Shown: piece by piece, positions 1 to 64,000 of the stretch
Numbering within the stretch: position 1 is the first letter of the stretch
Layout of the letters: each line of letters opens with the position of its first letter
NCBI RefSeq assembly: GCF_014803385.1
Contig: NZ_JACYFC010000001.1
Coordinates: 950,136-1,014,135, forward strand
Length of the DNA stretch: 64,000 bases
DNA from: Marinomonas colpomeniae
Lineage (GTDB): Bacteria; Pseudomonadota; Gammaproteobacteria; Pseudomonadales; Marinomonadaceae
Reading direction: 5' to 3'
Translations under genes and position numbers: made by a program
The notes under the pieces: generated by a model
The model's input: the letters and a program-made list of their open reading frames with translations, nothing else
The model's database searches: none
Told to the model about the DNA's origin: nothing

Positions 1-124
1 TGTTCAATTCGTTTTTTTGCGCAGTTGTTAGTTCTATAACGTCCTGTTCATCCGCTACAGAATCCCAAAGCTGTTGAGCTAAGGTTACTTTTTCATTTGT
101 ACTTAAATCGTCTAGTTTCATCAT
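1..124 (-). CDS. Putative addiction-module component, partial (5' part only)
   Basis: The gene reads leftward out of the window, so only its first 41 codons are present. The translation begins MMKLDDLSTNEKVTLAQQLW and continues with a stretch in which DSV.DEQ and ELT..QK.EL can be read. This matches the N-terminal half of the short antidote-like proteins of the putative addiction module component family (TIGR02574-like), whose members normally sit in front of a RelE/ParE-type toxin gene. The toxin, if present, would lie outside the window. Two consecutive ATG codons (124 and 121) could start it. Function is inferred from the family only. Confidence 0.6.
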   Translation of the reverse strand, partial: MMKLDDLSTNEKVTLAQQLWDSVADEQDVIELTTAQKNELN

Positions 125-293
125 AATTACCTAACAATATTTGACGTTTCTTCAGTATAAAACGATTTTAGCTAAATGTAACTGATCATAGATAATACGT
201 CACTGTTCTCATTTCTCACTATGTAATAAGATGTTCGTAATTTAAAAATACACGAGCAACAAGCCGACTCTTGAACAAGCAGAGAACCAGATT

Positions 294-1796
294 ATGTCAA
301 ACTATGACCAACTTATTTCCCATTACCAAACCATCAATCACTTCAACCACGCTCAATCTATGTTGGGTTGGGACGCTGCTGCGAATATGCCAACAGGTGG
401 TAGTGATGCACGCTCTCAAGCTATGGCGGAATTGTCTGTGCATGTTCACCGTTTATCGACTCAGCCACAACTTGGCGAGTGGTTTAACAATGCTGAAAAC
501 GAATTGTTAAACGCAGAACAAACGCCGTTAATCACAGAAAAAAAGGCCAGCTTGCGAGAAATGAAACGCCAGTGGCAACAAGCCACTTTGGTGCCAGAAG
601 ACTTGGTACAAGCGCAATCCATCGCGGGCTCCAAATGCGAACACGCTTGGCGATCACAACGTCAAGAAAACGATTGGACAGGCTTCGAGAAAAACTGGAA
701 AGACGTCGTCGCCTTATCTCGTGAAGAAGCCGCCATTCGTGGCGAAGCATTAGGCTTGACGGCTTATGACGCCATGCTCGACAAATTTGAACCAGGCACG
801 ACGACGGCGTCCCTTGATACGTTATTTTCAGATGTGAAAACATGGCTACCAGAGCTGATTGAAAAAGCACTCGCAAAGCAACAATCTGAATCTATCATCA
901 TGCCATCGGGCACTTACCCAACCGCAGCGCAAAAGTCACTGGGGTTAGAAATTATGAAGCTGCTAAAGTTCGATTTCGACCATGGCCGATTAGATCAAAG
1001 TGTTCACCCATTTTGTGGCGGCGTACCATCCGATGTGCGAATCACCACGCGTTATGACGAAAGCGACTTTGTACAAGCGTTAATGGGCATCGTTCACGAA
1101 ACAGGCCACGCTCGTTACGAACAAGGTTTACCGAAAGCCTTTGCTGGTTTGCCAGTAGGGGAAGCGCGCTCCATGGGAATCCATGAATCCCAATCCCTAT
1201 TCTTTGAGATGCAAATTGGCCGCAGCAAAGACTTCATCACACACTTGTCACGCCTTTCTGCCGATGCTTTTAACGCATACAAAGACCCAGTATTCACGGA
1301 AGAAAATCTCTACAAACTCTACACACGCGTAGACAAAGGCTTTATCCGAGTCGACGCCGACGAACTGACTTACCCAGCGCACGTCATCATGCGTTATGAA
1401 ATAGAACGCGACCTGATCAACGGTGTCATCGAACACACAGACGTACCAGAAATTTGGGATGAGAAAATGAAAGCGTCTCTTGGCATCACAACCAAAGGCA
1501 ACTACAAAAACGGCTGCATGCAAGACATCCACTGGACAGACGGAAGTTTTGGCTATTTTCCTTCTTACACACTGGGCGCCATGTATGCGGCTCAATACAA
1601 AGCCACCATGACCAACACCGTCAACATAGAAGCGGCCATTCAAAGCGGCGACCTAAGCCCAATTTTCCAATGGCTCAACGACAACATCTGGTCACAAGCT
1701 TCGCTCCACACTACAGACGAACTCGTCAAACGCGTCACAGGTGAAGTGCTTAATGCAGAACACTTTAGAAAACACCTAGAAGCGCGTTATTTGTAG
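294..1796 (+). CDS. Metallocarboxypeptidase, M32 family (carboxypeptidase Taq type)
   Basis: This 500-residue protein has the usual length of M32 zinc carboxypeptidases, cytoplasmic enzymes that remove C-terminal residues from peptides. The zinc motif HETGH is at about residue 268. It is followed by the family-typical HESQS segment about 30 residues later, where a third ligand is supplied. There is no signal peptide, in keeping with a cytosolic role in peptide turnover. It stands alone: the left neighbour is divergent and the right neighbour convergent. The ATG at 294 is preceded by an AGAGAACC stretch as a weak ribosome site. Family assignment is firm; substrate preference cannot be read. 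Confidence 0.93.
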   Translation: MSNYDQLISHYQTINHFNHAQSMLGWDAAANMPTGGSDARSQAMAELSVHVHRLSTQPQLGEWFNNAENELLNAEQTPLITEKKASLREMKRQWQQATLVPEDLVQAQSIAGSKCEHAWRSQRQENDWTGFEKNWKDVVALSREEAAIRGEALGLTAYDAMLDKFEPGTTTASLDTLFSDVKTWLPELIEKALAKQQSESIIMPSGTYPTAAQKSLGLEIMKLLKFDFDHGRLDQSVHPFCGGVPSDVRITTRYDESDFVQALMGIVHETGHARYEQGLPKAFAGLPVGEARSMGIHESQSLFFEMQIGRSKDFITHLSRLSADAFNAYKDPVFTEENLYKLYTRVDKGFIRVDADELTYPAHVIMRYEIERDLINGVIEHTDVPEIWDEKMKASLGITTKGNYKNGCMQDIHWTDGSFGYFPSYTLGAMYAAQYKATMTNTVNIEAAIQSGDLSPIFQWLNDNIWSQASLHTTDELVKRVTGEVLNAEHFRKHLEARYL

Positions 1797-1867
1797 TTTA
1801 ATCGTATTTTGAATAGCCGATTTGTTCCCTCCCTTTTCTTCAAGGGGAGGGTTAGGGAGGGGTTGTC

Positions 1868-1912
1868 ACGAACGGTTCCTTTCTCTTTCAAGGGTAGGGA
1901 ACCGTTCGTTTT
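1868..1912. terminator. Bidirectional terminator hairpin between convergent genes
   Basis: A perfect 12-bp inverted repeat (ACGAACGGTTCC at 1868-1879, complement at 1898-1909) with an 18-nt loop is followed by TTTT. It lies between the convergent carboxypeptidase and ATPase genes. Just upstream (about 1829-1861) is a G-rich and C-rich stretch able to form a second, weaker hairpin. Confidence 0.65.
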
Positions 1913-1927
1913 GTCCTCAGCTATAAA

Positions 1928-4051
1928 TTACTCATTTAACGCTTTTTCGCTCAAAATGAAACTGCGAATTTCTTTAGGAAAAATAAGTAATGAACTTGGA
2001 TCGTTCGTTGCAAGGTAAGCTGAAATAGCCTCTGTTTCTTTAATTATAGATTTGAATTTTTCATTTTCATAAATATGAAACTTAGCTGACTCTAAAAAAA
2101 TCTTCGATTTTTGAATACAGCAATATACGATAAGCTGAATCATGTGTGTTATTTTATAGTTCTTGGACTCTATCAATGCTTTTAAACCAACTTCAATATC
2201 TTCTTTTGAGTACTGGTCAGAATTAATGAATAACCTAGGTATTATTGATGATATATAGTCCACTTCATTAGTTTTATCTACAAGTTGAATTAATAGTTCT
2301 ATTTGTTGTGTCTTTTCTTCCCACCTTTCAAAAAGAAGGCCAGTAGACCCTTTTACTATATGAGTGATTAATTGATCTCTTTTATCAAGTGTGAAAACTA
2401 TCGTATCCAAGGTTAGTTTTATGTCATGTAAGCAAGCAATAGCGATGTGAGGAAAGCTGAATAAGTTCAATTGATCGAAACTCTGAAATAATTGTTTTGA
2501 TGTTACGGTTTTTTCTTTTTTTCTTAAGGTATATAAAAATATTAAAGTTGTAGAAACGAAATTTTCTTCACTTGGTAATGAGGAAAAAAGTTTTTTTAAT
2601 AAAGACAATTGAGTTGTTTTTGCACTAAAAAAATTCAAAAGGAGTTCACTGAATTTTTGTGAAAACATTGCCTTCTCCTCTTTGTTGAACTGATAAAACT
2701 GCTCAATGATTTTATGTGTTTCTTGATAATTTTCTTTCTTAAACTCTCTTTCGAAATCTTTCAATGCCACCGTGACGTGAGGGCTAGTGGTAGTGTTATT
2801 AATGGCAGAATTGATAAGGTCTTCCGTTAAAAATTTGATGCCTAAGAGGTCGATTTTTTCATTACTTTGAATCTGCTTTAGTTCTGTTGTGGTATAAAAA
2901 TGACGAATCAAATCAATCGCTAATTTAATAGGCGCTCCACGGTTGTCTTTTACACTTAAAACCATACGAAGTAATGGTTCAGCGATTTCGTAATAGGATT
3001 GACGGCCGTATTGTGTGGATTCCACAAATCCAGACGCTTTTAATTTTTTCAACTGACTGGATGCCGTTTGTGGGCTGATGTGATTCTTCTTGGCTAATGT
3101 TTGTACGGTTACTGCGCCCGATTCACGACATAAACACATGATTAATTTACGTTGCTGAGCGGATATATCTAACATTTTTGCTTGATAATAGGGCGTCAGT
3201 TCGTCCAGCATTTTCATCATGGGTTCAGTAAATTCATTTAGTGTATCGGCTTGAATAAACTGAGAAAATAACACATAAATTCTTGGACTTCCGCCTGCTA
3301 AATGATGTAAAGCTCGAATTCGTGCTTGGCCTTCTTCTGTGTTTAATACTTCTATCAATGCTTCGTTTTTATCGCGTTTGGCGATGTTGAGCAGTAATTG
3401 GATAGCGTCTTTTAGAGTGAATTTTTCTAAATGCGTGACGGTGAAAAAACCGTAGAAAGGCTTACTACGAGAAGTCACACTAGCAAACAAGGATTGTGTT
3501 GCTGCGGCAATGGTGACCTTTCCTGTGTTTTGAATAAAAGCTCTTAGTTTCTCTTGGTCATCCGTTCCAAGGCCATCGAAAATAAGGTTTAAATTTTCCG
3601 CCAATATGACTAATACCTTATTAACCAATAAATTCTCTATTAACTTTTCAGCTTGATATTCTGCATCGGTTAAACCCAGTTCATATAAAACATCAATGGT
3701 GCTGAGGTCGATGCTGTTTTCGTCATTTTCTAAATTACGCAAAATTTGTATTAATAAATCTAGGTAAGAAGAGATTCCCCATTCTTCCTCGCGTAACCAA
3801 GTTAATAGCATAGTCTTTTTGAGTACGTGATCTTGTTTAAGCTTGTGGTACAGCATGGAGATAAGATGCGTTTTCCCCATTCCTCTTGGGCCAACAATCA
3901 AGGAAAAATGCTTACTATTTTCTAATACGCTGCTTTTGTGTTTGTTATAAAGAGAGGTCAGTAATGCATCACGCTTCACAAACATAGCCTGTAAGGTTTC
4001 TGGCGCTAATATACTAGGAGTATAAAGTGGAATGTTATTGTGTATTTGCAT
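1928..4051 (-). CDS. P-loop ATPase with winged-helix domain, unknown function
   Basis: This protein of about 707 residues starts with an Orc1/Cdc6- or STAND-like NTPase domain. The Walker A motif GPRGMGKTH is near residue 60. The expected Walker B strand reads VLVILAEN, so the usual Asp is replaced by Ala while the Glu is kept. A MarR-like winged helix follows in the middle (about residues 300-375, with HISPQTASSQLKKLKASGF as the recognition region), then a long helical C-terminal half without recognised domains. The ATG at 4051 was chosen because AGGA precedes it at good spacing and it lies 2 nt after the upstream stop; the longer frame to 4078 would overlap that gene. It is the second gene of a two-ATPase operon. 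Function is unknown; a regulatory or conflict role is possible. Confidence 0.8.
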   Translation of the reverse strand: MQIHNNIPLYTPSILAPETLQAMFVKRDALLTSLYNKHKSSVLENSKHFSLIVGPRGMGKTHLISMLYHKLKQDHVLKKTMLLTWLREEEWGISSYLDLLIQILRNLENDENSIDLSTIDVLYELGLTDAEYQAEKLIENLLVNKVLVILAENLNLIFDGLGTDDQEKLRAFIQNTGKVTIAAATQSLFASVTSRSKPFYGFFTVTHLEKFTLKDAIQLLLNIAKRDKNEALIEVLNTEEGQARIRALHHLAGGSPRIYVLFSQFIQADTLNEFTEPMMKMLDELTPYYQAKMLDISAQQRKLIMCLCRESGAVTVQTLAKKNHISPQTASSQLKKLKASGFVESTQYGRQSYYEIAEPLLRMVLSVKDNRGAPIKLAIDLIRHFYTTTELKQIQSNEKIDLLGIKFLTEDLINSAINNTTTSPHVTVALKDFEREFKKENYQETHKIIEQFYQFNKEEKAMFSQKFSELLLNFFSAKTTQLSLLKKLFSSLPSEENFVSTTLIFLYTLRKKEKTVTSKQLFQSFDQLNLFSFPHIAIACLHDIKLTLDTIVFTLDKRDQLITHIVKGSTGLLFERWEEKTQQIELLIQLVDKTNEVDYISSIIPRLFINSDQYSKEDIEVGLKALIESKNYKITHMIQLIVYCCIQKSKIFLESAKFHIYENEKFKSIIKETEAISAYLATNDPSSLLIFPKEIRSFILSEKALNE

Positions 4052-4053
4052 AA

Positions 4054-5250
4054 TTATTTCCTGTGGATACGCCACCATTGTTTGATTAATGAGAAAGAAA
4101 AATTATAAGTGTTATTTTCGGAGTCTTTCGTTAAATAATGATCCGCCGCGAGTAACCTTAATGCTTCTAGCAGAAAGTTCTTAGTGTCTAGATAATCCAT
4201 AAGTGTTTGATTGTTTGTCACAGTAGGTGATAGGAGTAATAGGTTGTTAAGCTTTTCATAATCTAAACCTTGTTCTTCTTGAGCCAAGATATCCAAAATC
4301 ACTTGGTAAAATTGATACTGCTCACCGTAATACTCTTGTAGTCTTTCGTCATAATGACGCAAGTGCCATGGATCATTGGCATCCACAAAAGCATCTTGGA
4401 TCATCGGCTCGATATTCTGAGTGGCAATATTGTCACCTTTATTTAGAAATGCATTAATCATGTGATGAATATAAAAAGGAACATTATCGACTGCTTGGGA
4501 GAGTGCTTTGGCGAAGTCTTCTTCCACAGCAACAAGGTTTTCACCCTCTAACAATTGGTTAGTTAACTCAATGGAATGTTCCAATTTTAAAGGAGACAAG
4601 TTTATTGTTTGCATATCATTAGTCGGCTCATTGGCTAATGACGCTGCTTTTAAATCTTGCAACACATGATGTAAACCAATTGACCCCGTGAATATCATTC
4701 GAACACGACTGTGGTTTTGACGCGCTAATCTCAAGTTGTCGAGTAAATTAGCTGCAGCAGTATTTCCTTCGTTTTTTATGATTTTTTGTAGCATCCATGG
4801 GAATTCGTCCCAAATTAATAATAGTTTTCTGTCTTCGGCTTCGTAGATATTTGCTAATTTTTTTATCATGTCTTCAAGAACAAATATCCAATCTGGGTCT
4901 GCTTTTTTAGCTACGGTGACCCCGAAAAATTTTGAATCAGATAACTCGTTTCTTACTTTCTTAAGAAGCTCGATCCCTTTTGTTGTCATAGCCTGATGTG
5001 AGGATAAGTCATCAACGAGACGTGTAACAAACTCTTTAATAGTTGAAATACCTTCCACATCACGCAAAATAACGGTGATGCTTTCTCGTGGTTCTTCCTT
5101 CATTTTTCGGATGATGCTTGTTTTTCCGATACGGCGTTCTGACGTTAAAATAACGCTTTGCTGTTCAATAATTCGCCACATGTTATTAATGAATGCATCG
5201 CGCCCAATGACTTGTTCAGGTGCAATATTGCCTCCCGCATTTACTTTCAT
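4054..5250 (-). CDS. AAA-type ATPase (archaeal-ATPase-like), first gene of ATPase pair
   Basis: This 398-residue P-loop ATPase has a GRDAFI..MW entry motif, an atypical Walker A (SERRIGKTSI, with the first Gly replaced by Ser) and a clear Walker B (LLLIWDEFPW). A sensor-like strand RMIFTGSIG follows, and a C-terminal region with winged-helix character comes after about residue 310. This resembles the archaeal-type ATPase group (PF01637-like) within the STAND/Orc continuum. The start at 5250 is supported by AAAGGAG eight bases upstream; the frame runs further upstream without a ribosome site. The next gene begins 2 nt after the stop, so the two are probably translated together and may form a complex. 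The biological role is not known. Confidence 0.8.
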   Translation of the reverse strand: MKVNAGGNIAPEQVIGRDAFINNMWRIIEQQSVILTSERRIGKTSIIRKMKEEPRESITVILRDVEGISTIKEFVTRLVDDLSSHQAMTTKGIELLKKVRNELSDSKFFGVTVAKKADPDWIFVLEDMIKKLANIYEAEDRKLLLIWDEFPWMLQKIIKNEGNTAAANLLDNLRLARQNHSRVRMIFTGSIGLHHVLQDLKAASLANEPTNDMQTINLSPLKLEHSIELTNQLLEGENLVAVEEDFAKALSQAVDNVPFYIHHMINAFLNKGDNIATQNIEPMIQDAFVDANDPWHLRHYDERLQEYYGEQYQFYQVILDILAQEEQGLDYEKLNNLLLLSPTVTNNQTLMDYLDTKNFLLEALRLLAADHYLTKDSENNTYNFSFSLIKQWWRIHRK

Positions 5251-5281
5251 GATATTCACTCCTTTGTTATCAATGAATAGA

Positions 5282-5309
5282 ATAATACACCAAAAACGAC
5301 GTACGTCAA
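5282..5309 (-). promoter_or_regulatory. Sigma70-like promoter with overlapping palindrome for the ATPase pair
   Basis: On the minus strand a TTGACG -35 hexamer (5304-5309) and a TATTAT -10 hexamer (5282-5287) are separated by 16 bp, about 30 bp upstream of the ATG at 5250. A perfect palindrome GACGTACGTC (5298-5307) overlaps the -35 element and is a candidate operator. The motifs are seen directly; their use is inferred. Confidence 0.6.
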
Positions 5310-5480
5310 TTTCGACGGTAATTAATCTAAGTGCACATTTATTTTGAGGGGCACTCAAGATAGGTACATCTAAAACTCAATAAAAAACAAAGCTGGTATT
5401 AAAAAAATCAAACAAGTGGCAGCTTGTCGGTTACACTCTCTCTTTATGTATGCGGTAATAATGCTAATTGGATCAATCAT

Positions 5481-6368
5481 ATGGCTCAAAACTACACACC
5501 TACTTTTAAAAACTGGCTTTCTCTGCTGTTACTCATTCTGCTGTGGGGGACGTCATTTATGTTTACTGCCGTCTCACTGGAAAGCTTTAGCCCTGTGGCG
5601 ATAGTCTCTCTCAGAGTCTTGATTGCCGCGATTATTCTCACTGTCTTTATGTATGCCAAGGGTTGGCGTTTGCCTGTGGAGCCATTGGCTTGGGCGATAT
5701 TTTTGCTGTTGGGTGTTATGGGGAATTTGTTGCCATTTTTTCTGATCTCCACAGGTCAGAAGGATATTAGCTCGGGCATTACGGGATTGTTGATGGCATT
5801 TATGCCGCTGGCGACCATGATTTTGGCGCATTATTTTGTGGTAGGGGAAAGCCTTAATCGCTTTAAGATCTTCGGTTTTGTATTAGGTATTACTGGCGTG
5901 GTGGTTGTGCTTTGGCCGTCGTTAGTAGGCGCTCACAGTAACTTACTGAGTGGTCTATTGATTTTATTCGCCACGTTTAGTTATGCGATAAATGCCATTT
6001 TGGTGAGGCGATTGCCTTCCTATAATCCCGTTGTCAAAGCGGCTGGTATGATGATTATTTCCAGCATCGTGATCGTGCCATTGTGGTTGTGGCACGATTT
6101 ACCTTGGCAACAAAGTTATTCTTTAAAAGCTACGTTATCCTTGTTGTGGCTAGGTATCGGCCCAACTGCGTTTGGCACCATTCTGTTATTTGCCGTTATC
6201 GCCACGGCAGGCCCTACGTTTCTTTCGTACATTAATTACATGATTCCTATTGTGGCGTATTTTACTGGCGTGCTGCTTTTGGGTGAAGCCTTTGAATGGC
6301 AAAGCCTAGCGGCGATGTTATTAATAATCTTGGGGATAGCACTAACGCGAAAGCGGGTTGCTGATTAA
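5481..6368 (+). CDS. EamA/DMT-superfamily transporter
   Basis: This integral membrane protein of about 295 residues is built from two EamA repeats with about ten hydrophobic helices. The first helix carries LLLILLWGTSF and the second repeat ends in a GEAFEWQS..AMLLIILG pattern typical of drug/metabolite exporters. Members export amino acids, nucleobases or other small metabolites; the substrate cannot be predicted. The ATG at 5481 gives the normal family length and N-terminus; the reading frame extends 19 codons further but those residues do not look like this family. It is divergent from the ATPase pair. Confidence 0.85.
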   Translation: MAQNYTPTFKNWLSLLLLILLWGTSFMFTAVSLESFSPVAIVSLRVLIAAIILTVFMYAKGWRLPVEPLAWAIFLLLGVMGNLLPFFLISTGQKDISSGITGLLMAFMPLATMILAHYFVVGESLNRFKIFGFVLGITGVVVVLWPSLVGAHSNLLSGLLILFATFSYAINAILVRRLPSYNPVVKAAGMMIISSIVIVPLWLWHDLPWQQSYSLKATLSLLWLGIGPTAFGTILLFAVIATAGPTFLSYINYMIPIVAYFTGVLLLGEAFEWQSLAAMLLIILGIALTRKRVAD

Positions 6369-6393
6369 ATACAGCAACCAAGATAGATATCTT

Positions 6394-6439
6394 AAAGAGG
6401 TCAGATCCTTAAAAATTGTTTAAGGAATCTGACCTCTTT
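6394..6439. terminator. Bidirectional terminator hairpin
   Basis: An 18-bp stem with one bulged A (AAAGAGGTCAGATCCTTA at 6394-6411 and its complement at 6421-6439) has A and T tracts on its flanks. It lies between the convergent EamA and oxidoreductase genes and can serve both. Confidence 0.75.
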
Positions 6440-6456
6440 GTACTCTATCTACGTTA

Positions 6457-7584
6457 TTACTTCTGAGGTGTAATTAGATATTTTTCACCGGTTGCTTGTT
6501 TAGAATAGCCCGCGATAGATTGCAGTTGTAACGCTTCTGCTAATGACACTTCGTGTGTGTAGTGGCTTGCAAAGGTCGTTGTGATTTCTTCTGCAACACG
6601 TTTGCGCATCGCTACGACGGTTTCTGTGCCTAACTTACCCAATGCATTGAATAATAAGAATCCATTAACCGCCCAAGCAAAACCGAAGTCACGATTTAGG
6701 GTGATAGGGCCACGGTTTAATGCGCCATAGATGTAAACTTGTTTGAAAGTATCAGAGCCATAAATGGTGTGTTCTTTCATATCTCGTGCTGCAGCCACTT
6801 CCATACAGTTAAGAATATCGCTGGTTAGTTGTCCGCCACCAATTGGATCAAAGGCTATCGTTGCACCGGTTTCAATAATCGCGGCGGTTAAGTCGGCAAG
6901 AAAAGAGTCACTGCTTGAGTTAACAACATATTTTGCACCCATGTCGCGTAATAGTTTTTCCTGCTCTGGTTTACGCACTATGTTAATTAAATCAACACCA
7001 TCAGCAATACAAACTCGGTTTAGCATTTGTCCAAGGTTAGACGCCGCTGCAGCATGAATAATGGCTTTGTGGCCTTCTGCGCGCATTGTTGCCACCATTG
7101 TCAGTGCGGTAAGCGGGTTAACAAATGAAGAGGCACCTTGTTTAGCGGTCGTACCTTCTTTTAATGGTAAGCAGCTTTGTACATTGGCACAGTGATATTG
7201 ACGATAAGTGCCACCACCAATAACGGCGACGGTTTTGCCCATTAACGCTTGTGCAGCAGGCGATGAGCCAGCCGCTACCACGGTTCCTGCACCTTCATTA
7301 CCCACTGGCGTTGCTTTACCAACACGAGTTTTAAGGGATGGCATCGCTTGAACGGGTACATCCGCTGTGATGATTGGGTTTTCTTGAGTGCCTGATTGTG
7401 TTGCTGTAGACATGTCAGCCGCACTGAATAGAACACCTAAGTCAGATGGATTTAATGGTGCCGCTTCAATGCGAATGATGACTTCATCGGCACCCGGTTG
7501 TGGCATGTCGATGTGTTGTAGAGCCAGTGTTAATGTGTTGTCTTCATTGATTGTTGAAGTAAGTTGGATGTTTGTGTCTGTCAT
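6457..7584 (-). CDS. Zinc-type alcohol dehydrogenase-like (MDR) oxidoreductase
   Basis: This medium-chain dehydrogenase/reductase of about 375 residues has an N-terminal GroES-like domain (DEVIIRIEAAPLNPSDLG, typical of quinone-oxidoreductase relatives). A nucleotide-binding domain follows with AIIHAAAASNLGQMLNR and a later AFDPIGGG segment. The structural and catalytic zinc cysteines of true alcohol dehydrogenases are not evident, which favours an NAD(P)H-dependent quinone or enal reductase. The ATG at 7584 follows GGAG with 9-bp spacing; the upstream extension starts with TTG and is unlikely. A LysR regulator is transcribed divergently and probably controls it. Confidence 0.82.
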   Translation of the reverse strand: MTDTNIQLTSTINEDNTLTLALQHIDMPQPGADEVIIRIEAAPLNPSDLGVLFSAADMSTATQSGTQENPIITADVPVQAMPSLKTRVGKATPVGNEGAGTVVAAGSSPAAQALMGKTVAVIGGGTYRQYHCANVQSCLPLKEGTTAKQGASSFVNPLTALTMVATMRAEGHKAIIHAAAASNLGQMLNRVCIADGVDLINIVRKPEQEKLLRDMGAKYVVNSSSDSFLADLTAAIIETGATIAFDPIGGGQLTSDILNCMEVAAARDMKEHTIYGSDTFKQVYIYGALNRGPITLNRDFGFAWAVNGFLLFNALGKLGTETVVAMRKRVAEEITTTFASHYTHEVSLAEALQLQSIAGYSKQATGEKYLITPQK

Positions 7585-7827
7585 TTGGGTATTCTCCTGC
7601 AAATGATTAAATTTTGAATCAACGACGCTGTGGTATTGATTATGGTGTTGGTTATGTTTTGCTTATCAGAATAATTCTAGTCTTAGTGCTTTATCGCTAA
7701 GCGTTTACGTTAAGGGCATTATTACTGGTTTTAATTTGCTTATATATAGAGGTAAAAGCGAATCACTATTGCTATTATGACAACAATGAGGCGATGATAA
7801 TCCGATATTTGTTTAGTGGAGAAATGA

Positions 7828-8733
7828 GTGGATCAACTACGAGCAATGCGGTATTTCAGTAAAGTTGTCGAAACGGGCAGTTTTACTAAAGCCGCGCGTA
7901 TGTTTAATGTGCCGCCATCTTCCTTGTCGAGACGGGTTGCCGATTTAGAAAAGAGTTTGGGAGCGACCTTATTAAAGCGTTCGACCCGAGTGGTTAAGCT
8001 GACGGAAGTAGGCCAAATTTACTATAACGACGTACAGCAAATATTAAATCAACTGTCGCAAAGCAATGAGCATGTCCGTAGTTACCAAACAACACCAATG
8101 GGGCGTTTACGGATCAGTTCGATGGTAGGGTTTGGTGAAAAAATATTGCTGCCTTTGTTGGATGAATTAAGTGCCTTGTACCCTGAAATTGTATTAGATG
8201 TCAGCCTAAGCGATGAGTTATTAACACTTGGACGTGATGATGTTGATATTGCTATTCGCGGTGGCTATGCGCCCAATGAACGTGTGTTAGCGATAAGGCT
8301 GATGGATAACGGTTTTGTTCCTGTCGCGTCACCCAGTTATTTAGAAAAATACGGTATGCCTACTCATGCGATGGAATTAAAGCACTGTAGTGGCCTTTAT
8401 TTTAGAACGCCCACTGGGCCAACGCCGTGGTTATGCAAAGTAGATGAGCAATGGCATGATGTTTCAGGGCCTGCGGTCGCTATTTCAAATAATGGACCGT
8501 GGCTTGCCAAAAAAGCGTGTAATGGAGAGGGCATTTTAATGTCAACGCGATGGGCGCTGGCGTCTTATCTTGAGTCTGGGATGTTACAAGAACTTAAATT
8601 TGAACATGAGTTAGCGATCACTCAACATTCCGAGATGGCTGTTTATTTGTTGTATCAAAAACAGCGTTACTTAGTACCAAAAGTAAAAGCAGCTGTCGAT
8701 TTTCTAGTTGAAAGAATACGGCAGAATAGCTAA
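7828..8733 (+). CDS. LysR-family transcriptional regulator
   Basis: This 301-residue protein has an N-terminal winged helix-turn-helix (MRYFSKVVETGSFTKAA..., SSLSRRVADLEKSLG) and a C-terminal effector-binding domain of the CrgA/DsdC-like LysR type with the DDVDIAIRGG signature. The start is GTG at 7828, preceded by GTGGAGAA. It is divergent from the MDR oxidoreductase, with about 240 bp between the two starts, the usual arrangement for a regulator and its target. The inducer is unknown. Confidence 0.92.
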   Translation: MDQLRAMRYFSKVVETGSFTKAARMFNVPPSSLSRRVADLEKSLGATLLKRSTRVVKLTEVGQIYYNDVQQILNQLSQSNEHVRSYQTTPMGRLRISSMVGFGEKILLPLLDELSALYPEIVLDVSLSDELLTLGRDDVDIAIRGGYAPNERVLAIRLMDNGFVPVASPSYLEKYGMPTHAMELKHCSGLYFRTPTGPTPWLCKVDEQWHDVSGPAVAISNNGPWLAKKACNGEGILMSTRWALASYLESGMLQELKFEHELAITQHSEMAVYLLYQKQRYLVPKVKAAVDFLVERIRQNS

Positions 8734-8789
8734 AGAGCACCTAGTAAAAGTATATTAAGTCCCTTGTCACAAGGTCACTCTAACAATAT

Positions 8790-8829
8790 AAAAAAGACCG
8801 ATGCTATGAAAAGAGCATCGGTCTTTTTT
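8790..8829. terminator. Bidirectional intrinsic terminator
   Basis: A perfect 16-bp stem (AAAAAAGACCGATGCT at 8790-8805, complement at 8814-8829) has an 8-nt loop, with A-tract and T-tract on its two sides. It separates the convergent LysR and MYG1-like genes. Confidence 0.9.
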
Positions 8830-8840
8830 ATTAGAGAGTT

Positions 8841-9713
8841 TTAATAATCCAACGCCATTTTTGCCATTTGCATTGTACTTTCAAACGACGCACAACCTGC
8901 GATAAACACGCCGTTGTGACAGAACATAGCATCGTCTAAACCCGTTACGTCTTGTAGTTCTTTATCAGACAATCCTGCCCACGGAGCGGGTAGTTTTTTA
9001 CGGTCTTCAAACGAGCCGAGTTCGACTGGCACGGTTTGTATGCGCCATTTTCCTTGTGATGGGTAAACCATGAACAAGGCGTCTTTCGATAATCTAAGCA
9101 CGGTGGTTTTCCAAGGTGTGTATTGTTCTAACACGATGACTCTTGGATCTTCGGCTTTTTCGATGGCACTGGCTACGATGGTTTTTGCGTTTACACCACC
9201 ACTCGCCGCGGCAATGAACCGAGTTAATAGGCGTGATGCATAGGCAACGGCTTCATCAAAGCAGGCATCAAAATCACCTTCTTCTTGCCATGTAGGATTA
9301 AACATTGAGATAGTTTGGCTCAGGCTAATACCCGTTTGTACGCCTTCTACGTGTCCGCAATCTATTGCGTCGATAGTAGACACTAAATTCTTGTCTAATG
9401 AATTAGCGACTTCTTGATTGCCTGCGCATATTTCTAGGCCGTATTTTTGCCAAATTAACCCAAATGATGAAAACGGGATGCCATTTTCGCGTGCGCCTGC
9501 ACCGCCTTTTTGGTGATGATCAAAGCGGCCTTTTTCTGCGTCGTATATTCCGCCTACGTCTAACACAATGTCGGCTTTGGCCATTACGTCTAAATCACGT
9601 GTGCGTATTAATTCTACAGACGGAAAAATGTGTTTAAGTGCTGCTACGGCAAATACATCGTCTGCATGAAAATTGCCATTGTGTGTTGCAATTACTTTAA
9701 CTTGTTCGGTCAT
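8841..9713 (-). CDS. MYG1 family protein (DHH-like metal-dependent hydrolase/exonuclease)
   Basis: The 290-residue translation starts with THNGNFHADDVFAVAAL and carries DVGGIYDAEKGRFDHHQKG around residue 50-70. These are the metal-binding motifs of the UPF0160/MYG1 family, related to DHH phosphoesterases. The eukaryotic members are 3'-5' RNA exonucleases; the bacterial role is not defined. Length matches the family. No operon partner is evident, because the nearest upstream genes are separated by about 290 bp. Confidence 0.88.
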   Translation of the reverse strand: MTEQVKVIATHNGNFHADDVFAVAALKHIFPSVELIRTRDLDVMAKADIVLDVGGIYDAEKGRFDHHQKGGAGARENGIPFSSFGLIWQKYGLEICAGNQEVANSLDKNLVSTIDAIDCGHVEGVQTGISLSQTISMFNPTWQEEGDFDACFDEAVAYASRLLTRFIAAASGGVNAKTIVASAIEKAEDPRVIVLEQYTPWKTTVLRLSKDALFMVYPSQGKWRIQTVPVELGSFEDRKKLPAPWAGLSDKELQDVTGLDDAMFCHNGVFIAGCASFESTMQMAKMALDY

Positions 9714-9999
9714 TCTATAGTCTCTTCTATTGATATCATGTCACTTAACAGCACACACGTACTAAAAATAGAGATTTTACTGGGTTTTAATGATGGGTGA
9801 CACCGTTCATTTTAGAAAGGCTAAGATCACCATTCGTAAAGGCCAATAAGAATAGCAGGCTTTGGGCTTCTCTGAATTTACCAGACAATAATAGTTCAGG
9901 AATATGTTAGGGATATTTCACATCATTACGCTAACAGTTAGTGTTCTGCTCTTCTCAAATACGGAGCAACCCAGTTGTTCTCTAAATTAGATTCGCAAG

Positions 10000-10776
10000 C
10001 TATAAACTGAATAATATATCAGTTCGAATAATGTACTTGATTCCACTAGAGATTTTTTGTGAGGCATGTAGGCAATGTAATGGATGCGAACCATGAGGGA
10101 AGCACAACATGCCGCCAGCAGGTGTACGAATACCCTTTAATTGAGCATTTTTAGGTGTTTTAGCTGGCTGAGTTGGGTCATCTTTATTCACTAAAAACTG
10201 TGTTTCACCATCGACGAAGTCATCACTTAAAAAAATCAAACAAGTATATAAGCTATAACGATCACCAAAAGCATCAGTAACCACGTTGCCATCAATGATA
10301 CGGCTACCTGGCCATGCTCCATCCGTATGAATACCGAAAAAATCTTCTGGCTCATAACGATAAAAACGAAAGCGTTGGTTTAACCCTAATCCAACTTTAT
10401 CTAAAAAATAAGGGGTACTTATGTTAAAAAATGGCGCAACGCGCTTCCAAATAGAACGTTCCGTCGTATTGTCTGTGATCCAATTAAGGTTCATGTTATG
10501 ACGGATATGATGGCCAAGAGACACCGCCGCGTCTTCTGTATATCCCATGTTTTCAGCTGCGCGAATGATGGTGTCACATTCGTCTTTGCTAAAAACATTT
10601 AATAATTGAAAAGCACCTGGTACGTCAGTAACGTCCAAATGCTCTATCTGTTGTACTGAGTGTTCTTCTAGCTGTAATGGGTTTTCAACATGGCTACCCC
10701 ACAATGGTAAATTCGTTGACGTACTACCTGATTCGTAGTCAGCAATGTAAAAAGGATTATTTGTTGAGGTTGTCAT
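10000..10776 (-). CDS. 2-oxoglutarate/Fe(II)-dependent oxygenase (prolyl 4-hydroxylase-like)
   Basis: This protein of about 258 residues carries the double-stranded beta-helix ligands of Fe(II)/2OG oxygenases. The HTD motif is in FFGIHTDGAWPGS. A distal His in LHASQKISSGIKYIIR is followed ten residues later by a Lys, as in prolyl 4-hydroxylases where this Lys binds the 2-oxoglutarate carboxylate. A C-terminal procollagen-lysine/proline hydroxylase-like core is therefore likely; the substrate is unknown. The ATG at 10776 overlaps the end of the upstream VOC gene by 20 nt, indicating coupled translation. The frame extends further upstream, but entirely inside that gene. Confidence 0.85.
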   Translation of the reverse strand: MTTSTNNPFYIADYESGSTSTNLPLWGSHVENPLQLEEHSVQQIEHLDVTDVPGAFQLLNVFSKDECDTIIRAAENMGYTEDAAVSLGHHIRHNMNLNWITDNTTERSIWKRVAPFFNISTPYFLDKVGLGLNQRFRFYRYEPEDFFGIHTDGAWPGSRIIDGNVVTDAFGDRYSLYTCLIFLSDDFVDGETQFLVNKDDPTQPAKTPKNAQLKGIRTPAGGMLCFPHGSHPLHCLHASQKISSGIKYIIRTDILFSL

Positions 10777-11161
10777 TGTTAGGAATCGCCTGTATTTCAA
10801 TAATAAGGTTTTCTGGGGCACGTACAAAAATTTGTTTCACTGGTGAATTAGGAACATTGTTTATATTGTAACGCAGACCCATTTGAGCAATTTTCTGCAT
10901 TACTTCATCGTAGTTATCACTAAAAAAGCTAACATGATGGACAATATTAGGCACAAAACAGTTTTCTAAGTTGTGTGCTTCAATATCTGATTGCTGAGGA
11001 AAAATATGAATAACATCTTTATCACCGGCAAACAAAAAGTACCCAGAAAAGGAAAAATTGGGTCTAGTTTTTACTTCTAAATCCAGAAGTTCAATAAGGA
11101 AGTCTTTTATTTTTTCCGGTTCTTTTGCGCTCAATGAGAGGTGATCGAAACGAATATTCAT
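10757..11161 (-). CDS. VOC-family protein (glyoxalase/bleomycin-resistance fold)
   Basis: This 134-residue single VOC domain has an N-terminal FDHLSLSA motif, a central HHVSFFS and a terminal NLIIEIQAI. These supply the usual His/His/Glu metal ligands of glyoxalase I and extradiol dioxygenase relatives. AGGA lies before the ATG at 11161, and the longer frame has no ribosome site. The 20-nt overlap with the downstream 2OG oxygenase suggests the two act in one small pathway. The substrate cannot be deduced. Confidence 0.8.
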   Translation of the reverse strand: MNIRFDHLSLSAKEPEKIKDFLIELLDLEVKTRPNFSFSGYFLFAGDKDVIHIFPQQSDIEAHNLENCFVPNIVHHVSFFSDNYDEVMQKIAQMGLRYNINNVPNSPVKQIFVRAPENLIIEIQAIPNNDNLNK

Positions 11162-11254
11162 TCTTATTTCCTGAGTAAGTGTGTGGTGGTTGTGTTTACT
11201 CGCATTCTTAGGAAAGTCTAGATACTGCAAAATAAAGGCATAAAAAATAAGAAG

Positions 11255-11285
11255 AGTGGGTTGATCGAGAAATGATCAACCCACT
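11255..11285 (-). terminator. Intrinsic terminator after the ABM-domain gene
   Basis: A perfect 12-bp stem (AGTGGGTTGATC and its complement) with a 7-nt loop is followed on the minus strand by a T-rich tract (TTCTTATTTTTT). It sits downstream of the 11351-11641 gene and insulates the VOC/oxygenase pair. Confidence 0.8.
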
Positions 11286-11350
11286 GGGTCGCTTTTACAT
11301 CTATAAAGAACATCTATCAAAAAAACAGTCTGGTCTTTACGTATAAAACA

Positions 11351-11641
11351 TTAACCAATTTTAGTCATTTCGCTCAAAGTGAACTCAGCAACAGCACCAT
11401 CAGTCGCTGCCATGTAGTCAGCTAAATGAGTGTTGCTCATGTGTGTTTGCCAAAGGTCACGTGTTTCCCAGTTTTCATAAAATGTGAAATGCGCTGGATT
11501 CTCGTTATCTTGGTGTAGATCGTAATTCATACAACCTTTCTCCGCACGAGTAATATCAATTAGCTTTACTAGCTCGTTTTTTACTAATTCAATCTTGTCT
11601 GGATTTGCTAGAATGTTTGCAACAATAGTTAATGCAGCCAT
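11351..11641 (-). CDS. Antibiotic biosynthesis monooxygenase (ABM) domain protein, YgiN-like
   Basis: This 96-residue single-domain protein has the dimeric ferredoxin-like ABM fold signature: TIVANILANPDKIELVKNEL, then RAEKGCMNYDLHQD, then FTFYENWETRDLW. Family members include quinol monooxygenase YgiN and heme- or quinone-modifying enzymes. AAGGAAAC precedes the ATG. It forms its own transcription unit ending at the hairpin at 11255-11285. A second ABM protein is encoded at 35530-35814. Confidence 0.85.
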   Translation of the reverse strand: MAALTIVANILANPDKIELVKNELVKLIDITRAEKGCMNYDLHQDNENPAHFTFYENWETRDLWQTHMSNTHLADYMAATDGAVAEFTLSEMTKIG

Positions 11642-12016
11642 GTTCGTTTCCTTTATTTAGTTGAATGTTGTCTTAGTCATAATTAACTGAAGTGAATAAT
11701 AAATCTTTAATTCATGTTTTTAAATGTGGTAATTATTGATTAATTATCAAATTTAATTTGATAATGTAATTGTTGAAGCTTTTCAAGCTGCTCTAAAGCT
11801 AGCTGTCGTATTTTTACTGCTGCGATTGCCAGTTTATATGTGCCAACGGTAACAGCGAGTGCTGTCTTGAATTACCTCAAATTTCTTTTTTTAATTTCTA
11901 AAGTTAATGCTTAAATTTTAGCCATAAATGGCTAAATGTTTATAACGATAAAAGGATAGCATTATGACTCGAGAAACAATGCGGTATTCTATGTGCTTTA
12001 AAGTAGGGGGTACGAG
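11642..12016. other. 375-bp AT-rich intergenic region, divergent promoters expected
   Basis: No convincing reading frame is present. The region separates two divergent genes and is very AT-rich, with repeated TAATTAATCA/TTGATTAATTATC-like stretches near 11735-11775, so it probably holds promoters for both. No defined operator could be assigned. Confidence 0.4.
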
Positions 12017-12421
12017 ATGGATTTAAGTATTAAGAATAAGTTTGAGACTTACCCTAAGCACATTGCAGAGCGACTCAATGCAGTTCGCGACTTGATTTAT
12101 AGTGTGGCTGAGCAGGATGGTATTTCTGATTTAACAGAGACTTTGAAATGGGGCGAGCCGAGTTATATTTCAAAAATAGGCAGTGCTATTAGATTTGACT
12201 GGAAAGCGAAAAATCCCGATCAGTACGGTATTTATTTCAACTGTAAAACCTCATTAATCGAAACTTTTAAAGAGGTTCATGGCGATACGTTTGTCTATGA
12301 AGGGAATAGAGCGATTATCTTTCAAATAGACCAGGCTTTACCCGCTAAAGAATTGGCTCACTGCATCTCTATGGCGCTGCGCTATAAAAAAATAAAACAT
12401 CTAGACTTACTTGGTGCTTAA
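12017..12421 (+). CDS. DUF1801 domain protein
   Basis: This 134-residue protein resembles the DUF1801 (YdhG-like) family, with LKWGEPSY near residue 45 and IYFNCKTSLI plus RAIIFQIDQALPAKEL in the second half. Family members are small cytoplasmic proteins of unknown biochemical role. It is preceded by a purine-rich GTAGGGGG stretch and appears monocistronic. Confidence 0.75.
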   Translation: MDLSIKNKFETYPKHIAERLNAVRDLIYSVAEQDGISDLTETLKWGEPSYISKIGSAIRFDWKAKNPDQYGIYFNCKTSLIETFKEVHGDTFVYEGNRAIIFQIDQALPAKELAHCISMALRYKKIKHLDLLGA

Positions 12422-12606
12422 ATTGAAAAGGCTAAGCGGCTTAGGTTAATTGGGAAGTATTTATAATCAGCTGTGACGCTTTAGTGAACAAGAAAAAGCG
12501 TTGATATCGCTGTGTTGACTAAGTTTCAACCTACAATGAGAGCTTAAAAAGTACAGCTTACGCCCCCAAGTTATAAGCTGATTGTTTTTTATCCTTTTGA
12601 TAATGA

Positions 12607-13611
12607 TTACGAATAATCGCTGATCACTTGGTTCCTGCCTTGAAATTTAGCTTCGTACATTTTTTGATCCACTAAGTTGAACATGGTTTCTAGCCCTTGA
12701 CCTTCCTTATAAGCGGTAACACCAAGACTAGCAGTGATGCTTATTTCATTACCTCTGCTTATAACGTGATTGTTCTGAATGGCTAAGCGAATGTTCTCTG
12801 CAATATCAACACACTCTTTTTCTGACTGATAAGTTGTACATAAAACACAAAATTCTTCTCCACCATAGCGAAAAACATCAGTGCTATTGGCTGTTTTTGT
12901 TATGCATTCTACAGTGGATTTCAAAACATCATCGCCTACATCATGACCATATTCATCATTCACTTTTTTAAAGTAATCAATATCGATCAAAATAGTAAAG
13001 AAATTCGCTTTCTTTTCAATTAGTTCATTGCATCTATTTTTAAACGCTAATCGGTTTTTTGCGCCAGTTACTATGTCTGTGTTTGCTAACAAATACAGCG
13101 TCTTTTCTTTTTTCTGGCGATTGTTTTCATAAAGATGTGATACAACCCAAATCGATAGATAGCAGGAGATAAAATTAACTGAGCCACTTTGGTGCATAGA
13201 AAAAAGATCTTCTGTTCCTGTTTTTTGAAAAAAAATGGCATAGGCTCCACTTATAGATAAAAGTGAAAAGACGAAACCCATTTTAATACCAGTAAGAATA
13301 TAGAAGATAACGGGCAAACAGAACACCCAGAAAAAAACACCCTTTAAAAAAGGTGCCTTTATAAGTGCAAATGAGATGACAATTAATAAACTGACTAAAT
13401 AAAGATAAACTTGCCAATTTTTATGTTTTTTCTTTGAGGCCACAATGGCTATATAAAATGAAGCTATAAAAAAAAGTATTTCAACAAAAGCGAGAATGTA
13501 GAATTTGTTAATAAATAAATTTAAATAAATAACACTTAATACAATGATACCTAAGGCACTTGCTAGTCCAGATAATACCTTGCCCTGAAGCTCTGAATTT
13601 TCTTGATACAT
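12607..13611 (-). CDS. Membrane diguanylate cyclase (GGDEF)
   Basis: The N-terminal half of this 334-residue protein consists of about six hydrophobic helices. The C-terminal GGDEF domain carries DIDYFKKVNDEYGHDVGDDVL and the active-site motif YGGEEF, so cyclic-di-GMP synthesis is expected. The inhibitory I-site Arg is not present: the tetrapeptide before the active site reads NSTD rather than RxxD, so product inhibition at that site may be absent. The membrane part is not a recognised sensor domain. It stands alone. Confidence 0.9.
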   Translation of the reverse strand: MYQENSELQGKVLSGLASALGIIVLSVIYLNLFINKFYILAFVEILFFIASFYIAIVASKKKHKNWQVYLYLVSLLIVISFALIKAPFLKGVFFWVFCLPVIFYILTGIKMGFVFSLLSISGAYAIFFQKTGTEDLFSMHQSGSVNFISCYLSIWVVSHLYENNRQKKEKTLYLLANTDIVTGAKNRLAFKNRCNELIEKKANFFTILIDIDYFKKVNDEYGHDVGDDVLKSTVECITKTANSTDVFRYGGEEFCVLCTTYQSEKECVDIAENIRLAIQNNHVISRGNEISITASLGVTAYKEGQGLETMFNLVDQKMYEAKFQGRNQVISDYS

Positions 13612-13840
13612 TGCTTGTTTTTACCTTAAAAATGATACTGCTGATTTTCTCTTCAATATACTCAAGTTGTTGATAAGTATGAGAGCGGCTTATATCAATA
13701 AGAGTCTAATTGTTTTGTATTTAGGATTGTATAAAAAAACAAATGTCTTACGTAATGAAACTTAAATTAACTTAAGTTTACAATTTGAAGGGTGTATCTT
13801 GAGTGAAATTTTAACTTTCTTCTTATAAAAAGGATTTTTT

Positions 13841-14926
13841 ATGTGTACTCGTATTCTAAACAGTCTTAATCCAGATCATATTGTCACGTCTAGGAATATG
13901 GACTGGAATTGTCCTGTAGAGTCTTATCTGTATTATTTCCCAAAAGGAAGTACACGGATAGGTTTATCAAATATAGAAAGGACTAGATTGGATTTTTCTA
14001 AGAGTGATGTATTGAATTGGAAGTCTATTTATAGCTCAATTACTCAAATGATCACATCTAGTGAGTATTTGAGTTCAGAAAAAAGATTCGCGTGTGCAGA
14101 TGGGATGAATGATCAAGGATTAATGGTTAACGCTTTATATGATTCCGATTCAACATTTTCTGAAGCAAGCGATTTAAAGGGAAAAAAGGTTCTTAGTGCG
14201 TTGCGTTGGGTTCAATATATTTTGGACACATGCAGTAATGTTTCTGATGCGATCAATGCTTTTTCAACACAGGATATCCATATCGTTATCGAAAAAGTGC
14301 CTGATACATATTCTAAGCGAGATAGCTTATTCCATATATCTTTATCTGATGCATTAGGTAATTCAGGCATTATTGAGGTAAATGAAGGTAAGTTTGTTGT
14401 GTATGAAAATACGCAGTATGGCGTGGTTACTAACTCTCCGTGTTACGCAGCCCAAATTAAGATTATGGATTACTGGCTATTTCAATGGGATTTATTAGCA
14501 GATGTAAGAAATACAACGCCAACTTACAATGTACTAGGAGGAAACTCTTCGGTTTCACGCTTTGAACGAGCTTGTTTTTATCGTTATCTAAGTAACTCTA
14601 ACCCTCAGAATGTAGTATCTCAAACCTATTCAATGGCTGTTTCATGTTCTACTCCAACAGGATTTGATCCTAAGAGTATCTCAGAGAGAAAAGAGGAGTT
14701 GCCGCCACCAACGACAATTTGGATAAACTTGGGAGATTCATCAAATAAGAGATACTATTTTCATAACATGTTTACAATGAGTTCACTGTGGTTAGAGCTT
14801 CCTTTAAAAAGTGATGTCTGTAAACGTGTTGCTTTAACTAATAGTGACGGCGAAGCTTTAACTGACATTGGTTATGGCGATTTGGAAACTGAATTACTGG
14901 TTTGTTCAGATCCACTAACTAAATAA
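13841..14926 (+). CDS. Choloylglycine hydrolase-family Ntn hydrolase (linear amide C-N hydrolase)
   Basis: This 361-residue protein has Cys directly after the initiator Met (MCTRILN), as required for the N-terminal nucleophile of this family. SRNMDW supplies the expected Arg and Asp near residues 18-21, and MNDQGLMVNALY carries the Asn motif near 90. Relatives cleave linear amides such as bile-salt conjugates, penicillin V or acyl-homoserine lactones. In a marine bacterium the last group or another N-acyl amide is more plausible than bile salts, but this is inference. No signal peptide is seen, which suggests a cytoplasmic enzyme. The ATG follows AAAAAGGA. Confidence 0.85.
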   Translation: MCTRILNSLNPDHIVTSRNMDWNCPVESYLYYFPKGSTRIGLSNIERTRLDFSKSDVLNWKSIYSSITQMITSSEYLSSEKRFACADGMNDQGLMVNALYDSDSTFSEASDLKGKKVLSALRWVQYILDTCSNVSDAINAFSTQDIHIVIEKVPDTYSKRDSLFHISLSDALGNSGIIEVNEGKFVVYENTQYGVVTNSPCYAAQIKIMDYWLFQWDLLADVRNTTPTYNVLGGNSSVSRFERACFYRYLSNSNPQNVVSQTYSMAVSCSTPTGFDPKSISERKEELPPPTTIWINLGDSSNKRYYFHNMFTMSSLWLELPLKSDVCKRVALTNSDGEALTDIGYGDLETELLVCSDPLTK

Positions 14927-15044
14927 CCTGATGTAGAGTTAGATGTTAATTTTGGTCTAATTCTACATACCTAAATTTAAAGTCTATGAGAATTTATAGA
15001 CATAAAAATTATGGTTTAAAGAAATGAGCCCTATAATGTAAGAA

Positions 15045-15851
15045 TCAGTAACATTTTGCCTGTTTGTTTTGTGCCACTAAAGCTTCATATGTTTTAAGGT
15101 ATGGAGGCATGCTTGATTCTAAATCATTGATACGTGTGGAATGAGAAGGGTGAGTCGATAATAGCTCAGGTGTTTTACTACTGCCTGCTGCGCTCATGTT
15201 ACGCCATAATGCGGCACTTTCTCTAGGGTCAAACCCTGCTTTAGACATGTATTCCAATCCTAATAAATCCGCTTCGGATTCATGATAACGGCTAAAGGGT
15301 AAGATGATACCGACTTGTGCACCCACACCTAACGCTTGGAATACCAATACTTTTCCTGCCGATTCTTCACCGCTAAGCTGGTAACCAAGAGCCAGTGCTT
15401 GGCTGGCGAGCAGTTGTGTAGATACTCGTTCATTACCGTGTTTTGCTAGTACATGACCCACTTCGTGACCAACAACAGTAGCTAGTTGCGACTGGTTACT
15501 TGCGGTATTCAGTAGACCCGTATAAACCCCAATTTTATAACCAGGTAAAGCAAAGGCATTGACTTGTTCATCGTCAAATAAAACGACTTCCCATTGTTGA
15601 TTACGGTATTCGTCTGGCAGTACGGAGATGATTCTATCTGCGACGCATTGAACTTGTTTTTTCTGCTTAGAATTAGATGAAATAAGAATTTCTTCTTTCA
15701 TCGAACTAAAGGATTCAACGCCCATTTGATCCATTTGACTTTCAGGTAATAGGGCCAATTGTTTGCGACCACTTGGTGATGAGCTGCAGCCCACCACCAT
15801 AACTAATGCCGCTGCCAGTGCCGCCTTGTAAGAAAAATTTATACACTTCAT
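15045..15851 (-). CDS. M48-family metalloprotease lipoprotein (LoiP/YcaL-like)
   Basis: This protein of about 268 residues has a lipoprotein signal (hydrophobic stretch ending VVG|C, Cys at residue 22). It also carries the zinc motif HEVGH at 129-133, and a third-ligand Glu in HESEADLLGLEYM. The family acts in the periplasm on outer-membrane protein quality control (LoiP, BepA relatives). The start at 15851 places the signal peptide correctly; the longer frame adds a non-signal extension. It is monocistronic. Confidence 0.9.
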   Translation of the reverse strand: MKCINFSYKAALAAALVMVVGCSSSPSGRKQLALLPESQMDQMGVESFSSMKEEILISSNSKQKKQVQCVADRIISVLPDEYRNQQWEVVLFDDEQVNAFALPGYKIGVYTGLLNTASNQSQLATVVGHEVGHVLAKHGNERVSTQLLASQALALGYQLSGEESAGKVLVFQALGVGAQVGIILPFSRYHESEADLLGLEYMSKAGFDPRESAALWRNMSAAGSSKTPELLSTHPSHSTRINDLESSMPPYLKTYEALVAQNKQAKCY

Positions 15852-16100
15852 TTTTATAACCATCCTGAAAGCAATATATTGACTCTTTAACAAGGACTAT
15901 TTTAGCAAAATTAACAACCAATGTACCTTCCTGTCTTGTTGTTGAATCGCACTTTAATTGCTCGAAAAGCCTGCCGAGTTTATTTTTCACGCTCTTGATT
16001 GGTGCGTTATTGGCTTATTAATTCAGATGTTACTTTTTAACCTGTTGTTTCAAAAGAAAATCTAGCGTTGGCAAGTCTTTTGCTTTTATAGGTGCAGTTC

Positions 16101-16187
16101 CCGCAACGACGCGGCCGTTCAATACTCAATCGTTACTTAAATACCATTCTATAAATATATTTTCCGCAATGGCGCGGCTGTCCAGTA
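16101..16187. repeat. Imperfect direct repeat in the reductase leader
   Basis: Two 24-nt copies begin at 16101 and 16164, 63 bp apart, within the 376-bp region between the M48 gene and the reductase. They share CCGCAA.G.CGCGGC.GT.CA.TA, and all five differences are transitions. The repeats are GC-rich in an AT-rich leader, so a regulatory site or RNA structure is possible. Nothing else was recognised in this leader. Confidence 0.5.
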
Positions 16188-16227
16188 ATCCCTATTTACT
16201 ATGATAAAGGAGGAAGCCTTCTTGCCT

Positions 16228-18036
16228 ATGACTGCTGAAAACTCAAAAAATCATAAAGAAAATTCTGGCATTGATGCCTCTGCAATAATTGCTAGTACGA
16301 ATGTAAGCCAGGTTACGCAAGGTTTCACTGCCGAACAAAAACGTTATATGGCGAATCTTCTTGTTGATCTTAATTTACATGTTGCACTAGGTGACGGACA
16401 AAATAACGCAGTAGAAGACATCGGTCCTGAAACATTTTGGGGTACGCCGGTAGAAGATCTTTGTAAAGAAGAAAAAGCCAAATACGAGCGTCACGTTTTA
16501 GATATTTGGGATGATATTTCTGCCCACAATCATAATAACCAAATGGCCGAAGGTATTAACAATTTCCTGTTTAGGCACCATGGTTTATTCAACGTTATGC
16601 CTGCACAAGAAGGGTATATGACTCGCTTACGTATTCCGGGTTGTAAGTTACGTGCCGATCAGCTTATTGGTTTAGGCGACATTGCGGACAACATTGCTGG
16701 TGGTTACGCCCACATAACCACACGTGGCAGTTTTCAAATGCGCGAAATTCCACCTAATAAAGTATTAGCTTTAAACGCCGCTTTGTATGACATTGGCCTG
16801 TCATGTAAGGGCACAGGGGCTGACAGTGCGCGGAACATCACGGCGACGCCAACCTCAGGTTTTGATACGGAAGAATTGATTGACCTCCATCAATACGCCA
16901 TTGAGCTTAGCCACCGTATTTTAAACACCCGAGACCTACAAGGTATCCCAAGAAAATTCAATTTCGCCTTTGATAACTCAGGCACCATTTCAGTTGTTTC
17001 TGATACCAATGATGTGGGTTACCTAGCCGTTAAAGTGAAAGCCAATAACCAAAACGTGGAGCCAGGTTTATATTGCCGCATTATTTTTGGCGGCATTACA
17101 GGTCATGAAGATTTTGCCCGCGACACTGGATTTATTTGTCATCCAAAACACACTCCTGAAATTTCTGAAGCGATTCTTCGTGTTTTCTTAGAACACGGTG
17201 ATAGAACCAATCGTAAAAAAGCCCGTTTTAAATATGTATTAGACAATCATGGTTTTGATTGGGTTTGTGAAAAAGTGCAAGAAAAATTAGATGCTTACGG
17301 TAATGGCGCGAAGCTGATTCCTTTGTCTAAAGAGTTTGATGAACCAAGAACAGCTATTAAGCGTCAAGGGCATATCGGTGTGCATTCACAATCGCAAGAA
17401 GGCCTTAATTACATTGGCGTTGCACTTAGGTTGGGGCGTATGTCGCCTGAGCAAATGCGAGGTGCTGGTCGTATCGCGCAGAAATACGGCAGTAGTGACC
17501 TACGCTTTACCGTTTGGCAGAACTTTCTTATTGCTGGTGTGCCTGATGTAAATGTTGAAGCAGCGATTAAAGAAATCGAAGCTCTTGGTATGAGTGTCGA
17601 TGCGAACTCTTTCGCAGCAGGTGCCGTATCTTGTACAGGGCGTTGGGCTTGCAAGCTTGGCAATGCTTATACCAAGGAAGATGCCGGCAGCATTATTGAC
17701 CACCTGCAAGCTCGTTTTGAATTGGATCAACCTATCAATATTCACCTTACTGGTTGTTCTAATTCTTGTGCACAACATTATATCGGTGACATTGGTTTGA
17801 TAGGTGCGGCAGCGAAAGATGGCAGTGAAGGCTATAACGTCTTAGTTGGTGGTGGTTGTGATGATGACCAAGGTTTAGCGCGTTTGCTTTGTGGTCCTAT
17901 TGCTTCACGCGATATCTGCATATTTTTAGAGCAGGTAGTGGGCAACTATTTAAATGGCCGCGAACAAGCTGAGAGCTTTTTAGCCTTTACCCGTCGTCAT
18001 GATCAGCAGCAACTGAAAAATGTGTTGCTAGCATAA
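16228..18036 (+). CDS. Siroheme nitrite/sulfite reductase (NirA/CysI-like)
   Basis: This reductase of about 602 residues contains the siroheme/[4Fe-4S] ligands CTGRWAC (Cys about 469 and 475) and GCSNSCAQ (Cys about 510 and 514), and the ferredoxin-like repeats of the family. It catalyses the six-electron reduction of sulfite to sulfide or nitrite to ammonia. The sequence looks NirA-like, but the partner is a CysJ-type diflavin protein, so assimilatory sulfite reduction is likely and nitrite cannot be excluded. Start choice is unclear. A strong AGGAGG lies inside the longest frame (from 16201), 14 nt before the ATG at 16228 and 8 nt before an in-frame TTG at 16222. Confidence 0.88.
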   Translation: MTAENSKNHKENSGIDASAIIASTNVSQVTQGFTAEQKRYMANLLVDLNLHVALGDGQNNAVEDIGPETFWGTPVEDLCKEEKAKYERHVLDIWDDISAHNHNNQMAEGINNFLFRHHGLFNVMPAQEGYMTRLRIPGCKLRADQLIGLGDIADNIAGGYAHITTRGSFQMREIPPNKVLALNAALYDIGLSCKGTGADSARNITATPTSGFDTEELIDLHQYAIELSHRILNTRDLQGIPRKFNFAFDNSGTISVVSDTNDVGYLAVKVKANNQNVEPGLYCRIIFGGITGHEDFARDTGFICHPKHTPEISEAILRVFLEHGDRTNRKKARFKYVLDNHGFDWVCEKVQEKLDAYGNGAKLIPLSKEFDEPRTAIKRQGHIGVHSQSQEGLNYIGVALRLGRMSPEQMRGAGRIAQKYGSSDLRFTVWQNFLIAGVPDVNVEAAIKEIEALGMSVDANSFAAGAVSCTGRWACKLGNAYTKEDAGSIIDHLQARFELDQPINIHLTGCSNSCAQHYIGDIGLIGAAAKDGSEGYNVLVGGGCDDDQGLARLLCGPIASRDICIFLEQVVGNYLNGREQAESFLAFTRRHDQQQLKNVLLA

Positions 18037-18067
18037 ACAGAATAATAATTTACCATTTGGGGTTTGT

Positions 18068-19825
18068 ATGAGTAATTCGATGATCACGCAGCTTTCCGCT
18101 GTTATTGAATCAAAAGCGAAAGATGGCAATACCGTTGTGGAGCTGCCTAATGATGCCCCATTTGATCCAGTACAACGAGAATGGCTAAATGGCCTTCTTA
18201 CTGGTATCAGTACTATTGCAGCGGCCGCACAAGCAGGACCGAAAGAGAAAGAACCCGGTACACCCTTATCTATTTTCTACGGCTCACAATCTGGAAGCAG
18301 CGAAGTATTGTCTAAAGACTTAAAGAAGTTTGCGGCAACTCAAGGGTTTGATGCAAAAATAGAAGAGCTAGACTCTGTTGATTTAGCTTCTATGGCCGTT
18401 CTGAATCATGTGCTTATTATTTGTTCCACCTTTGGTGAAGGCGAACCACCTGATAATGCCAAAAAATTTTATGAAAACCTGCTTTCTAATGAGGCTCCTG
18501 CTTTGCCAGCGACCCTTAATTTTGCAGTATGTGGGTTGGGCGATTCCAGTTACACCTATTTTAATAAAGCCGCTGAAGATATTTATAGCCGTATGGCTGA
18601 GTTAGGCGCATCCCCTTGTAAGGCACTGTTGTGTTGTGATTTGGCTTTTGAAGATGACTATGCTGAGTGGAAAGGTGACGTGTTTCAAACTGAAGCATTT
18701 GTCTCTGCTGCGGGCGCCGCAGTAGCTGGTGCTGAAACAAATGAACAATACGTCCCTGCATTTGATAAAAATCACCCTTTCATTGCTAACTTGATTCAAG
18801 TTAAAGGCATGAGTGGCGATAAGTCCGCGAAGTGCGTTAATCATGTGGAGATTTCTTTGGCCGGTGGCGGTGTAGACCTTGATTATCAAGCGGGAGATGT
18901 TTTAGGTGTATGGCCATTAAACTGTCCAGAAGATGTTAATGCGATTCTAAATGCGAGTCCGTTTACGGGGTCGGAGATTGTTGAGTTGAAATCAGGACCA
19001 GCTTCTTTACGAGTATTGTTGCAAAGCAAAATGGACATACATACGGTCAATGGGAAGACGTTGGAAGCATGGGGAATAGACGCCACTCCTGATGACTACC
19101 AAGTACTTGATGTAATGTCTGACATAAAACCAGACATAGATGCGCAGACATTTTTAAACGGGTTACGTCCATTACAACCAAGATTGTATTCCATCGCTTC
19201 TAGTCCAAAGGCGCACCCAGGTGAGGTGCATTTGACGGTTGGCGAAGTGCGTTATGATTTGTTCAATAAACCACGTAAAGGGGTTGCCTCAACTTGGTTA
19301 GGAGAGCGTTTGCCTGCAGGTTCCAATGTCGGTGTTTATATTCAATCCTCCCTGCATTTTCATATACCAGACAATGACGATGCGCCTTTGATAATGATTG
19401 GCCCCGGAACAGGGGTCGCGCCTTTTAGAGCTTTTTTGGAAGAGCGTGAAACTCGCCAAGCCGCAGGGCCAAACTGGTTGTTCTTTGGCGACCAACACGA
19501 AGCGGAAGACTTCTTGTATCGTGACCAAATAAGTAAGTGGCAGGAAATGGGTGTGTTAACCAAAGCAAGCTTAGCTTGGTCAAGAGATACCGCGGCTAAG
19601 GTGTATGTTCAAACCTTGATTCGTGAACAAAACCAAGAGTTTTATGCATGGTTGGAACAGGGTGGATACATTTACATTTGTGGAGATGCATCTCGAATGG
19701 CGGCGGATGTCGATACAGCCATTCGTGACGTGATAAAAGAGCAAGGCAATTTAGATGATGAGGGTGTACAGGCTTATATGGATAAGCTTGTTGCTGAACA
19801 CAGATATCAACGAGACGTGTATTAG
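18068..19825 (+). CDS. cysJ: Sulfite reductase flavoprotein (CysJ-like diflavin reductase)
   Basis: This 585-residue protein contains a flavodoxin domain after about residue 65 (IFYGSQSGSSEVLS, STFGEGEPPDNA, CGLGDSSY). An FAD-binding domain follows (RLYSIASSPKAHPGEVHLTV) and then an NADPH-binding domain (IGPGTGVAPFRAFLEER, YICGDASRMA). It passes electrons from NADPH to the siroheme partner encoded 31 bp upstream, so the two form one operon. The first about 60 residues are less typical and resemble a short interaction region. No separate CysI or CysH gene is nearby. Confidence 0.9.
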   Translation: MSNSMITQLSAVIESKAKDGNTVVELPNDAPFDPVQREWLNGLLTGISTIAAAAQAGPKEKEPGTPLSIFYGSQSGSSEVLSKDLKKFAATQGFDAKIEELDSVDLASMAVLNHVLIICSTFGEGEPPDNAKKFYENLLSNEAPALPATLNFAVCGLGDSSYTYFNKAAEDIYSRMAELGASPCKALLCCDLAFEDDYAEWKGDVFQTEAFVSAAGAAVAGAETNEQYVPAFDKNHPFIANLIQVKGMSGDKSAKCVNHVEISLAGGGVDLDYQAGDVLGVWPLNCPEDVNAILNASPFTGSEIVELKSGPASLRVLLQSKMDIHTVNGKTLEAWGIDATPDDYQVLDVMSDIKPDIDAQTFLNGLRPLQPRLYSIASSPKAHPGEVHLTVGEVRYDLFNKPRKGVASTWLGERLPAGSNVGVYIQSSLHFHIPDNDDAPLIMIGPGTGVAPFRAFLEERETRQAAGPNWLFFGDQHEAEDFLYRDQISKWQEMGVLTKASLAWSRDTAAKVYVQTLIREQNQEFYAWLEQGGYIYICGDASRMAADVDTAIRDVIKEQGNLDDEGVQAYMDKLVAEHRYQRDVY

Positions 19826-19923
19826 CCTATTTCAACTAATTGGTTTGAAAAAGTATCAATGGTCTGACGTTTAAAAGGGTAAATAAAACTCCAGATAATA
19901 AGAACGTCATGTTCAGTAGAACC

Positions 19924-19957
19924 AAAAAGATCACTCATTATTTGGTGGTCTTTTTTT
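19924..19957 (+). terminator. Intrinsic terminator after the reductase operon
   Basis: A short A/T-flanked stem (AAAAAGATCAC paired with GTGGTCTTTTTTT, one G-T pair) lies about 100 bp after the cysJ-like stop and ends in a T tract. Confidence 0.7.
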
Positions 19958-19995
19958 GTTTTTGAACTTTGTTTTGGCATAGGTTTGTTCGTATC

Positions 19996-20009
19996 TTGAT
20001 ATAGATCAT
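19996..20009 (+). promoter_or_regulatory. FNR/ANR-like box upstream of dld
   Basis: TTGATATAGATCAT matches the FNR consensus TTGAT-N4-ATCAA at nine of ten defined positions. It lies about 72 bp before the D-lactate dehydrogenase start. Oxygen-dependent control is therefore plausible; the promoter position was not established. Confidence 0.4.
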
Positions 20010-20081
20010 GCGTAATGTTTTTTATCCTAGATGAGTCGAGTATACTTGCTTCTTTTCTCCCAACACCTGTGAAGTATTTTT

Positions 20082-21818
20082 ATGACAGAATCCAGCACAA
20101 GCTTAGATTTGGCCGTTAAACTAAAGGCCATTGTAGGAAGTCAGTACACCTTAACGGATGACGATAAGAAACAACCATATAGCCAAGGTTTTCGCATTGG
20201 TGGTGGTCAAGCATATGCCGTTGTACGACCGGGTAGTTTGGTGGAAATATGGAAAATACTAGAAGCCTGTGTTGAGGCTGATGTCATTGTCATCATGCAA
20301 GCTGCAAACACTGGATTAACGGGTGGTTCTACGCCGAACGGTACAGACTATGACCGTCCTATCGTTATCATCAGTACCATGAGAATTGACGATATTCAGT
20401 TGATTGATCAAGGTAAGCAAATTATTGGTTTGGCCGGTAGCACCTTATTTGGTTTAGAAGACACACTTAAACCTTACGGGCGTGAACCTCATTCTGTGAT
20501 TGGTTCTTCCTGTATCGGTGCGTCTATTGTTGGTGGTATCTGTAATAACTCTGGTGGTGCCTTGGTTCAGCGTGGCCCTGCTTACACGGAAATGTCTTTA
20601 TACGCGCAAGTAAGCCAAGATGGCGAACTGCAATTGGTGAATAACCTAGGCATTGATTTAGGCAGTACACCAGAAGAAATTCTAGAAAACCTTGGCAAGA
20701 AAAAGTACCAAGAAAAAGACGTACACTTTCCAGAAAAACGTGCATCAGACAACGAATACCATGAACGTATAAGAGATGTTGATGCGGATACACCGTCACG
20801 ATTCAATAACGACTCTCGACGTTTGTATGAAGCGTCAGGTTGTGCAGGAAAATTGGCCGTTTTTGCTGTGCGAATAGATACCTTTCCAATTCCTGAAAAA
20901 CATCAAATATTCTACATAGGCACAAACGATCCAGCCGTAATGGAAAAAATGCGACGTGACATGTTGTCTACGTTTAAGAATTTACCTGTCTCTGGTGAAT
21001 ATTTGCACCGAAGCAGTTACGACATTAGTAAAAAGTACGGTAAAGACAGTTACATAGTGATAGACAAGTTAGGGACAAAGTACATTCCGAAAATGTTTGC
21101 CATTAAACGTACCGTTGATAGATGGGCAAGTAAATTAAAGTTCATGCCTAATAAATTTTCTGATGTTTGCTTGCAATACTTTAGTCAACTTTGGCCAAAT
21201 CATCTGCCAAAACGCATGGAAGAATACCGTGATAAATATGAGCACCATTGGATTGTAGAAACTAGCAACGAAGGTGTAGACGAAGCGAAAGCTTATTTAG
21301 AAACCTTCTTTAAAGGCAATGAAGGTGGCTTCTTAGAATGTACGAAACGAGAAGCCGATCAAGCTTTATTGCACCGATTTGTGACAGGTGGAGCATTAGG
21401 TCGTTATCATCTTATGAACGGCAAGAACCTTGGTTCAATCATGACGATCGACGTGGCTTTCCCTCGTAATGAGTTAGATTGGTTCGAGCGATTACCGAAA
21501 GAAGTGACAGACCAAATCGCGGTTAAAATGTATTACGGCCACTTTTTTTGCCATGTAATGCATGAAAACTACATCATGAAAAAAGGTGTAGATGCTAAAG
21601 CGGTGAAAAAACAAATTTTAGCGACCTATGATGAACGAGGCGCAGAATACCCAGCAGAACATAATGTCGGTCATGAGTATCTTGCTAAACCAGCATTACG
21701 AGATTTTTACCAAAAAACAGACCCAACCAATAGCTTTAACTCTGGCATTGGTGGGACCAGTAAACTGAAACACTGGCATGAACATAGTGATGGTGAAGGC
21801 GGTTGTGGCTGCAAATAA
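20082..21818 (+). CDS. dld: Quinone-dependent D-lactate dehydrogenase
   Basis: This 578-residue FAD enzyme is collinear with the membrane-peripheral Dld family. It has the FAD-binding segment with TGLTGGSTPNG and IVGGICNNSGGALVQRGPAYTE, a central membrane-binding region rich in Lys/Arg, and the terminal EYPAEHNVGHEY..F..TDPTNSFN signature. It oxidises D-lactate to pyruvate and passes electrons to the quinone pool at the inner membrane. The C-terminus carries an extra tail rich in His, Gly and Cys, ending GGCGCK. It is monocistronic, with a possible FNR box upstream. Confidence 0.93.
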   Translation: MTESSTSLDLAVKLKAIVGSQYTLTDDDKKQPYSQGFRIGGGQAYAVVRPGSLVEIWKILEACVEADVIVIMQAANTGLTGGSTPNGTDYDRPIVIISTMRIDDIQLIDQGKQIIGLAGSTLFGLEDTLKPYGREPHSVIGSSCIGASIVGGICNNSGGALVQRGPAYTEMSLYAQVSQDGELQLVNNLGIDLGSTPEEILENLGKKKYQEKDVHFPEKRASDNEYHERIRDVDADTPSRFNNDSRRLYEASGCAGKLAVFAVRIDTFPIPEKHQIFYIGTNDPAVMEKMRRDMLSTFKNLPVSGEYLHRSSYDISKKYGKDSYIVIDKLGTKYIPKMFAIKRTVDRWASKLKFMPNKFSDVCLQYFSQLWPNHLPKRMEEYRDKYEHHWIVETSNEGVDEAKAYLETFFKGNEGGFLECTKREADQALLHRFVTGGALGRYHLMNGKNLGSIMTIDVAFPRNELDWFERLPKEVTDQIAVKMYYGHFFCHVMHENYIMKKGVDAKAVKKQILATYDERGAEYPAEHNVGHEYLAKPALRDFYQKTDPTNSFNSGIGGTSKLKHWHEHSDGEGGCGCK

Positions 21819-21850
21819 GTAGCGAGTAAAAAGCGAACAAACCAAAGTTA

Positions 21851-21880
21851 AAAGCCGAGATTAATGTCTCGGCTTTTTTT
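21851..21880 (+). terminator. Intrinsic terminator after dld
   Basis: A 10-bp stem (AAAGCCGAGA at 21851-21860, complement at 21867-21876) with a 6-nt loop runs into a T tract, 33 bp after the dld stop. Confidence 0.9.
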
Positions 21881-22059
21881 ATGGACCTTGTCTGTTATGT
21901 CTATCTCATGAGGGGGCGTTTTAAGTTGTTATTTAGCGTGGCTATCCAATAAGAAAGTGTAAATTTAATTAAAGACCCTGTATTACTTCTTTATTGTCGA
22001 TTCTAATCTAGCCTTAAACAAGTTCTTCCATTTACACAGCGTCATCGGAGTTATTTTTA

Positions 22060-23217
22060 ATGAAGAAAGTATCCAATAAAATCCTCGCTGCTATCGGTTT
22101 TTTAATCGTTGTTCCAGTATTAGCGATTCAGGTATATGCAAACGTAAGTTCAAATTCTCAGGCCAAAACCTTAGAAGGCTTTTATGACAATGATGCCATT
22201 ACGGTAGATGAGGATTTAGTGTCTTGTACACTCTCAAATGGTACAGAGTCTGAATGTTTTAGAATTACCGTTGACGTAAGTGGAGGTAATACCGATCTCG
22301 AAACAGGACCTTGGTGCCCACAAAACATAAGCGATACAGCTGACACGTCTGGTATTTGGTTAGATGGTGGGAAAGTTCATGATGTTGATGGTGAATTCGT
22401 TAAAAACCTAGCGACTTTCTACAAAGACGATAAATGGCAACTGTATAACCCTAAAACAGGAAAGATTCGTGTTACAGACAGTAAAACCGCCTGTTTAGCT
22501 GCAGCGCGTCCAGACGTAGACCCTGAATACAACAATTACTGTGTACAGTGTTTGCCTGAATATGTAGAAGAAGGTACAAGTATTACTTACCTTATTCCTG
22601 CTGAACCACAGGTAATGGCAAAATCAGAAGCGGTAAACCCTCAGTCAGGGGTTGGTGTTGCTTTTAACGGCGTGAAAATTGAAGCCCCAGCGCCAGTTGA
22701 TGCCATTCTAGCGGCGCATACCATAGCACCATTTGATGACTGTGGCGGTCATGTGAATACGCACGTGGGTTATCATTATCATGCGGTTACAGATTGCACC
22801 GAAGAAGCAAACAGCAAACATAGCCATGACGATGGTGTAGAGCACACGCATGGTCATGCTACTGCGATTGGTTATGCTATGGATGGATATAAGCTTTATG
22901 GTCCAAAAAATGCGGATGGTTCTGCTCCTCAAAACCTAGATGCTTGTAATGGTCATGTTACTTCTGATGCTGGTTACCATTACCACGTTAATGATCCGAG
23001 CGAGAATCAGATTTTGAGTTGTTTTACTGCGGAACCAGGTTGTACGGTAGAAGGGGATTCAACAGCTTGTAACGTGGAGCGTATGCCTCCGCCGCAAGAC
23101 TGCAAAGAAGGTGAAGATTCTTGTGTGGCAGGTAACAGACCTCTTCCTCCAGAATGTGAAAGTGTAGGCGATGTTGATGCTTGCATGAAGGAACACAAAC
23201 CACCACAACGCAAATAA
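22060..23217 (+). CDS. Secreted YHYH-domain protein with Cys/Pro-rich tail
   Basis: The first about 30 residues form a signal or anchor helix (ILAAIGFLIVVPVLAIQVYA). The central part carries two YHYH motifs, CGGHVNTHVGYHYHAVTDC and CNGHVTSDAGYHYHVND. A His-rich SKHSHDDGVEHTHGH stretch lies between them, suggesting metal binding in the periplasm or outside the cell. The last about 60 residues are three approximate repeats of a Cys-acidic-Cys-Pro unit. YHYH proteins are conserved in bacteria and their function is not established. The gene is flanked by its own promoter region and terminator. GGAG precedes the ATG. Confidence 0.85.
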   Translation: MKKVSNKILAAIGFLIVVPVLAIQVYANVSSNSQAKTLEGFYDNDAITVDEDLVSCTLSNGTESECFRITVDVSGGNTDLETGPWCPQNISDTADTSGIWLDGGKVHDVDGEFVKNLATFYKDDKWQLYNPKTGKIRVTDSKTACLAAARPDVDPEYNNYCVQCLPEYVEEGTSITYLIPAEPQVMAKSEAVNPQSGVGVAFNGVKIEAPAPVDAILAAHTIAPFDDCGGHVNTHVGYHYHAVTDCTEEANSKHSHDDGVEHTHGHATAIGYAMDGYKLYGPKNADGSAPQNLDACNGHVTSDAGYHYHVNDPSENQILSCFTAEPGCTVEGDSTACNVERMPPPQDCKEGEDSCVAGNRPLPPECESVGDVDACMKEHKPPQRK

Positions 23218-23236
23218 TAGTTTTGTAGCATAAAAT

Positions 23237-23265
23237 AAAAAAAGACCTGAAAAGGTCTTTTTTTT
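23237..23265 (+). terminator. Intrinsic terminator after the YHYH gene
   Basis: A 12-bp stem (AAAAAAAGACCT and its complement) closed by a GAAA loop has a T tract; it could act in both directions towards the convergent DUF4197 gene. Confidence 0.9.
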
Positions 23266-23309
23266 GATCAAGTGATATGCCTATATGGCAAGTAAGCCTG
23301 AGAGGTGTA

Positions 23310-24080
23310 CTAGTTACTAAACACTTGTTTCAATAACTCGGTTGTACGTGCAACTGGGTTCTCTCGGATTTTCTTTTCTTCGATAGCAATTAATGCAAAC
23401 AAGCCATCTAGTGCGCTGTCTGTTACATGCTCTTCAAGGTTTGCATCTTTAGCAAAATCTCCTATGAAGGGAATGTCTTCCGCTTTCTCAGTAAGTTGAT
23501 TGTAGTATTTAGTTGCATTAACACTTGCTAGCGAGCTTTCTATTTCAGGTTGAAAGAGTTTTGCTATGTCATCTTGCGTATGTTCACGGAAATATTCCGT
23601 TGCGGCATTATCTGAACCATTTAGAATTGCCATTGAATCTTCAAGGGTCATCTCGTTCAGGCTATTGATAATTAGCTCTGTTGCTTGAGGAACCGCTTTT
23701 TCTGCCGCACGGTTCATGCTTAATTCAAATTGGTCTACTTGTTCATCCAAACCGTATTTACGCATAGTGCTACTGACTTTTTCGATTGAATCAGGCAAAG
23801 GAATTCGTACCAAGCTATTATTCAAATAACCGTTTTCTGCGCCTAGTAGTTCAACAGCATGCTTAGCGCCTACTTCCAGTGCTTCTTTTAAGCCGGCAGA
23901 AACAGTGCTCGCGCTTAAACCGCTAGATGAATCAGAGCTATCTGTTGTTCCAACCGTTTCTTCTATAGTGCTTTTTGCAGATTCTTTAACACTGTCTAAA
24001 GCGTCTCCAAAACTAAATGCGTTAGCGGGTTGTGATAATGTGAAAGCGATAAGTGCTGCAGCCGTTGTGAGTTTAATCAT
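23310..24080 (-). CDS. DUF4197 protein, exported
   Basis: This 256-residue protein has a clear signal peptide (cleavage after ANA near residue 21). The body is all helical with the DUF4197 pattern: GLKEALEVGAKHAVELLG, then NSLVRIPLPDSIEKV, and a C-terminal DSALDGLF.LIA.EE.KIRENPVARTTELLK. A low-complexity Ser/Asp-rich linker follows the signal. The family is periplasmic and of unknown function. It is monocistronic. Confidence 0.88.
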   Translation of the reverse strand: MIKLTTAAALIAFTLSQPANAFSFGDALDSVKESAKSTIEETVGTTDSSDSSSGLSASTVSAGLKEALEVGAKHAVELLGAENGYLNNSLVRIPLPDSIEKVSSTMRKYGLDEQVDQFELSMNRAAEKAVPQATELIINSLNEMTLEDSMAILNGSDNAATEYFREHTQDDIAKLFQPEIESSLASVNATKYYNQLTEKAEDIPFIGDFAKDANLEEHVTDSALDGLFALIAIEEKKIRENPVARTTELLKQVFSN

Positions 24081-24360
24081 AATAATCTCTAAGTGTGATA
24101 TTTAACGGTAATTTAACATTACAGATAGCTAGGTTAAAGAACTCTTATGTAACCTAAGTAAAGTATTCTCTGAAATAGAGAAGAGTTTATTTACATTTAA
24201 ATTACAAATCTTTTTTGAGAAAGTGTACTTTGATTTGAAAAGGCTTGAGTAAAGATTGGGAATTTTATACGTCACTAAAAAATGTCTATACACCATGAGG
24301 TGCTTTTTACTTTATGATAGTCGCCATTAAAATTTGAATTTAAGCTGGAACCCCAAAACT

Positions 24361-25056
24361 ATGAATAGCTCACCTACACACAAGCCTCGCCCAATGGTTG
24401 ACCTTCTTGTTAGTGTCGTTTTACCGTCTTTGATTTTAATGAAGTTAAGTGGTCAAGACCAGTTAGGCGTCAGTGGTGGTTTGGTTGCAGCTTTGGCGTT
24501 TCCGCTTGGTTGGGGGATATTTGAGTTAGTAAAGTATAAGAAGTTTAACTTCATTGCCTTGTTAGGTTTAGTAAGTGTGTTGCTAACCGGCAGCATTGGT
24601 CTGTTTGAGTTAGACAATAAATGGTTAGCAATTAAAGAAGCCGCTATTCCTGCGATAATAGGTATTGCGGTATTGGTTTCTACCTTTACGCCATATCCTT
24701 TATTCAAAACGTTATTTTTTAATGCGTCGATCATGGACATTGATACGATTAAGCAAAAATTAGAAGAGAACAACAGCACTGCGATATTTGAAAAAAGACT
24801 GATGACAGCAACGTATTTGGTGGCGGGTTCGTTTGCTTTCTCCGCAACGATGAATTACATACTCGCTAAATGGATTGTTACTAGCCCTGCTGGAACAGAA
24901 GCCTTTAACGAGGAGTTAGGGCAAATGACATTGTATAGTTATCCGATGATTGCGATTCCGTCGATGATAATGATGATGGGTGTTTTTTATTACTTGTGGC
25001 GCAGTATTAATAAAGCCACAGGACTAAAATTAGAAGATTTATTAGTTAAAAAGTAA
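24361..25056 (+). CDS. VC0807-like integral membrane protein
   Basis: This protein of about 231 residues has six hydrophobic segments and a short cytoplasmic loop (IKQKLEENNSTAIFEKR) that resembles the VC0807 family of inner-membrane proteins. No transport signature is recognised. The ATG at 24361 is preferred over the upstream start at 24334 because GGAACC lies before it, but both are possible. The function is unknown. Confidence 0.6.
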   Translation: MNSSPTHKPRPMVDLLVSVVLPSLILMKLSGQDQLGVSGGLVAALAFPLGWGIFELVKYKKFNFIALLGLVSVLLTGSIGLFELDNKWLAIKEAAIPAIIGIAVLVSTFTPYPLFKTLFFNASIMDIDTIKQKLEENNSTAIFEKRLMTATYLVAGSFAFSATMNYILAKWIVTSPAGTEAFNEELGQMTLYSYPMIAIPSMIMMMGVFYYLWRSINKATGLKLEDLLVKK

Positions 25057-25357
25057 TTAATCAAAACTTCTAATAAAATAAAGCCGTATGGCGTTTTAGT
25101 TAAGTAAGCAACAATCCCGTCAGAGATAGCTGAAAAGAAACGTCACACGGCTTTATCCATTCAAAAAAACACAGATAGCCTCACACTTCAGTACTTTATA
25201 TTTTACAAATCCTGCCTATTCTCATTAACGACATGTCTTTTTCAGTCAGGTCGCTTTTAGTGTTCCTCTAGTCGTTTATAGCCAGCTCCCTTTCTTCGCG
25301 AAAAATTACACTCAGTTGATTGAGAATTTACCAACTGTTTAGGGTAAGGATAAGGCG
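25057..25357. other. Intergenic region with a long-range inverted repeat
   Basis: About 300 bp without a gene precede the dimethylglycine cluster. A 10-bp inverted repeat (ATAAAGCCGT at 25078-25087, complement at 25147-25156) encloses about 59 nt, and GTTTT/AAACG segments extend it imperfectly. It may end the upstream transcript or form a structured leader. No operator for the dgc genes was identified. Confidence 0.4.
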
Positions 25358-26335
25358 ATGAATGCAGCAGAGCTACACGATAAAGCGATTGTCATTGACG
25401 GTTTGATTTGTGCGAAATGGAACCGTGAGTTGTTTGAAGATATGTCAAAAGGCAAATTGACTGCAGCGAACTGTACTGTTTCTTTCTGGGAGGACTTTAA
25501 AGGCACAGTACGTAATGTCATTGAAATGAATCAGTTGATTGAAGCGAACTCAGACTTACTGACCAAAGTGTATACCACCAAAGACATTCATCGAGCGAAA
25601 GCAGAAGGCAAGACTGGTGTGATGATGGGCTTTCAAAATGCCCATGCATTTGAAGATCAAATTGGTCATGTACAAATATTTAAAGAGCTTGGCGTTGGTA
25701 TAGTGCAAATGTGCTACAACACGCAAAACTTAGTCGGTACAGGTTGTTATGAGCGCGATGGTGGTTTGTCTGGTTTTGGTCGTGAGATCGTTGGTGAGAT
25801 GAATCGTGTTGGCATGTTGTGTGATTTATCTCACGTTGGTCCTAATACGGCAAAAGAAGTCATTATCGAATCCAAGCAACCTGTTGCTTATTCCCATTGC
25901 CTACCTTCTGGTCTAAAAGAACACCCACGTAATCGCAGTGATGAAGATTTGAAATTCATTGCAGACAACGGCGGATTTGTTGGCGTGACTATGTTTACTC
26001 CTTTCCTAAAAGCAGGTGTCAACGCGACCGTTGATGATTATGTAGAAGCCATTAGGTACATCTACAACATTGTTGGTGAAGATGCGATTGGCATTGGTAC
26101 TGATTTTACTCAAGGTCACGGTGAAGATTTCTTCGAATATCTGACTCACGACAAAGGTTACGCACGTCGCTTAACTCGCTTTGGCGAGATCATTAATCCT
26201 AAAGGCATTCGAACGGTTGGTGAGTTTCCTAACTTGACCGAAGCATTATTACGCGGTGGTTTTAGTGAACGTCAAGTTTGCAAAATCATGGGTGAGAATT
26301 GGGTTTCATTACTAAAAGAAGTTTGGGGGGAATAA
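25358..26335 (+). CDS. Membrane dipeptidase (M19 family) of the dimethylglycine cluster
   Basis: This 325-residue amidohydrolase-fold protein has the M19 pattern GVMMGFQNAHAFE, LCDLSHVG, AYSHCLPSGL and GIGTDFTQGH, the His/Asp metal ligands of renal-dipeptidase relatives. The same gene precedes DUF5943, dgcA and dgcB in Pseudomonas aeruginosa (PA5396-type order), which links it to glycine-betaine/dimethylglycine use, although its substrate is not known. AAGGATAAGG precedes the ATG. The next gene starts 2 nt after its stop. Confidence 0.88.
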   Translation: MNAAELHDKAIVIDGLICAKWNRELFEDMSKGKLTAANCTVSFWEDFKGTVRNVIEMNQLIEANSDLLTKVYTTKDIHRAKAEGKTGVMMGFQNAHAFEDQIGHVQIFKELGVGIVQMCYNTQNLVGTGCYERDGGLSGFGREIVGEMNRVGMLCDLSHVGPNTAKEVIIESKQPVAYSHCLPSGLKEHPRNRSDEDLKFIADNGGFVGVTMFTPFLKAGVNATVDDYVEAIRYIYNIVGEDAIGIGTDFTQGHGEDFFEYLTHDKGYARRLTRFGEIINPKGIRTVGEFPNLTEALLRGGFSERQVCKIMGENWVSLLKEVWGE

Positions 26336-26337
26336 AC

Positions 26338-26883
26338 ATGACAACACATGCGCCAGAAATGCCAATTGTAGTAGACGATGAAACCGGTGTTTGGACGACC
26401 GATGCTTTACCTATGTTGTACGTACCACGACATTTTTTTGTGAATAATCACATGGGCATTGAAGACGAAATTGGTGCAGAGCGTTACGCTGATATTCTTT
26501 ATAAAGCGGGTTATAAATCGGCGTATTTCTGGTGTGAGCAAGAATCAGAATGCCATGGTATTTATGGTGAAGATATCTGGAATCATTACCTCAAACGTCT
26601 ATCTCAGCGTGGTTGGGGGTTCTTCATTACTGAAGAGTTAGACATCGAAAAGGGCACGGCGAAAATTCGTTTAGAGAATTCAGCTTTTGTATATCACTAC
26701 GAAAAAATCCATGCAAAAAAAGTGAATCGTAAAGTGGATTATATGTTTACGGGTTGGTTTGCTGGTGCTTTAGATCAGATTTTGGAAAGCAAAGGTTTGC
26801 CTCTACGAACTAAAGCGGAACAAACCCAAGGTGGTTCGGAAGAAGGATGTGAAGTGGGATATTTTGAAGTCACACCTTTGTAG
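26338..26883 (+). CDS. DUF5943 protein (PA5397-like)
   Basis: This 181-residue protein is of the type found between the dipeptidase and dgcA in glycine-betaine catabolic clusters. It has a V4R/4-vinyl-reductase-like layout with YFWCEQESECHGIYGEDIW in the centre and a Cys near the end (EEGCEVGYFEV). The ATG at 26338 lies 2 nt after the dipeptidase stop with GGGGGGAA as ribosome site; the longer frame would overlap that gene. Its role is unknown. Confidence 0.78.
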   Translation: MTTHAPEMPIVVDDETGVWTTDALPMLYVPRHFFVNNHMGIEDEIGAERYADILYKAGYKSAYFWCEQESECHGIYGEDIWNHYLKRLSQRGWGFFITEELDIEKGTAKIRLENSAFVYHYEKIHAKKVNRKVDYMFTGWFAGALDQILESKGLPLRTKAEQTQGGSEEGCEVGYFEVTPL

Positions 26884-27005
26884 TTTATTTATCTCGATTG
26901 GTGCTAACGGGTAGGTTAGTACTGATTTTTTGAAGCCAGTTTCAGTTTATGTTTTGGCTTTTACATTTAGTTTAAAGCTGTTTTTAGTAAAGCGGGAGTT
27001 TTGTA

Positions 27006-29084
27006 ATGTCCCAGTATGATGTGCTGTTTGAACCACTCAATATTAATAAATTAACCATCCGAAATCGCATTGTGAGCACGGCACACGCCGAAGTTTATGC
27101 AACGGATGGCGGTATGACGACAGAACGTTATATCAAATATTATGAAGAAAAAGCCAAAGGCGGTTGCGGCCTCTGTATTTGTGGTGGTTCTAGTGTTGTA
27201 TCGATTGACAGCCCAAACAGTTGGTGGAGTTCGGTAAACCTGTCCACTGATCGTATTATTCCTCATTTTCAAAATCTTGCTGATGCCGTTCATAAGCATG
27301 GCGGTAAGATTATGATTCAAATTACTCATATGGGGCGCCGCTCCCGCTGGGATGGCGAAAATTGGCCAAACCTAATGTCGCCATCAGGTATTCGAGAACC
27401 TGTGCATCGTGCTACCTGTAAAACAATCGAAGTAGAAGAAATGTGGCGCGTAATTGGTGATTTTGCACAAGCGGCTCGTCGTGCTAAAGAAGGTGGTTTA
27501 GATGGTGTTGAGTTGTCTGCTGTGCATCAACATTTGATTGACCAGTTCTGGTCTCCTCGGGTCAACAAACGTACTGATGAATGGGGTGGCACCTTTGAAG
27601 GTCGTATGAAGTTTGGTATGGAAGTATTGAAAGCCGTGCGTGCTGAAGTAGGTCCAGACTTTGTTGTCGGTATGCGTATTACGGGTGATGAGTTCCACCC
27701 TGACGGTTTGAATCATGATGATATGAAACAAATCGCAAAATACTATGATGACACAAACATGGTCGATTATTTTGGTGTCGTAGGATCGGGTTGTGACACA
27801 CACAACACATTAGCGAATGTGATTCCAAATATGAGCTATCCACCAGAGCCATTTTTACACTTAGCGGCAGGCATCAAAGATGTCGTAAATGTACCGGTTA
27901 TTCATGCTCAAAATATTAAAGATCCAAACCAAGCAAAGCGTATTTTAGAAGCGGGGTATGTGGATTTTGTCGGTATGACGCGTGCGCATATTGCGGATCC
28001 TCATTTTATTGCCAAGATCAAAATGGATCAGGTTGATCAAATTCGCCAGTGTGTTGGGGCAAACTATTGTATCGACCGTCAGTATCAGGGTTTAGATGTG
28101 CTGTGTGTTCAGAATGCCGCGACGTCTCGTGAATACATGGGCTTGCCTCACATCATTGAAAAAACCACAGGTCAAATTCGTAATGTTGTCGTAGTAGGTG
28201 GTGGACCTGGTGGCTTAGAAGCGGCTCGTGTCGCGGCAGAACGAGGCCATAAAGTCACACTCATTGAGAAAGCGCCAGAGCTTGGCGGACAAATAACATT
28301 GGCGGCTAAAGCCCCACAACGAGATCAAATTGCGGGTATTGCTCGTTGGTTGGTGATGGAAGTAGAGCGCTTAGGTGTCGAAATTCGGTTAAACACGGAA
28401 GCCGATGAGAACTTAGTGAAAGAGCTCAATCCTGATGTTTGTATTTTGACCACTGGTGGTCGTCCATTCTTGGATCAAAATCCAGCATGGGGTGCAGCAG
28501 AAGGCTTGGTTGTGTCTACTTGGGATATATTGAGTGGCAAAGTGGAACCGGGTAAAAACGTTTTAATCTACGACACGATTTGTGAATTTTCTGGTATGTC
28601 GGCAGCAGACTACCTCGCGTCAAAAGGATCGTTAGTCGAATTAGTCACAGACGATATTAAACCGGGCGTAGGAATTGGCGGCACAACCTTTCCAACCTAT
28701 TACCGTTCGCTTTATGAAAAAGAAGTCATCATGACATCAGACATGTTGTTGGAGAAAGTGTATCGCGAAGATGGCAAGTTAGTGGCTGTATTAGAAAACG
28801 AATACACGGCACAACAAGAAGAACGAGTGGTTGATCAAGTGGTTGTCGAAAATGGCACCAAAGCCAATGAAGAGCTTTATTACGCATTGAAAGAAAGCTC
28901 TTGTAATAAAGGCCAAATTGATAATGAAGCGTTGTTCGACATCAAACCTCAGCCGGTTCTTGAAAACGCGAGCTTTGATAAAAATGACAATGGCATGATT
29001 CTTTGGCGCTTGGGAGATTGTGTGTCACAACGCAATATTCATGCAGCCATGTTTGATGCTCTTCGTTTATGTAAAGACCTCTAA
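27006..29084 (+). CDS. dgcA: Dimethylglycine demethylase subunit, FMN/Fe-S oxidoreductase
   Basis: This 692-residue protein has the architecture of old-yellow-enzyme-type dehydrogenases. An FMN-binding TIM barrel (residues about 1-340, with VELSAVHQHLIDQFWSPRVN) comes first, then a [4Fe-4S] cysteine cluster (CVGANYCIDRQYQGLDVLC). NAD(P)/FAD-type Rossmann domains follow, starting VVVVGGGPGGLEAARVAAERG. With DgcB it demethylates dimethylglycine to sarcosine. Identification rests on domain order and on synteny with P. aeruginosa PA5398. Confidence 0.88.
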   Translation: MSQYDVLFEPLNINKLTIRNRIVSTAHAEVYATDGGMTTERYIKYYEEKAKGGCGLCICGGSSVVSIDSPNSWWSSVNLSTDRIIPHFQNLADAVHKHGGKIMIQITHMGRRSRWDGENWPNLMSPSGIREPVHRATCKTIEVEEMWRVIGDFAQAARRAKEGGLDGVELSAVHQHLIDQFWSPRVNKRTDEWGGTFEGRMKFGMEVLKAVRAEVGPDFVVGMRITGDEFHPDGLNHDDMKQIAKYYDDTNMVDYFGVVGSGCDTHNTLANVIPNMSYPPEPFLHLAAGIKDVVNVPVIHAQNIKDPNQAKRILEAGYVDFVGMTRAHIADPHFIAKIKMDQVDQIRQCVGANYCIDRQYQGLDVLCVQNAATSREYMGLPHIIEKTTGQIRNVVVVGGGPGGLEAARVAAERGHKVTLIEKAPELGGQITLAAKAPQRDQIAGIARWLVMEVERLGVEIRLNTEADENLVKELNPDVCILTTGGRPFLDQNPAWGAAEGLVVSTWDILSGKVEPGKNVLIYDTICEFSGMSAADYLASKGSLVELVTDDIKPGVGIGGTTFPTYYRSLYEKEVIMTSDMLLEKVYREDGKLVAVLENEYTAQQEERVVDQVVVENGTKANEELYYALKESSCNKGQIDNEALFDIKPQPVLENASFDKNDNGMILWRLGDCVSQRNIHAAMFDALRLCKDL

Positions 29085-29102
29085 ATTGAGAAGGGGTTGA
29101 AT

Positions 29103-31070
29103 ATGATTCTTGATTGGCTACTTCCCACTCTAATTGCTGTTCTTCTTGTTCTCGCTGGGATTGGTGCGGTTCGCCGTGCCAATCTATGGCGAGCAGGCCA
29201 AGCTGAAAAAGTAGACGTAATTGCTGGTTTAATGGCAATGCCTAAGCGTTATCTGCATGACCTTCATCATGTGGTAGAGCGTGATAAATACATGTCCAGA
29301 ACACACGTGGCAACGGGCGGTGGTTTTGTTTTAGCCATGGCGTTGGTAGTGTTGGTGCATCTGTTTGGTATTGAGAGCAAGATTCTAGCGTGGATGCTTT
29401 TAGGTGCATTAACCATGATGTTTTGCGGCGCTTTGTTTGTTTTCAAACGTCGTATTAATCCGCCGTCACGATTGTCGAAAGGCCCGTGGATGCGTTTGCC
29501 GAAAAATCTTCTTGTCTTTTCGATAACCTTCTTTGTTTTAACCTTACCCGCTGCTGGTGTGCTTCCTGAAAGTTTCACATTAGGTGCAATGGGTAACTGG
29601 ATTCTAACGATTGTTTTATCTGTTCTTGTGTTATTAAGCCTTAGTGAAATGTTGTTTGGTATGACATGGGGTGGACCTATGAAACATGCCTTTGCGGGTG
29701 CGCTTCATCTTGCGTTTCATCGTCGTCCAGAGCGTTTTGGTGGTGGACGATCAACAGGTTTAAAAGCCGTTGAACTTGCGAGCGATTCAAACAGTATGAC
29801 GTTTGGCAAAATCCACGGTGTGGCAAAACCGTCTGATTTTAAATGGAATCAGCTATTGGGTTTTGATGCATGTGTGCAATGTGGCCGCTGCGAAGCTGTT
29901 TGTCCCGCGTTTGCTGCAGGGCAGCCGCTGAACCCAAAAAAGCTCATTCAAGATATGGTGGTTGGTTTTGCTGGTGGTACAGATGAAAAATACGCTGGCA
30001 GTCCTTATCCAAATAAAGAAGTAGGTAAGGCTAAAGGTGGTGTAGATCAAATTATTACTGAAGGCTTAATCAGTTCAGAAACACTTTGGTCTTGTACGAC
30101 TTGTCGAGCGTGTGTTGAAGAATGCCCTATGATGATCGAACACGTCGATGCCATTGTAGATATGCGTCGTTTCTTGACCTTAGAGAAAGGAGAAACGCCA
30201 AACAAAGGTGCGCAAGTACTAGAAAATATTATCGCGACAGATAACCCAAATGGACATTCTCCTGCAAGCAGAACTCACTGGGCAGCCGATCAAAACCTTA
30301 AGGTGATGAAAGACGTAAAACAAGTGGATGTGTTGTTTTGGGTGTCGGATGGTGCATTTGATATGCGCAGTCAGCGAATTCTTCGTTCGTTCGTTAAGTT
30401 ACTAAAAGCCGCCAATGTTGATGTGGCAATTTTGGGTGATGAGGAATTAGACAGCGGTGATGTTGCACGACGTTTAGGTGACGATGCAACATTTCAAAGT
30501 TTGGCGAAACGTAATTTAGCGGTTCTCTCTCAATATCAATTTAATAAAATTGTAACGACCGACCCACATGCGTTTCATTGCTTAAAAAATGAATATGGCG
30601 GCTTTGGTTCAGATGCTTTAAAGGGTGTCGACGTTTTACACCACACTACTTTTTTAAATCAACTTATCAAAGAAGGCCGCTTGGAATTAGATGCTTTCGC
30701 TTCTAACGGCGGTAAAGTAACGTATCACGACCCTTGCTATTTGGGACGTTACAATGGTGAGTATGAAGCACCACGAGAATTATTGGCGTCTTTAGGAATT
30801 AAAATTGCAGAAATGGAGCGTTCTGGTTATCGCTCACGTTGTTGTGGTGGCGGTGGTGGCGCTCCGATTACGGACATTCCGGGTGAGCGGCGTATTGCTG
30901 ATATGCGTATGGAAGATGTAACAAGCACCGGAGCGGATATGGTCGCCGTAGGCTGTCAACAATGTACCGCGATGTTGGAAGGAGTGGTTGAACCTCGTCC
31001 TGTTATTCGTGATATTGCTGAGATTCTTGCGGGACAGATTAGAGAACCGAAAGAAGGTGAGCGTGTATGA
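29103..31070 (+). CDS. dgcB: Dimethylglycine catabolism Fe-S protein
   Basis: This protein of about 655 residues starts with several membrane helices, continues with two ferredoxin-type clusters (CVQCGRCEAVCP and CTTCRACVEECP) and ends with CCG domains (YHDPCYLGRY, RCCGGGGGAP, VGCQQCTAML). This layout resembles heterodisulfide-reductase-like and GlpC-like electron carriers. It passes electrons from DgcA to the membrane or to the adjacent ETF. ATG 29103 has AAGGGG in front; an upstream TTG would add two codons. The stop overlaps the next start (ATGA). Confidence 0.9.
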   Translation: MILDWLLPTLIAVLLVLAGIGAVRRANLWRAGQAEKVDVIAGLMAMPKRYLHDLHHVVERDKYMSRTHVATGGGFVLAMALVVLVHLFGIESKILAWMLLGALTMMFCGALFVFKRRINPPSRLSKGPWMRLPKNLLVFSITFFVLTLPAAGVLPESFTLGAMGNWILTIVLSVLVLLSLSEMLFGMTWGGPMKHAFAGALHLAFHRRPERFGGGRSTGLKAVELASDSNSMTFGKIHGVAKPSDFKWNQLLGFDACVQCGRCEAVCPAFAAGQPLNPKKLIQDMVVGFAGGTDEKYAGSPYPNKEVGKAKGGVDQIITEGLISSETLWSCTTCRACVEECPMMIEHVDAIVDMRRFLTLEKGETPNKGAQVLENIIATDNPNGHSPASRTHWAADQNLKVMKDVKQVDVLFWVSDGAFDMRSQRILRSFVKLLKAANVDVAILGDEELDSGDVARRLGDDATFQSLAKRNLAVLSQYQFNKIVTTDPHAFHCLKNEYGGFGSDALKGVDVLHHTTFLNQLIKEGRLELDAFASNGGKVTYHDPCYLGRYNGEYEAPRELLASLGIKIAEMERSGYRSRCCGGGGGAPITDIPGERRIADMRMEDVTSTGADMVAVGCQQCTAMLEGVVEPRPVIRDIAEILAGQIREPKEGERV

Positions 31071-32341
31071 GTGAATTATCTTCTAATCTTATTCGTCGTG
31101 ACCCAAGAGCTGAATGGATAGCGCGTAACCGTTTGCACCCTTTACACGACAGCATAATGGCTGCCAGTGGCGCAGAGGTTCGTGGGCCGTCTGGTTTGAT
31201 TCGTAAAAATCCGCACATTGTCGGCTTTATTGGTCCGAATGGCATTAAGCGTATTGATAGAGCAAATACGACGTCAGGTATTGGCAATAAAAAGCGCTCT
31301 TCAGTGATTCAAGAAGTTGTTCTGCCTTTACATCAAGTGGTGAACCCTGAAGGTTATATTTTTGTAGTGCCTGATATGGTTGGCGGGCGATTAACTACTC
31401 ATGATAAAGATGTTTTAGGTTTGGCTCATAAGCTGATTAAAGAACAAAGTGACACTCAAAACATGGCGGTTGTTGCTGTGTGCTTTGGGGAGAGTAAAGA
31501 AACACAATTTGAACTGGCTGGTGTCGATCGGTTGATTCATTTATCTGGTTCTCAATTTGATGGCTTTACGCCCGAAGCACGTTTAACCGCCTTACAACAA
31601 ATTAATAATCAATATCAGCCAAAGCACTGGTTGTTTCCAGACTCTATTAATGGAGGAACTGATTTAGCGTCTCGTTTAGCCGCTCGTCTAGGTGAGCGTG
31701 CAGCGGCACAAGCTTGGCAAGTATCAGCAATCCAAACGGTTTGTCGAGGGGCGTCTGGGAGTGTTGATATTGTAAGAGAAACGCCAAAAATCCTGATGTT
31801 ATTAGAAGAGTGTGGCGATGCCATTGATGAAACTCGCCATGAAGTCTTGCCTCTGTCTGTAGATGATATGGGATTACTGGAAAAAATAGATACTCGTTTA
31901 ATTGATAAAGGCCTGATGGCGGTTGATCCGAATGAAGTTCCACTGGCAGAAGCAGAGTTTATTTTGTCCGCGGGTAATGGCATTCATAACTGGGATCAAT
32001 TCCATGAATGTGCGAAGGAGTTAGGTGCTACCGAAGGCGCAAGCCGTGTTGCTGTAGATGATGGTTTTATGCCTCGTGCTCGCCAAGTTGGTGCATCTGG
32101 TACTTGGGTCACTGCACGAGTGTATTTAGCTGTCGGCATCTCTGGTGCAATACAGCATATGCAAGGTATAGGTCAGTGTGAAAAAATCGTCGCCATTAAT
32201 ACAGATGCTGGCTGTGACATGATCAAAAGGGCAGATTTAGCCATAGTGGAAGACAGTGAGGAAGTGCTAGCAGAGCTTATTAGATTGGTTAAGCAGCATA
32301 ACTTATTTAAGGAACAAGAGGAGAAAGACGATGCTGCCTAA
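31067..32341 (+). CDS. Electron transfer flavoprotein alpha-like subunit (FixB family)
   Basis: This 424-residue protein has an N-terminal extension of about 100 residues and an ETF-alpha FAD domain with GASRVAVDDGFMPRARQVGAS, TWVTARVYLAVGISGAIQHMQG and AINTDAGCDMIKRADLAIVED. It is the PA5400-like ETF alpha of the dimethylglycine cluster, expected to form a heterodimer with the next protein and to carry electrons from DgcAB. Start and stop overlap with neighbours by 4 and 11 nt. Confidence 0.88.
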   Translation: MSELSSNLIRRDPRAEWIARNRLHPLHDSIMAASGAEVRGPSGLIRKNPHIVGFIGPNGIKRIDRANTTSGIGNKKRSSVIQEVVLPLHQVVNPEGYIFVVPDMVGGRLTTHDKDVLGLAHKLIKEQSDTQNMAVVAVCFGESKETQFELAGVDRLIHLSGSQFDGFTPEARLTALQQINNQYQPKHWLFPDSINGGTDLASRLAARLGERAAAQAWQVSAIQTVCRGASGSVDIVRETPKILMLLEECGDAIDETRHEVLPLSVDDMGLLEKIDTRLIDKGLMAVDPNEVPLAEAEFILSAGNGIHNWDQFHECAKELGATEGASRVAVDDGFMPRARQVGASGTWVTARVYLAVGISGAIQHMQGIGQCEKIVAINTDAGCDMIKRADLAIVEDSEEVLAELIRLVKQHNLFKEQEEKDDAA

Positions 32342-33119
32342 TGGCGAACATAGTGTGAAGGTGGTCTCTTTGGTGTCTATTGGTCGCCATCCTCAATCTG
32401 GCCGCTCGCGTCGTGCAGAGCAGGATGGTCGTGCTGTTGAGTTAGGTTTAAAGCTGGCAGGTGATAATCTGACAGTAGTCCATGCTGGAGATTCTCAAGA
32501 GCCTGTGTTGCGTCAATATGCCGGTATGGGATTAAATGCGTTAACTGTATTGTCTCAAGAAGCAGATGGCGATGCTTTGCCATTGATGTATGATTTTTTG
32601 TCACAAAGCGATGCTAATGTTTTGTTAATGGGAATACGTGCAGAAAGTGGCGAATCTTCTGGTATGCTGCCTTATTTATTGGCAGAAAAACTAGGTTGGC
32701 CTTTGCTTTCTCGCGTGGCTGATATTGTTCATATCAATCAAAGAGAAGCCGAAGTACTATTGGCTTTGCCTCGTGGACAGCGTCGATCAGTTACCGTTTC
32801 TTTACCTTTTGTTGCGACAATTGATAATGCGGCAATAGAAGCACGACAAACGGCATTTGGCCCAGGATTACGAGCAAAGATTAACCTGATAGAGAATCAA
32901 AAAATTACGGATGATACAGCGACGGCTTGGCAAATAAGTCCAGCAAAACCTAGACCAAAACGTATGAAAGTCGTGAAAGCCAAAAATGCGGCCGACCGAT
33001 TTAAAGCAGCAACAGCTAAACCCGCTGGCGGTGGAGGTAAAATTATGAAAAATGAAACACCGGCAGAAAAAGCACAGGCTATTTTCGACCTATTATTGGA
33101 AGAGAAAGTGATTCGTTAA
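32331..33119 (+). CDS. Electron transfer flavoprotein beta-like subunit (FixA family)
   Basis: This 262-residue partner of the preceding ETF alpha has the beta-subunit pattern: VVSLVSIGRHPQSGR near the start, then LLMGIRAESGESSGMLPYLLAEKLGWPLLS. The C-terminal part is Lys-rich. GAGGAGA precedes the ATG, which lies 11 nt inside the alpha gene, so synthesis of the two subunits is coupled. Confidence 0.85.
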   Translation: MLPNGEHSVKVVSLVSIGRHPQSGRSRRAEQDGRAVELGLKLAGDNLTVVHAGDSQEPVLRQYAGMGLNALTVLSQEADGDALPLMYDFLSQSDANVLLMGIRAESGESSGMLPYLLAEKLGWPLLSRVADIVHINQREAEVLLALPRGQRRSVTVSLPFVATIDNAAIEARQTAFGPGLRAKINLIENQKITDDTATAWQISPAKPRPKRMKVVKAKNAADRFKAATAKPAGGGGKIMKNETPAEKAQAIFDLLLEEKVIR

Positions 33120-33164
33120 AACCAGTATTAGTGTAAATAGGATAATATCAGGGTTGATGTTTTT

Positions 33165-33395
33165 ATGATGATCGTAGATTTAGTTGATGAAGTGGATTTC
33201 AAAGAAAAATTGATCGCTATTGGTGTTCCTTTGTCAGAGGATCAGCCTATGGGTGACGTTCAAGAGACGTTATTGTCATGGTTGAAAGAGTATCCAGAGC
33301 AGCTCCCGTTTGTTGTTGCTTTGTTTGAAGAGATGACAGCGGGAAACGTCACCGTATTACCTGAAGTCAGTACTGTCATACAGGCTATTTCTTAG
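33165..33395 (+). CDS. Small conserved-looking protein at the end of the dgc operon
   Basis: This 76-residue acidic protein has no recognised domain. It follows ETF beta by 45 bp on the same strand without a terminator between, so it is probably the last gene of the dgc operon. It has predicted alternating helices, with DVQETLLSWLKEYPEQLPFVVALFEEM as a long amphipathic stretch. Two consecutive ATGs could start it. Function unknown. Confidence 0.55.
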   Translation: MMIVDLVDEVDFKEKLIAIGVPLSEDQPMGDVQETLLSWLKEYPEQLPFVVALFEEMTAGNVTVLPEVSTVIQAIS

Positions 33396-33470
33396 TACAT
33401 AAATACAAGGTTTCTTCTCTCAAGAGGCTCTATTTTAATTTGAGTGTAATATCATTTACCAAATGGATAT

Positions 33471-35431
33471 ATGTGGATGAAAATCAAAACAAAGTTACTT
33501 ATTGCTTTTTCTGTTGCAACCGTACTGCCAGTTCTCATCGTTAGTTCTATCACTGCGTTTCTTGCTTCTGATCAAGCGCTACAAGACTTTTCAAAAAACA
33601 GTGGTCAAACGTTAGGCGCCGTTGAAAAAACGTTTGATCAGTTTATTACAGATATTAAAAATGTGGTTGGCTATATTTCTGCACTGCTCCTGATGCGAAA
33701 CCATTGACGACTTATTTTGATAAGAAGGGGAAAGCCCCAAGCGTTGTCGCAAAGAGCAATGGAGGTCGCGAAGCAGAAATTTTTAATATGTTTGAAGATC
33801 TTGGGAATAACAATCCTAACTTTGTGTATGTTTACATGGGAGATCTTGCTGGTGGTTATTTAGAGTGGCCAGGAACCTATGAATACTCTGAGTTTAAAAC
33901 AGAGACACAGAGTTGGTATATTAATTCTTTGAAGGCACCAGGTGATATTTTGTTAAATGATGCCTATTACTGGGAGCCGGATGATGCGGTTTATTTATCG
34001 GTTATTCGCACTTATCAAAAAGCTAATGAAACCGGTGGTATGGTATCTATAGATGTTTCAATTAAAACACTGACAGAAATGGCACTTCAAACCAAACTAG
34101 GTGAGCTAGGTAGCCTCATGGTGATTGAGAATACGGGTGCTATTTTGGTTGATGCCCTTCATGAAGAAAATAATTTCAAAAAAATCAGTGAGATCGAGGG
34201 GGACGCATATCAGCAAATAGATAAAACCACTGAAGGTTTAATTCATTTTAATCTGGACGGTGAAGATTATTATGCGAATGTTTATACGTCTCCAAATCTT
34301 AAATGGAAATTTGTGGGTTTAATGCCCGCTTCTGAAATTTACGCTAGTACCAATGAGCTTATTAAAACAACTGCAATTGTTTGTATATTACTGTTAATGG
34401 TATTTGGTGTTGTTGCGTACTTGATGGCTAAAAATCTTATTACACCGATTCAATCTGTTTCTAATCATCTGCGTACTTTGGCCGAGGGTGAAGGAGATTT
34501 AACATCAAAAATTGAGATTCAAACGAATGATGAAACAGGGCTACTTTCAAATTGGTTTAATCAGTTTATTGAGTCTACCCGTAAGTTAATTTTGGGTATT
34601 AAACTCTCTAGTATTGAAATGGATAAAGTAACGGCAGAGACTTCTGTAAAAGCAAGAGAAGTTGCAGAGAGTGCTGCCAATCAATTGCAATCTATTGAGC
34701 TCATTGAGGAAGCTGGGCAACAAATGCTTATAGCCTCCAATGAGGCGGCTCAAAGCTGCACTCACTCAGCAGAGTTTTCTGAAAAAGGCTTAGAAACAAC
34801 TATTGCAGGAAAGAAATTACTAAATAGTAGTGCTGAAGGTGTTAATCGTTTAGGTCGTCGCCTTAAAGAGTCGAACATGATTATTATTGAGCTAGAGAAA
34901 GAAACAAGCAATATTAATCAGATACTTTCAACCATTGAAGCAATTGCAGAGCAAACGAATTTACTTGCGTTAAATGCAGCGATTGAAGCTGCAAGAGCTG
35001 GTGAGCATGGTAGAGGGTTTGCGGTAGTCGCAGATGAAGTTCGTACACTAGCTGGCCGCACGCAAGAATCAACAGAGCAAATTAGCGGTATTCTTGGCTT
35101 GCTAGGTAGTAAGACTAAAGAAACGTCTGATTCTATGGAGCTGAGTTTATCTGAGTCTGAAACTGCAATTAGTTTGTCTGATCAAGCATTAAAAGCATTT
35201 GAACAAATAGAAGAGGTCGTGCAGCAGATGCGAGATATGACAACTCAAACAGCTGCTTCTGCCGAAGAGCAGCGTGCGGTCACAGAAGGTGTTAATGATA
35301 ATATTCGAACCATTAGTGAATCGGCACATAATGTATCAACTATTTCAGATGACGTAGCTAAACTTTGTCAGAAACAAGATCAACTTGGTAGAGAATTATC
35401 TACTATGGTAGTTCGTTTCCGTACAGAATAA
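33471..35431 (+). pseudogene. Methyl-accepting chemotaxis protein, frameshifted
   Basis: A chemoreceptor is split into two reading frames. The first (33471-33707) encodes the N-terminal membrane helix and the start of the periplasmic sensor, up to VVGYIS. The second begins in the -1 direction near 33680 and continues with [16 protein letters not shown], the rest of a Cache-type sensor, a second membrane helix (about 34360-34440), a HAMP linker and the full signalling domain ([37 protein letters not shown]). A single-base deletion would explain it. No slippery heptamer for programmed frameshifting was seen. Without the first fragment the protein would lack its first membrane anchor. A sequencing error is possible. 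Confidence 0.8.
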
Positions 35432-35450
35432 ATGATTCTGCGTTGAAACT

Positions 35451-35478
35451 AAAAGGCCACGAATTCGTGGCTTTTTTT
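35451..35478 (+). terminator. Intrinsic terminator after the chemoreceptor
   Basis: A GGCCAC-GAATTC-GTGGC hairpin is preceded by an A tract and followed by seven T, 20 bp after the stop. Its integrity suggests that the locus was recently functional. Confidence 0.85.
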
Positions 35479-35529
35479 ATCTGAAAGTCAACTATTAAAT
35501 AATAGTTTGAAATCTATTATTGAGAACTA

Positions 35530-35814
35530 CTATTCAATTAAACTTAGTTTATGAATCTCTGGCTCCTTTTGTAATGCGGTTTGATAAAATTCAAATATAG
35601 GTAATATATAAGGTTGAGCGTAGTGTTCATCTAATGTTATTTGGCTTGTAAATGTCTCAACAAAGACAAGTTGCTTGGTGGTTTTATTTTCATATATTTC
35701 AAATCGAATGCAACCTTCCTCTGCTCTTGTAATAGATAAAACGTCTGTGATTCTTTGTTTACATTCTCCGTAAAATTCGGCTTTTGGGGTGATAAACGCA
35801 ACAATATTAATCAT
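35530..35814 (-). CDS. ABM-domain monooxygenase-like protein (second copy)
   Basis: This 94-residue single ABM domain has NIVAFITPKAEFYGECKQRITDVL, TRAEEGCIRFEIYEN and FVETFTSQITLDEHYAQP, the same layout as the protein at 11351-11641 but clearly diverged. It overlaps the upstream DUF2798 gene by 8 nt, so the two are co-translated. Both are divergent from a LysR gene, a common arrangement for quinone-stress oxygenases. The substrate is unknown. Confidence 0.82.
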   Translation of the reverse strand: MINIVAFITPKAEFYGECKQRITDVLSITRAEEGCIRFEIYENKTTKQLVFVETFTSQITLDEHYAQPYILPIFEFYQTALQKEPEIHKLSLIE

Positions 35815-36043
35815 TTTTTAGTTTTCCTTTTGAAAGCGTAGTTATTAAAAAAACAGTGAATCTCATAACCAGAGAACTAAGCAGGTAAGCCGCGGTAAAG
35901 GCAGCAGGCCATGCATTAATAAAGGCAAGAGCCCATCTGTTTATAAAATCACTGGTTAAGCCAATGTTTATGTAAGTAACCCAAGCTGACATGATGAAAG
36001 ACAAACAACATGAAAACAGAATTGTGAAAATGAATTTGGTCAT
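35807..36043 (-). CDS. DUF2798 membrane protein
   Basis: This 78-residue protein has two membrane helices of the DUF2798 pattern (FIFTILFSCCLSFIMSAWVTYIN and WALAFINAWPAAFTAAY). GGAG precedes the ATG. It is the first gene of a two-gene operon with the ABM protein, divergent from the LysR regulator at 36145. Function unknown. Confidence 0.78.
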   Translation of the reverse strand: MTKFIFTILFSCCLSFIMSAWVTYINIGLTSDFINRWALAFINAWPAAFTAAYLLSSLVMRFTVFLITTLSKGKLKND

Positions 36044-36061
36044 ACTTTTCTCCTCGTGTTT

Positions 36062-36090
36062 GTATATTATGGTGCTCGTATATTATGGTG
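36062..36090. repeat. 13-bp direct repeat in a divergent promoter region
   Basis: GTATATTATGGTG occurs twice, at 36062-36074 and 36078-36090, a 16-bp period, in the 100-bp gap between the DUF2798 and LysR starts. It is a candidate binding site or a small duplication. Confidence 0.45.
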
Positions 36091-36144
36091 ATATTTTTTG
36101 CCTGACCATGTCAGATTTAGAACTCTAAGATTGCAGGAATTCAC

Positions 36145-37002
36145 ATGCTCGATGACTTTCTATTGTTTGTTGAGGTTGCGCGTCGTGGCAGTTACGCAAA
36201 AACGGCACACGACCTTAAAGTTACGGCTCCAACACTTTCAAAACGTATTCGTCTATTAGAAGAGAGGCTTGGCGATTCGTTGTTTATCCGTTCTGCTCGT
36301 GGCGTGAGACTAACCAGTTTCGGTAAAGGGTTGTTTGATCAATTTGGTGAAACGACATTGGATTTACATTCGGCTGTTTCACAAAGTATTGAAAAAGAAG
36401 TTATTTCGTTTGTACTCCATTGTCCTCAAAACCTGATGACGGGGCTTCTTTATCCAGCAATAGAGAAGTTTGTTCTAGAAAAAAATAACGTAAATATCGT
36501 TATTGAACCTGCTAATAGTAATGTTCTGTTGAGTCAAACCTCGTTTGATTTAGCGATACGTATTGGACAACAAAAAGACTCTGGTTTTTATCAAAAACGT
36601 ATTGCGGATGTAGCTGTTTGTCTTGTGTCTAGGAGAGGCTGTATCAATAAAAATAGATTGATTATTCCCTACTCAGATTCTCAATTACAAGGAATGGCGT
36701 TTAATCAAATAGAAAAGCAATATACACAAGAAAGTGTCGTGAACGACATTACTTTGGTCCGTAAGCTGGTGGCTTCAGGTGCCGGTGTGGGGTTATTGCC
36801 AATGACGGAGATAAGTGAGCTACATGAAAGTTTGCCAGGCCAAATTCAATATGAGTCCGATCTGATTTTTACCCGACCTGCTTATGCTTTATGGGCTAAT
36901 AAGTCTAAACCAACTCAATTGGCATCATTCTTAATTAACTCAATAGAAGAGTGTGTTCAGAATACACCTGCACTACAGGGCGAAGTGATTAATTTGTCAT
37001 AG
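36145..37002 (+). CDS. LysR-family transcriptional regulator
   Basis: This 285-residue LysR protein has an N-terminal helix-turn-helix (FVEVARRGSYAKTAHDL, APTLSKRIRLLEERLG) and an effector domain (SFDLAIRIGQQKDSGF, VASGAGVGLLPMTEI). AGGA lies before the ATG. By position it is likely to control the divergent DUF2798/ABM pair. The effector is unknown. Confidence 0.9.
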   Translation: MLDDFLLFVEVARRGSYAKTAHDLKVTAPTLSKRIRLLEERLGDSLFIRSARGVRLTSFGKGLFDQFGETTLDLHSAVSQSIEKEVISFVLHCPQNLMTGLLYPAIEKFVLEKNNVNIVIEPANSNVLLSQTSFDLAIRIGQQKDSGFYQKRIADVAVCLVSRRGCINKNRLIIPYSDSQLQGMAFNQIEKQYTQESVVNDITLVRKLVASGAGVGLLPMTEISELHESLPGQIQYESDLIFTRPAYALWANKSKPTQLASFLINSIEECVQNTPALQGEVINLS

Positions 37003-37077
37003 AGACAAATTAATCTTTACCTTTAATGTTTCTGGCGTGAACTATTTAGAATTACTGAAGGTGTTATTATTAAAAGC

Positions 37078-37114
37078 ATATTTCACAGACCAACTAAATT
37101 GGTCTGTGAAATAT
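37078..37114. terminator. Bidirectional terminator hairpin
   Basis: A perfect 15-bp stem (ATATTTCACAGACCA at 37078-37092, complement at 37100-37114) with a 7-nt loop lies between the convergent LysR and chemoreceptor genes. Flanking T tracts are short. Confidence 0.6.
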
Positions 37115-37207
37115 GTGAAATTCACTGTCCTTCTACTGAAAATATGAAACTTTAGGTGGCTTGTTCTTGTTGCTACCTATTTCAGCGAGTTTAGAACTAA
37201 GATTTTT

Positions 37208-39088
37208 TTACAGCTTAAACACACCAACAGATTTATCTAATGTTACTGCTAGACCGGTTAGATTAGATGCCATACCTTTGTTGCTGTTGGAGCTTTCATA
37301 TGTCGCTTTCGCAAGATCATTAATGGTAACAATACTCACATTGATCTCTGTCGCTACATAGGTCTGCTCTTCTGCTGCGGTGGCGATCTGAACGTTCATA
37401 TCTTGAATGACAGATACGGCGTCGCGAATAGAGTGTAATGCCTTATTAGCAGCCTCTGATTTCTCTACCGTTGTATTCGCGTCTTTCATGTTGCTGTCCA
37501 TTAATTGAACTGAACGTTTTGCTTCACTTTGAAGGTTGTTGATCATGGTTTGAATTTCGTTCGTACTTTCTTTTGTACGATTTGCCAGGTTACGAACTTC
37601 ATCGGCTACAACCGCAAAGCCTCGACCATGTTCACCCGCTCGTGCTGCCTCTATTGCTGCATTTAATGCGAGCAGGTTAGTTTGCTCAGAGATAGCATTG
37701 ATGACTTCTAGAATGCTTCCGATACCTTGAGTTTCTTTTTCAAGCTTTGTGGTAACAACTGTCACCTTCTCAAGGCCAGTCAGCAGAGTAGAAATATTGT
37801 CATTCATTTCTTGAACGACTGTCATACCCTGATCTGAGAATTGATTGGCTTCTTTGGCTGCGGTTGAAGCTTGCAATGCATTACGTGCAACTTCCTCAAC
37901 TGTCATGGTCATTTCATTCATAGCGGTCGAGGTGTTTTCCAATTGAATCATTTGTTTCTCAGAGCTGCTGTTTGTTTTCTCTGCAGAGACAGATACTTTA
38001 TCAGATGATGATTTAAGTTGGTCTGTTGCTTCATTAATATTACCGATAATAGATTTTAGATTGTTGATCATCAAAATCGTTGCGGCATAGATGCCAGTTT
38101 CATTTCCAGTCGCAGACACTTGTAATGTTAAGTCGCCATTTGCTACTCGTTTTACGAGCTCTTCAATTTCTTTTGGTTCGCCACCGATAGGGATGTACAT
38201 CAATTTCACAACCGAAAAATAAATAATCGCAAGTGACACTAAAATCAAAATAATAGACAGGGTAAAGCTTTGAATGAGGTTAGAGCTTGATGGGGCATTG
38301 ATGTTACTTGTTTTATCCCATGACCAAACAGTCCAACCTAAAGACTCAATTTTAGAGCCATGTACCACTATTTCTTCGCCTTCAAAGCGTGCAGTATGCT
38401 GGCTGCTATCTTTACTCGCATATTGTTTATAGGAAGGCTGCAATTCAAATAAGTTTTTACCAATATTATCAACGACTGGTGCGGCAAGAATGAATCCATC
38501 AGCTCTGCTTACAATCAGTTGATTGGTGTCTGTAAGACTTTCTGCAAATTTGGTGATTCCATCTACTGGAATATTGATATTAAGAGTGGATACTATGATG
38601 TTGTCGCGGATTACTGGAACCGCAACCGCCATGACTAAGTTGCCAGTCGATGAGACATAAGGTGTAGTTACAATTTTTTTTTCGCCTGAAAAAATGCGGT
38701 TATACCACTCTCTGTTTAAACTCTTCGCGTTGAAGTTAGGTATAAGGCCAGTGGGTGTGTAAGTGTCACCGTTTTTCAAACCAACATAAGCATTTATCGC
38801 ATTCAAGTTTGAGATGATATCTTTGAGTTGTTTACCCACAGGTTCAAAGTTTATATTTCCATTTTTATTAATAGCCAAGTCATTACTTAATACGTTTAAA
38901 CTGTCAAAATAACGCTGCATTCGCTGCTCTAATGCATTTGATATTAGGAAAGATTCAATTTTCAATTTTCCGGTAGAATTTTTTACAGAAGTGGATTTGA
39001 AATTAAAATATCCGATCATAGTCACAAGTAAAATAGCAACAATAAATAATGCTCCTACGTAACTTAACAGTTTGCTCTTGGCGCTCAT
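37208..39088 (-). CDS. Methyl-accepting chemotaxis protein with dCache sensor
   Basis: This 626-residue receptor begins with a membrane helix (residues about 8-30) and has a periplasmic dCache-type sensor up to about 270. The sensor includes the ligand-pocket segment [14 protein letters not shown], resembling amino-acid-type sensors. A second membrane helix, a HAMP linker starting [23 protein letters not shown] and a signalling domain with [30 protein letters not shown] follow. The ligand is not predictable with confidence. AAAGGA precedes the ATG. It is monocistronic. Confidence 0.92.
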
Positions 39089-39401
39089 TAGTTTTTCCTT
39101 TAACTAAGTTAATTATGAATGCATGTACAAATCCATGTACAAATCTATTATAATTCATAATTAATGGCATGTTTAGACTTTAATCGTGAAAAATATAGTA
39201 TCTTATTATTTTTCTGTAAAAATGGACTTTAAATTATTCCTTAAAATTTAAAGGATACCTCTAGGTCGCAAAAATAAAACTTACTCAATGTCTTGTATTA
39301 AAGGTGATTCAACGTCATTTTTTAAAAACTGTTTTTAAAAAAAACTGTTGTAATTTTTATTAACGTATTATATATCAAGCATTATCCTCAGCCTTAAATA
39401 A
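39089..39401. other. 313-bp intergenic region, AT-rich
   Basis: No gene is visible. The part next to the chemoreceptor start (39110-39160) contains a repeated phrase CATGTACAAATC and should hold its promoter. The part next to hpxO contains long A and T tracts but no clear hairpin. Confidence 0.4.
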
Positions 39402-40556
39402 TTAACCCAAAGGGCCATCTTGGATAGTATTTTTTATACCTAGAATAATGTTCTCGCCTTTTTCTACTCGTAAGTCATCATACCAATCTTGAGTTTCTTG
39501 CATATCTTTACCATGAGTCACGTCACAGCGTTTTCGTGCTTTTAAGACAAGGTCTTGAACTCGAAAACGACGTTTTTCTTCGTAGCTTTTTATCGCTGTA
39601 TTAATATCGTTGGTTTCGGAAAAGCATTGTCCTAATACAACGGAATCTTCCAGTGCAGAGCAACCGCCTTGACCTATGTCTGGTGTGGTGCTGTGAGCTG
39701 AATCGCCCAGTAATGCGATATTACCTTTCACTAAAGTATCAAATGGTGTGATGTCATGTATCTCGATACGATTTGTGGTTTCTGGATCAATAGCGTCAAT
39801 AAGGGTTTGAACAGGTTTAGCCCAACCTTTGAAATAACCTTTTAGATCTGCAACAACTGTCGTTCTGTCTTCTTTAAGGCCCAATGGCAATGGCACATCA
39901 AAGAAAAAGTAGAAGCGGCTACCGGCAATGGGCATGATGGAAACGCGTTTACCTTCTCCAACAAATGTTGTCCATTGATCCGCAGGTGCGATGTCTGTGT
40001 CAATGTCGACTAAGCCATTCCAGTTGACGTAACCTGCGTAACGACGGTCTAGTTCTTTGCCTAGTACATGTGCTCGAACAACAGAGCGTGTGCCATCAGC
40101 AGCAATCATCATGTCACCTGTTGCACTGGTTCCATCGGTAAAGTAAGCCGTGACACTGGTATCGGTTTGTTCGACTTTTTCAATACGTTTACCGAACTGG
40201 ACTTTATCTCGTCCCCAAAAATCAATCATTTGGCTTTGTAAGTCGGCTCTAGAAACAGGGCAAGGGCGTTCGGCAACGGCGTCTAATAAAGGTTTAAGAC
40301 TGAACTGTGTCATTATGTCGCCGGTGAAACCGTCTTGATAAGCGAGATTGTGCATTGGACCACCAAGCTCGTCCATGATGTCGCCCATACCTAGGTGTCG
40401 CATGCATTTAACACCGTTTTGCCAAATAGAAAGTGCTGCGCCAACAGGTTTCATTTCTTTTACGGCTTCAAAAACGTCGCAATCAATACCTTGTTGCTTT
40501 AGGGCAACTGCCGCTGACATTCCGCCAATACCGGCGCCGATGATAAGTGCTTTCAT
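39402..40556 (-). CDS. hpxO: FAD-dependent urate hydroxylase
   Basis: This 384-residue class-A flavoprotein monooxygenase has the FAD motifs GAGIGGMSAAVALKQQG (near residue 7), AADGTRSVVRAH and LLGDSAHSTTPDIGQGG. Overall it resembles HpxO, which converts urate to 5-hydroxyisourate with NADH and O2. The next gene upstream is uraH, the enzyme acting on that product, which strengthens the assignment. AAGGA precedes the ATG. A hairpin between uraH and hpxO suggests it may have its own promoter. Confidence 0.9.
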   Translation of the reverse strand: MKALIIGAGIGGMSAAVALKQQGIDCDVFEAVKEMKPVGAALSIWQNGVKCMRHLGMGDIMDELGGPMHNLAYQDGFTGDIMTQFSLKPLLDAVAERPCPVSRADLQSQMIDFWGRDKVQFGKRIEKVEQTDTSVTAYFTDGTSATGDMMIAADGTRSVVRAHVLGKELDRRYAGYVNWNGLVDIDTDIAPADQWTTFVGEGKRVSIMPIAGSRFYFFFDVPLPLGLKEDRTTVVADLKGYFKGWAKPVQTLIDAIDPETTNRIEIHDITPFDTLVKGNIALLGDSAHSTTPDIGQGGCSALEDSVVLGQCFSETNDINTAIKSYEEKRRFRVQDLVLKARKRCDVTHGKDMQETQDWYDDLRVEKGENIILGIKNTIQDGPLG

Positions 40557-40701
40557 GTCTGTTCCTTACTGTTTGTTTCATGTCTATCGATCGAGAAAAG
40601 CAATAAACAGGCCACGAAACAAATGATTCATTAAAATTAAGTGTGAAACCTTTGTTTTACAGACATTAACATCAATAGCCGTGTTTACTTAAACGAAAAC
40701 G

Positions 40702-40730
40702 GTCAGCTTTGATGTACATCAAAAGCTGAC
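40702..40730 (-). terminator. Hairpin between uraH and hpxO
   Basis: A 13-bp stem (GTCAGCTTTGATG with complement at 40717-40730, one extra A) has a 2-nt loop. T-rich flanks occur on both sides. It lies downstream of uraH on the minus strand, about 80 bp after its stop. Confidence 0.55.
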
Positions 40731-40809
40731 TGTTTGTTTTAATATGGTGCATTAATGTGTTTTATTGGCTTCTTTATGGTGCATTGAGACTAAGCGGTAG
40801 TAAAACAGG

Positions 40810-41172
40810 TTAGCTACCTCGATAGGTACTGTAAGAATAAGGTGAAACTAATAATGGAATATGATAATGAGCATCTTCGTCACTGATGCCAAAGCGAATG
40901 ATGACGGTATTTAGAAAGCTAGGTTGAGTTGGGTCGATTTCAATACCTTGCTTTGCAAAATACTCATCAATATCAAATTCCAGTTCATATACAGCGGTTT
41001 TAAAAAGCTCGCCTTCTAATAAAGGCTTATCACAACGACCGTCGTCGTTTGTTAGTGTGCTATGAATGAGTTGACGTTGGTCATTGTCGCTTCTTTGATA
41101 CAAGCGTACTTGTACTGCGTTAGCGGCAACTCCTTTTGTTGTATCAAGAATGTGAGTAGTTAAATAGCCCAT
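40810..41172 (-). CDS. uraH: 5-Hydroxyisourate hydrolase (transthyretin-like)
   Basis: This 120-residue protein has the N-terminal signature LTTHILDTTKGVAA and the family-defining C-terminal YRGS tetrapeptide. It converts 5-hydroxyisourate to OHCU in urate breakdown. AGGA precedes the ATG. It lies beside hpxO and is divergent from uraD, so the three genes supply the consecutive steps from urate to allantoin. Confidence 0.95.
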   Translation of the reverse strand: MGYLTTHILDTTKGVAANAVQVRLYQRSDNDQRQLIHSTLTNDDGRCDKPLLEGELFKTAVYELEFDIDEYFAKQGIEIDPTQPSFLNTVIIRFGISDEDAHYHIPLLVSPYSYSTYRGS

Positions 41173-41384
41173 GATTTTTCCTCAACAAATTGTAAATAAT
41201 AGCGGTATCGTATACAAAACTGTATGTCTGCTTCTTGTCACATGGTTTTTTATGTGACACTTTCTATATGATAGAGTGATGAAAACATTGTTTCATAGTT
41301 GGTAGTGTTTGTATCGATTGTTTTATGTGTATGTGTATTTTAATAGTACTTATACCTTACTAAACTGTTTTTGGAGAATATGTT

Positions 41385-41906
41385 ATGCAAAATCAACAGG
41401 CTGTATTTAATTCATTAGATGAAGCGGATTTTGTTTCTCTGTTTGGAAGTATTTATGAGCACTCTTCTTGGGTAGCTGAACAAGTTTGGCGACAAAGATC
41501 AGAGTACCCACAAGGTTATTTTGATGATATTGAAAAGCTTAAAGTAGCTATGCGAGACATAGTTGACCAAAGTAGCGATGAGCAAAAATTAATGTTATTG
41601 CGTGCTCATCCTGATCTTGCTGGTAAAGCGGCGTTGATTGGAGACCTGACGAACGAATCTAAATCCGAACAAGCAGGCGCTGGTTTAGATCAATGTACTG
41701 ATATTGAGTTGGCTCACTTTTTACAGTTAAACGATGCATACCGTAGTAAGTTTGGCTTTCCTTTTATCATGGCTGTTAAAGGCGCAACGAAAAAACAAAT
41801 ATTGGCAGGTTTTGAAGAAAGAACACCAAATGACTTAGAAACTGAATTTACTCGCGCTATTAACGAGGTACATAAAATTGCAGGATTCAGGTTGGCCGAT
41901 TTTTAA
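41385..41906 (+). CDS. uraD: OHCU decarboxylase
   Basis: This 173-residue protein has the family motifs LLRAHPDLAGKAAL near residue 66 and KFGFPFIMAVKG near 120. The catalytic His of the HPDLAG segment is visible. It makes S-allantoin from OHCU. GGAG lies at good spacing before the ATG. No allantoinase or allantoicase genes were seen in the window. Confidence 0.95.
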   Translation: MQNQQAVFNSLDEADFVSLFGSIYEHSSWVAEQVWRQRSEYPQGYFDDIEKLKVAMRDIVDQSSDEQKLMLLRAHPDLAGKAALIGDLTNESKSEQAGAGLDQCTDIELAHFLQLNDAYRSKFGFPFIMAVKGATKKQILAGFEERTPNDLETEFTRAINEVHKIAGFRLADF

Positions 41907-41932
41907 CGATATCAAGCTACTAGTATAAAGTG

Positions 41933-41978
41933 AAAGCCACTAATTTTGCGATTAAAAAGCAGGGGTAGTGGCTTTTTT
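41933..41978. terminator. Terminator after uraD
   Basis: AAAGCCACTA and its complement TAGTGGCTTT, followed by a T tract, form a stem with a 23-nt loop. It lies between the convergent uraD and LysE genes. Confidence 0.7.
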
Positions 41979-42008
41979 ATGGAAGGTATAGTTCTGATTA
42001 ATAATAGT

Positions 42009-42611
42009 TCAGAGAAAAATCATCGGAAGCGTTGTTAACAGCAATAGCCCCATTAGCCGATTAAAATTGCGATGAAAGGTCGGATTTTGTAGTTTGCTAG
42101 AAACCAGTTTACCTATGGTGATCCACATAAAGGTTCCAGGCAAAGTGGCTGTGTTAAAAGCAATAAGACACATCAAAGCGGATGGCCAAAAAAGATCTCC
42201 TGTTAAGGTGAAAACAGAACTTGCTGTGATTAACATCGACCAAGACTTTGGATTGATGGCTTGAAAAAGTGCTGCTTCCTTAATGCTCATAGGCTGTAAA
42301 CTGTTTTTCGAGTCATGCGGTTTTGCCAAGGCAATTTTGGCAGACATATAGACAATGTAACCCGCTGCGACAAAGGTGAATATATCGTGCAGAACTGGCC
42401 AATTTTTGAAAATCTGCCCTAGCCCTAACAGGATAGCAATGTGAAGTAAGGTCATGCCTAAACGAATGCCTATCACATGAGGTAAGGTTTTTTTCATGCC
42501 GAAGTTGGCACCAGAATGGGCTAATAAAATATTGTTTGGTCCGGGTGTTATCGTAGCAATTAGGCAAAAGAGCACAAGCGCGGGAATCAATTCTAACAAA
42601 GCCGTATTCAT
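42009..42611 (-). CDS. LysE/RhtB-family exporter
   Basis: This 200-residue membrane protein has about six helices and the LysE-family start ATITPGPNNILLAHSGANFG. A segment with FQAINPKSWSMLITA lies in the second half. Members export amino acids and related metabolites. It is divergent from a MocR regulator, with inverted repeats in the shared promoter region, a typical pair. The substrate is not known. Confidence 0.9.
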   Translation of the reverse strand: MNTALLELIPALVLFCLIATITPGPNNILLAHSGANFGMKKTLPHVIGIRLGMTLLHIAILLGLGQIFKNWPVLHDIFTFVAAGYIVYMSAKIALAKPHDSKNSLQPMSIKEAALFQAINPKSWSMLITASSVFTLTGDLFWPSALMCLIAFNTATLPGTFMWITIGKLVSSKLQNPTFHRNFNRLMGLLLLTTLPMIFL

Positions 42612-42646
42612 TGTTTTATTCCAAAAGGGTAAACAGTTAATTTAAA

Positions 42647-42703
42647 ATTGTATCAATACAGTTTACGTTGTATTGTACTAATTAAGATTCTCACACAATA
42701 CAA
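42647..42703. promoter_or_regulatory. Operator-like repeats between lysE-type and mocR-type genes
   Basis: Three copies of a TTGTAT/ATACAA-type motif occur: TGTATCAATACA (42649-42660), TTGTATTGT (42668-42676) and its complement ACAATACAA (42695-42703). The last two form a 9-bp inverted repeat. They are a plausible binding site for the adjacent MocR protein. Confidence 0.55.
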
Positions 42704-42726
42704 TTATGGGCAATTTATTTATTGTT

Positions 42727-44151
42727 ATGAATACAATTTTAACGGTTAGTAAAATAGAGTTTGATGACGCTTGTTTGGCTCTGCCAAAATACAAAGCATT
42801 AGTGTTGTTAATTGAGCAAGCTATTTTGGCGGGAACGCTGCAAGATCAGCAAAAATTACCTGCCCAGCGATTACTTGCAGATCAACTGAATATCACTCAC
42901 GGTACCGTTACCAGAGCTTATGACGTGTTGGAAAAGAAAGGTCTTGTTAGCGCAAAGCTTGGCGCTGGCACCTATGTAAGCATGCCTAGTTCGACACATT
43001 ACCTAAACGGTCAATCAGATCAAAGCACACATGCCGCCAAGGAATACGACTTTGCATCCAGCATGCAACCAATGCTCGGTCAGCAGATGTTAATGAAGAG
43101 CGCATTAAGTGAATTGGCTCAAGATCTTAATGCGATAACTCAAGTCATGACGTATTCGCCACAAGGTGTCGCTAAGCATAAACAAGTATTTACCGATTGG
43201 TTAGCCAGTAAAAAGATAAAAATAGAAACCAATGATATTGTCTTTACCCAAGGTGCACAGCAGGGGATTTATACTTGCCTGCAAATTCTCACCAAAGAAA
43301 ATGACTACATCTTGCATGAAGAGTTAGCGTATCCCGGTTTTTTCCGAGCAGTGGATGTAAGTCGAGTAAAACCGTTAAGCGTACCCATTACACCGCAGGG
43401 TTTAGATTTGAAAATCTTGGAAGGCTATTGTCAGCAATATAAACCCAAGCTGCTTTACATCACACCCAATATGCAAAACCCAACCAACATACAATATTCA
43501 CCCGCTCAATTAGAAAGCATTGTAACGCTTAGTCGTAAATATGACTTCTATATTGTTGAAGATGACGTGAACTACTGTTTATCAGAAAGTTGGCGTGTAC
43601 CATTGCAACAGAGAGCACCAGATCGTGTGTTTTATCTGTCGAGCTTATCTAAATACGTAGCAGGTGGATTAAGAGTGGCTTACACCATAGTTCCCAAACT
43701 GTGGCAGCAAGCCTTTAACGCGAACATTCACAGCCAGTGCTGGATGGTTTCGACGTTAAACTTTGAGCTTGTAACACGCTTCCTAACCAGCGAACGTTTT
43801 ACTTATAACCAATCATTGTTAGAAAGTGAAATGCGTTATCGTCAAAGAGCCTTCAAAAATATGGCAGAAAAACAGGGTTTAATCGTTCGTTGTGGTGGGC
43901 TGAATGTGTGGCTGAGTTTACCAAATCACATAAATGTAAATCAATTTAACGCCTTTCTATTATCCAAAAATGTGAAAGCGAGAACGGCGGATTTGTTCCG
44001 TCATTCAGCTTCGTCACCTGTATCCATTAGTTCAAACGCTTTACGAATTTCTCTAGGTGGGTTCAATACGAGAAATGACTTTGAAGAGGGTGTAACGGAA
44101 TTTGAAAGTGCTTTAGTGCAGTTTAATAACCAACAAGATGTGGTGATTTGA
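42727..44151 (+). CDS. MocR-type GntR/aminotransferase regulator
   Basis: This protein of about 474 residues has an N-terminal GntR winged helix (KLPAQRLLADQLNITHGTVTRAYDVLEKKGLV, residues about 40-75) fused to a fold-type I aminotransferase domain. The pyridoxal-phosphate Lys lies in YLSSLSKYVAGGLRVAY and the Asp in FYIVEDDVNY. MocR proteins sense PLP or amino compounds and act as regulators. The ATG at 42727 is preferred because the repeat motif ends 2 bp before the ATG at 42706. It is divergent from the LysE exporter, its likely target. Confidence 0.88.
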   Translation: MNTILTVSKIEFDDACLALPKYKALVLLIEQAILAGTLQDQQKLPAQRLLADQLNITHGTVTRAYDVLEKKGLVSAKLGAGTYVSMPSSTHYLNGQSDQSTHAAKEYDFASSMQPMLGQQMLMKSALSELAQDLNAITQVMTYSPQGVAKHKQVFTDWLASKKIKIETNDIVFTQGAQQGIYTCLQILTKENDYILHEELAYPGFFRAVDVSRVKPLSVPITPQGLDLKILEGYCQQYKPKLLYITPNMQNPTNIQYSPAQLESIVTLSRKYDFYIVEDDVNYCLSESWRVPLQQRAPDRVFYLSSLSKYVAGGLRVAYTIVPKLWQQAFNANIHSQCWMVSTLNFELVTRFLTSERFTYNQSLLESEMRYRQRAFKNMAEKQGLIVRCGGLNVWLSLPNHINVNQFNAFLLSKNVKARTADLFRHSASSPVSISSNALRISLGGFNTRNDFEEGVTEFESALVQFNNQQDVVI

Positions 44152-44305
44152 TTTTAGTGATTGAGAGATAATTATCAACATAGCTCGATTTTATCTTCTT
44201 TTAAATGTCGGATAGGTTATCTCAAAAGCTAAAGCGGTTAGTTTTTTAATCGCTATACTAGGTGTATAATAACCGTTCTTATTTATGGTGATGGTTGGAG
44301 AATTT

Positions 44306-44515
44306 ATGGAACTTGATGTCTATTTAATTTGTGGGCGTGGCGAAAAAGGCGATAAATTTCAGCTGGGCCAAGTGTTTAATAAAGAAGGTAACTACTTTAA
44401 AGATGAATATGATCCAACAACTCAATACAACAACATGGATGAGTTGCAAGAAGCATTAGCCAAAATGGTTAATGTTGAGAAGGCGTCGTTAAAGCTTAAT
44501 CAGATCAATCTTTAA
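44306..44515 (+). CDS. Small hypothetical protein
   Basis: This 69-residue soluble protein starts MELDVYLICGRGEKGDKFQLG and has no recognised domain. The ATG at 44306 follows TTGGAG; a start at 44285 would add seven residues. It lies in its own unit, between the MocR gene and a terminator. Function unknown. Confidence 0.55.
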   Translation: MELDVYLICGRGEKGDKFQLGQVFNKEGNYFKDEYDPTTQYNNMDELQEALAKMVNVEKASLKLNQINL

Positions 44516-44528
44516 TTAGCTCAAAAAT

Positions 44529-44560
44529 AAAAAAGGACTCTTAAATAGAGTCCTTTTTTT
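44529..44560. terminator. Bidirectional intrinsic terminator
   Basis: AAAAAGGACTC and GAGTCCTTTTTTT form an 11-bp stem with a 7-nt loop, with A and T tracts on either side. It separates the small gene from the convergent dioxygenase gene. Confidence 0.88.
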
Positions 44561-44568
44561 GTGTTTAA

Positions 44569-45588
44569 TTAAGTAGAAGGAATACCTGTTTCTTTATCAA
44601 CAAAATTGGCTTGGATACGTTGGCTCAAAAAGTCTGCGGCGCTAATTGGTTCATAATATTTTTCTGGGCCTTGGATTATTTGCTTTTTGTTAGCTTGGCA
44701 AAAGAAGGCGATTGAGTGTCGGCTGCCGCAGTATTCCTCAACTCTAGGCTGACGCACGCGATGTAGGTTTGAAATGAGCTTATCGTCACTCCAGCGCATG
44801 AGCATGTCACCAATGTTGCAAGTGATAACATTCGCTAATGGTGGAATACTCGTCCAACGTTGACTGTCAGATTCGGCTCCAGGACAAACTTGTAAACCGC
44901 CATGACCTTCATGTTGAAAGAGTAGGGTTAAGCAATCAAAGTCAGTATGAGCGCCAGCGCGCCAAATGTTGCCTTGTTCTGTCACACCCTCAGTTGGAAA
45001 GTAATGCAATAATCGTAAGGTGCTTTGGTAATCGTTTTTCTTTGGGTCGTGAGCTTTAGTAAAGAAGTCTCGATCAAAGCCTAATTTATCCGCAAAGCAA
45101 GAAAGTACTTTCATACCAACTTCCCAGCACAACTTCTCAAAACACAATGTGTTGGCTTGGAAATGTGGTAATTCTTGTTCGCTAGGCCATAGATTATCCA
45201 TGTGGTATTGAGTGATTTGATAGGATTCTTTTTGATCTTTGGTGCCAGTAGAAGGGCGAATTTGGCTGCGACTTTCCCAACCTGCATTAACGCCTTTGGG
45301 TCTTGGGTATTGGGATCTAATGTTTTCAGGTAAGTTAAAGAAACGATTTGACTCGGCAAAGGCAGCGTCAATTTCTTTTGATGGAATACCGTGATTGGTA
45401 AGTTGAAAAAATCCCGTTTCTGTTGCGGCGAGCCAAAGTTGCTCAACTAGTTCTTCACGACGATTTTCAAAATCGCTTAGATCTATGATACGGATTTTAC
45501 GGTCATTGGTTTCTTCACCCGCGCCGCCGAATGTGGTTTCTCTTTGTAGTTCTTTGAGTATTACTTCTTTTGATAAATCAGTTGTCAT
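44569..45588 (-). CDS. Isopenicillin N synthase-like 2OG/Fe(II) dioxygenase
   Basis: This protein of about 339 residues has an N-terminal DIOX_N segment (IIDLSDFENRREELVEQLWLAATETGFFQLTNHG) and a C-terminal Fe(II)/2OG core. The core ligands are HTD in GAHTDFDCLTLLFQ, the distal His in SNLHRVRQP and the 2OG Arg in SRHSIAFF (an RxS motif). GGAGG precedes the ATG at 45588. The gene follows a guanine-deaminase-like gene and an ABC importer on the same strand, so an oxidation step in nucleobase use (compare fungal thymine hydroxylases of this family) is plausible but not proven. Confidence 0.87.
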   Translation of the reverse strand: MTTDLSKEVILKELQRETTFGGAGEETNDRKIRIIDLSDFENRREELVEQLWLAATETGFFQLTNHGIPSKEIDAAFAESNRFFNLPENIRSQYPRPKGVNAGWESRSQIRPSTGTKDQKESYQITQYHMDNLWPSEQELPHFQANTLCFEKLCWEVGMKVLSCFADKLGFDRDFFTKAHDPKKNDYQSTLRLLHYFPTEGVTEQGNIWRAGAHTDFDCLTLLFQHEGHGGLQVCPGAESDSQRWTSIPPLANVITCNIGDMLMRWSDDKLISNLHRVRQPRVEEYCGSRHSIAFFCQANKKQIIQGPEKYYEPISAADFLSQRIQANFVDKETGIPST

Positions 45589-45675
45589 TGCTTCCTCCAT
45601 TTATGAAGTTAGGTGGAGCAATGACCTGGCAAAGCCTGACTGCTTCTACTCCGTTTGTTTAATCTTTTTTATGAA

Positions 45676-46152
45676 TTACCAAACACCTTCTTGCAGTGCT
45701 GCGGCTTCGTCTTCAAGGCAAGGACCGATGACTTCGACTTTACGTTGTCCAGCATCGAATACAGCACGACAAGGTAAATCTAGTGTTGGATTTTCAGGGT
45801 GATTCCCTGTAATTCCTTTGAGCCTTGCTTCGCTTAAACCATATACCAATCGACCTAAACCTGCCCAATAAGCCGAACCTGCACACATGGCGCAAGGTTC
45901 AGCAGAAACATACATGGTGCATTTAGCGAGAAAGTCTGGGCGATAGGCTTTGCTGGCGCGAGTCATCAGCTTACGTTCAGCGTGGCCTGTCATATCGAAA
46001 TCAGGTAAGTAACCATTTATTTGTGACATGATTACAGTATCTTGATCATCGACCAAGATCGCCGCGAAAGGGTGAATACCTTGTTGCTTAGCTTCATCTG
46101 CAAGGGTAAAGCTTTGGCGTAAAAAATCAGTGTCTTTGGTATTAAGTTTCAT
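45676..46152 (-). CDS. Nucleoside/guanine deaminase-like zinc enzyme
   Basis: This 158-residue cytidine-deaminase-fold protein has the zinc motifs HAERKLM (HAE) and PCAMCAG (PCxxC). The size and AGSAYWAGLGRLVYGLS segment resemble small guanine deaminases and tRNA-deaminase relatives. Deamination of guanine to xanthine would feed the xdhABC genes in this region. It lies between the dioxygenase and the ABC permease, within an apparent operon. Confidence 0.85.
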   Translation of the reverse strand: MKLNTKDTDFLRQSFTLADEAKQQGIHPFAAILVDDQDTVIMSQINGYLPDFDMTGHAERKLMTRASKAYRPDFLAKCTMYVSAEPCAMCAGSAYWAGLGRLVYGLSEARLKGITGNHPENPTLDLPCRAVFDAGQRKVEVIGPCLEDEAAALQEGVW

Positions 46153-46163
46153 ATCTTACTCTT

Positions 46164-46958
46164 TTATAATTTTTTCTTAGGAAGGCTCCAAGGGAACAAC
46201 CAAATTTGTACCCACTGAACAGACTTAAACAACAGAAGGCTGATAACGGATAGGAAAATTAAACCTGCAAAGGCTTGTGGGATTTTAAAGAAAGACGTGG
46301 AGAACTGAATGAAATAGCCCAAACCTTCTTCTGCAGCCACAAACTCGGCCACCACAGCGCCAATAATCGCCAAGGTGATTGATACACGTAAGCCACTGAA
46401 AATGTGTGGAATTGCATAAGGAATTCGAATTTGCCAGGTTTCACGATAACGCGGTGCGCGCAAAGATTGGCTCAGTTCGATCATTTCTGGTGGTGTTTCT
46501 AACATGCCTGTTGTGGTGGATACGACCAAAGGAAAGAAGGTGATTAAGCACGTAATCAAAACGCGAGAAGGATCGTCTGTGCCAAGTAATACAATGATCA
46601 AAGGCGCAACAGCTACGACAGGTGTTGATTGAATCACGATCAAAGCAGGGTAGAGTATTCGGTTCATCAATTCAGAACGCATCATACCAATAGACAAAGG
46701 CAAAGCGATACAAATCGACAGCACAAACCCCATCAATGCGACGCGTAATGTCGCCCAAAGATGTGTCATCCAACGTGAAAACTCCACGTTAAAAAATGCG
46801 GTAATGATCGCAGAAGGCGATGGCAATATGTAATTCGGCACATTACCAAGCTGACAAATCAGCTCCCACAAAGCAACCAAGCTAATAAAGAACAAAGCGG
46901 GTGCAAAACGATTCGCTTGATGCTGAATCCAAGACTTAAGCGGGAGTGTTTGGTTCAT
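46164..46958 (-). CDS. ABC transporter permease (SsuC/ThiX type)
   Basis: This 264-residue inner-membrane protein has six hydrophobic helices and the permease EAA-type loop ELSQSLRAPRYRETWQIRIPYAI. It forms the channel of the importer whose ATPase and binding protein are encoded just upstream. The ATG follows GAGG and lies 23 nt inside the ATPase gene, so expression is coupled. Confidence 0.9.
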   Translation of the reverse strand: MNQTLPLKSWIQHQANRFAPALFFISLVALWELICQLGNVPNYILPSPSAIITAFFNVEFSRWMTHLWATLRVALMGFVLSICIALPLSIGMMRSELMNRILYPALIVIQSTPVVAVAPLIIVLLGTDDPSRVLITCLITFFPLVVSTTTGMLETPPEMIELSQSLRAPRYRETWQIRIPYAIPHIFSGLRVSITLAIIGAVVAEFVAAEEGLGYFIQFSTSFFKIPQAFAGLIFLSVISLLLFKSVQWVQIWLFPWSLPKKKL

Positions 46959-47769
46959 AAATATATCCTCGGATTAAGTCAGTTAATTCAGCAAAGCGTG
47001 GCGAGTTAATGGTTTTTTGTGAGCGTGGGCGAGGCAGATCAACATCGATCATATCCAATACTGTGCCGGGGCGTTTACTCATTACCAAAATACGATCCGA
47101 CAACAACACGGCTTCAGTTATGGAATGGGTGATAAACAATACGGTTTTAGGGTGTTCTTTCCAAATATCCAATAAATCAAAACCGATTTGTTCACGTGTC
47201 AAAGCATCCAACGCAGAGAAAGGTTCATCCATTAATAAGATGTCTGGATTTAGCAGTAAAGCGCGAATAATGCCGACACGTTGTTGCATGCCGCCGGATA
47301 ATTCATCAGGCATCTTGTCAGCAAACTGCGTTAAACCTGCCATTTCGAGAAGCTCGTTGGCACGTTTCTCATCGTTGGCGGAGTAGCTGCCGTATTTGTG
47401 CTTCAGCGGAAATAAAACGTTTTTACGTACGGTTAACCAAGGCAGTAAGTTGGCTTTTTGAAACACAATACCAACGTCATCGCGAGGTTCCGTTACAGGA
47501 AGGTTAAAAACAGAGACGTCGCCATGGGACGGAATCAAAAGACCCGCCACCATGCGCAATAGAGTTGATTTACCACAACCAGAAGGGCCAACCACCGCCA
47601 CGAATTCGTGACGATGAATATCAAGATCAATGTTTTGCACAACCATTGGTGTGTCAGGGCTAGGGTCATATTTATGACCCACACCCTTCAGGCTCACGTA
47701 AGCGGCTTTTTTGTCGTCGCTTGAGTTACCTAAAAAATCATCTGAAGCGTTTTCTGAAAGTTTATCCAT
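46936..47769 (-). CDS. ABC transporter ATPase (SsuB/TauB type)
   Basis: This 277-residue ATPase has Walker A GPSGCGKST, Q-loop FQKANLLPW, signature LSGGMQQRV and Walker B ILLMDEPFSALD. It powers uptake through the neighbouring permease. The start lies 7 nt after the stop of the binding-protein gene, with GGAG at suitable spacing. Confidence 0.93.
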   Translation of the reverse strand: MDKLSENASDDFLGNSSDDKKAAYVSLKGVGHKYDPSPDTPMVVQNIDLDIHRHEFVAVVGPSGCGKSTLLRMVAGLLIPSHGDVSVFNLPVTEPRDDVGIVFQKANLLPWLTVRKNVLFPLKHKYGSYSANDEKRANELLEMAGLTQFADKMPDELSGGMQQRVGIIRALLLNPDILLMDEPFSALDALTREQIGFDLLDIWKEHPKTVLFITHSITEAVLLSDRILVMSKRPGTVLDMIDVDLPRPRSQKTINSPRFAELTDLIRGYIYEPNTPA

Positions 47770-47776
47770 TCAGTTA

Positions 47777-48784
47777 TTACTCCGGTATAAATTTGCTGTT
47801 CACAGCAGTTGATGGATCAAGTGCGTCAAGTGCTAAGCCATTTGCTTCTGCTACGTATTCCCACGTTTTTTGAATACGAGCTGGTGTGAAGTTACCGAAG
47901 CCATCTTTTTTTGTTACATCGTTATAAACCAAGTTGGTGATGCTTTTCAGCTGAGCAGAAACAATCTCGGCATCCACTTCTGGTACCATTTTATGAAGAT
48001 CCGCACCGGCTTTATCTGGGTACTGATAAGAAAATTCAATAGATTTAGCGAAGGCTTTAATAAAGCGTTTTGCAACGTCTGGACGTTCTTCTAGGAAACG
48101 TTCAGAAGCAAGAAGGGAAGAACTATAAAGTGACAAGCCAGAGTTAGACCAAGGCATCTCGATGATTTCTTTGCCAGCTTCGCCTGCTTGTGCTTCAAAT
48201 AAAGCGGTGTTCGTTACCCATGCGATGATAGCGTCTGTGTTCCCTGTGATCATCATAGGTGAAAGTGCACCCGGATCAGATTTCACTAATTGAATGTCGC
48301 TTTCTTTTAAGCCGTTTTGTTTCAATACCAAAGGGAGAAAAGCGTTAGAAGACGTAAAAGGTGATGTTGCTACTTTTTTGCCTTTCAAATCTGTGATCGA
48401 TTTAATACCGCTGCTTTTTAAAACGAAGAAGGCGTGAGGAGCCTGCGTAAAGTAAGGAAGTACTGCAACAACAGGTACATCGTCTTGTGCTCTTGCTGCC
48501 ATTAAAGCACCAATATCTGAACTACCGATATCAGATTGACCTGTTGCCATTTTAGTTAACGCATCGGTAGAGCCACGGCCGCTGGCAATTTTGACTTCCA
48601 AATCTTCATCAGCGAAAAAACCTTGTTGGATACCCACGTAAACAGGGGCTTTATCACCACCTGGTAACCAATCTAATTGGAATGTCACTTTATCTGCTGC
48701 CATGGCAGAAGCACTTGCAACTAAGCCGGCAACTAAAGAAAGTCGAAGAGTGGTTTTCATTGCTGTTTTTATCACTGTTTTCAT
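47777..48784 (-). CDS. ABC substrate-binding protein (NMT1/THI5-like)
   Basis: This 335-residue periplasmic protein has a signal peptide (hydrophobic core LRLSLVAGLVASASAMA, cleavage near residue 29). The mature domain starts VTFQLDWLPGGDKAPVYVGIQQGFF, typical of NMT1/THI5/SsuA-type binding proteins for pyrimidine precursors, sulfonates and similar compounds. The setting among purine genes suggests a nucleobase-like ligand. GGAG precedes the ATG; it is the first gene of the five-gene leftward operon. Confidence 0.88.
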   Translation of the reverse strand: MKTVIKTAMKTTLRLSLVAGLVASASAMAADKVTFQLDWLPGGDKAPVYVGIQQGFFADEDLEVKIASGRGSTDALTKMATGQSDIGSSDIGALMAARAQDDVPVVAVLPYFTQAPHAFFVLKSSGIKSITDLKGKKVATSPFTSSNAFLPLVLKQNGLKESDIQLVKSDPGALSPMMITGNTDAIIAWVTNTALFEAQAGEAGKEIIEMPWSNSGLSLYSSSLLASERFLEERPDVAKRFIKAFAKSIEFSYQYPDKAGADLHKMVPEVDAEIVSAQLKSITNLVYNDVTKKDGFGNFTPARIQKTWEYVAEANGLALDALDPSTAVNSKFIPE

Positions 48785-49143
48785 GGGTAAGCTCCAAACA
48801 TTAAATAATCATTTTTATACGTTAAGATTCTTTTGTTTCATTTATTAGTTACAAAGCAACAACCGTTCCATGTTTTGTGTATGGTTATTTATTTTCTTAA
48901 CTCATTGAATTTAATGATAAAAAAATACATCCATTTTTATTTGATAAATAAAGACGCTGTATTCAACATAATTATGGCTAAGAGTGAAACAAAATGACGC
49001 CCTAAAAAGGGGCGGGTAGTTTAAATTACTGAGTGTCATAGTGATCAGATTTAGATCGATTTTGGTAGGTTCATACTTTCCCTCGAATAACCCTTTAAAT
49101 TGGGGGAGGGAAAGCATGTTAATCTTTGAATGTGTTAGTCAGT
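48785..49143. other. 359-bp intergenic region with inverted repeat
   Basis: No gene is convincing here. It should hold the promoter of the ABC-importer operon near 48800-48900. A 9-bp inverted repeat CTTTCCCTC/GAGGGAAAG (49076-49084 and 49106-49114) lies 30-70 bp after the oxidoreductase stop. A weaker CGCCC/GGGCG hairpin lies near 48998-49013. Both could end the oxidoreductase transcript, although T tracts are poor. Confidence 0.45.
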
Positions 49144-49722
49144 TCAATTAGCTATATGACCAAGTTTTGCTATGTCATTGGCCCATTTCTCTCTTGAGGA
49201 TTGTTTAGAATTTATAACAGGACCAATCATTTTACTTTTTACTGAGTGGAAACCGACAAACTTAAGGGTGGTTCGCTTTAACTGTTTCACCGCTGGAGCA
49301 CCTTGGACTAATTGGTAATACCAAGGTGGAGTATCCATAGTCATTACAATTCGTGCGGTTCGACCTTTCAATAATTTTTTAGGGATGGTTTTACCTTTTT
49401 CATACTGAAATGCAAAACCGGGTAAAAACGCTCTATCAATTAGCCCCTTAAATTTTGCAGGTACTGAGCCCCACCATATTGGGGTGAAGATCACCAAATG
49501 ATCACTCCAAGTTACCGCTTTTTGAAAGGCTATCAAGGAGTCTTCTAAATCATGACTTTCTGTATATCCATTAGAAAGATCAGGGTCAAATTCCATGTTG
49601 GCTATATGAAGAATTTTAACTTCGTTATGCTTGTCTGCAGCGTTTGCATATACCTCAGCTAAGTGACGCGTGAAGCTCTCTTTTTTGGGGTTTGCGACCA
49701 ATACCAATATTTTTTTACTCAT
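49144..49722 (-). CDS. NAD(P)H:quinone oxidoreductase-like flavodoxin-fold protein
   Basis: This protein of about 192 residues has the flavodoxin-2 fold: KILVLVANPKKESFTRHL at the start, the FTPIWWGSVPAKFKGLIDR FMN-binding loop and a GRTARIVMTMDTPPWYY segment. It resembles KefF/MdaB-type quinone reductases that detoxify electrophiles. The ATG at 49722 was chosen because a MerR-type promoter lies just upstream, which excludes the longer frame. It is probably induced through the MerR regulator encoded upstream. Confidence 0.85.
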   Translation of the reverse strand: MSKKILVLVANPKKESFTRHLAEVYANAADKHNEVKILHIANMEFDPDLSNGYTESHDLEDSLIAFQKAVTWSDHLVIFTPIWWGSVPAKFKGLIDRAFLPGFAFQYEKGKTIPKKLLKGRTARIVMTMDTPPWYYQLVQGAPAVKQLKRTTLKFVGFHSVKSKMIGPVINSKQSSREKWANDIAKLGHIAN

Positions 49723-49753
49723 CTCATTATCCAGTTTTAATTTGTTGAGATGA

Positions 49754-49785
49754 AGTTTACAGCCTCCTCCTAAGGGGAGAGTCAA
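49754..49785 (-). promoter_or_regulatory. MerR-type promoter with long spacer
   Basis: Minus-strand hexamers TTGACT (49780-49785) and TAAACT (49754-49759) are separated by 20 bp, longer than the sigma70 optimum. The spacer carries the CTCCCCTTAGGAGGAG dyad. This is the layout of promoters activated by MerR-family regulators. It lies between the merR-type gene and the oxidoreductase. Confidence 0.75.
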
Positions 49786-49805
49786 GCTTGTTATTTGGCT
49801 TATTG

Positions 49806-50144
49806 TTAGGGATGTATTTGGTCATAGCATTTATTAAGCATGTCTATTTTTTTATTGATATCATCAATCTGATTAAGCAGTTGCACTCTTTGCTTCGCTA
49901 AAAAAACCTTTATACTGCTCCAATTTACTTTGTCATCATTGTAAGTGATCACATCTTTCAACTGAGACAATGTAATGCCCAATTCTTTTGCTTCTTTAAT
50001 CAAGATGAGGAGTTCAATGTCATTTTCTTTATAAAATCTGTACTTGCCTATTCTGTCAGGGTTCTGAATTAATCCTATTTCTTCATAAAATCTAATGGCT
50101 TTGATAGATAGCCCTGTTCTTTTTGATGCTTCACCAATATACAT
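49806..50144 (-). CDS. MerR-family transcriptional regulator
   Basis: This 112-residue protein has the MerR winged-helix start (MYIGEASKRTGLSIKAIRFYEEIGLI), the GKYRFYKENDIELL wing and a C-terminal coiled-coil dimer helix. The short C-terminal region has no Cys cluster, so metal sensing is unlikely; a small-molecule or redox signal is possible. The reading frame also extends upstream to a TTG at 50156. The downstream oxidoreductase promoter is its likely target. Confidence 0.9.
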   Translation of the reverse strand: MYIGEASKRTGLSIKAIRFYEEIGLIQNPDRIGKYRFYKENDIELLILIKEAKELGITLSQLKDVITYNDDKVNWSSIKVFLAKQRVQLLNQIDDINKKIDMLNKCYDQIHP

Positions 50145-50176
50145 ATAGGCAACCAACTTATTGTATTAGAGACGTG

Positions 50177-50650
50177 CTATTTTTCGTTTAATTGAACCAT
50201 TAACGCTTGTATTTGATTTAAGCTTTTAATCGTCGTGTTGATTGATTCTTCGCTGATTTGTGTCGCAAGGCTTTTATCTATGTTGGCCAGTAGCTGTCTA
50301 GCATCCGCCATTAATAGTTCGCCAGTTTCTGTAAAGATGATTTTCTTCTGCTTACCGGCGTCATCTACTTGCTCTAAATAACCTGCAAGGCAAAGACCTT
50401 TTACGGTTTTTGCCACCATTTGACGAGAGACCCCAAGGTTTCTTGCTATCTCTGATCCATAATTGATTCCACATTCTAGCGCACTCAAAAAATTCAACGC
50501 GGCAGGAGTCGCGAATGTATAGCCTTTATTTTTCAAAGATTTAGATAAATAAAGCGCAATCGAATCATTAACTTGTGATGCCCCCAAAACCAATTGAAGC
50601 GCTTGGCTTTCGACCATGGTGGGCTTTTTGTGTGTCAACTCAGTTGACAT
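50177..50650 (-). CDS. MarR-family transcriptional regulator
   Basis: This 157-residue MarR protein has a central winged helix (GSEIARNLGVSRQMVAKTVKGLCLAGYLEQ) and a helical dimerisation region at both ends. GGAGG precedes the ATG at 50650. It is divergent from a four-helix membrane protein gene, and interlocking inverted repeats in the short shared region suggest autoregulation and control of that gene. Confidence 0.9.
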   Translation of the reverse strand: MSTELTHKKPTMVESQALQLVLGASQVNDSIALYLSKSLKNKGYTFATPAALNFLSALECGINYGSEIARNLGVSRQMVAKTVKGLCLAGYLEQVDDAGKQKKIIFTETGELLMADARQLLANIDKSLATQISEESINTTIKSLNQIQALMVQLNEK

Positions 50651-50697
50651 TATTCATACCTCCAATTACTCTTATGTCAACCAAGTATACATAAGAG
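50643..50697. promoter_or_regulatory. Interlocking inverted repeats between marR-type and membrane-protein genes
   Basis: CTCTTATGT (50669-50677) pairs with ACATAAGAG (50689-50697). GTTGACAT (50643-50650, covering the marR start) pairs with ATGTCAAC (50674-50681). The two dyads share bases 50674-50677. They fit a MarR operator that also blocks the regulator's own translation start. Confidence 0.6.
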
Positions 50698-50704
50698 GCT
50701 AGAT

Positions 50705-51094
50705 ATGATCACCCTTAAAACTGTTATGAGAGCAAACGCTGCAAGTTGTATTATTTTTGCGCTGATATTTTTACTCAATCCTGCTGCCACTGCAGCTTTC
50801 TTAGGTGGAGAAATACCTGCACCGGATCTCGTGTTTCTGATTTTAGGCGCGGTATTGATGTTTAATGGGCTTCATTTAATGTGGGTATCTTCGAATCCAA
50901 TGCCCAACAAGCTATGGGTTTTGTACTTTTCATTCGGTGATTTTCTTTGGGTGATTGCAACGGCTGTTCTATTGATCCTAGGAATTTGGATCACAACTGG
51001 AATAGGCATCATAGCTTCAATGGTTGTCGCTATTGTGGTGGGTACGTTTGGTGTTTTACAGATGATGAAAAGAAAAGCCATGGGCTGTTGTTAA
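50705..51094 (+). CDS. Four-helix inner-membrane protein
   Basis: This 129-residue protein has four hydrophobic helices and a short polar loop (SSNPMPNKL). No family is recognised with confidence; it ends with a pair of cysteines (GCC). AGAGG precedes the ATG. Divergent transcription from the MarR regulator suggests control by it. Confidence 0.75.
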   Translation: MITLKTVMRANAASCIIFALIFLLNPAATAAFLGGEIPAPDLVFLILGAVLMFNGLHLMWVSSNPMPNKLWVLYFSFGDFLWVIATAVLLILGIWITTGIGIIASMVVAIVVGTFGVLQMMKRKAMGCC

Positions 51095-51123
51095 TGGCTT
51101 AGAGCTAAGTGATTAACTGTATA

Positions 51124-51154
51124 AAGCCTTAGGAAGTTCTGGTTCCTGAGGCTT
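51124..51154. terminator. Hairpin between convergent genes
   Basis: AAGCCTTAGGAA and TTCCTGAGGCTT form a 12-bp stem with one G-T pair and a 7-nt loop. T tracts are weak, so termination may be inefficient. Confidence 0.5.
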
Positions 51155-51167
51155 GATATTGATTCGA

Positions 51168-52553
51168 TTATTGTCCGTTTTCTTTAAAAAATAGCCCCAA
51201 AGGGTTGCCTTCTTTTTGTCGACGTTGGTACAGAATGAAAAAGGTAAGGAATAAACCGAGGATTTCAGAGCTAGGACCCGCTAGCCAGATACCCAGTTCG
51301 CTTATTTCTATCGGTAAGATAAAGATCAGGGGTAAGGTAAATAAATAGATTTTAGACAGTCTTAAAATAGCCGCTCGTTTCGCATCGCCTATCGCTTGAA
51401 ACACCACACCAACCATCATTAATGGCCCCATCAAAAACAGAGTCGAGGTCATGATAGGTAAAATGCGAGCCACTTCAAAATTAACACCATAATTCTCTAC
51501 AAACACCAACCCCAGTTGCTCCTTAAAAACAAAGATAACAAGCTGGCAGAGTAGGCAATAAAATAGCGCCATAATCATAGCAATTTTGATAGCACTGTTT
51601 GAACGTAACCACTCTTGCGCACCAATGTTATTTCCCAAAATGGTTTGGAACGCCATGCTCATACCCAACAATGGAAGGAAAATGAAGGTGGTTAAGCGAG
51701 TAATAATTCCGTAAGCAGCTACTGTCGTATCGTAATTGGCAGAGCCCCAGATTTGTAAGTTATATAAAATCGAAGCCGAGACTAAGGCGACGCCGACATA
51801 AGTTAAGCTTACAGGTGCGCCTAATGCTAAGAAGCTTTTCCACAATGATCGTTGAGTAGTGAAATGAGCAACAGAAATATTCAATTTATTAATGGTATAG
51901 CGGCGAAAGAGATACACAGCAAACAATGATAATGCCTGCGCTAATAACGTCCCGTAAACGGAACCTGCGACACCAAGTTTCAGTTCAGCAATGAAAAAGT
52001 AGTTAAATAAGGCGTTTAATAAAACAGACAATAAAGGAATTACGGCCATAAATGCCATTTTACCTTCGCAACGTAAGCTATCGCTGTTTATTGTGAGGAT
52101 GAAGAGTAAAGGTGAGAAGAATATCAACAAAGATAAGTAGTCGTAACTCATGTCAGATAGACGCTCTGAACCATTGTTTACAAATAAAACTAACTGATCT
52201 CCACCAACAATAAATAAGGTAATTAAAACCATACACACAACAATAGAAAGTGTAATGGCTTGAGAGAAAGCATTTTTTGCTTCTTCTATTTTGTTGGCGC
52301 CCAGTAATCTTGCCATCACGCTGGAAAAACCATTCGACACTAGACTTGATAAAGCCACCAAAATCATAAAAGCAGGGAAAACAGATGTGACGGCTGTTAA
52401 AGCCTCAGTGCCCACATATTCACCTAAAAAGTACGCATCTACTAAAGCAAAGGAGCCATTTATTAGCATCATAAAAATAATAGGAGCTGCAGTTTTTAAA
52501 AACACAGAAGTTAAAGAGCCTGTGAGGAAAAGATTGTTAGAAGGTGTACTCAT
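51168..52553 (-). CDS. MATE-family efflux transporter
   Basis: This 461-residue membrane protein has twelve predicted helices in two halves and the MATE start (LTGSLTSVFLKTAAPIIFMMLINGSFALVDAYFLGEYVGTEALTAV). The second half begins near residue 235 with LALGAPVSLTYVGVAL. MATE proteins export cationic compounds with Na+ or H+. The AraC-type regulator gene lies just upstream in the same direction and may control it. Confidence 0.92.
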   Translation of the reverse strand: MSTPSNNLFLTGSLTSVFLKTAAPIIFMMLINGSFALVDAYFLGEYVGTEALTAVTSVFPAFMILVALSSLVSNGFSSVMARLLGANKIEEAKNAFSQAITLSIVVCMVLITLFIVGGDQLVLFVNNGSERLSDMSYDYLSLLIFFSPLLFILTINSDSLRCEGKMAFMAVIPLLSVLLNALFNYFFIAELKLGVAGSVYGTLLAQALSLFAVYLFRRYTINKLNISVAHFTTQRSLWKSFLALGAPVSLTYVGVALVSASILYNLQIWGSANYDTTVAAYGIITRLTTFIFLPLLGMSMAFQTILGNNIGAQEWLRSNSAIKIAMIMALFYCLLCQLVIFVFKEQLGLVFVENYGVNFEVARILPIMTSTLFLMGPLMMVGVVFQAIGDAKRAAILRLSKIYLFTLPLIFILPIEISELGIWLAGPSSEILGLFLTFFILYQRRQKEGNPLGLFFKENGQ

Positions 52554-52578
52554 TATTTCTATCCCTGATTGAAGTTGA

Positions 52579-53430
52579 TTATTTTATTGGTAAATAAATA
52601 TCGGTGAGTAATTCGTGTTCATCTACGTCATATATCGTATTTATATAATGGAAAAACAAAGGGAAGTCTCTGCATTGAGCCTTGTTTTTACCTAACCAAG
52701 TCGAATACAGGTAATAAATACCATGACTGATATCGGCAAAACTGCCTGAGTGTCTAAATACTGCACAAGGCCCAGAAGGAATGGTTTGAGTGGTAATGCC
52801 ATAGGCGTTTTTAGGGACGTCCTCTTCGACAGACCCGCATAAGTCGACTCGGAAATCATCTGCTTTTACTCTTTTCGGATCAGCATAAACGATACCAAAC
52901 GTTTTGCTGGTTTTAATCGGAGACAGTTTGCTTTCTTTACGCCATTCAATGAATTTTTTTGTCGTTTCATAAATTAATTCAGGGGCTCCGTGGTGCTCTA
53001 AAACGGCCACCTTGGTTTCCTTAAAATGAACCACCTTAATGTCAGGACTCTCAGTTGTTTGTACTGATGGAGTCGACGATTTTTTATGCCATTCAATCCA
53101 CTCTGGTGCTTTTCGAAATGCAGAGGGTGTTTGTTTGAACTCGCGTTTAAAAGCACGTGAGAAAGCCTCTGCACTGTCGAATCCTGCTTCGTAAGCAATA
53201 TCAATAATCTTCATCTCTTTTTTCAATGTTAAGCGAAAGGAGGCGCGTCGTAGACGAGAAATTTGGATGAACTTTATTAAGCTAAAGCCTGTGCGTACGG
53301 AGAAAATTCGATGGAAGTGGTATTTAGAAAAACCAGAAACCACGCTCAGTGTATCCAGAGACAGCTCTTCATCAAGGTTTTGATTGATGTAATCGCATAC
53401 CCTAGATACATTTTTATCGTAGTTTGTCAT
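52579..53430 (-). CDS. AraC-family regulator with GyrI-like effector domain
   Basis: This protein of about 283 residues has two helix-turn-helix motifs at the N-terminus (SLDTLSVVSGFSKYHFHRIF and KIIDIAYEAGFDSAEAFSRAFKREF), and a C-terminal GyrI/BacE-like ligand-binding domain starting near residue 125 (VKVVHF, VAVLEHHGAPELIYETTKKF). Rob and TipA-like regulators have this kind of layout. The ATG at 53430 is likely; an upstream GTG at 53439 is also possible. The neighbouring MATE exporter suggests a drug-responsive pair. Confidence 0.9.
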   Translation of the reverse strand: MTNYDKNVSRVCDYINQNLDEELSLDTLSVVSGFSKYHFHRIFSVRTGFSLIKFIQISRLRRASFRLTLKKEMKIIDIAYEAGFDSAEAFSRAFKREFKQTPSAFRKAPEWIEWHKKSSTPSVQTTESPDIKVVHFKETKVAVLEHHGAPELIYETTKKFIEWRKESKLSPIKTSKTFGIVYADPKRVKADDFRVDLCGSVEEDVPKNAYGITTQTIPSGPCAVFRHSGSFADISHGIYYLYSTWLGKNKAQCRDFPLFFHYINTIYDVDEHELLTDIYLPIK

Positions 53431-53548
53431 CGAAGGCACATATCCTTATCGTTTAATTTATTTATAGACGCTGTGTTGATAGAGATTCTGACAGTTTAAA
53501 AACGGAGCGTCTTGATTGAAATTGCGGTTCCCTTCTTTTCTTTTCCAG

Positions 53549-54283
53549 TCAGGTACTCAGCTCAGGAATGGAGCACGATAATGAATGGCTAAAAGATTCG
53601 ACTTCTTGTTTGGTTAAATAACGCCATTGCCCGATATCTACATCGAGACAAACATCACCAATCTGTTCACGATGAAGTGACACCACACGATTGCCTACCG
53701 CTGCAAACATCCGCTTCACTTGATGAAACTTACCTTGTGTGATCGTTAATAATGCTTCTGTCGATGTGATCATTTCCAAGTGAGCAGGTAGCGTTAAAGC
53801 AGATTCGCCTTGTAATGGAATACCTTGTTTAAATTTTAACGTTACTTCGTCAGACAAAAGTTTTGACCACGGTTTTGATAAACCGACACGATACACTTTA
53901 CAGCAGTTATTCGTTGGCTGCGTAATATTGAAAGACCAGCGACCATCGTCTGTGATTAACACCAGCCCTGTAGTATCTGCGTCTAAACGGCCAGCAATAT
54001 GCAGTTCACTTTTTTTATCAAAATCTAAAAAGTTGAATAGGGATGGGTAAGCCTCGTCGATGTTGGAGCACACTGTATTGGCGGGTTTATGCATCAAAAT
54101 ATAACGAAAGGGACGAGGTTTCAGCTCTATACCATTCAACACAATATGATTGTTCTCATGAACCTGAGTTGCTTCATCAGTCATCACGATATCGTTAACG
54201 CAAACTTCACCTTCATGAATACATTGCAGCGACTCAGCCTTGGTTAACTCCGTACTTTTACAGATAAATTTATCAAGACGCAT
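53549..54283 (-). CDS. RsuA-type rRNA pseudouridine synthase
   Basis: This protein of about 244 residues has an S4-like N-terminal domain (MRLDKFICKSTELTKAESLQCI) and the pseudouridine-synthase domain with the catalytic Asp in GRLDADTTGLVLITDDG. A later QGKFHQVKRMFAAVGNRVVSLHR is the RsuA/RluB motif. It probably modifies a single uridine in 16S rRNA, U516 in the case of RsuA. It stands alone on the minus strand. Confidence 0.93.
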   Translation of the reverse strand: MRLDKFICKSTELTKAESLQCIHEGEVCVNDIVMTDEATQVHENNHIVLNGIELKPRPFRYILMHKPANTVCSNIDEAYPSLFNFLDFDKKSELHIAGRLDADTTGLVLITDDGRWSFNITQPTNNCCKVYRVGLSKPWSKLLSDEVTLKFKQGIPLQGESALTLPAHLEMITSTEALLTITQGKFHQVKRMFAAVGNRVVSLHREQIGDVCLDVDIGQWRYLTKQEVESFSHSLSCSIPELST

Positions 54284-54526
54284 GGATAACAACATTAATA
54301 AGAAAAAGAGCTCAACATTATCCTTTGATAGCCTGATGTTGGCAATTCAACGGATGTAAAATGCGTGCTGAATTAGCATTGAGTATTGGGCAATACTTTA
54401 TTGCTTAAGTCCTCTAAATTAAGCTGATTATCGAATACTTTAGTTTTTTTATCAAAGTCTGTACGATTGGTCAGATATTTGCATTTCATCTAAGTAATAG
54501 ATATCAATTTATAAGAGGAGAGTGCT

Positions 54527-56095
54527 TTGCATTTTTTATTGAACGATAAGCCAGTCACTGAAACCGCGCTCCCTAGCGACTTTACGGCGTTACGATACCT
54601 ACGCGAGAAGCGCGGTTTAACAGGCACAAAAGAAGGCTGTGCATCCGGTGATTGTGGTGCATGCACGCTCCTTGTTGGTGCGTTAGAAGGCGGCGAGCTG
54701 AAATACTCGACTTTCAACTCTTGTATTACGCCGATTCAATCTCTTTCTGGTAAACATCTTGTTTCAGTTGAATATCTGTCTGAATTGAGTGGCAAAGCGG
54801 GCGGTGAATTGCATCCTGCTCAACAAGCCATGGTGGAACACCACGGTTCCCAATGCGGTTTTTGTACACCCGGGATTGTTTTGTCTCTCGCTGGGCTTTA
54901 TGAAAACAGCCAATCTTCTGATAAAACCATAGACCGTGAGTCTGTGTGTGATGCCATTTCTGGTAACTTGTGCCGTTGTACGGGTTATCGTCCTATCATC
55001 GATGCTGGTTTGGATATGGTGAAAACCGCTGAAGACAATCAGTTTGTCGAACTCATGAGTAAAAACGAGAAGATTAAATCTCAACTCTCAGCGATGAAAG
55101 AAGCGGTCTCATCTGAAAAACACTCATCTGAAAATGACCGCGCAACCTATTTACAGCCAATCACATTAGCAGAATTACTACAGGCAAAAGCTTCCCATGC
55201 TGACGCGACTATGATTGCTGGTGGTACGGATTTAATGCTGGAAAACACCCAACGCTTCCATGACTTTGCTACCTTAATTGATGTGTCCCAAGTCGCTGAG
55301 TTAAAACAAATCCAAGACAATGGCAGCACGTTAACCTTGGGTGCGTCTGTCACTTACAGCGAATTAGAAAATTTCAGCAAAACACGCTACCCGCACATTT
55401 ATAACTTGCTTAGCCGTATTGCCTCTCGACAAATTCGTAACCGTGGCACCATTGGTGGCAACGTGGCGAATGCCTCGCCAATCGCTGATTTACCGCCTTT
55501 GTTGTTGGCGTTGGATGCAGACATGCAATTAGTCAAAGTCGATGGCAGCAAACGAGTCGTCAACATTAATGACTTCTATCGAGGCTACAAAACCACTCTG
55601 CTAGCAAAAGACGAATTGATCGAATCCTTCTGGATAGATTTGACCAAACTCAATGCGTTCCATCGTTTTTATAAAGTCTCTAAACGTATGGAAGACGATA
55701 TTTCCAGCGTCATGCTGGCAGTACGTTTTGAATTAAACGATGACAAAATCAGTGACGTTCGATTCGCATTTGGCGGCATGGCAGCAACGCCGATTCGTGC
55801 TGTAAAAGCAGAGCAATCCCTGATCGGTCAAAATGTGAATGACGAACCAGCGTTAGCGCAGGCTATTGAAAATCTAAGAAACGAATTGACGCCATTAAGT
55901 GACATGCGAGCCAGCTCTCGTTATCGACTTGATATGGCCTGTAACTTGATCAAAAAAGCATGGTTAGAATTAAACGGCACGCAGGTTCCGACTTTCTCTG
56001 GGCACCCTGTATCTGACTCCTTGTTAACCCTTGGTTATGAATTGCCCTCTAATAAGGGACAAGGTACACAAGAAAAAGGAGCATCTCATGCGTAA
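54527..56095 (+). CDS. xdhA: Xanthine dehydrogenase small subunit (Fe-S/FAD)
   Basis: This 522-residue protein has two [2Fe-2S] domains (CASGDCGACTLL in the first about 60 residues, CGFCTPG and GNLCRCTGYRPI near 105-145) and then an FAD domain with TMIAGGTDLMLE and RGTIGGNVANASPIADLPP. The initiation codon is TTG at 54527, supported by AGGAG six bases upstream. With XdhB it oxidises hypoxanthine and xanthine to urate, which hpxO then uses. The stop overlaps the xdhB start by 8 nt. Confidence 0.95.
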   Translation: MHFLLNDKPVTETALPSDFTALRYLREKRGLTGTKEGCASGDCGACTLLVGALEGGELKYSTFNSCITPIQSLSGKHLVSVEYLSELSGKAGGELHPAQQAMVEHHGSQCGFCTPGIVLSLAGLYENSQSSDKTIDRESVCDAISGNLCRCTGYRPIIDAGLDMVKTAEDNQFVELMSKNEKIKSQLSAMKEAVSSEKHSSENDRATYLQPITLAELLQAKASHADATMIAGGTDLMLENTQRFHDFATLIDVSQVAELKQIQDNGSTLTLGASVTYSELENFSKTRYPHIYNLLSRIASRQIRNRGTIGGNVANASPIADLPPLLLALDADMQLVKVDGSKRVVNINDFYRGYKTTLLAKDELIESFWIDLTKLNAFHRFYKVSKRMEDDISSVMLAVRFELNDDKISDVRFAFGGMAATPIRAVKAEQSLIGQNVNDEPALAQAIENLRNELTPLSDMRASSRYRLDMACNLIKKAWLELNGTQVPTFSGHPVSDSLLTLGYELPSNKGQGTQEKGASHA

Positions 56096-58457
56096 ACTTC
56101 CAAATAATCTAACGCTTAATAACCAATCGACAGATGCGAAAGGCGCGCGCTTGCCCATTCATGAATCGGCGATGAAGCACGTGACGGGCGATGCGGTTTA
56201 TATTGATGACATGCCTGAATGGCCAAACGAATTACACATAGCGACAGGCAAATCCACCGAAGCGCACGCGGACATCGTGAGTATTAATCTAGACAAGGTG
56301 CGCGCGCATCCTGGTGTAGTCGATGTGATTGTACAATCTGACATTCCAGGTGAAATCGATGTATCACCTGTATTGAGTGGCGATTTATTGTTGGCTGGGG
56401 ATTTTGTCCATTTTATTGGTCAGTCTATTTTTGCGGTAGCGGCAACCAGTTTACGAGCGGCAAAACAAGCGGTTGAATTGGCGGAAATCGTCTACAAACC
56501 CAGAATAAGTACCTTGCATCCGAAGGAATCGCTAGAACGCCAAGAGTTCGTTTTACCAACTCATACGATTCAATGTGGTGACGTAAAATCGGCGATGGCG
56601 TCTGCGCCTCATAAAATCAAATCAGACCTCTACATCAAAGGCCAAGAGCACTTTTATTTAGAAGGCCAAATCAGTGTCGCGGTGCCAAACGAAGACGGCG
56701 GTGTTTTAGTTTACGCTTCCTCTCAGCATCCTGCGGAAGTACAAAAATTGGTCGCGAAAGTGCTGGGTTTACCTGTGGCGCAAGTCTTGGTCGAAGTTCG
56801 ACGTATGGGCGGCGGCTTTGGCGGCAAAGAATCTCAAGCGGCCGTGTTAGGTTGCATGGCGGCGGTGTTGGCAATACGTAATCGTTGTCCGGTTAAATAC
56901 CGTATGCCGCGCCAAGATGACATGGTGCAAACCGGTAAACGTCACGATTTTTGGAACAGCTACGAAGTCGGCTTCTCAAATGAAGGGGAAATCCTCAGCG
57001 CCGAATACGACATGGTCGGCAAGTGTGGTTGTACGGCGGATTTGTCCGATGGCGTAGTCGATCGCGCCATGTTCCATGCAGACAACGCTTATCACTTACC
57101 GAATGCACGCATCAGCGGCTATCGTGGTAAAACTCATACCGTTTCAAATACCGCATTCCGTGGTTTTGGTGGACCCAAAGGCGTGTTGTTGGCCGAAGCC
57201 GTTGTAGAAGAAATTGCCTGTACCGTTGGCAAAGACTCACTCGATATTCGTAAACTAAATTGTTATCAAGAAGGCAAAACGAAAACCCCTTACGGACAAG
57301 AGGTTGAAGAAGATGTCTTGCTAACCTTGATCGAAGAGTTAGAAGAAAGCTCTGATTATCGAGCGCGTCGTCAGGCGATTAATGAATTCAACAAACAAAG
57401 CCCTTTCCTTAAAAAAGGCTTGGCGTTAACGCCGGTTAAGTTTGGTATTTCCTTTACCTCAAAACACTTAAACCAAGGCGGTGCTTTGATCCACGTTTAC
57501 ACCGATGGCAGTGTTCAAATTAGCCACGGCGGAACGGAAATGGGCCAAGGTTTGTATACTAAAGTCGCGCAAATCGTCGCGAAAACCTTTGGTATTGATT
57601 ACCAGCGCGTCAACGTTTGTTCAACTCGAACGGACAAGGTACCAAATGCTTCGCCAACTGCGGCATCCGCAGGCACAGACTTAAACGGCATGGCAGCGCT
57701 GGATGCAGCGAGAACCATTAAGGGCCGCTTACAAGAATTCGCTATGGAGCATTTTGGTATCGCAGCAGACGAATTTGCTATTGAAGACGACTCCGTGACG
57801 CTTGGTAATGAAACGATGAGCTTCCCTGAATTCGTCAAACTTGCTTACATGAACCGCGTGTCTTTGTCGTCAACTGGATTCTACAAAACGCCGAAAATTG
57901 GTTATGACAGAAAAGCCGCGAAAGGCCGACCATTCTTGTATTTCTCTAATGGCGCGGCAGTATCCGAAGTCATCGTTGATACTTTCACAGGCGAATACAA
58001 GGTCACGCAAGTCGACATCTTGCACGACGTGGGTGATTCCATAAATTCTGACATCGACATTGGTCAAATCGAAGGCGCCTTTGTTCAAGGTATGGGTTGG
58101 TTAACATCGGAAGAACTTAGCTGGGATGAAAAAGGTCGTATTACCACAAACAGCCCTGCAAACTACAAAATCCCAACGTCGGCGGATGTTCCAGAAAAAT
58201 TCAATGTAAAACTGTTCGACCGCGCCAACAGTGAAGAATCGATTTACCGTTCTAAAGCCGTTGGTGAGCCACCATTAATGCTGGGTATTTCGGTTTGGTG
58301 CGCGCTGAAAGACGCATGTGCATCTGTGTGTGATCATAAGTTTTCACCACCTTTGGCAGTGCCAGCCACACCAGAAGCCGTGTTTTACAGCATGCAAGCG
58401 GCGCAAGAATTTGTCGCTAACGCTTCCACTAATAAAGCCAAAGCCGAAAACGCTTAA
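56088..58457 (+). CDS. xdhB: Xanthine dehydrogenase molybdopterin subunit
   Basis: This 789-residue molybdenum-cofactor subunit has the expected motifs VRRMGGGFGGKESQAAV, NTAFRGFGGPKGV, HGGTEMGQGLYTKVAQ and the catalytic-Glu segment KAVGEPPLMLG. AAAAAGGA lies before the ATG at 56088; the longer frame to 56031 overlaps xdhA and has no ribosome site. Overlap with xdhA indicates equal expression of the subunits. Confidence 0.96.
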   Translation: MRKLPNNLTLNNQSTDAKGARLPIHESAMKHVTGDAVYIDDMPEWPNELHIATGKSTEAHADIVSINLDKVRAHPGVVDVIVQSDIPGEIDVSPVLSGDLLLAGDFVHFIGQSIFAVAATSLRAAKQAVELAEIVYKPRISTLHPKESLERQEFVLPTHTIQCGDVKSAMASAPHKIKSDLYIKGQEHFYLEGQISVAVPNEDGGVLVYASSQHPAEVQKLVAKVLGLPVAQVLVEVRRMGGGFGGKESQAAVLGCMAAVLAIRNRCPVKYRMPRQDDMVQTGKRHDFWNSYEVGFSNEGEILSAEYDMVGKCGCTADLSDGVVDRAMFHADNAYHLPNARISGYRGKTHTVSNTAFRGFGGPKGVLLAEAVVEEIACTVGKDSLDIRKLNCYQEGKTKTPYGQEVEEDVLLTLIEELEESSDYRARRQAINEFNKQSPFLKKGLALTPVKFGISFTSKHLNQGGALIHVYTDGSVQISHGGTEMGQGLYTKVAQIVAKTFGIDYQRVNVCSTRTDKVPNASPTAASAGTDLNGMAALDAARTIKGRLQEFAMEHFGIAADEFAIEDDSVTLGNETMSFPEFVKLAYMNRVSLSSTGFYKTPKIGYDRKAAKGRPFLYFSNGAAVSEVIVDTFTGEYKVTQVDILHDVGDSINSDIDIGQIEGAFVQGMGWLTSEELSWDEKGRITTNSPANYKIPTSADVPEKFNVKLFDRANSEESIYRSKAVGEPPLMLGISVWCALKDACASVCDHKFSPPLAVPATPEAVFYSMQAAQEFVANASTNKAKAENA

Positions 58458-58468
58458 GGAGTCACACT

Positions 58469-59338
58469 ATGATGTCTTCTATGAGTTGGATTCAAGCATT
58501 AGCCGAAGTCGAGAAAGCAGGGCAGGCGTGGGTGATTGCCACTGTCATTGGCACGCAAGGCTCTGCGCCACGGGAATCGTCTAGCAAGATGATCATCACA
58601 GCTGATCACACATTCGACACAATCGGCGGCGGGCAGCTGGAATACGTTGTCTGCCAAAAAGCCCGTGATATGTTAAATGGTGGCCATACTGGTGCTTCCC
58701 ACGTATTGGAGAACTTTCCCCTAGCGGCGAAAACCAACCAATGTTGTGGCGGCGCGGTGAGCGTGTTGTTGGAATACTTCCCAGAACCCGCCACCAAAAT
58801 CACTATATTTGGAATGGGACACGTAGCGACAACCTTGGTTACTGTTTTAGGTGAAATGCAGGCGAAGATTTCATGGGTGGATAGCCGTGAAAACTTAGCG
58901 AACGAACGCAGCAACCAAGTATTATCATCGAACACGAATACACATTTGTATCCGTCCATGCTCGATCATATTGAAAAAATGGCACCGAACGAAATTGCCC
59001 TAGTCATGACCCACGACCACGCGTTGGATTTACAATTAGTCGAGGCTTTATTGGATCGCAAAGACTGCCGATTCATCGGTTTAATTGGTTCACAAACCAA
59101 AGCCTTACGCTTCAAAAAACGCCTCGCCAGTGCATCGTTCAGCCCAGAAGAAATTGAATCGGTGCATTGCCCAGTTGGCTTACCAGAAATCGAAGGCAAA
59201 AAGCCATTCGAAATCGCCATCTCCATCGCTGCGCAAATCATTCAAATCACCCAGCAAAACAAAACGACAACGAAAAAACGCAGCGGCCTCACTTGGAAAG
59301 AAATCAACAACACCTTAAAAGAAGAAGCTGCGATTTAA
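58469..59338 (+). CDS. xdhC: Xanthine dehydrogenase accessory protein
   Basis: This 289-residue protein has an N-terminal XdhC/CoxI domain (VIGTQGSAPRESSSKMII, TIGGGQLEYVVC, TNQCCGGAVSVLLEYF). A C-terminal Rossmann domain starts with ITIFGMGHVATTLVTVLG. XdhC binds molybdenum cofactor and assists its insertion, with sulfuration, into XdhB. AAGGAG precedes the ATG, 12 bp after the xdhB stop. It ends the xdh operon. Confidence 0.95.
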   Translation: MMSSMSWIQALAEVEKAGQAWVIATVIGTQGSAPRESSSKMIITADHTFDTIGGGQLEYVVCQKARDMLNGGHTGASHVLENFPLAAKTNQCCGGAVSVLLEYFPEPATKITIFGMGHVATTLVTVLGEMQAKISWVDSRENLANERSNQVLSSNTNTHLYPSMLDHIEKMAPNEIALVMTHDHALDLQLVEALLDRKDCRFIGLIGSQTKALRFKKRLASASFSPEEIESVHCPVGLPEIEGKKPFEIAISIAAQIIQITQQNKTTTKKRSGLTWKEINNTLKEEAAI

Positions 59339-59744
59339 CCGCTGCTACTTCCACCACACAACCAAAGGGTCGAACCCCTTTTTGACCTGCATGCTCCACG
59401 CTCAACCACACTTGTAGGTCACGATGAGGGAGGCACGACCGTAATCTGACATTGAAAACACCGTTTTCACCTTCGACATCCATATCTGCAACCAAAATTG
59501 ACACTGGAAATATTAATCACCCCGCGCTACATTACTGCCATAACGGAATGAAAACAAAGTGACTAGCGGATAGTTAACCCTCGTAAAATCCCTTCTTTTT
59601 ATTCTTCTAAAGATAACGTGCACGCTCGTTTTGCCAATTTCGGATTTTTTAATAGGCTTATAAACTGATTATAATTCAATGGTTTATAGAGATATTTGAA
59701 GAGCTTTGAAAATGTGTAAATGCGCATGCGCACTATTAAAGATG
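59339..59744. other. 406-bp non-coding region between xdhC and the cassette array
   Basis: No gene was found. A weak hairpin AAAGGG/CCCTTT with a T tract (59364-59383) may end xdhC transcription. The last 150 bp are AT-rich, contain a 12-bp palindrome TGCGCATGCGCA (59721-59732), and end in GTTATGAG at the first cassette boundary. An attI-like site could lie here, but no integrase gene adjoins it. Confidence 0.45.
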
Positions 59745-59760
59745 TTATGAGTCTTAAGTA

Positions 59761-60063
59761 ATGGAAGAGTTAATTGGCTTAGATGTAATTTCTATATCGG
59801 CACCTCAAGACCGTAGTGAATTTACTATGAGGGTAATCGATGAAAATAGAAAAATTAAAAATATCCGTTTTGCTAATGATGATGGTACACAGATAAAAGT
59901 GGATTTTTCTCATGTATCTCTGAATATAATCTATGACCATGAAGGTAATATTGCTTCATTGGGGGAGCTTGAGGCAGTAAATAGAATTGAAAATGGTTTC
60001 GAAATTGTTGGTGATTTCGGTATTGTTTGGCTAGAGTGCAAAGAGTGTACTCCAGCAATGTAA
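59761..60063 (+). CDS. Cassette 1 protein, unknown
   Basis: This 100-residue acidic protein starts MEELIGLDVISISAPQDRSE and has a predicted all-beta plus helix layout similar in size to immunity-like proteins. No family is recognised. It starts 16 bp after the cassette boundary, with no clear ribosome site, and ends just before R''. Two cysteines occur near the C-terminus (WLECKECTP). Function unknown. Confidence 0.65.
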   Translation: MEELIGLDVISISAPQDRSEFTMRVIDENRKIKNIRFANDDGTQIKVDFSHVSLNIIYDHEGNIASLGELEAVNRIENGFEIVGDFGIVWLECKECTPAM

Positions 60064-60183
60064 CTCATAACAAGTTGCTGCACGCTGACACATACTGCTG
60101 CGCTCGTTTTTGTGTCTGTCGCTGCACTCCATTTTACACAAAAACGCTCTCCGCAGTATGTGCAGGTGAGCAAAACGTTATGC
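60064..60183 (+). repeat. attC site of cassette 1
   Basis: This is a 120-bp imperfect palindrome bounded by CTCATAAC (R'', 60064-60071) and GTTATGC (R', 60177-60183). The inner arms share CACAAAAACG, GCAGTATGTG and AGCAA as complements across a short centre. Length and layout resemble VCR-type attC sites. Confidence 0.88.
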
Positions 60184-60212
60184 AGTACAACATTAGATAA
60201 GGATGGTTGAAT

Positions 60213-60527
60213 ATGCTTAATTTTTTAGCAGGAACAGTTAAAGCTGGTTTTGGATTGGCTGCAATCTCAGCGGCTATCTTTTGGTCTGTACATCAGGACT
60301 TTCTACAAGCAAATGTTTTCTCGGCTATGACATCAGAACAAACATTTAAAGCATTTATTTGGTCATCAGGTATAGCGGGATTATTGTTATTTGTTGCCAT
60401 TCTTCTCTCCGCTGTAACTAAGTCAAACGGTAAGTCAATTACTGCTGATAATGGTGGTATTGCAATTGATAACTCAGGGTTTCTCAATATTTTTAAGTTT
60501 TTTAGAAATAAGTCGGATGATAAGTAA
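60213..60527 (+). CDS. Cassette 2, gene 1: two-helix membrane protein
   Basis: This protein of about 104 residues has two membrane helices (LAGTVKAGFGLAAISAAIFW and AFIWSSGIAGLLLFVAILL) and a short polar tail with GGIAIDNSGFLNI. The ATG at 60213 has AAGGA before it; a TTG at 60207 could add two residues. Its stop overlaps the next start (TAATG), so it belongs to the same operon. It may anchor the system at the membrane; this is inference. Confidence 0.75.
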   Translation: MLNFLAGTVKAGFGLAAISAAIFWSVHQDFLQANVFSAMTSEQTFKAFIWSSGIAGLLLFVAILLSAVTKSNGKSITADNGGIAIDNSGFLNIFKFFRNKSDDK

Positions 60528-61117
60528 TGGCTAGCAAGGAAATTAAAGCAGAACGAGGGAGTCTGGCATATGACGGGTCTGGTATAAATAATAGCCCGAC
60601 GTTTAACCTGAATCACGTGGCTAGATTTAGCTCACTTCTTAATCCTTTATTAGAAAGAATAATTGAAAATTATGATCCTGATTCAGAAACTAATAACAGT
60701 GATGAGTTACCTGATCCTGATGAGAAGCTAGATTTCAATAATGTAAGAGTGTTCTCTGAAGAAATCATTGATTGTGTTGGCTTTTTAACTCTAGTAGAAG
60801 AGCAGGTTGATGGGATTGATGATGAGTCCCCAGGGGCAAAAATTAAGTTTCTTAGGGCTATACATCAAAACTATAAGAATCATCGCCGCCAGCTTCTTAT
60901 TAGTGAAAGTGTTGCTATTAAAGATAAGGAGTCTGTGATTTCGACTATTCGAAAAAATTCAGACCTTCTTTTGCAACAAGTCACTGATTCAATTCTAGAT
61001 AATGCGATAGCTGATTTGCATGCCTTTCCTGTTGAAGACGTTCGTGACTCAGCAAACTTGATAGTTTGTTATGGGTTCATTAATTGCAAAGTATTGGAGA
61101 GGCCTAATGATTATTAA
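60527..61117 (+). CDS. Cassette 2, gene 2: ABC-3C-associated protein
   Basis: This 196-residue soluble protein begins with a Gly/Asn-rich segment (SLAYDGSGINNSPTFNLN) followed by helices. Such SG..N-rich starts occur in proteins of ABC-three-component systems; the name is given by context with the DUF2326 ATPase, not by an identified domain. The start overlaps the previous stop and the next start lies 11 nt inside this gene. It shares a G-x-S/A-x-D-x-SG.xN pattern with gene 1. Confidence 0.65.
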   Translation: MASKEIKAERGSLAYDGSGINNSPTFNLNHVARFSSLLNPLLERIIENYDPDSETNNSDELPDPDEKLDFNNVRVFSEEIIDCVGFLTLVEEQVDGIDDESPGAKIKFLRAIHQNYKNHRRQLLISESVAIKDKESVISTIRKNSDLLLQQVTDSILDNAIADLHAFPVEDVRDSANLIVCYGFINCKVLERPNDY

Positions 61118-61343
61118 TGATGTATCTGAGCCTCAAAAAAGTTTGTATGTAATTGGGGCTGATATTCTTGTCGCGCTAAGGGATTCGAGTGATAAATCTA
61201 TCGATCCTATAAGGTTATTTGATCTATTCCATAGCAGAACCAACAAGGTGTCAATCACTTACTTTTATTTTGGTCTTGATTGGTTGTATTTGCTTGATGC
61301 AATTGAACTTGATAGTTTCGGAAATATTAAATTATGCAGTTAA
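61107..61343 (+). CDS. Cassette 2, gene 3: ABC-3C middle-component-like protein
   Basis: This 78-residue protein starts MIINDVSEPQKSLYVIGADILVAL and ends with FYFGLDWLYLLDAIELDSFGNI, a pattern that resembles middle component 6 of ABC-three-component systems, which bridges the ATPase and the effector. GGAG precedes the ATG at 61107, 11 nt inside gene 2. The next gene starts 10 nt before its stop. Assignment is by pattern and context. Confidence 0.65.
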   Translation: MIINDVSEPQKSLYVIGADILVALRDSSDKSIDPIRLFDLFHSRTNKVSITYFYFGLDWLYLLDAIELDSFGNIKLCS

Positions 61344-63034
61344 TCAATTTAAAGGTATTTCAAGACGAAATCTTAATTCGTGAAATTAAATTCAAAGATG
61401 GCTTTAATTTGATTACCAACTGCGAGGACAATGGAAACCAAATTGGCAAAAGTACTGCGCTAAGGGTTTTAAATTTTTGCTTAGGTTCTGATGGTAAAAG
61501 TATTTGGCATGATCCTGAGTCACGCACAAAAAATGAAGCTGTTGAAGATTTAGTTACTAGTGGAAGGGTGGTGTTTTCTCTTGCTATTTTTGTAAATGAA
61601 AAGAACTACAATATCAAGCGTCGTATACATATAGTCCAGCAGAAAAATCGCACTATTATAAAAACATACTCATCTATTAATAATGATGAGTATGATACAA
61701 ATGGCAAATTCAAAGCTGCACTAGCTCCTATCCTAGGGTTCAGTATTAGTAATCCCACCTACTCTTCAATTAAGAATCGTTTTGTACGCTTGGATAAGAA
61801 AACCGCCTCTAATATCTACCGATATTTAAATTCAAACACAAGTGACCAGCAGTACATATTGTATTACTCGTATCTTTTTGGTTTTTCAGGACATGATGAT
61901 CTTGCTAGCGAGATTAATTTTGGGGAAGAAAAAAGCCAAAGAAATGATAGGATTTCGATGCTGCTGAATGGAAGAAAAGAGCAAGACTACAAAGATAGGC
62001 TTAGCTCTATCGATGATGAAATAGAAACTTTAAGAAATAAAGAAGAGTCATTCGATTTCAAAGACTCTCAAAATAAAGGGGTTGAAAAGCTCAAGAATAC
62101 GCGAGAGAAAATTGCGCAAATAACAAGCGAGATCTCAAAGTTGAATATCAGAATCTTATATTCCCAGAGAACCATAAATGGGTATATGGAGAAGCAGTCA
62201 GATATAGATGCAGATCTAATAGATAAGGTCTATACAGAAGCTAAATTATTACTCCCTGACATTAAAAAAACATTAGAAGATACAATCGGTTTTCATAAGC
62301 AAGTTGTATCAAAAAAGGTCAATTATCTAAGTGAGAAGATCCGTGACTATCACCTCTCAATAGATAGTTTTAAGAATAGACTTAATGGTCTACTGGATGA
62401 AGAAAAGAAGCTATTCTCTGCACTTGTAGGGGAGTCACATCTTACTGGCTTTGTTGTAATAGAAAATGAAATACAAGACAAACGTGAAGAGAGAGGTAGA
62501 ACTAGCGTAATCGTTGATGAAGTTCAGCATGAATCTAGTGAAATAATTATTCTGGACGGAAAAATTCAAGAGCTCCGAGAAAGAAACAAGCTTCAAATAT
62601 CCCAGCTCAATCAACATATTGCCATTTTTAATAAATATTTAAAATCATTTACTAGGGCGATATTTAGAGATTTTTCGTTAAGTTTCAATGTTGGCACCAA
62701 AAGCGATACAAATGAAATTGAATTTTCTATCGTGAATCTGGAAAGAGTTTCTGGAGATGGGGCTCCAAGGGCTGCGGCATTAGCGTTTGACATGGCATTT
62801 ATAGAATTTGTGAAAGAAACAGGTGCATGCTTTCCTGCATTTACCATACAAGATTATCTGGAAGCGTCTGACCAAGACAAATTGGCAACACTAGCAAATC
62901 TTGCAAATGAGAATGAGATCCAAGTTGTAGTATCTGTGTTAAAGGATAAATTAGCTTCTCTAAGCCAAGAGTTTATTGATGAGAATACAGTCTTAACCCT
63001 GAAAAAATCAGATAAATTTTTCAAAATCGACTAA
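61334..63034 (+). CDS. Cassette 2, gene 4: DUF2326/ABC-3C-type ATPase
   Basis: This 566-residue SMC/RecN-like ATPase has an N-terminal Walker A region (GNQIGKSTALRVLNFCLG, near residue 35-50) and a long coiled-coil middle (about residues 220-430). The C-terminal DUF2326-like part has SGDGAPRAAALAFDMAFIEF and FPAFTIQDYLEASDQDKL. Members are the ATPase subunit of ABC-three-component conflict systems described by comparative genomics (Aravind group). The Walker A first Gly is not conserved in the usual place, as in many family members. It is the last gene of the operon, 10 bp before R''. Confidence 0.82.
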   Translation: MQLINLKVFQDEILIREIKFKDGFNLITNCEDNGNQIGKSTALRVLNFCLGSDGKSIWHDPESRTKNEAVEDLVTSGRVVFSLAIFVNEKNYNIKRRIHIVQQKNRTIIKTYSSINNDEYDTNGKFKAALAPILGFSISNPTYSSIKNRFVRLDKKTASNIYRYLNSNTSDQQYILYYSYLFGFSGHDDLASEINFGEEKSQRNDRISMLLNGRKEQDYKDRLSSIDDEIETLRNKEESFDFKDSQNKGVEKLKNTREKIAQITSEISKLNIRILYSQRTINGYMEKQSDIDADLIDKVYTEAKLLLPDIKKTLEDTIGFHKQVVSKKVNYLSEKIRDYHLSIDSFKNRLNGLLDEEKKLFSALVGESHLTGFVVIENEIQDKREERGRTSVIVDEVQHESSEIIILDGKIQELRERNKLQISQLNQHIAIFNKYLKSFTRAIFRDFSLSFNVGTKSDTNEIEFSIVNLERVSGDGAPRAAALAFDMAFIEFVKETGACFPAFTIQDYLEASDQDKLATLANLANENEIQVVVSVLKDKLASLSQEFIDENTVLTLKKSDKFFKID

Positions 63035-63044
63035 TTAAATACAT

Positions 63045-63148
63045 GCATAACAATGCCATGCAATCTGACTCCGCAACCTGTCACCTTTCGTGCAAAAAAA
63101 ACGCACAAAAAGCGCCAGCTTGCTACGCAGTTGATGGCGGCGTTAGCT
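63045..63148 (+). repeat. attC site of cassette 2
   Basis: This is a 104-bp imperfect palindrome from GCATAAC (R'', 63045-63051) to GTTAGCT (R', 63142-63148). The arms pair through ATGGC, CAG, TTGC and GCAC segments across a T/A-rich centre at about 63092-63102. It lies after the ATPase stop and before the Abi-alpha gene. Confidence 0.88.
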
Positions 63149-63170
63149 GATTTCATTATACGAGGCATAT

Positions 63171-63905
63171 ATGAAGGAAGAATTAGAAATAGTTGAAAAA
63201 TTATCAAACTCAAAAGTAGTTGAAAAAATATATGACGATGGTTTGTCATCTCCTGTCGTTGAGGTAAGTAAAATTGGTACTGATTTGGTTAAAAGTGCTA
63301 GATTGATTTTAGCTCCTTTGCAATTAGCGGCAACATTTCAAGATCGGTTTGAGATTTTTTTAAAAAAATTTAACAATCGAGTTGAAGAAGAGCACCAGGT
63401 TCAGCCTCCGGCTGAACTAACATCAGTTTGTCTTGAACGAATGAAGTACATTGATCTAGACAACCCCTTATGGGAGATGTTTGAAGAGCTATTAATAAAA
63501 TCTATGAGTAAAGATAGTATTTCACAAGTCCACCCTTCATTTGGCCAGATTATCGGTCAGTTGTCACCAGACGAGGCTTTGTTGATGTATGAGCTGAATA
63601 AAGGTGCGTTTCTTGTTACTGACCAAATGGATTTAAACGACCAATCTAATCGTTTTGAGAATCATAGGGTTTTGTCTAGTACGATACCTAAAGATAAGTT
63701 GGCTAACCCTGAAGCATTTGATATTTATTATGCGCATTTAGAATCACTTTCATTAATAAAATGGCCAGTTACGAACGAAGATCCCGTACGTATTGGGGGG
63801 CGACAAACTGGTACAAAACGTAATAGCCAAATTCACTTGACAGACTTCGGAAAACTTTTTGTAGCAGCATGCATACCTGAGGCAGGATTCAGCACAATCA
63901 GCTAA
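63171..63905 (+). CDS. Abi-alpha (DUF4393) family protein, cassette 3
   Basis: This 244-residue protein has the Abi-alpha pattern: LILAPLQLAATFQDRFEIFL, then PPAELTSVCLERMKYIDLDNPLWEMFEELLIKSM and VHPSFGQIIGQLSPDEALLMYEL. The family was named for abortive-infection association, but its mechanism is unknown. GAGGCATAT precedes the ATG, 28 bp after the cassette boundary. The stop TAA lies within the R'' core, a compact cassette ending. No partner gene is seen in the part of the cassette present. Confidence 0.82.
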   Translation: MKEELEIVEKLSNSKVVEKIYDDGLSSPVVEVSKIGTDLVKSARLILAPLQLAATFQDRFEIFLKKFNNRVEEEHQVQPPAELTSVCLERMKYIDLDNPLWEMFEELLIKSMSKDSISQVHPSFGQIIGQLSPDEALLMYELNKGAFLVTDQMDLNDQSNRFENHRVLSSTIPKDKLANPEAFDIYYAHLESLSLIKWPVTNEDPVRIGGRQTGTKRNSQIHLTDFGKLFVAACIPEAGFSTIS

Positions 63906-64000
63906 CAAAGTCACTATGGTGTCAATTCGTAACAGTTGGCTACGTTCCGCTTCACAATTATAGCCAACTATTTTTATCCTCTGATTGAGGGATTAGGTAT
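63896..64000 (+). repeat. attC-like site of cassette 3, partial
   Basis: R'' AATCAGCTAAC (63896-63906) matches the start of cassette 3. A 9-bp inner dyad AGTTGGCTA/TAGCCAACT follows within the next 65 bp. The right outer arm and R' are not clear before the window ends, so the site is incomplete or diverged. Confidence 0.6.

Follow-up and report, generated by a model that had tools for sequence, protein, structure and literature searches.

We describe a pair of adjacent genes, A and B, in Marinomonas colpomeniae that encode two STAND-like ATPases and are probably an undescribed self-regulating sensor of a conflict system, possibly one directed against phages. Our preferred reading, to which we give a probability of roughly one half, is that the two proteins form an NLR-like switch that regulates itself, in which the tail of B would sense a foreign ligand and the STAND proteins would co-assemble. 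The analysis concerns a single stretch of DNA of 64 kb (the window), in which the open reading frames place two ATPase genes at 1928-5250 on the minus strand, with A upstream of B. The features discussed below are these:

4054..5250, minus strand: gene A, STAND/Orc-like ATPase of 398 aa, with a predicted NBD, helical domain and C-terminal winged-helix-like part
1928..4051, minus strand: gene B, STAND/Orc-like ATPase of 707 aa, with in addition a MarR/ArsR-like wHTH (about residues 295-365) and a predicted all-helical C-terminal tail (residues ~440-707)
1928..2731, minus strand: hypervariable part of B, residues 441-707, from identity comparison with the nearest relative
5282..5309, minus strand: promoter-like TTGACG-16-TATTAT of the A-B operon, from consensus scan and footprint
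5298..5309, minus strand: operator-like TTGACGTACGTC with palindromic core GACGTACGTC, overlapping the -35 box
1887..5399, no strand: inserted segment with approximate borders, delimited by comparison with two congeners in which M32 peptidase and EamA genes flank an empty site
1868..1909, no strand: 20-nt inverted repeat, a possible terminator, in the gap where the M32 and B genes converge

Gene A starts with an ATG preceded by AAAGGAG, and the ATG of B follows the stop of A after a gap of 2 nt, so that the coupled pair described in an earlier, sequence-only reading agrees with the ORF coordinates. The pair is present as a discrete insert: judged against the empty sites of the two congeners, the cargo that separates the M32 peptidase gene from the EamA gene measures 3.5 kb, and no transposase, integrase or replication gene lies inside the inserted segment of M. 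colpomeniae. The inverted repeat at 1868..1909 spans the left border of the insert and was not called by the terminator scan. An Rfam scan of window positions 1-10000 returned nothing at gathering score.

The two genes travel together between bacteria, as their consistent pairing shows. Of the other chromosomal loci at which A is strongly matched, 23/23 have B directly downstream, and the co-occurrence that the sequence-only reading had proposed to check was found at every level searched: at genus level B adjoins A in seven of the eight genomes with an A match (M. colpomeniae included), at class level in all 10 A matches of at least 95 bits, and at phylum level in 5/5. The pair is likewise present at loci L004 and L005 and in three of three Moraxella plasmids. 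When the ATPase part of B served as an independent query against 200 genomes, five matched (our own included), all at A loci; matches to the tail of B only came from three more of the 200. Presence is patchy (8/48 genomes). The class search listed 20 places with an A match besides our own, 13 of which were fetched (the other seven score 37-45 bits), and three of these 13, at 56-60 bits, have no B. Phage records gave no match, nor did viral contigs searched with short patterns of P0002 only. A Methylomonas plasmid carries A without B, and on a Segatella copri plasmid the gene that comes after A encodes an ATP-binding protein of 298 aa. No description of the pair was found among the matches listed from the literature searched, whose scope mostly excludes subscription papers.

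Structure models support the view that A and B each combine a STAND-like NBD, a helical domain and a winged helix, as expected of STAND NTPases. The label 'STAND/Orc-like', which the sequence-only reading had already used, rests on fold comparison, in which the closest folds of both models were the archaeal STAND protein 2QEN, NLR resistosomes, CED-4 and ORC2. The A model aligns with 2QEN over 334 residues (Z 28.1, rmsd 3.9) and with the NRC4 resistosome over 319 (Z 21.0, rmsd 3.7); B aligns with 2QEN through residues 7-367 (Z 21.2, rmsd 3.7, 317 aligned) and with NRC4 through residues 9-376 (Z 20.4, rmsd 4.2, 320 aligned). Archaeal ORC2 scores Z 21.6 with A and 20.4 with B, and TnsC is likewise resembled. 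Both proteins have their P-loop inside the N-terminal 61 residues. Walker A reads ERRIGKTS in A and, at residues 54-61, GPRGMGKT in B, and the Walker B region reads LLLIWDEF and VLVILAENL, respectively; the invariant P258 of A and the GGxPR region of B, with invariant G254 and R257, correspond to the GxP-type motif of STAND NTPases.

Profile searches added to this mainly in the winged-helix regions, which the earlier reading had also noted: residues 295-347 of B score above the cut-offs for MarR, MarR_2 and HTH_11, and in A the corresponding assignment comes from the model, where the C-terminal part consists of helices and two strands. A sequence search of solved structures returned mainly ArsR-type HTH proteins for B (best E 0.0043) and one chance-level match for A. 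Pfam, PADLOC, NCBIfam and PHROGs profiles gave just general AAA/HTH or weak matches, with defence catalogues up to 2023; no housekeeping family exceeded its cut-off in A or B beyond general AAA and HTH domains, membership of a well-known one being what the earlier reading had named as a refutation. The suggested PADLOC check yielded a weak match of A to PDC-S27 (20.7 bits, E 3.9e-5, positions 3-290 of 474), a model given with no cut-off. Profile search detected no effector domain in either protein, and in 10 scanned B homologues the sensible matches were to ATPase, HTH and repeat families only (for L055, among the best 25 of 39 matches). Among those same 25, the L055 repeats also passed the cut-off for unrelated families, which we take as repeat artefacts. 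TPR families occur in 10/10 of these homologues; the same kind of search found none in M. colpomeniae B or in two Moraxella B proteins.

The all-helical tail of the B model is, by sequence comparison, hypervariable within sharp bounds. Residues 441-707 are 44% identical to the nearest relative, versus 92% for residues 1-390, and in three separate groups of near relatives the tail is 44-66% identical versus 89-97% for the ATPase-wHTH part (1-390), with dN of 0.19-0.48 versus 0.012-0.064. This divergence is accompanied by raised or saturated dS, so that allele exchange accounts for part of it, and dN/dS in the tail is below 1 wherever dS is finite. The hypervariable tail suggests that B is a sensor, as the sequence-only reading had raised as a possibility for pairs of this type.

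The operon's own promoter, TTGACG-16-TATTAT, is present as described earlier, supported by its footprint rather than by the consensus scan, which by itself is no evidence because it found 9 sites versus 12.0 expected in shuffles. The TTGACGT footprint lies within 120 nt upstream of A in 7/8 subfamily carriers (M. colpomeniae included) versus 0/100 control promoters. Operator-like repeats at the A promoter are lineage-specific and co-vary with the wHTH of B. Repeat structure was detected in 17/22 non-redundant pair promoters versus 15/100 controls, a pass rate among controls that makes the shuffle test liberal (pair promoters were shuffled 100 times, control promoters 60 times); the 22 exclude the redundant L022, L024, L025, L026 and L064, and all 27 together give 22/27. 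Five of the 22 did not pass the inverted/direct-repeat test, namely L005, L051, L056, L105 and M. colpomeniae itself, whose promoter is not beyond chance (p 0.21 for an inverted repeat, 1.0 for a direct repeat). An 8-mer test on the same 27 promoters was mixed, with M. colpomeniae at chance (126 of 300 shuffles), and L003 has tandem 16-bp repeats upstream. Across 20 loci, promoter similarity follows that of the B wHTH (Mantel rho 0.52, 0 of 2000 permutations), compared with rho 0.07 (382 of 2000 permutations) for a control region 120-240 nt upstream. This co-variation makes autoregulation of the A-B operon likely, through DNA binding that we infer, and it is in this form only that the earlier suggestion of a DNA-acting complex stands.

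The same data could describe a STAND-type transcription regulator pair with MalT-like logic, responding to a cellular or environmental signal and controlling its own expression and maybe that of a small number of host genes, with no immune role. The MarR/ArsR-like wHTH and the co-varying repeats are what such a pair would have; by eye, chromosomal copies sit among ordinary, mostly housekeeping-like genes, and in the related Marinomonas loci L022, L024, L025 and L026 the place is near-constant, at or near one position between ABC-transporter and AraC-type regulator genes. However, no regulon is visible in the M. colpomeniae genome, since the exact 12-mer TTGACGTACGTC occurs once in 3.7 Mb, at the A-B promoter, and one-mismatch sites are about as frequent as in the reversed control (11 versus 10), and the hypervariable tail, patchy presence and plasmid contexts fit poorly; we consider this reading rather unlikely. 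It seems very improbable that A and B are accessory proteins of replication, maintenance or transposition (Orc/Cdc6-, TnsC- or MuB-like), with iteron-like repeats as origin or target-selection site. The folds resemble ORC2 and TnsC, L003 has its tandem repeats and the pair is present as an insert, but that insert has no transposase, integrase or replication gene, the hypervariable tail would go unexplained, and TIGR02928 (Orc1/Cdc6) lies far below its cut-off for B (16.0 versus 181.3 bits) and does not match A.

The neighbours bear on whether A-B might instead be a control module that senses and then switches on an effector or defence gene next door. Known or candidate defence genes lie beside A in 4/5 plasmid records, one of the four without B. 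On pSKB0120-2 B shares 17 nt with the gene that follows it, which matches the Avs4 and PD-Lambda-4_A models, in L105 B is immediately followed by a gene partly similar to Ppl, and on three Moraxella plasmids the B tail and the downstream genes change together. (The Ppl family in G636 and in a second genome gave no further information on the pair.) Against this, no co-directional gene directly follows B in M. colpomeniae or in most chromosomal loci with the next gene in view, and we regard such a module as improbable; in L026, L050 and L053 a co-directional gene lies ~140-290 nt after B. An enrichment test did not support a defence reading of the chromosomal context. We compared 127 neighbour proteins of at least 150 aa, encoded no more than 6 kb from 19 pair loci, with 127 of 163 proteins from 15 hand-picked, non-random stretches of 12 carrier genomes; the control omits seven single proteins, 10/14 of L132 and every protein of L133 and L134. 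At E 1e-25, 53 PADLOC models were matched in the pair set versus 30 in the control, counting models and not proteins, and in this weak test there is no clear excess near chromosomal pairs over other carrier-genome stretches. The 25 models listed of the 53 are mostly helicase-type, with PDC-S01 (2 proteins), PD-T4-5, mad3, AbiLi and Cas6; the 25 listed of the 30 include HerA, SIR2 and type II restriction. The earlier suggestion of defence is thus favoured by plasmid context and tail evolution and not by the chromosomal neighbours.

Based on these observations we can propose how the NLR-like switch might work. At rest, B (with A) would sit through its winged helix on the repeats over the -35 box and keep the operon low. 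The variable helical tail of B would recognise a foreign ligand, most probably a protein from a phage or mobile element, upon which the STAND cores of B and A would open, co-assemble in an ATP-dependent manner and leave the operator; the operon would then be induced and the assembled complex would act. The A/B assembly on DNA may itself be the output, or, at loci where B is followed by an effector gene, that effector may be. More tentatively, the pair could define a class of bipartite NLR-like receptors that lack an effector and whose sensor STAND protein doubles as sequence-specific repressor of the operon encoding it. Sensing, derepression and partner assembly would then be one event, and a recombining tail with a co-evolving operator would give each lineage an orthogonal switch. 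If true, a tail-less/tailed STAND pair without an effector would link sensing to transcription in one molecule, and nature would hold a set of mutually distinct sensor-operator pairs. A-B offers a testable case of paired 'sensor' and 'helper'-like NLR logic in bacteria.

Among known systems, A-B is STAND/NLR-like in kind and could be assigned to none that has been profiled. The archaeal STAND ATPases 2QEN (Pab2304) and 2FNA (SSO1545), compared as single chains only, share the NBD-helical-winged-helix core of A and B, with 2QEN giving the top structural match for each model. STAND/NLR receptors usually carry the effector themselves; unlike them, A and B have no N-terminal effector domain that we could find, B comes with a second, tail-less STAND protein (A), and its winged helix looks DNA-binding. 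By eye, no BREX partner (PglZ, methyltransferase, helicase) was seen among the ORFs of window 1-9000. NLR/apoptosome receptors (NRC4, CED-4, Apaf-1) and Avs/bNACHT have, like B, a STAND core with a sequence-variable C-terminal tail (for Avs/bNACHT, PMC10907252). In LypABC, a CARD-NLR-like system of Caulobacter, LypB has ~190 residues ahead of an Orc1-like ATPase (193-392) and then TPR-like repeats, LypA and LypC have peptidase domains, and overproduction is toxic, which requires strict transcriptional repression by a separate protein, CdxB (PMC13236601). LypB and B thus share an ATPase with C-terminal repeats or tail, whereas the ATPase of B is N-terminal, its Walker A position leaving no place for a LypB-like domain ahead, and B carries the wHTH itself; an M32 carboxypeptidase gene does adjoin B, yet by eye in ORF lists it is convergent and occurs without the pair in congeners. 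PDC-S27 is treated as a single-gene candidate, and the accessible part of that paper mentions no partner (PMC12988326). Finally, the CBASS WYL factor and CapK/CapS show that an immune operon can be regulated by a co-encoded protein (PMC9122588, PMC13373217); these are separate regulators, whereas in A-B the putative repressor would be the sensor ATPase.

The paired ATPases A and B are encoded on the minus strand of the window by two genes separated by a gap of 2 nt:

1928-4051, minus strand, gene B, 707 aa
4054-5250, minus strand, gene A, 398 aa

The AAA_22 match of A is barely above the cut-off (27.2 vs 27) and the AAA_16 and AAA_22 matches of B are below theirs; residues 295-347 of B, within its winged helix (wHTH), match MarR, MarR_2 and HTH_11 above cut-off. 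The predicted model of A (pLDDT 88.4) best matches 2QEN (Z 28.1, rmsd 3.9, 334 aligned), and also 2FNA (Z 25.1, rmsd 4.4, 338 aligned), ORC2 (Z 21.6, rmsd 5.3, 335 aligned) and the NRC4 resistosome (Z 21.0, rmsd 3.7, 319 aligned). Residues 1-376 of the B model (pLDDT 76.4) resemble the same set of structures: 2QEN (Z 21.2, rmsd 3.7, 317 aligned), NRC4 (Z 20.4, rmsd 4.2, 320 aligned), ORC2 (Z 20.4, rmsd 4.0, 332 aligned) and CED-4 (Z 19.9, rmsd 4.1, 322 aligned). Beyond residue 376 the model is almost wholly helical and of lower confidence. From these fold matches, both proteins look like STAND/Orc-like cores, to which B appears to add a helical tail. TPR families were matched in 10/10 scanned B homologues, and none was matched in the window's B or in two scanned Moraxella B proteins.

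The pair is an insertion between two genes that we take to encode an M32 carboxypeptidase (294-1796) and an EamA transporter (5424-6368). In two congeners (G016 and G018), EamA comes directly after the M32 gene (93-94% identical) without the pair, and alignment to these empty sites places the borders of the insert at ~1887-5399, which is the pair plus its promoter. These were 2 of 29 other M32 loci, each searched together with flanks of at most 1.5 kb; at the others EamA was not found within that distance of M32. In the nearest carrier the pair is surrounded by other genes. The segment at 1827-1909 is repeat-like and contains an inverted repeat of 20 nt; its core, CACGAACGGTTCC, has one further copy in the genome (G000:C1:189287), and a similar stretch comes after M32 at another locus (L075).

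A and B travel together. Within the genus, A was matched in 8 of 48 genomes, own included, and B adjoins it in seven of the eight. Across the class, A was matched in 18/369 genomes, own included, at E 1e-8; among 13 further places fetched, B lies directly downstream in all ten that score at least 95 bits (at L054 the contig holds just the first 145 residues of B) and not in the three weaker ones. At phylum level, A was matched in 6/398 genomes at 1e-20, own included, with B adjacent in the five others (at L101 B runs past the contig end; at L103 and L104 the position of A was taken from this search). Both genes are also present at a Colwellia and a Competibacteraceae locus, so that 23 of 23 chromosomal loci with a strong A match beyond our own carry B (6 + 10 + 5 + 2). 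An independent search with B in 200 genomes matched eight: five, own included, by the ATPase part, all at A loci, and three by the tail only. Five plasmid records match A; B is present in three from Moraxella, a Methylomonas plasmid has A without B, and on a Segatella plasmid an ATP-binding protein gene adjoins A.

That Segatella copri (Bacteroidota) plasmid (L136 6983-9030) carries a distant A homologue overlapping the gene for the ATP-binding protein (298 aa), with a WYL regulator and a DUF262 gene nearby. In the eighth genus genome, G025 (L027 4171-9652), a single 1304-aa protein joins a type I methyltransferase and a specificity-like domain to an A-like ATPase. The gene for a STAND-like ATPase of 531 aa comes next, overlapping it by ~28 nt, and the surroundings resemble, by eye, a conjugative element; the two may be a related restriction system with paired ATPases.

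The tail of B is hypervariable. Between the window and its near relative L003, identity is 85% in A, 92% in B 1-390 and 44% in B 441-end; among three related Marinomonas carriers (L022, L024 and L025; B of 756, 690 and 791 aa) it is 97% in B 1-390 and 53-66% in the tail; and between two Moraxella osloensis plasmids it is 99% in A, 95% in B 1-390 and 62% in the tail. Near-relative pairs overall are 89-97% identical in B 1-390, and the more distant L004 gives 76% there and 23% in the tail. dN rises from 0.012-0.064 in the conserved part to 0.19-0.48 in the tail; dS is also higher there and partly saturated, and exchange of old alleles thus contributes to the divergence. Of three Moraxella plasmids, two share both their downstream genes and an identical tail, and the third differs in both.

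By eye, repeats, many with TTGAC, lie upstream of A across carriers. They take the form of TTGACGTACGTC in the window, of 16-bp tandem copies in L003 and of a long palindrome in L004; L050 has TTGACGTACGTTA, and distant carriers have other families, TTGACAAT..ATTGTCAA and TAACTATAAAATTATAGTTA. Repeat structure at p ≤0.025 was found in 17/22 non-redundant pair promoters vs 15/100 control promoters, the window's own being one of the five failures. TTGACGT occurs in 7/8 promoters of the window's subfamily (L052 is the miss), in 0/19 other pair promoters and in 0/100 controls. Promoter similarity co-varies with B-wHTH identity (rho 0.52 over 20 loci; 0.41 after dereplication to 14; 0/2000 permutations each), in a test that only partly removes shared ancestry and base composition; the stretch 120-240 nt upstream gives rho 0.07 (382/2000) and 0.01 (922/2000), respectively. 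The operator-like 12-mer over the -35 box (5298-5309) occurs in exact form at this one place in the genome, and one-mismatch sites number 11 vs 10 for a reversed control, which points to putative autoregulation of A-B without a visible regulon.

On four of the five plasmids, known or candidate defence genes lie close by. On the Moraxella plasmid pNP7-2 the pair sits between genes annotated as, or adjoining, Qat and a PRTase-CE/ORC-CDC6-like/CARF/N6-methylase cassette; p4, also from Moraxella, has the downstream cassette in common with it (DNA identity 98.8%), and the two are not independent cases. The cassette (L063 12388-17911; L135 13222-18745) reads dUTPase, PRTase-CE, ORC-CDC6-like, triple-CARF protein and N6 methylase; on p4 an IS5-family transposase gene interrupts A (L135 8998-11034), and B is annotated whole. 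On the third Moraxella plasmid, pSKB0120-2 (L064 5009-10868), the gene overlapping the end of B matches the Avs4 N-terminus (3-248) and PD-Lambda-4_A (163-810), and on the Methylomonas plasmid type I restriction, AbiD and CBASS genes neighbour A. A chromosomal gene directly after B (L105 12542-15355) has partial Ppl and mad3 similarity; chromosomal neighbours in general showed no clear enrichment of defence genes, and there was no match in the phage records searched or, by short patterns, in viral contigs.

We propose that A-B is a self-repressing, ligand-sensing STAND pair, and give this complete statement a probability of about 0.5. B would bind DNA, the pair would sense a ligand, and A and B would assemble and produce an output. 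Autoregulation, taken by itself, is fairly probable, and a role in conflict or immunity is slightly favoured. Searches of the literature turned up no description of the pair. The nearest described ATPase-TPR protein that we found is LypB of Caulobacter, which, unlike A-B, acts with two partners that carry peptidase domains and is repressed by a different protein (PMC13236601).
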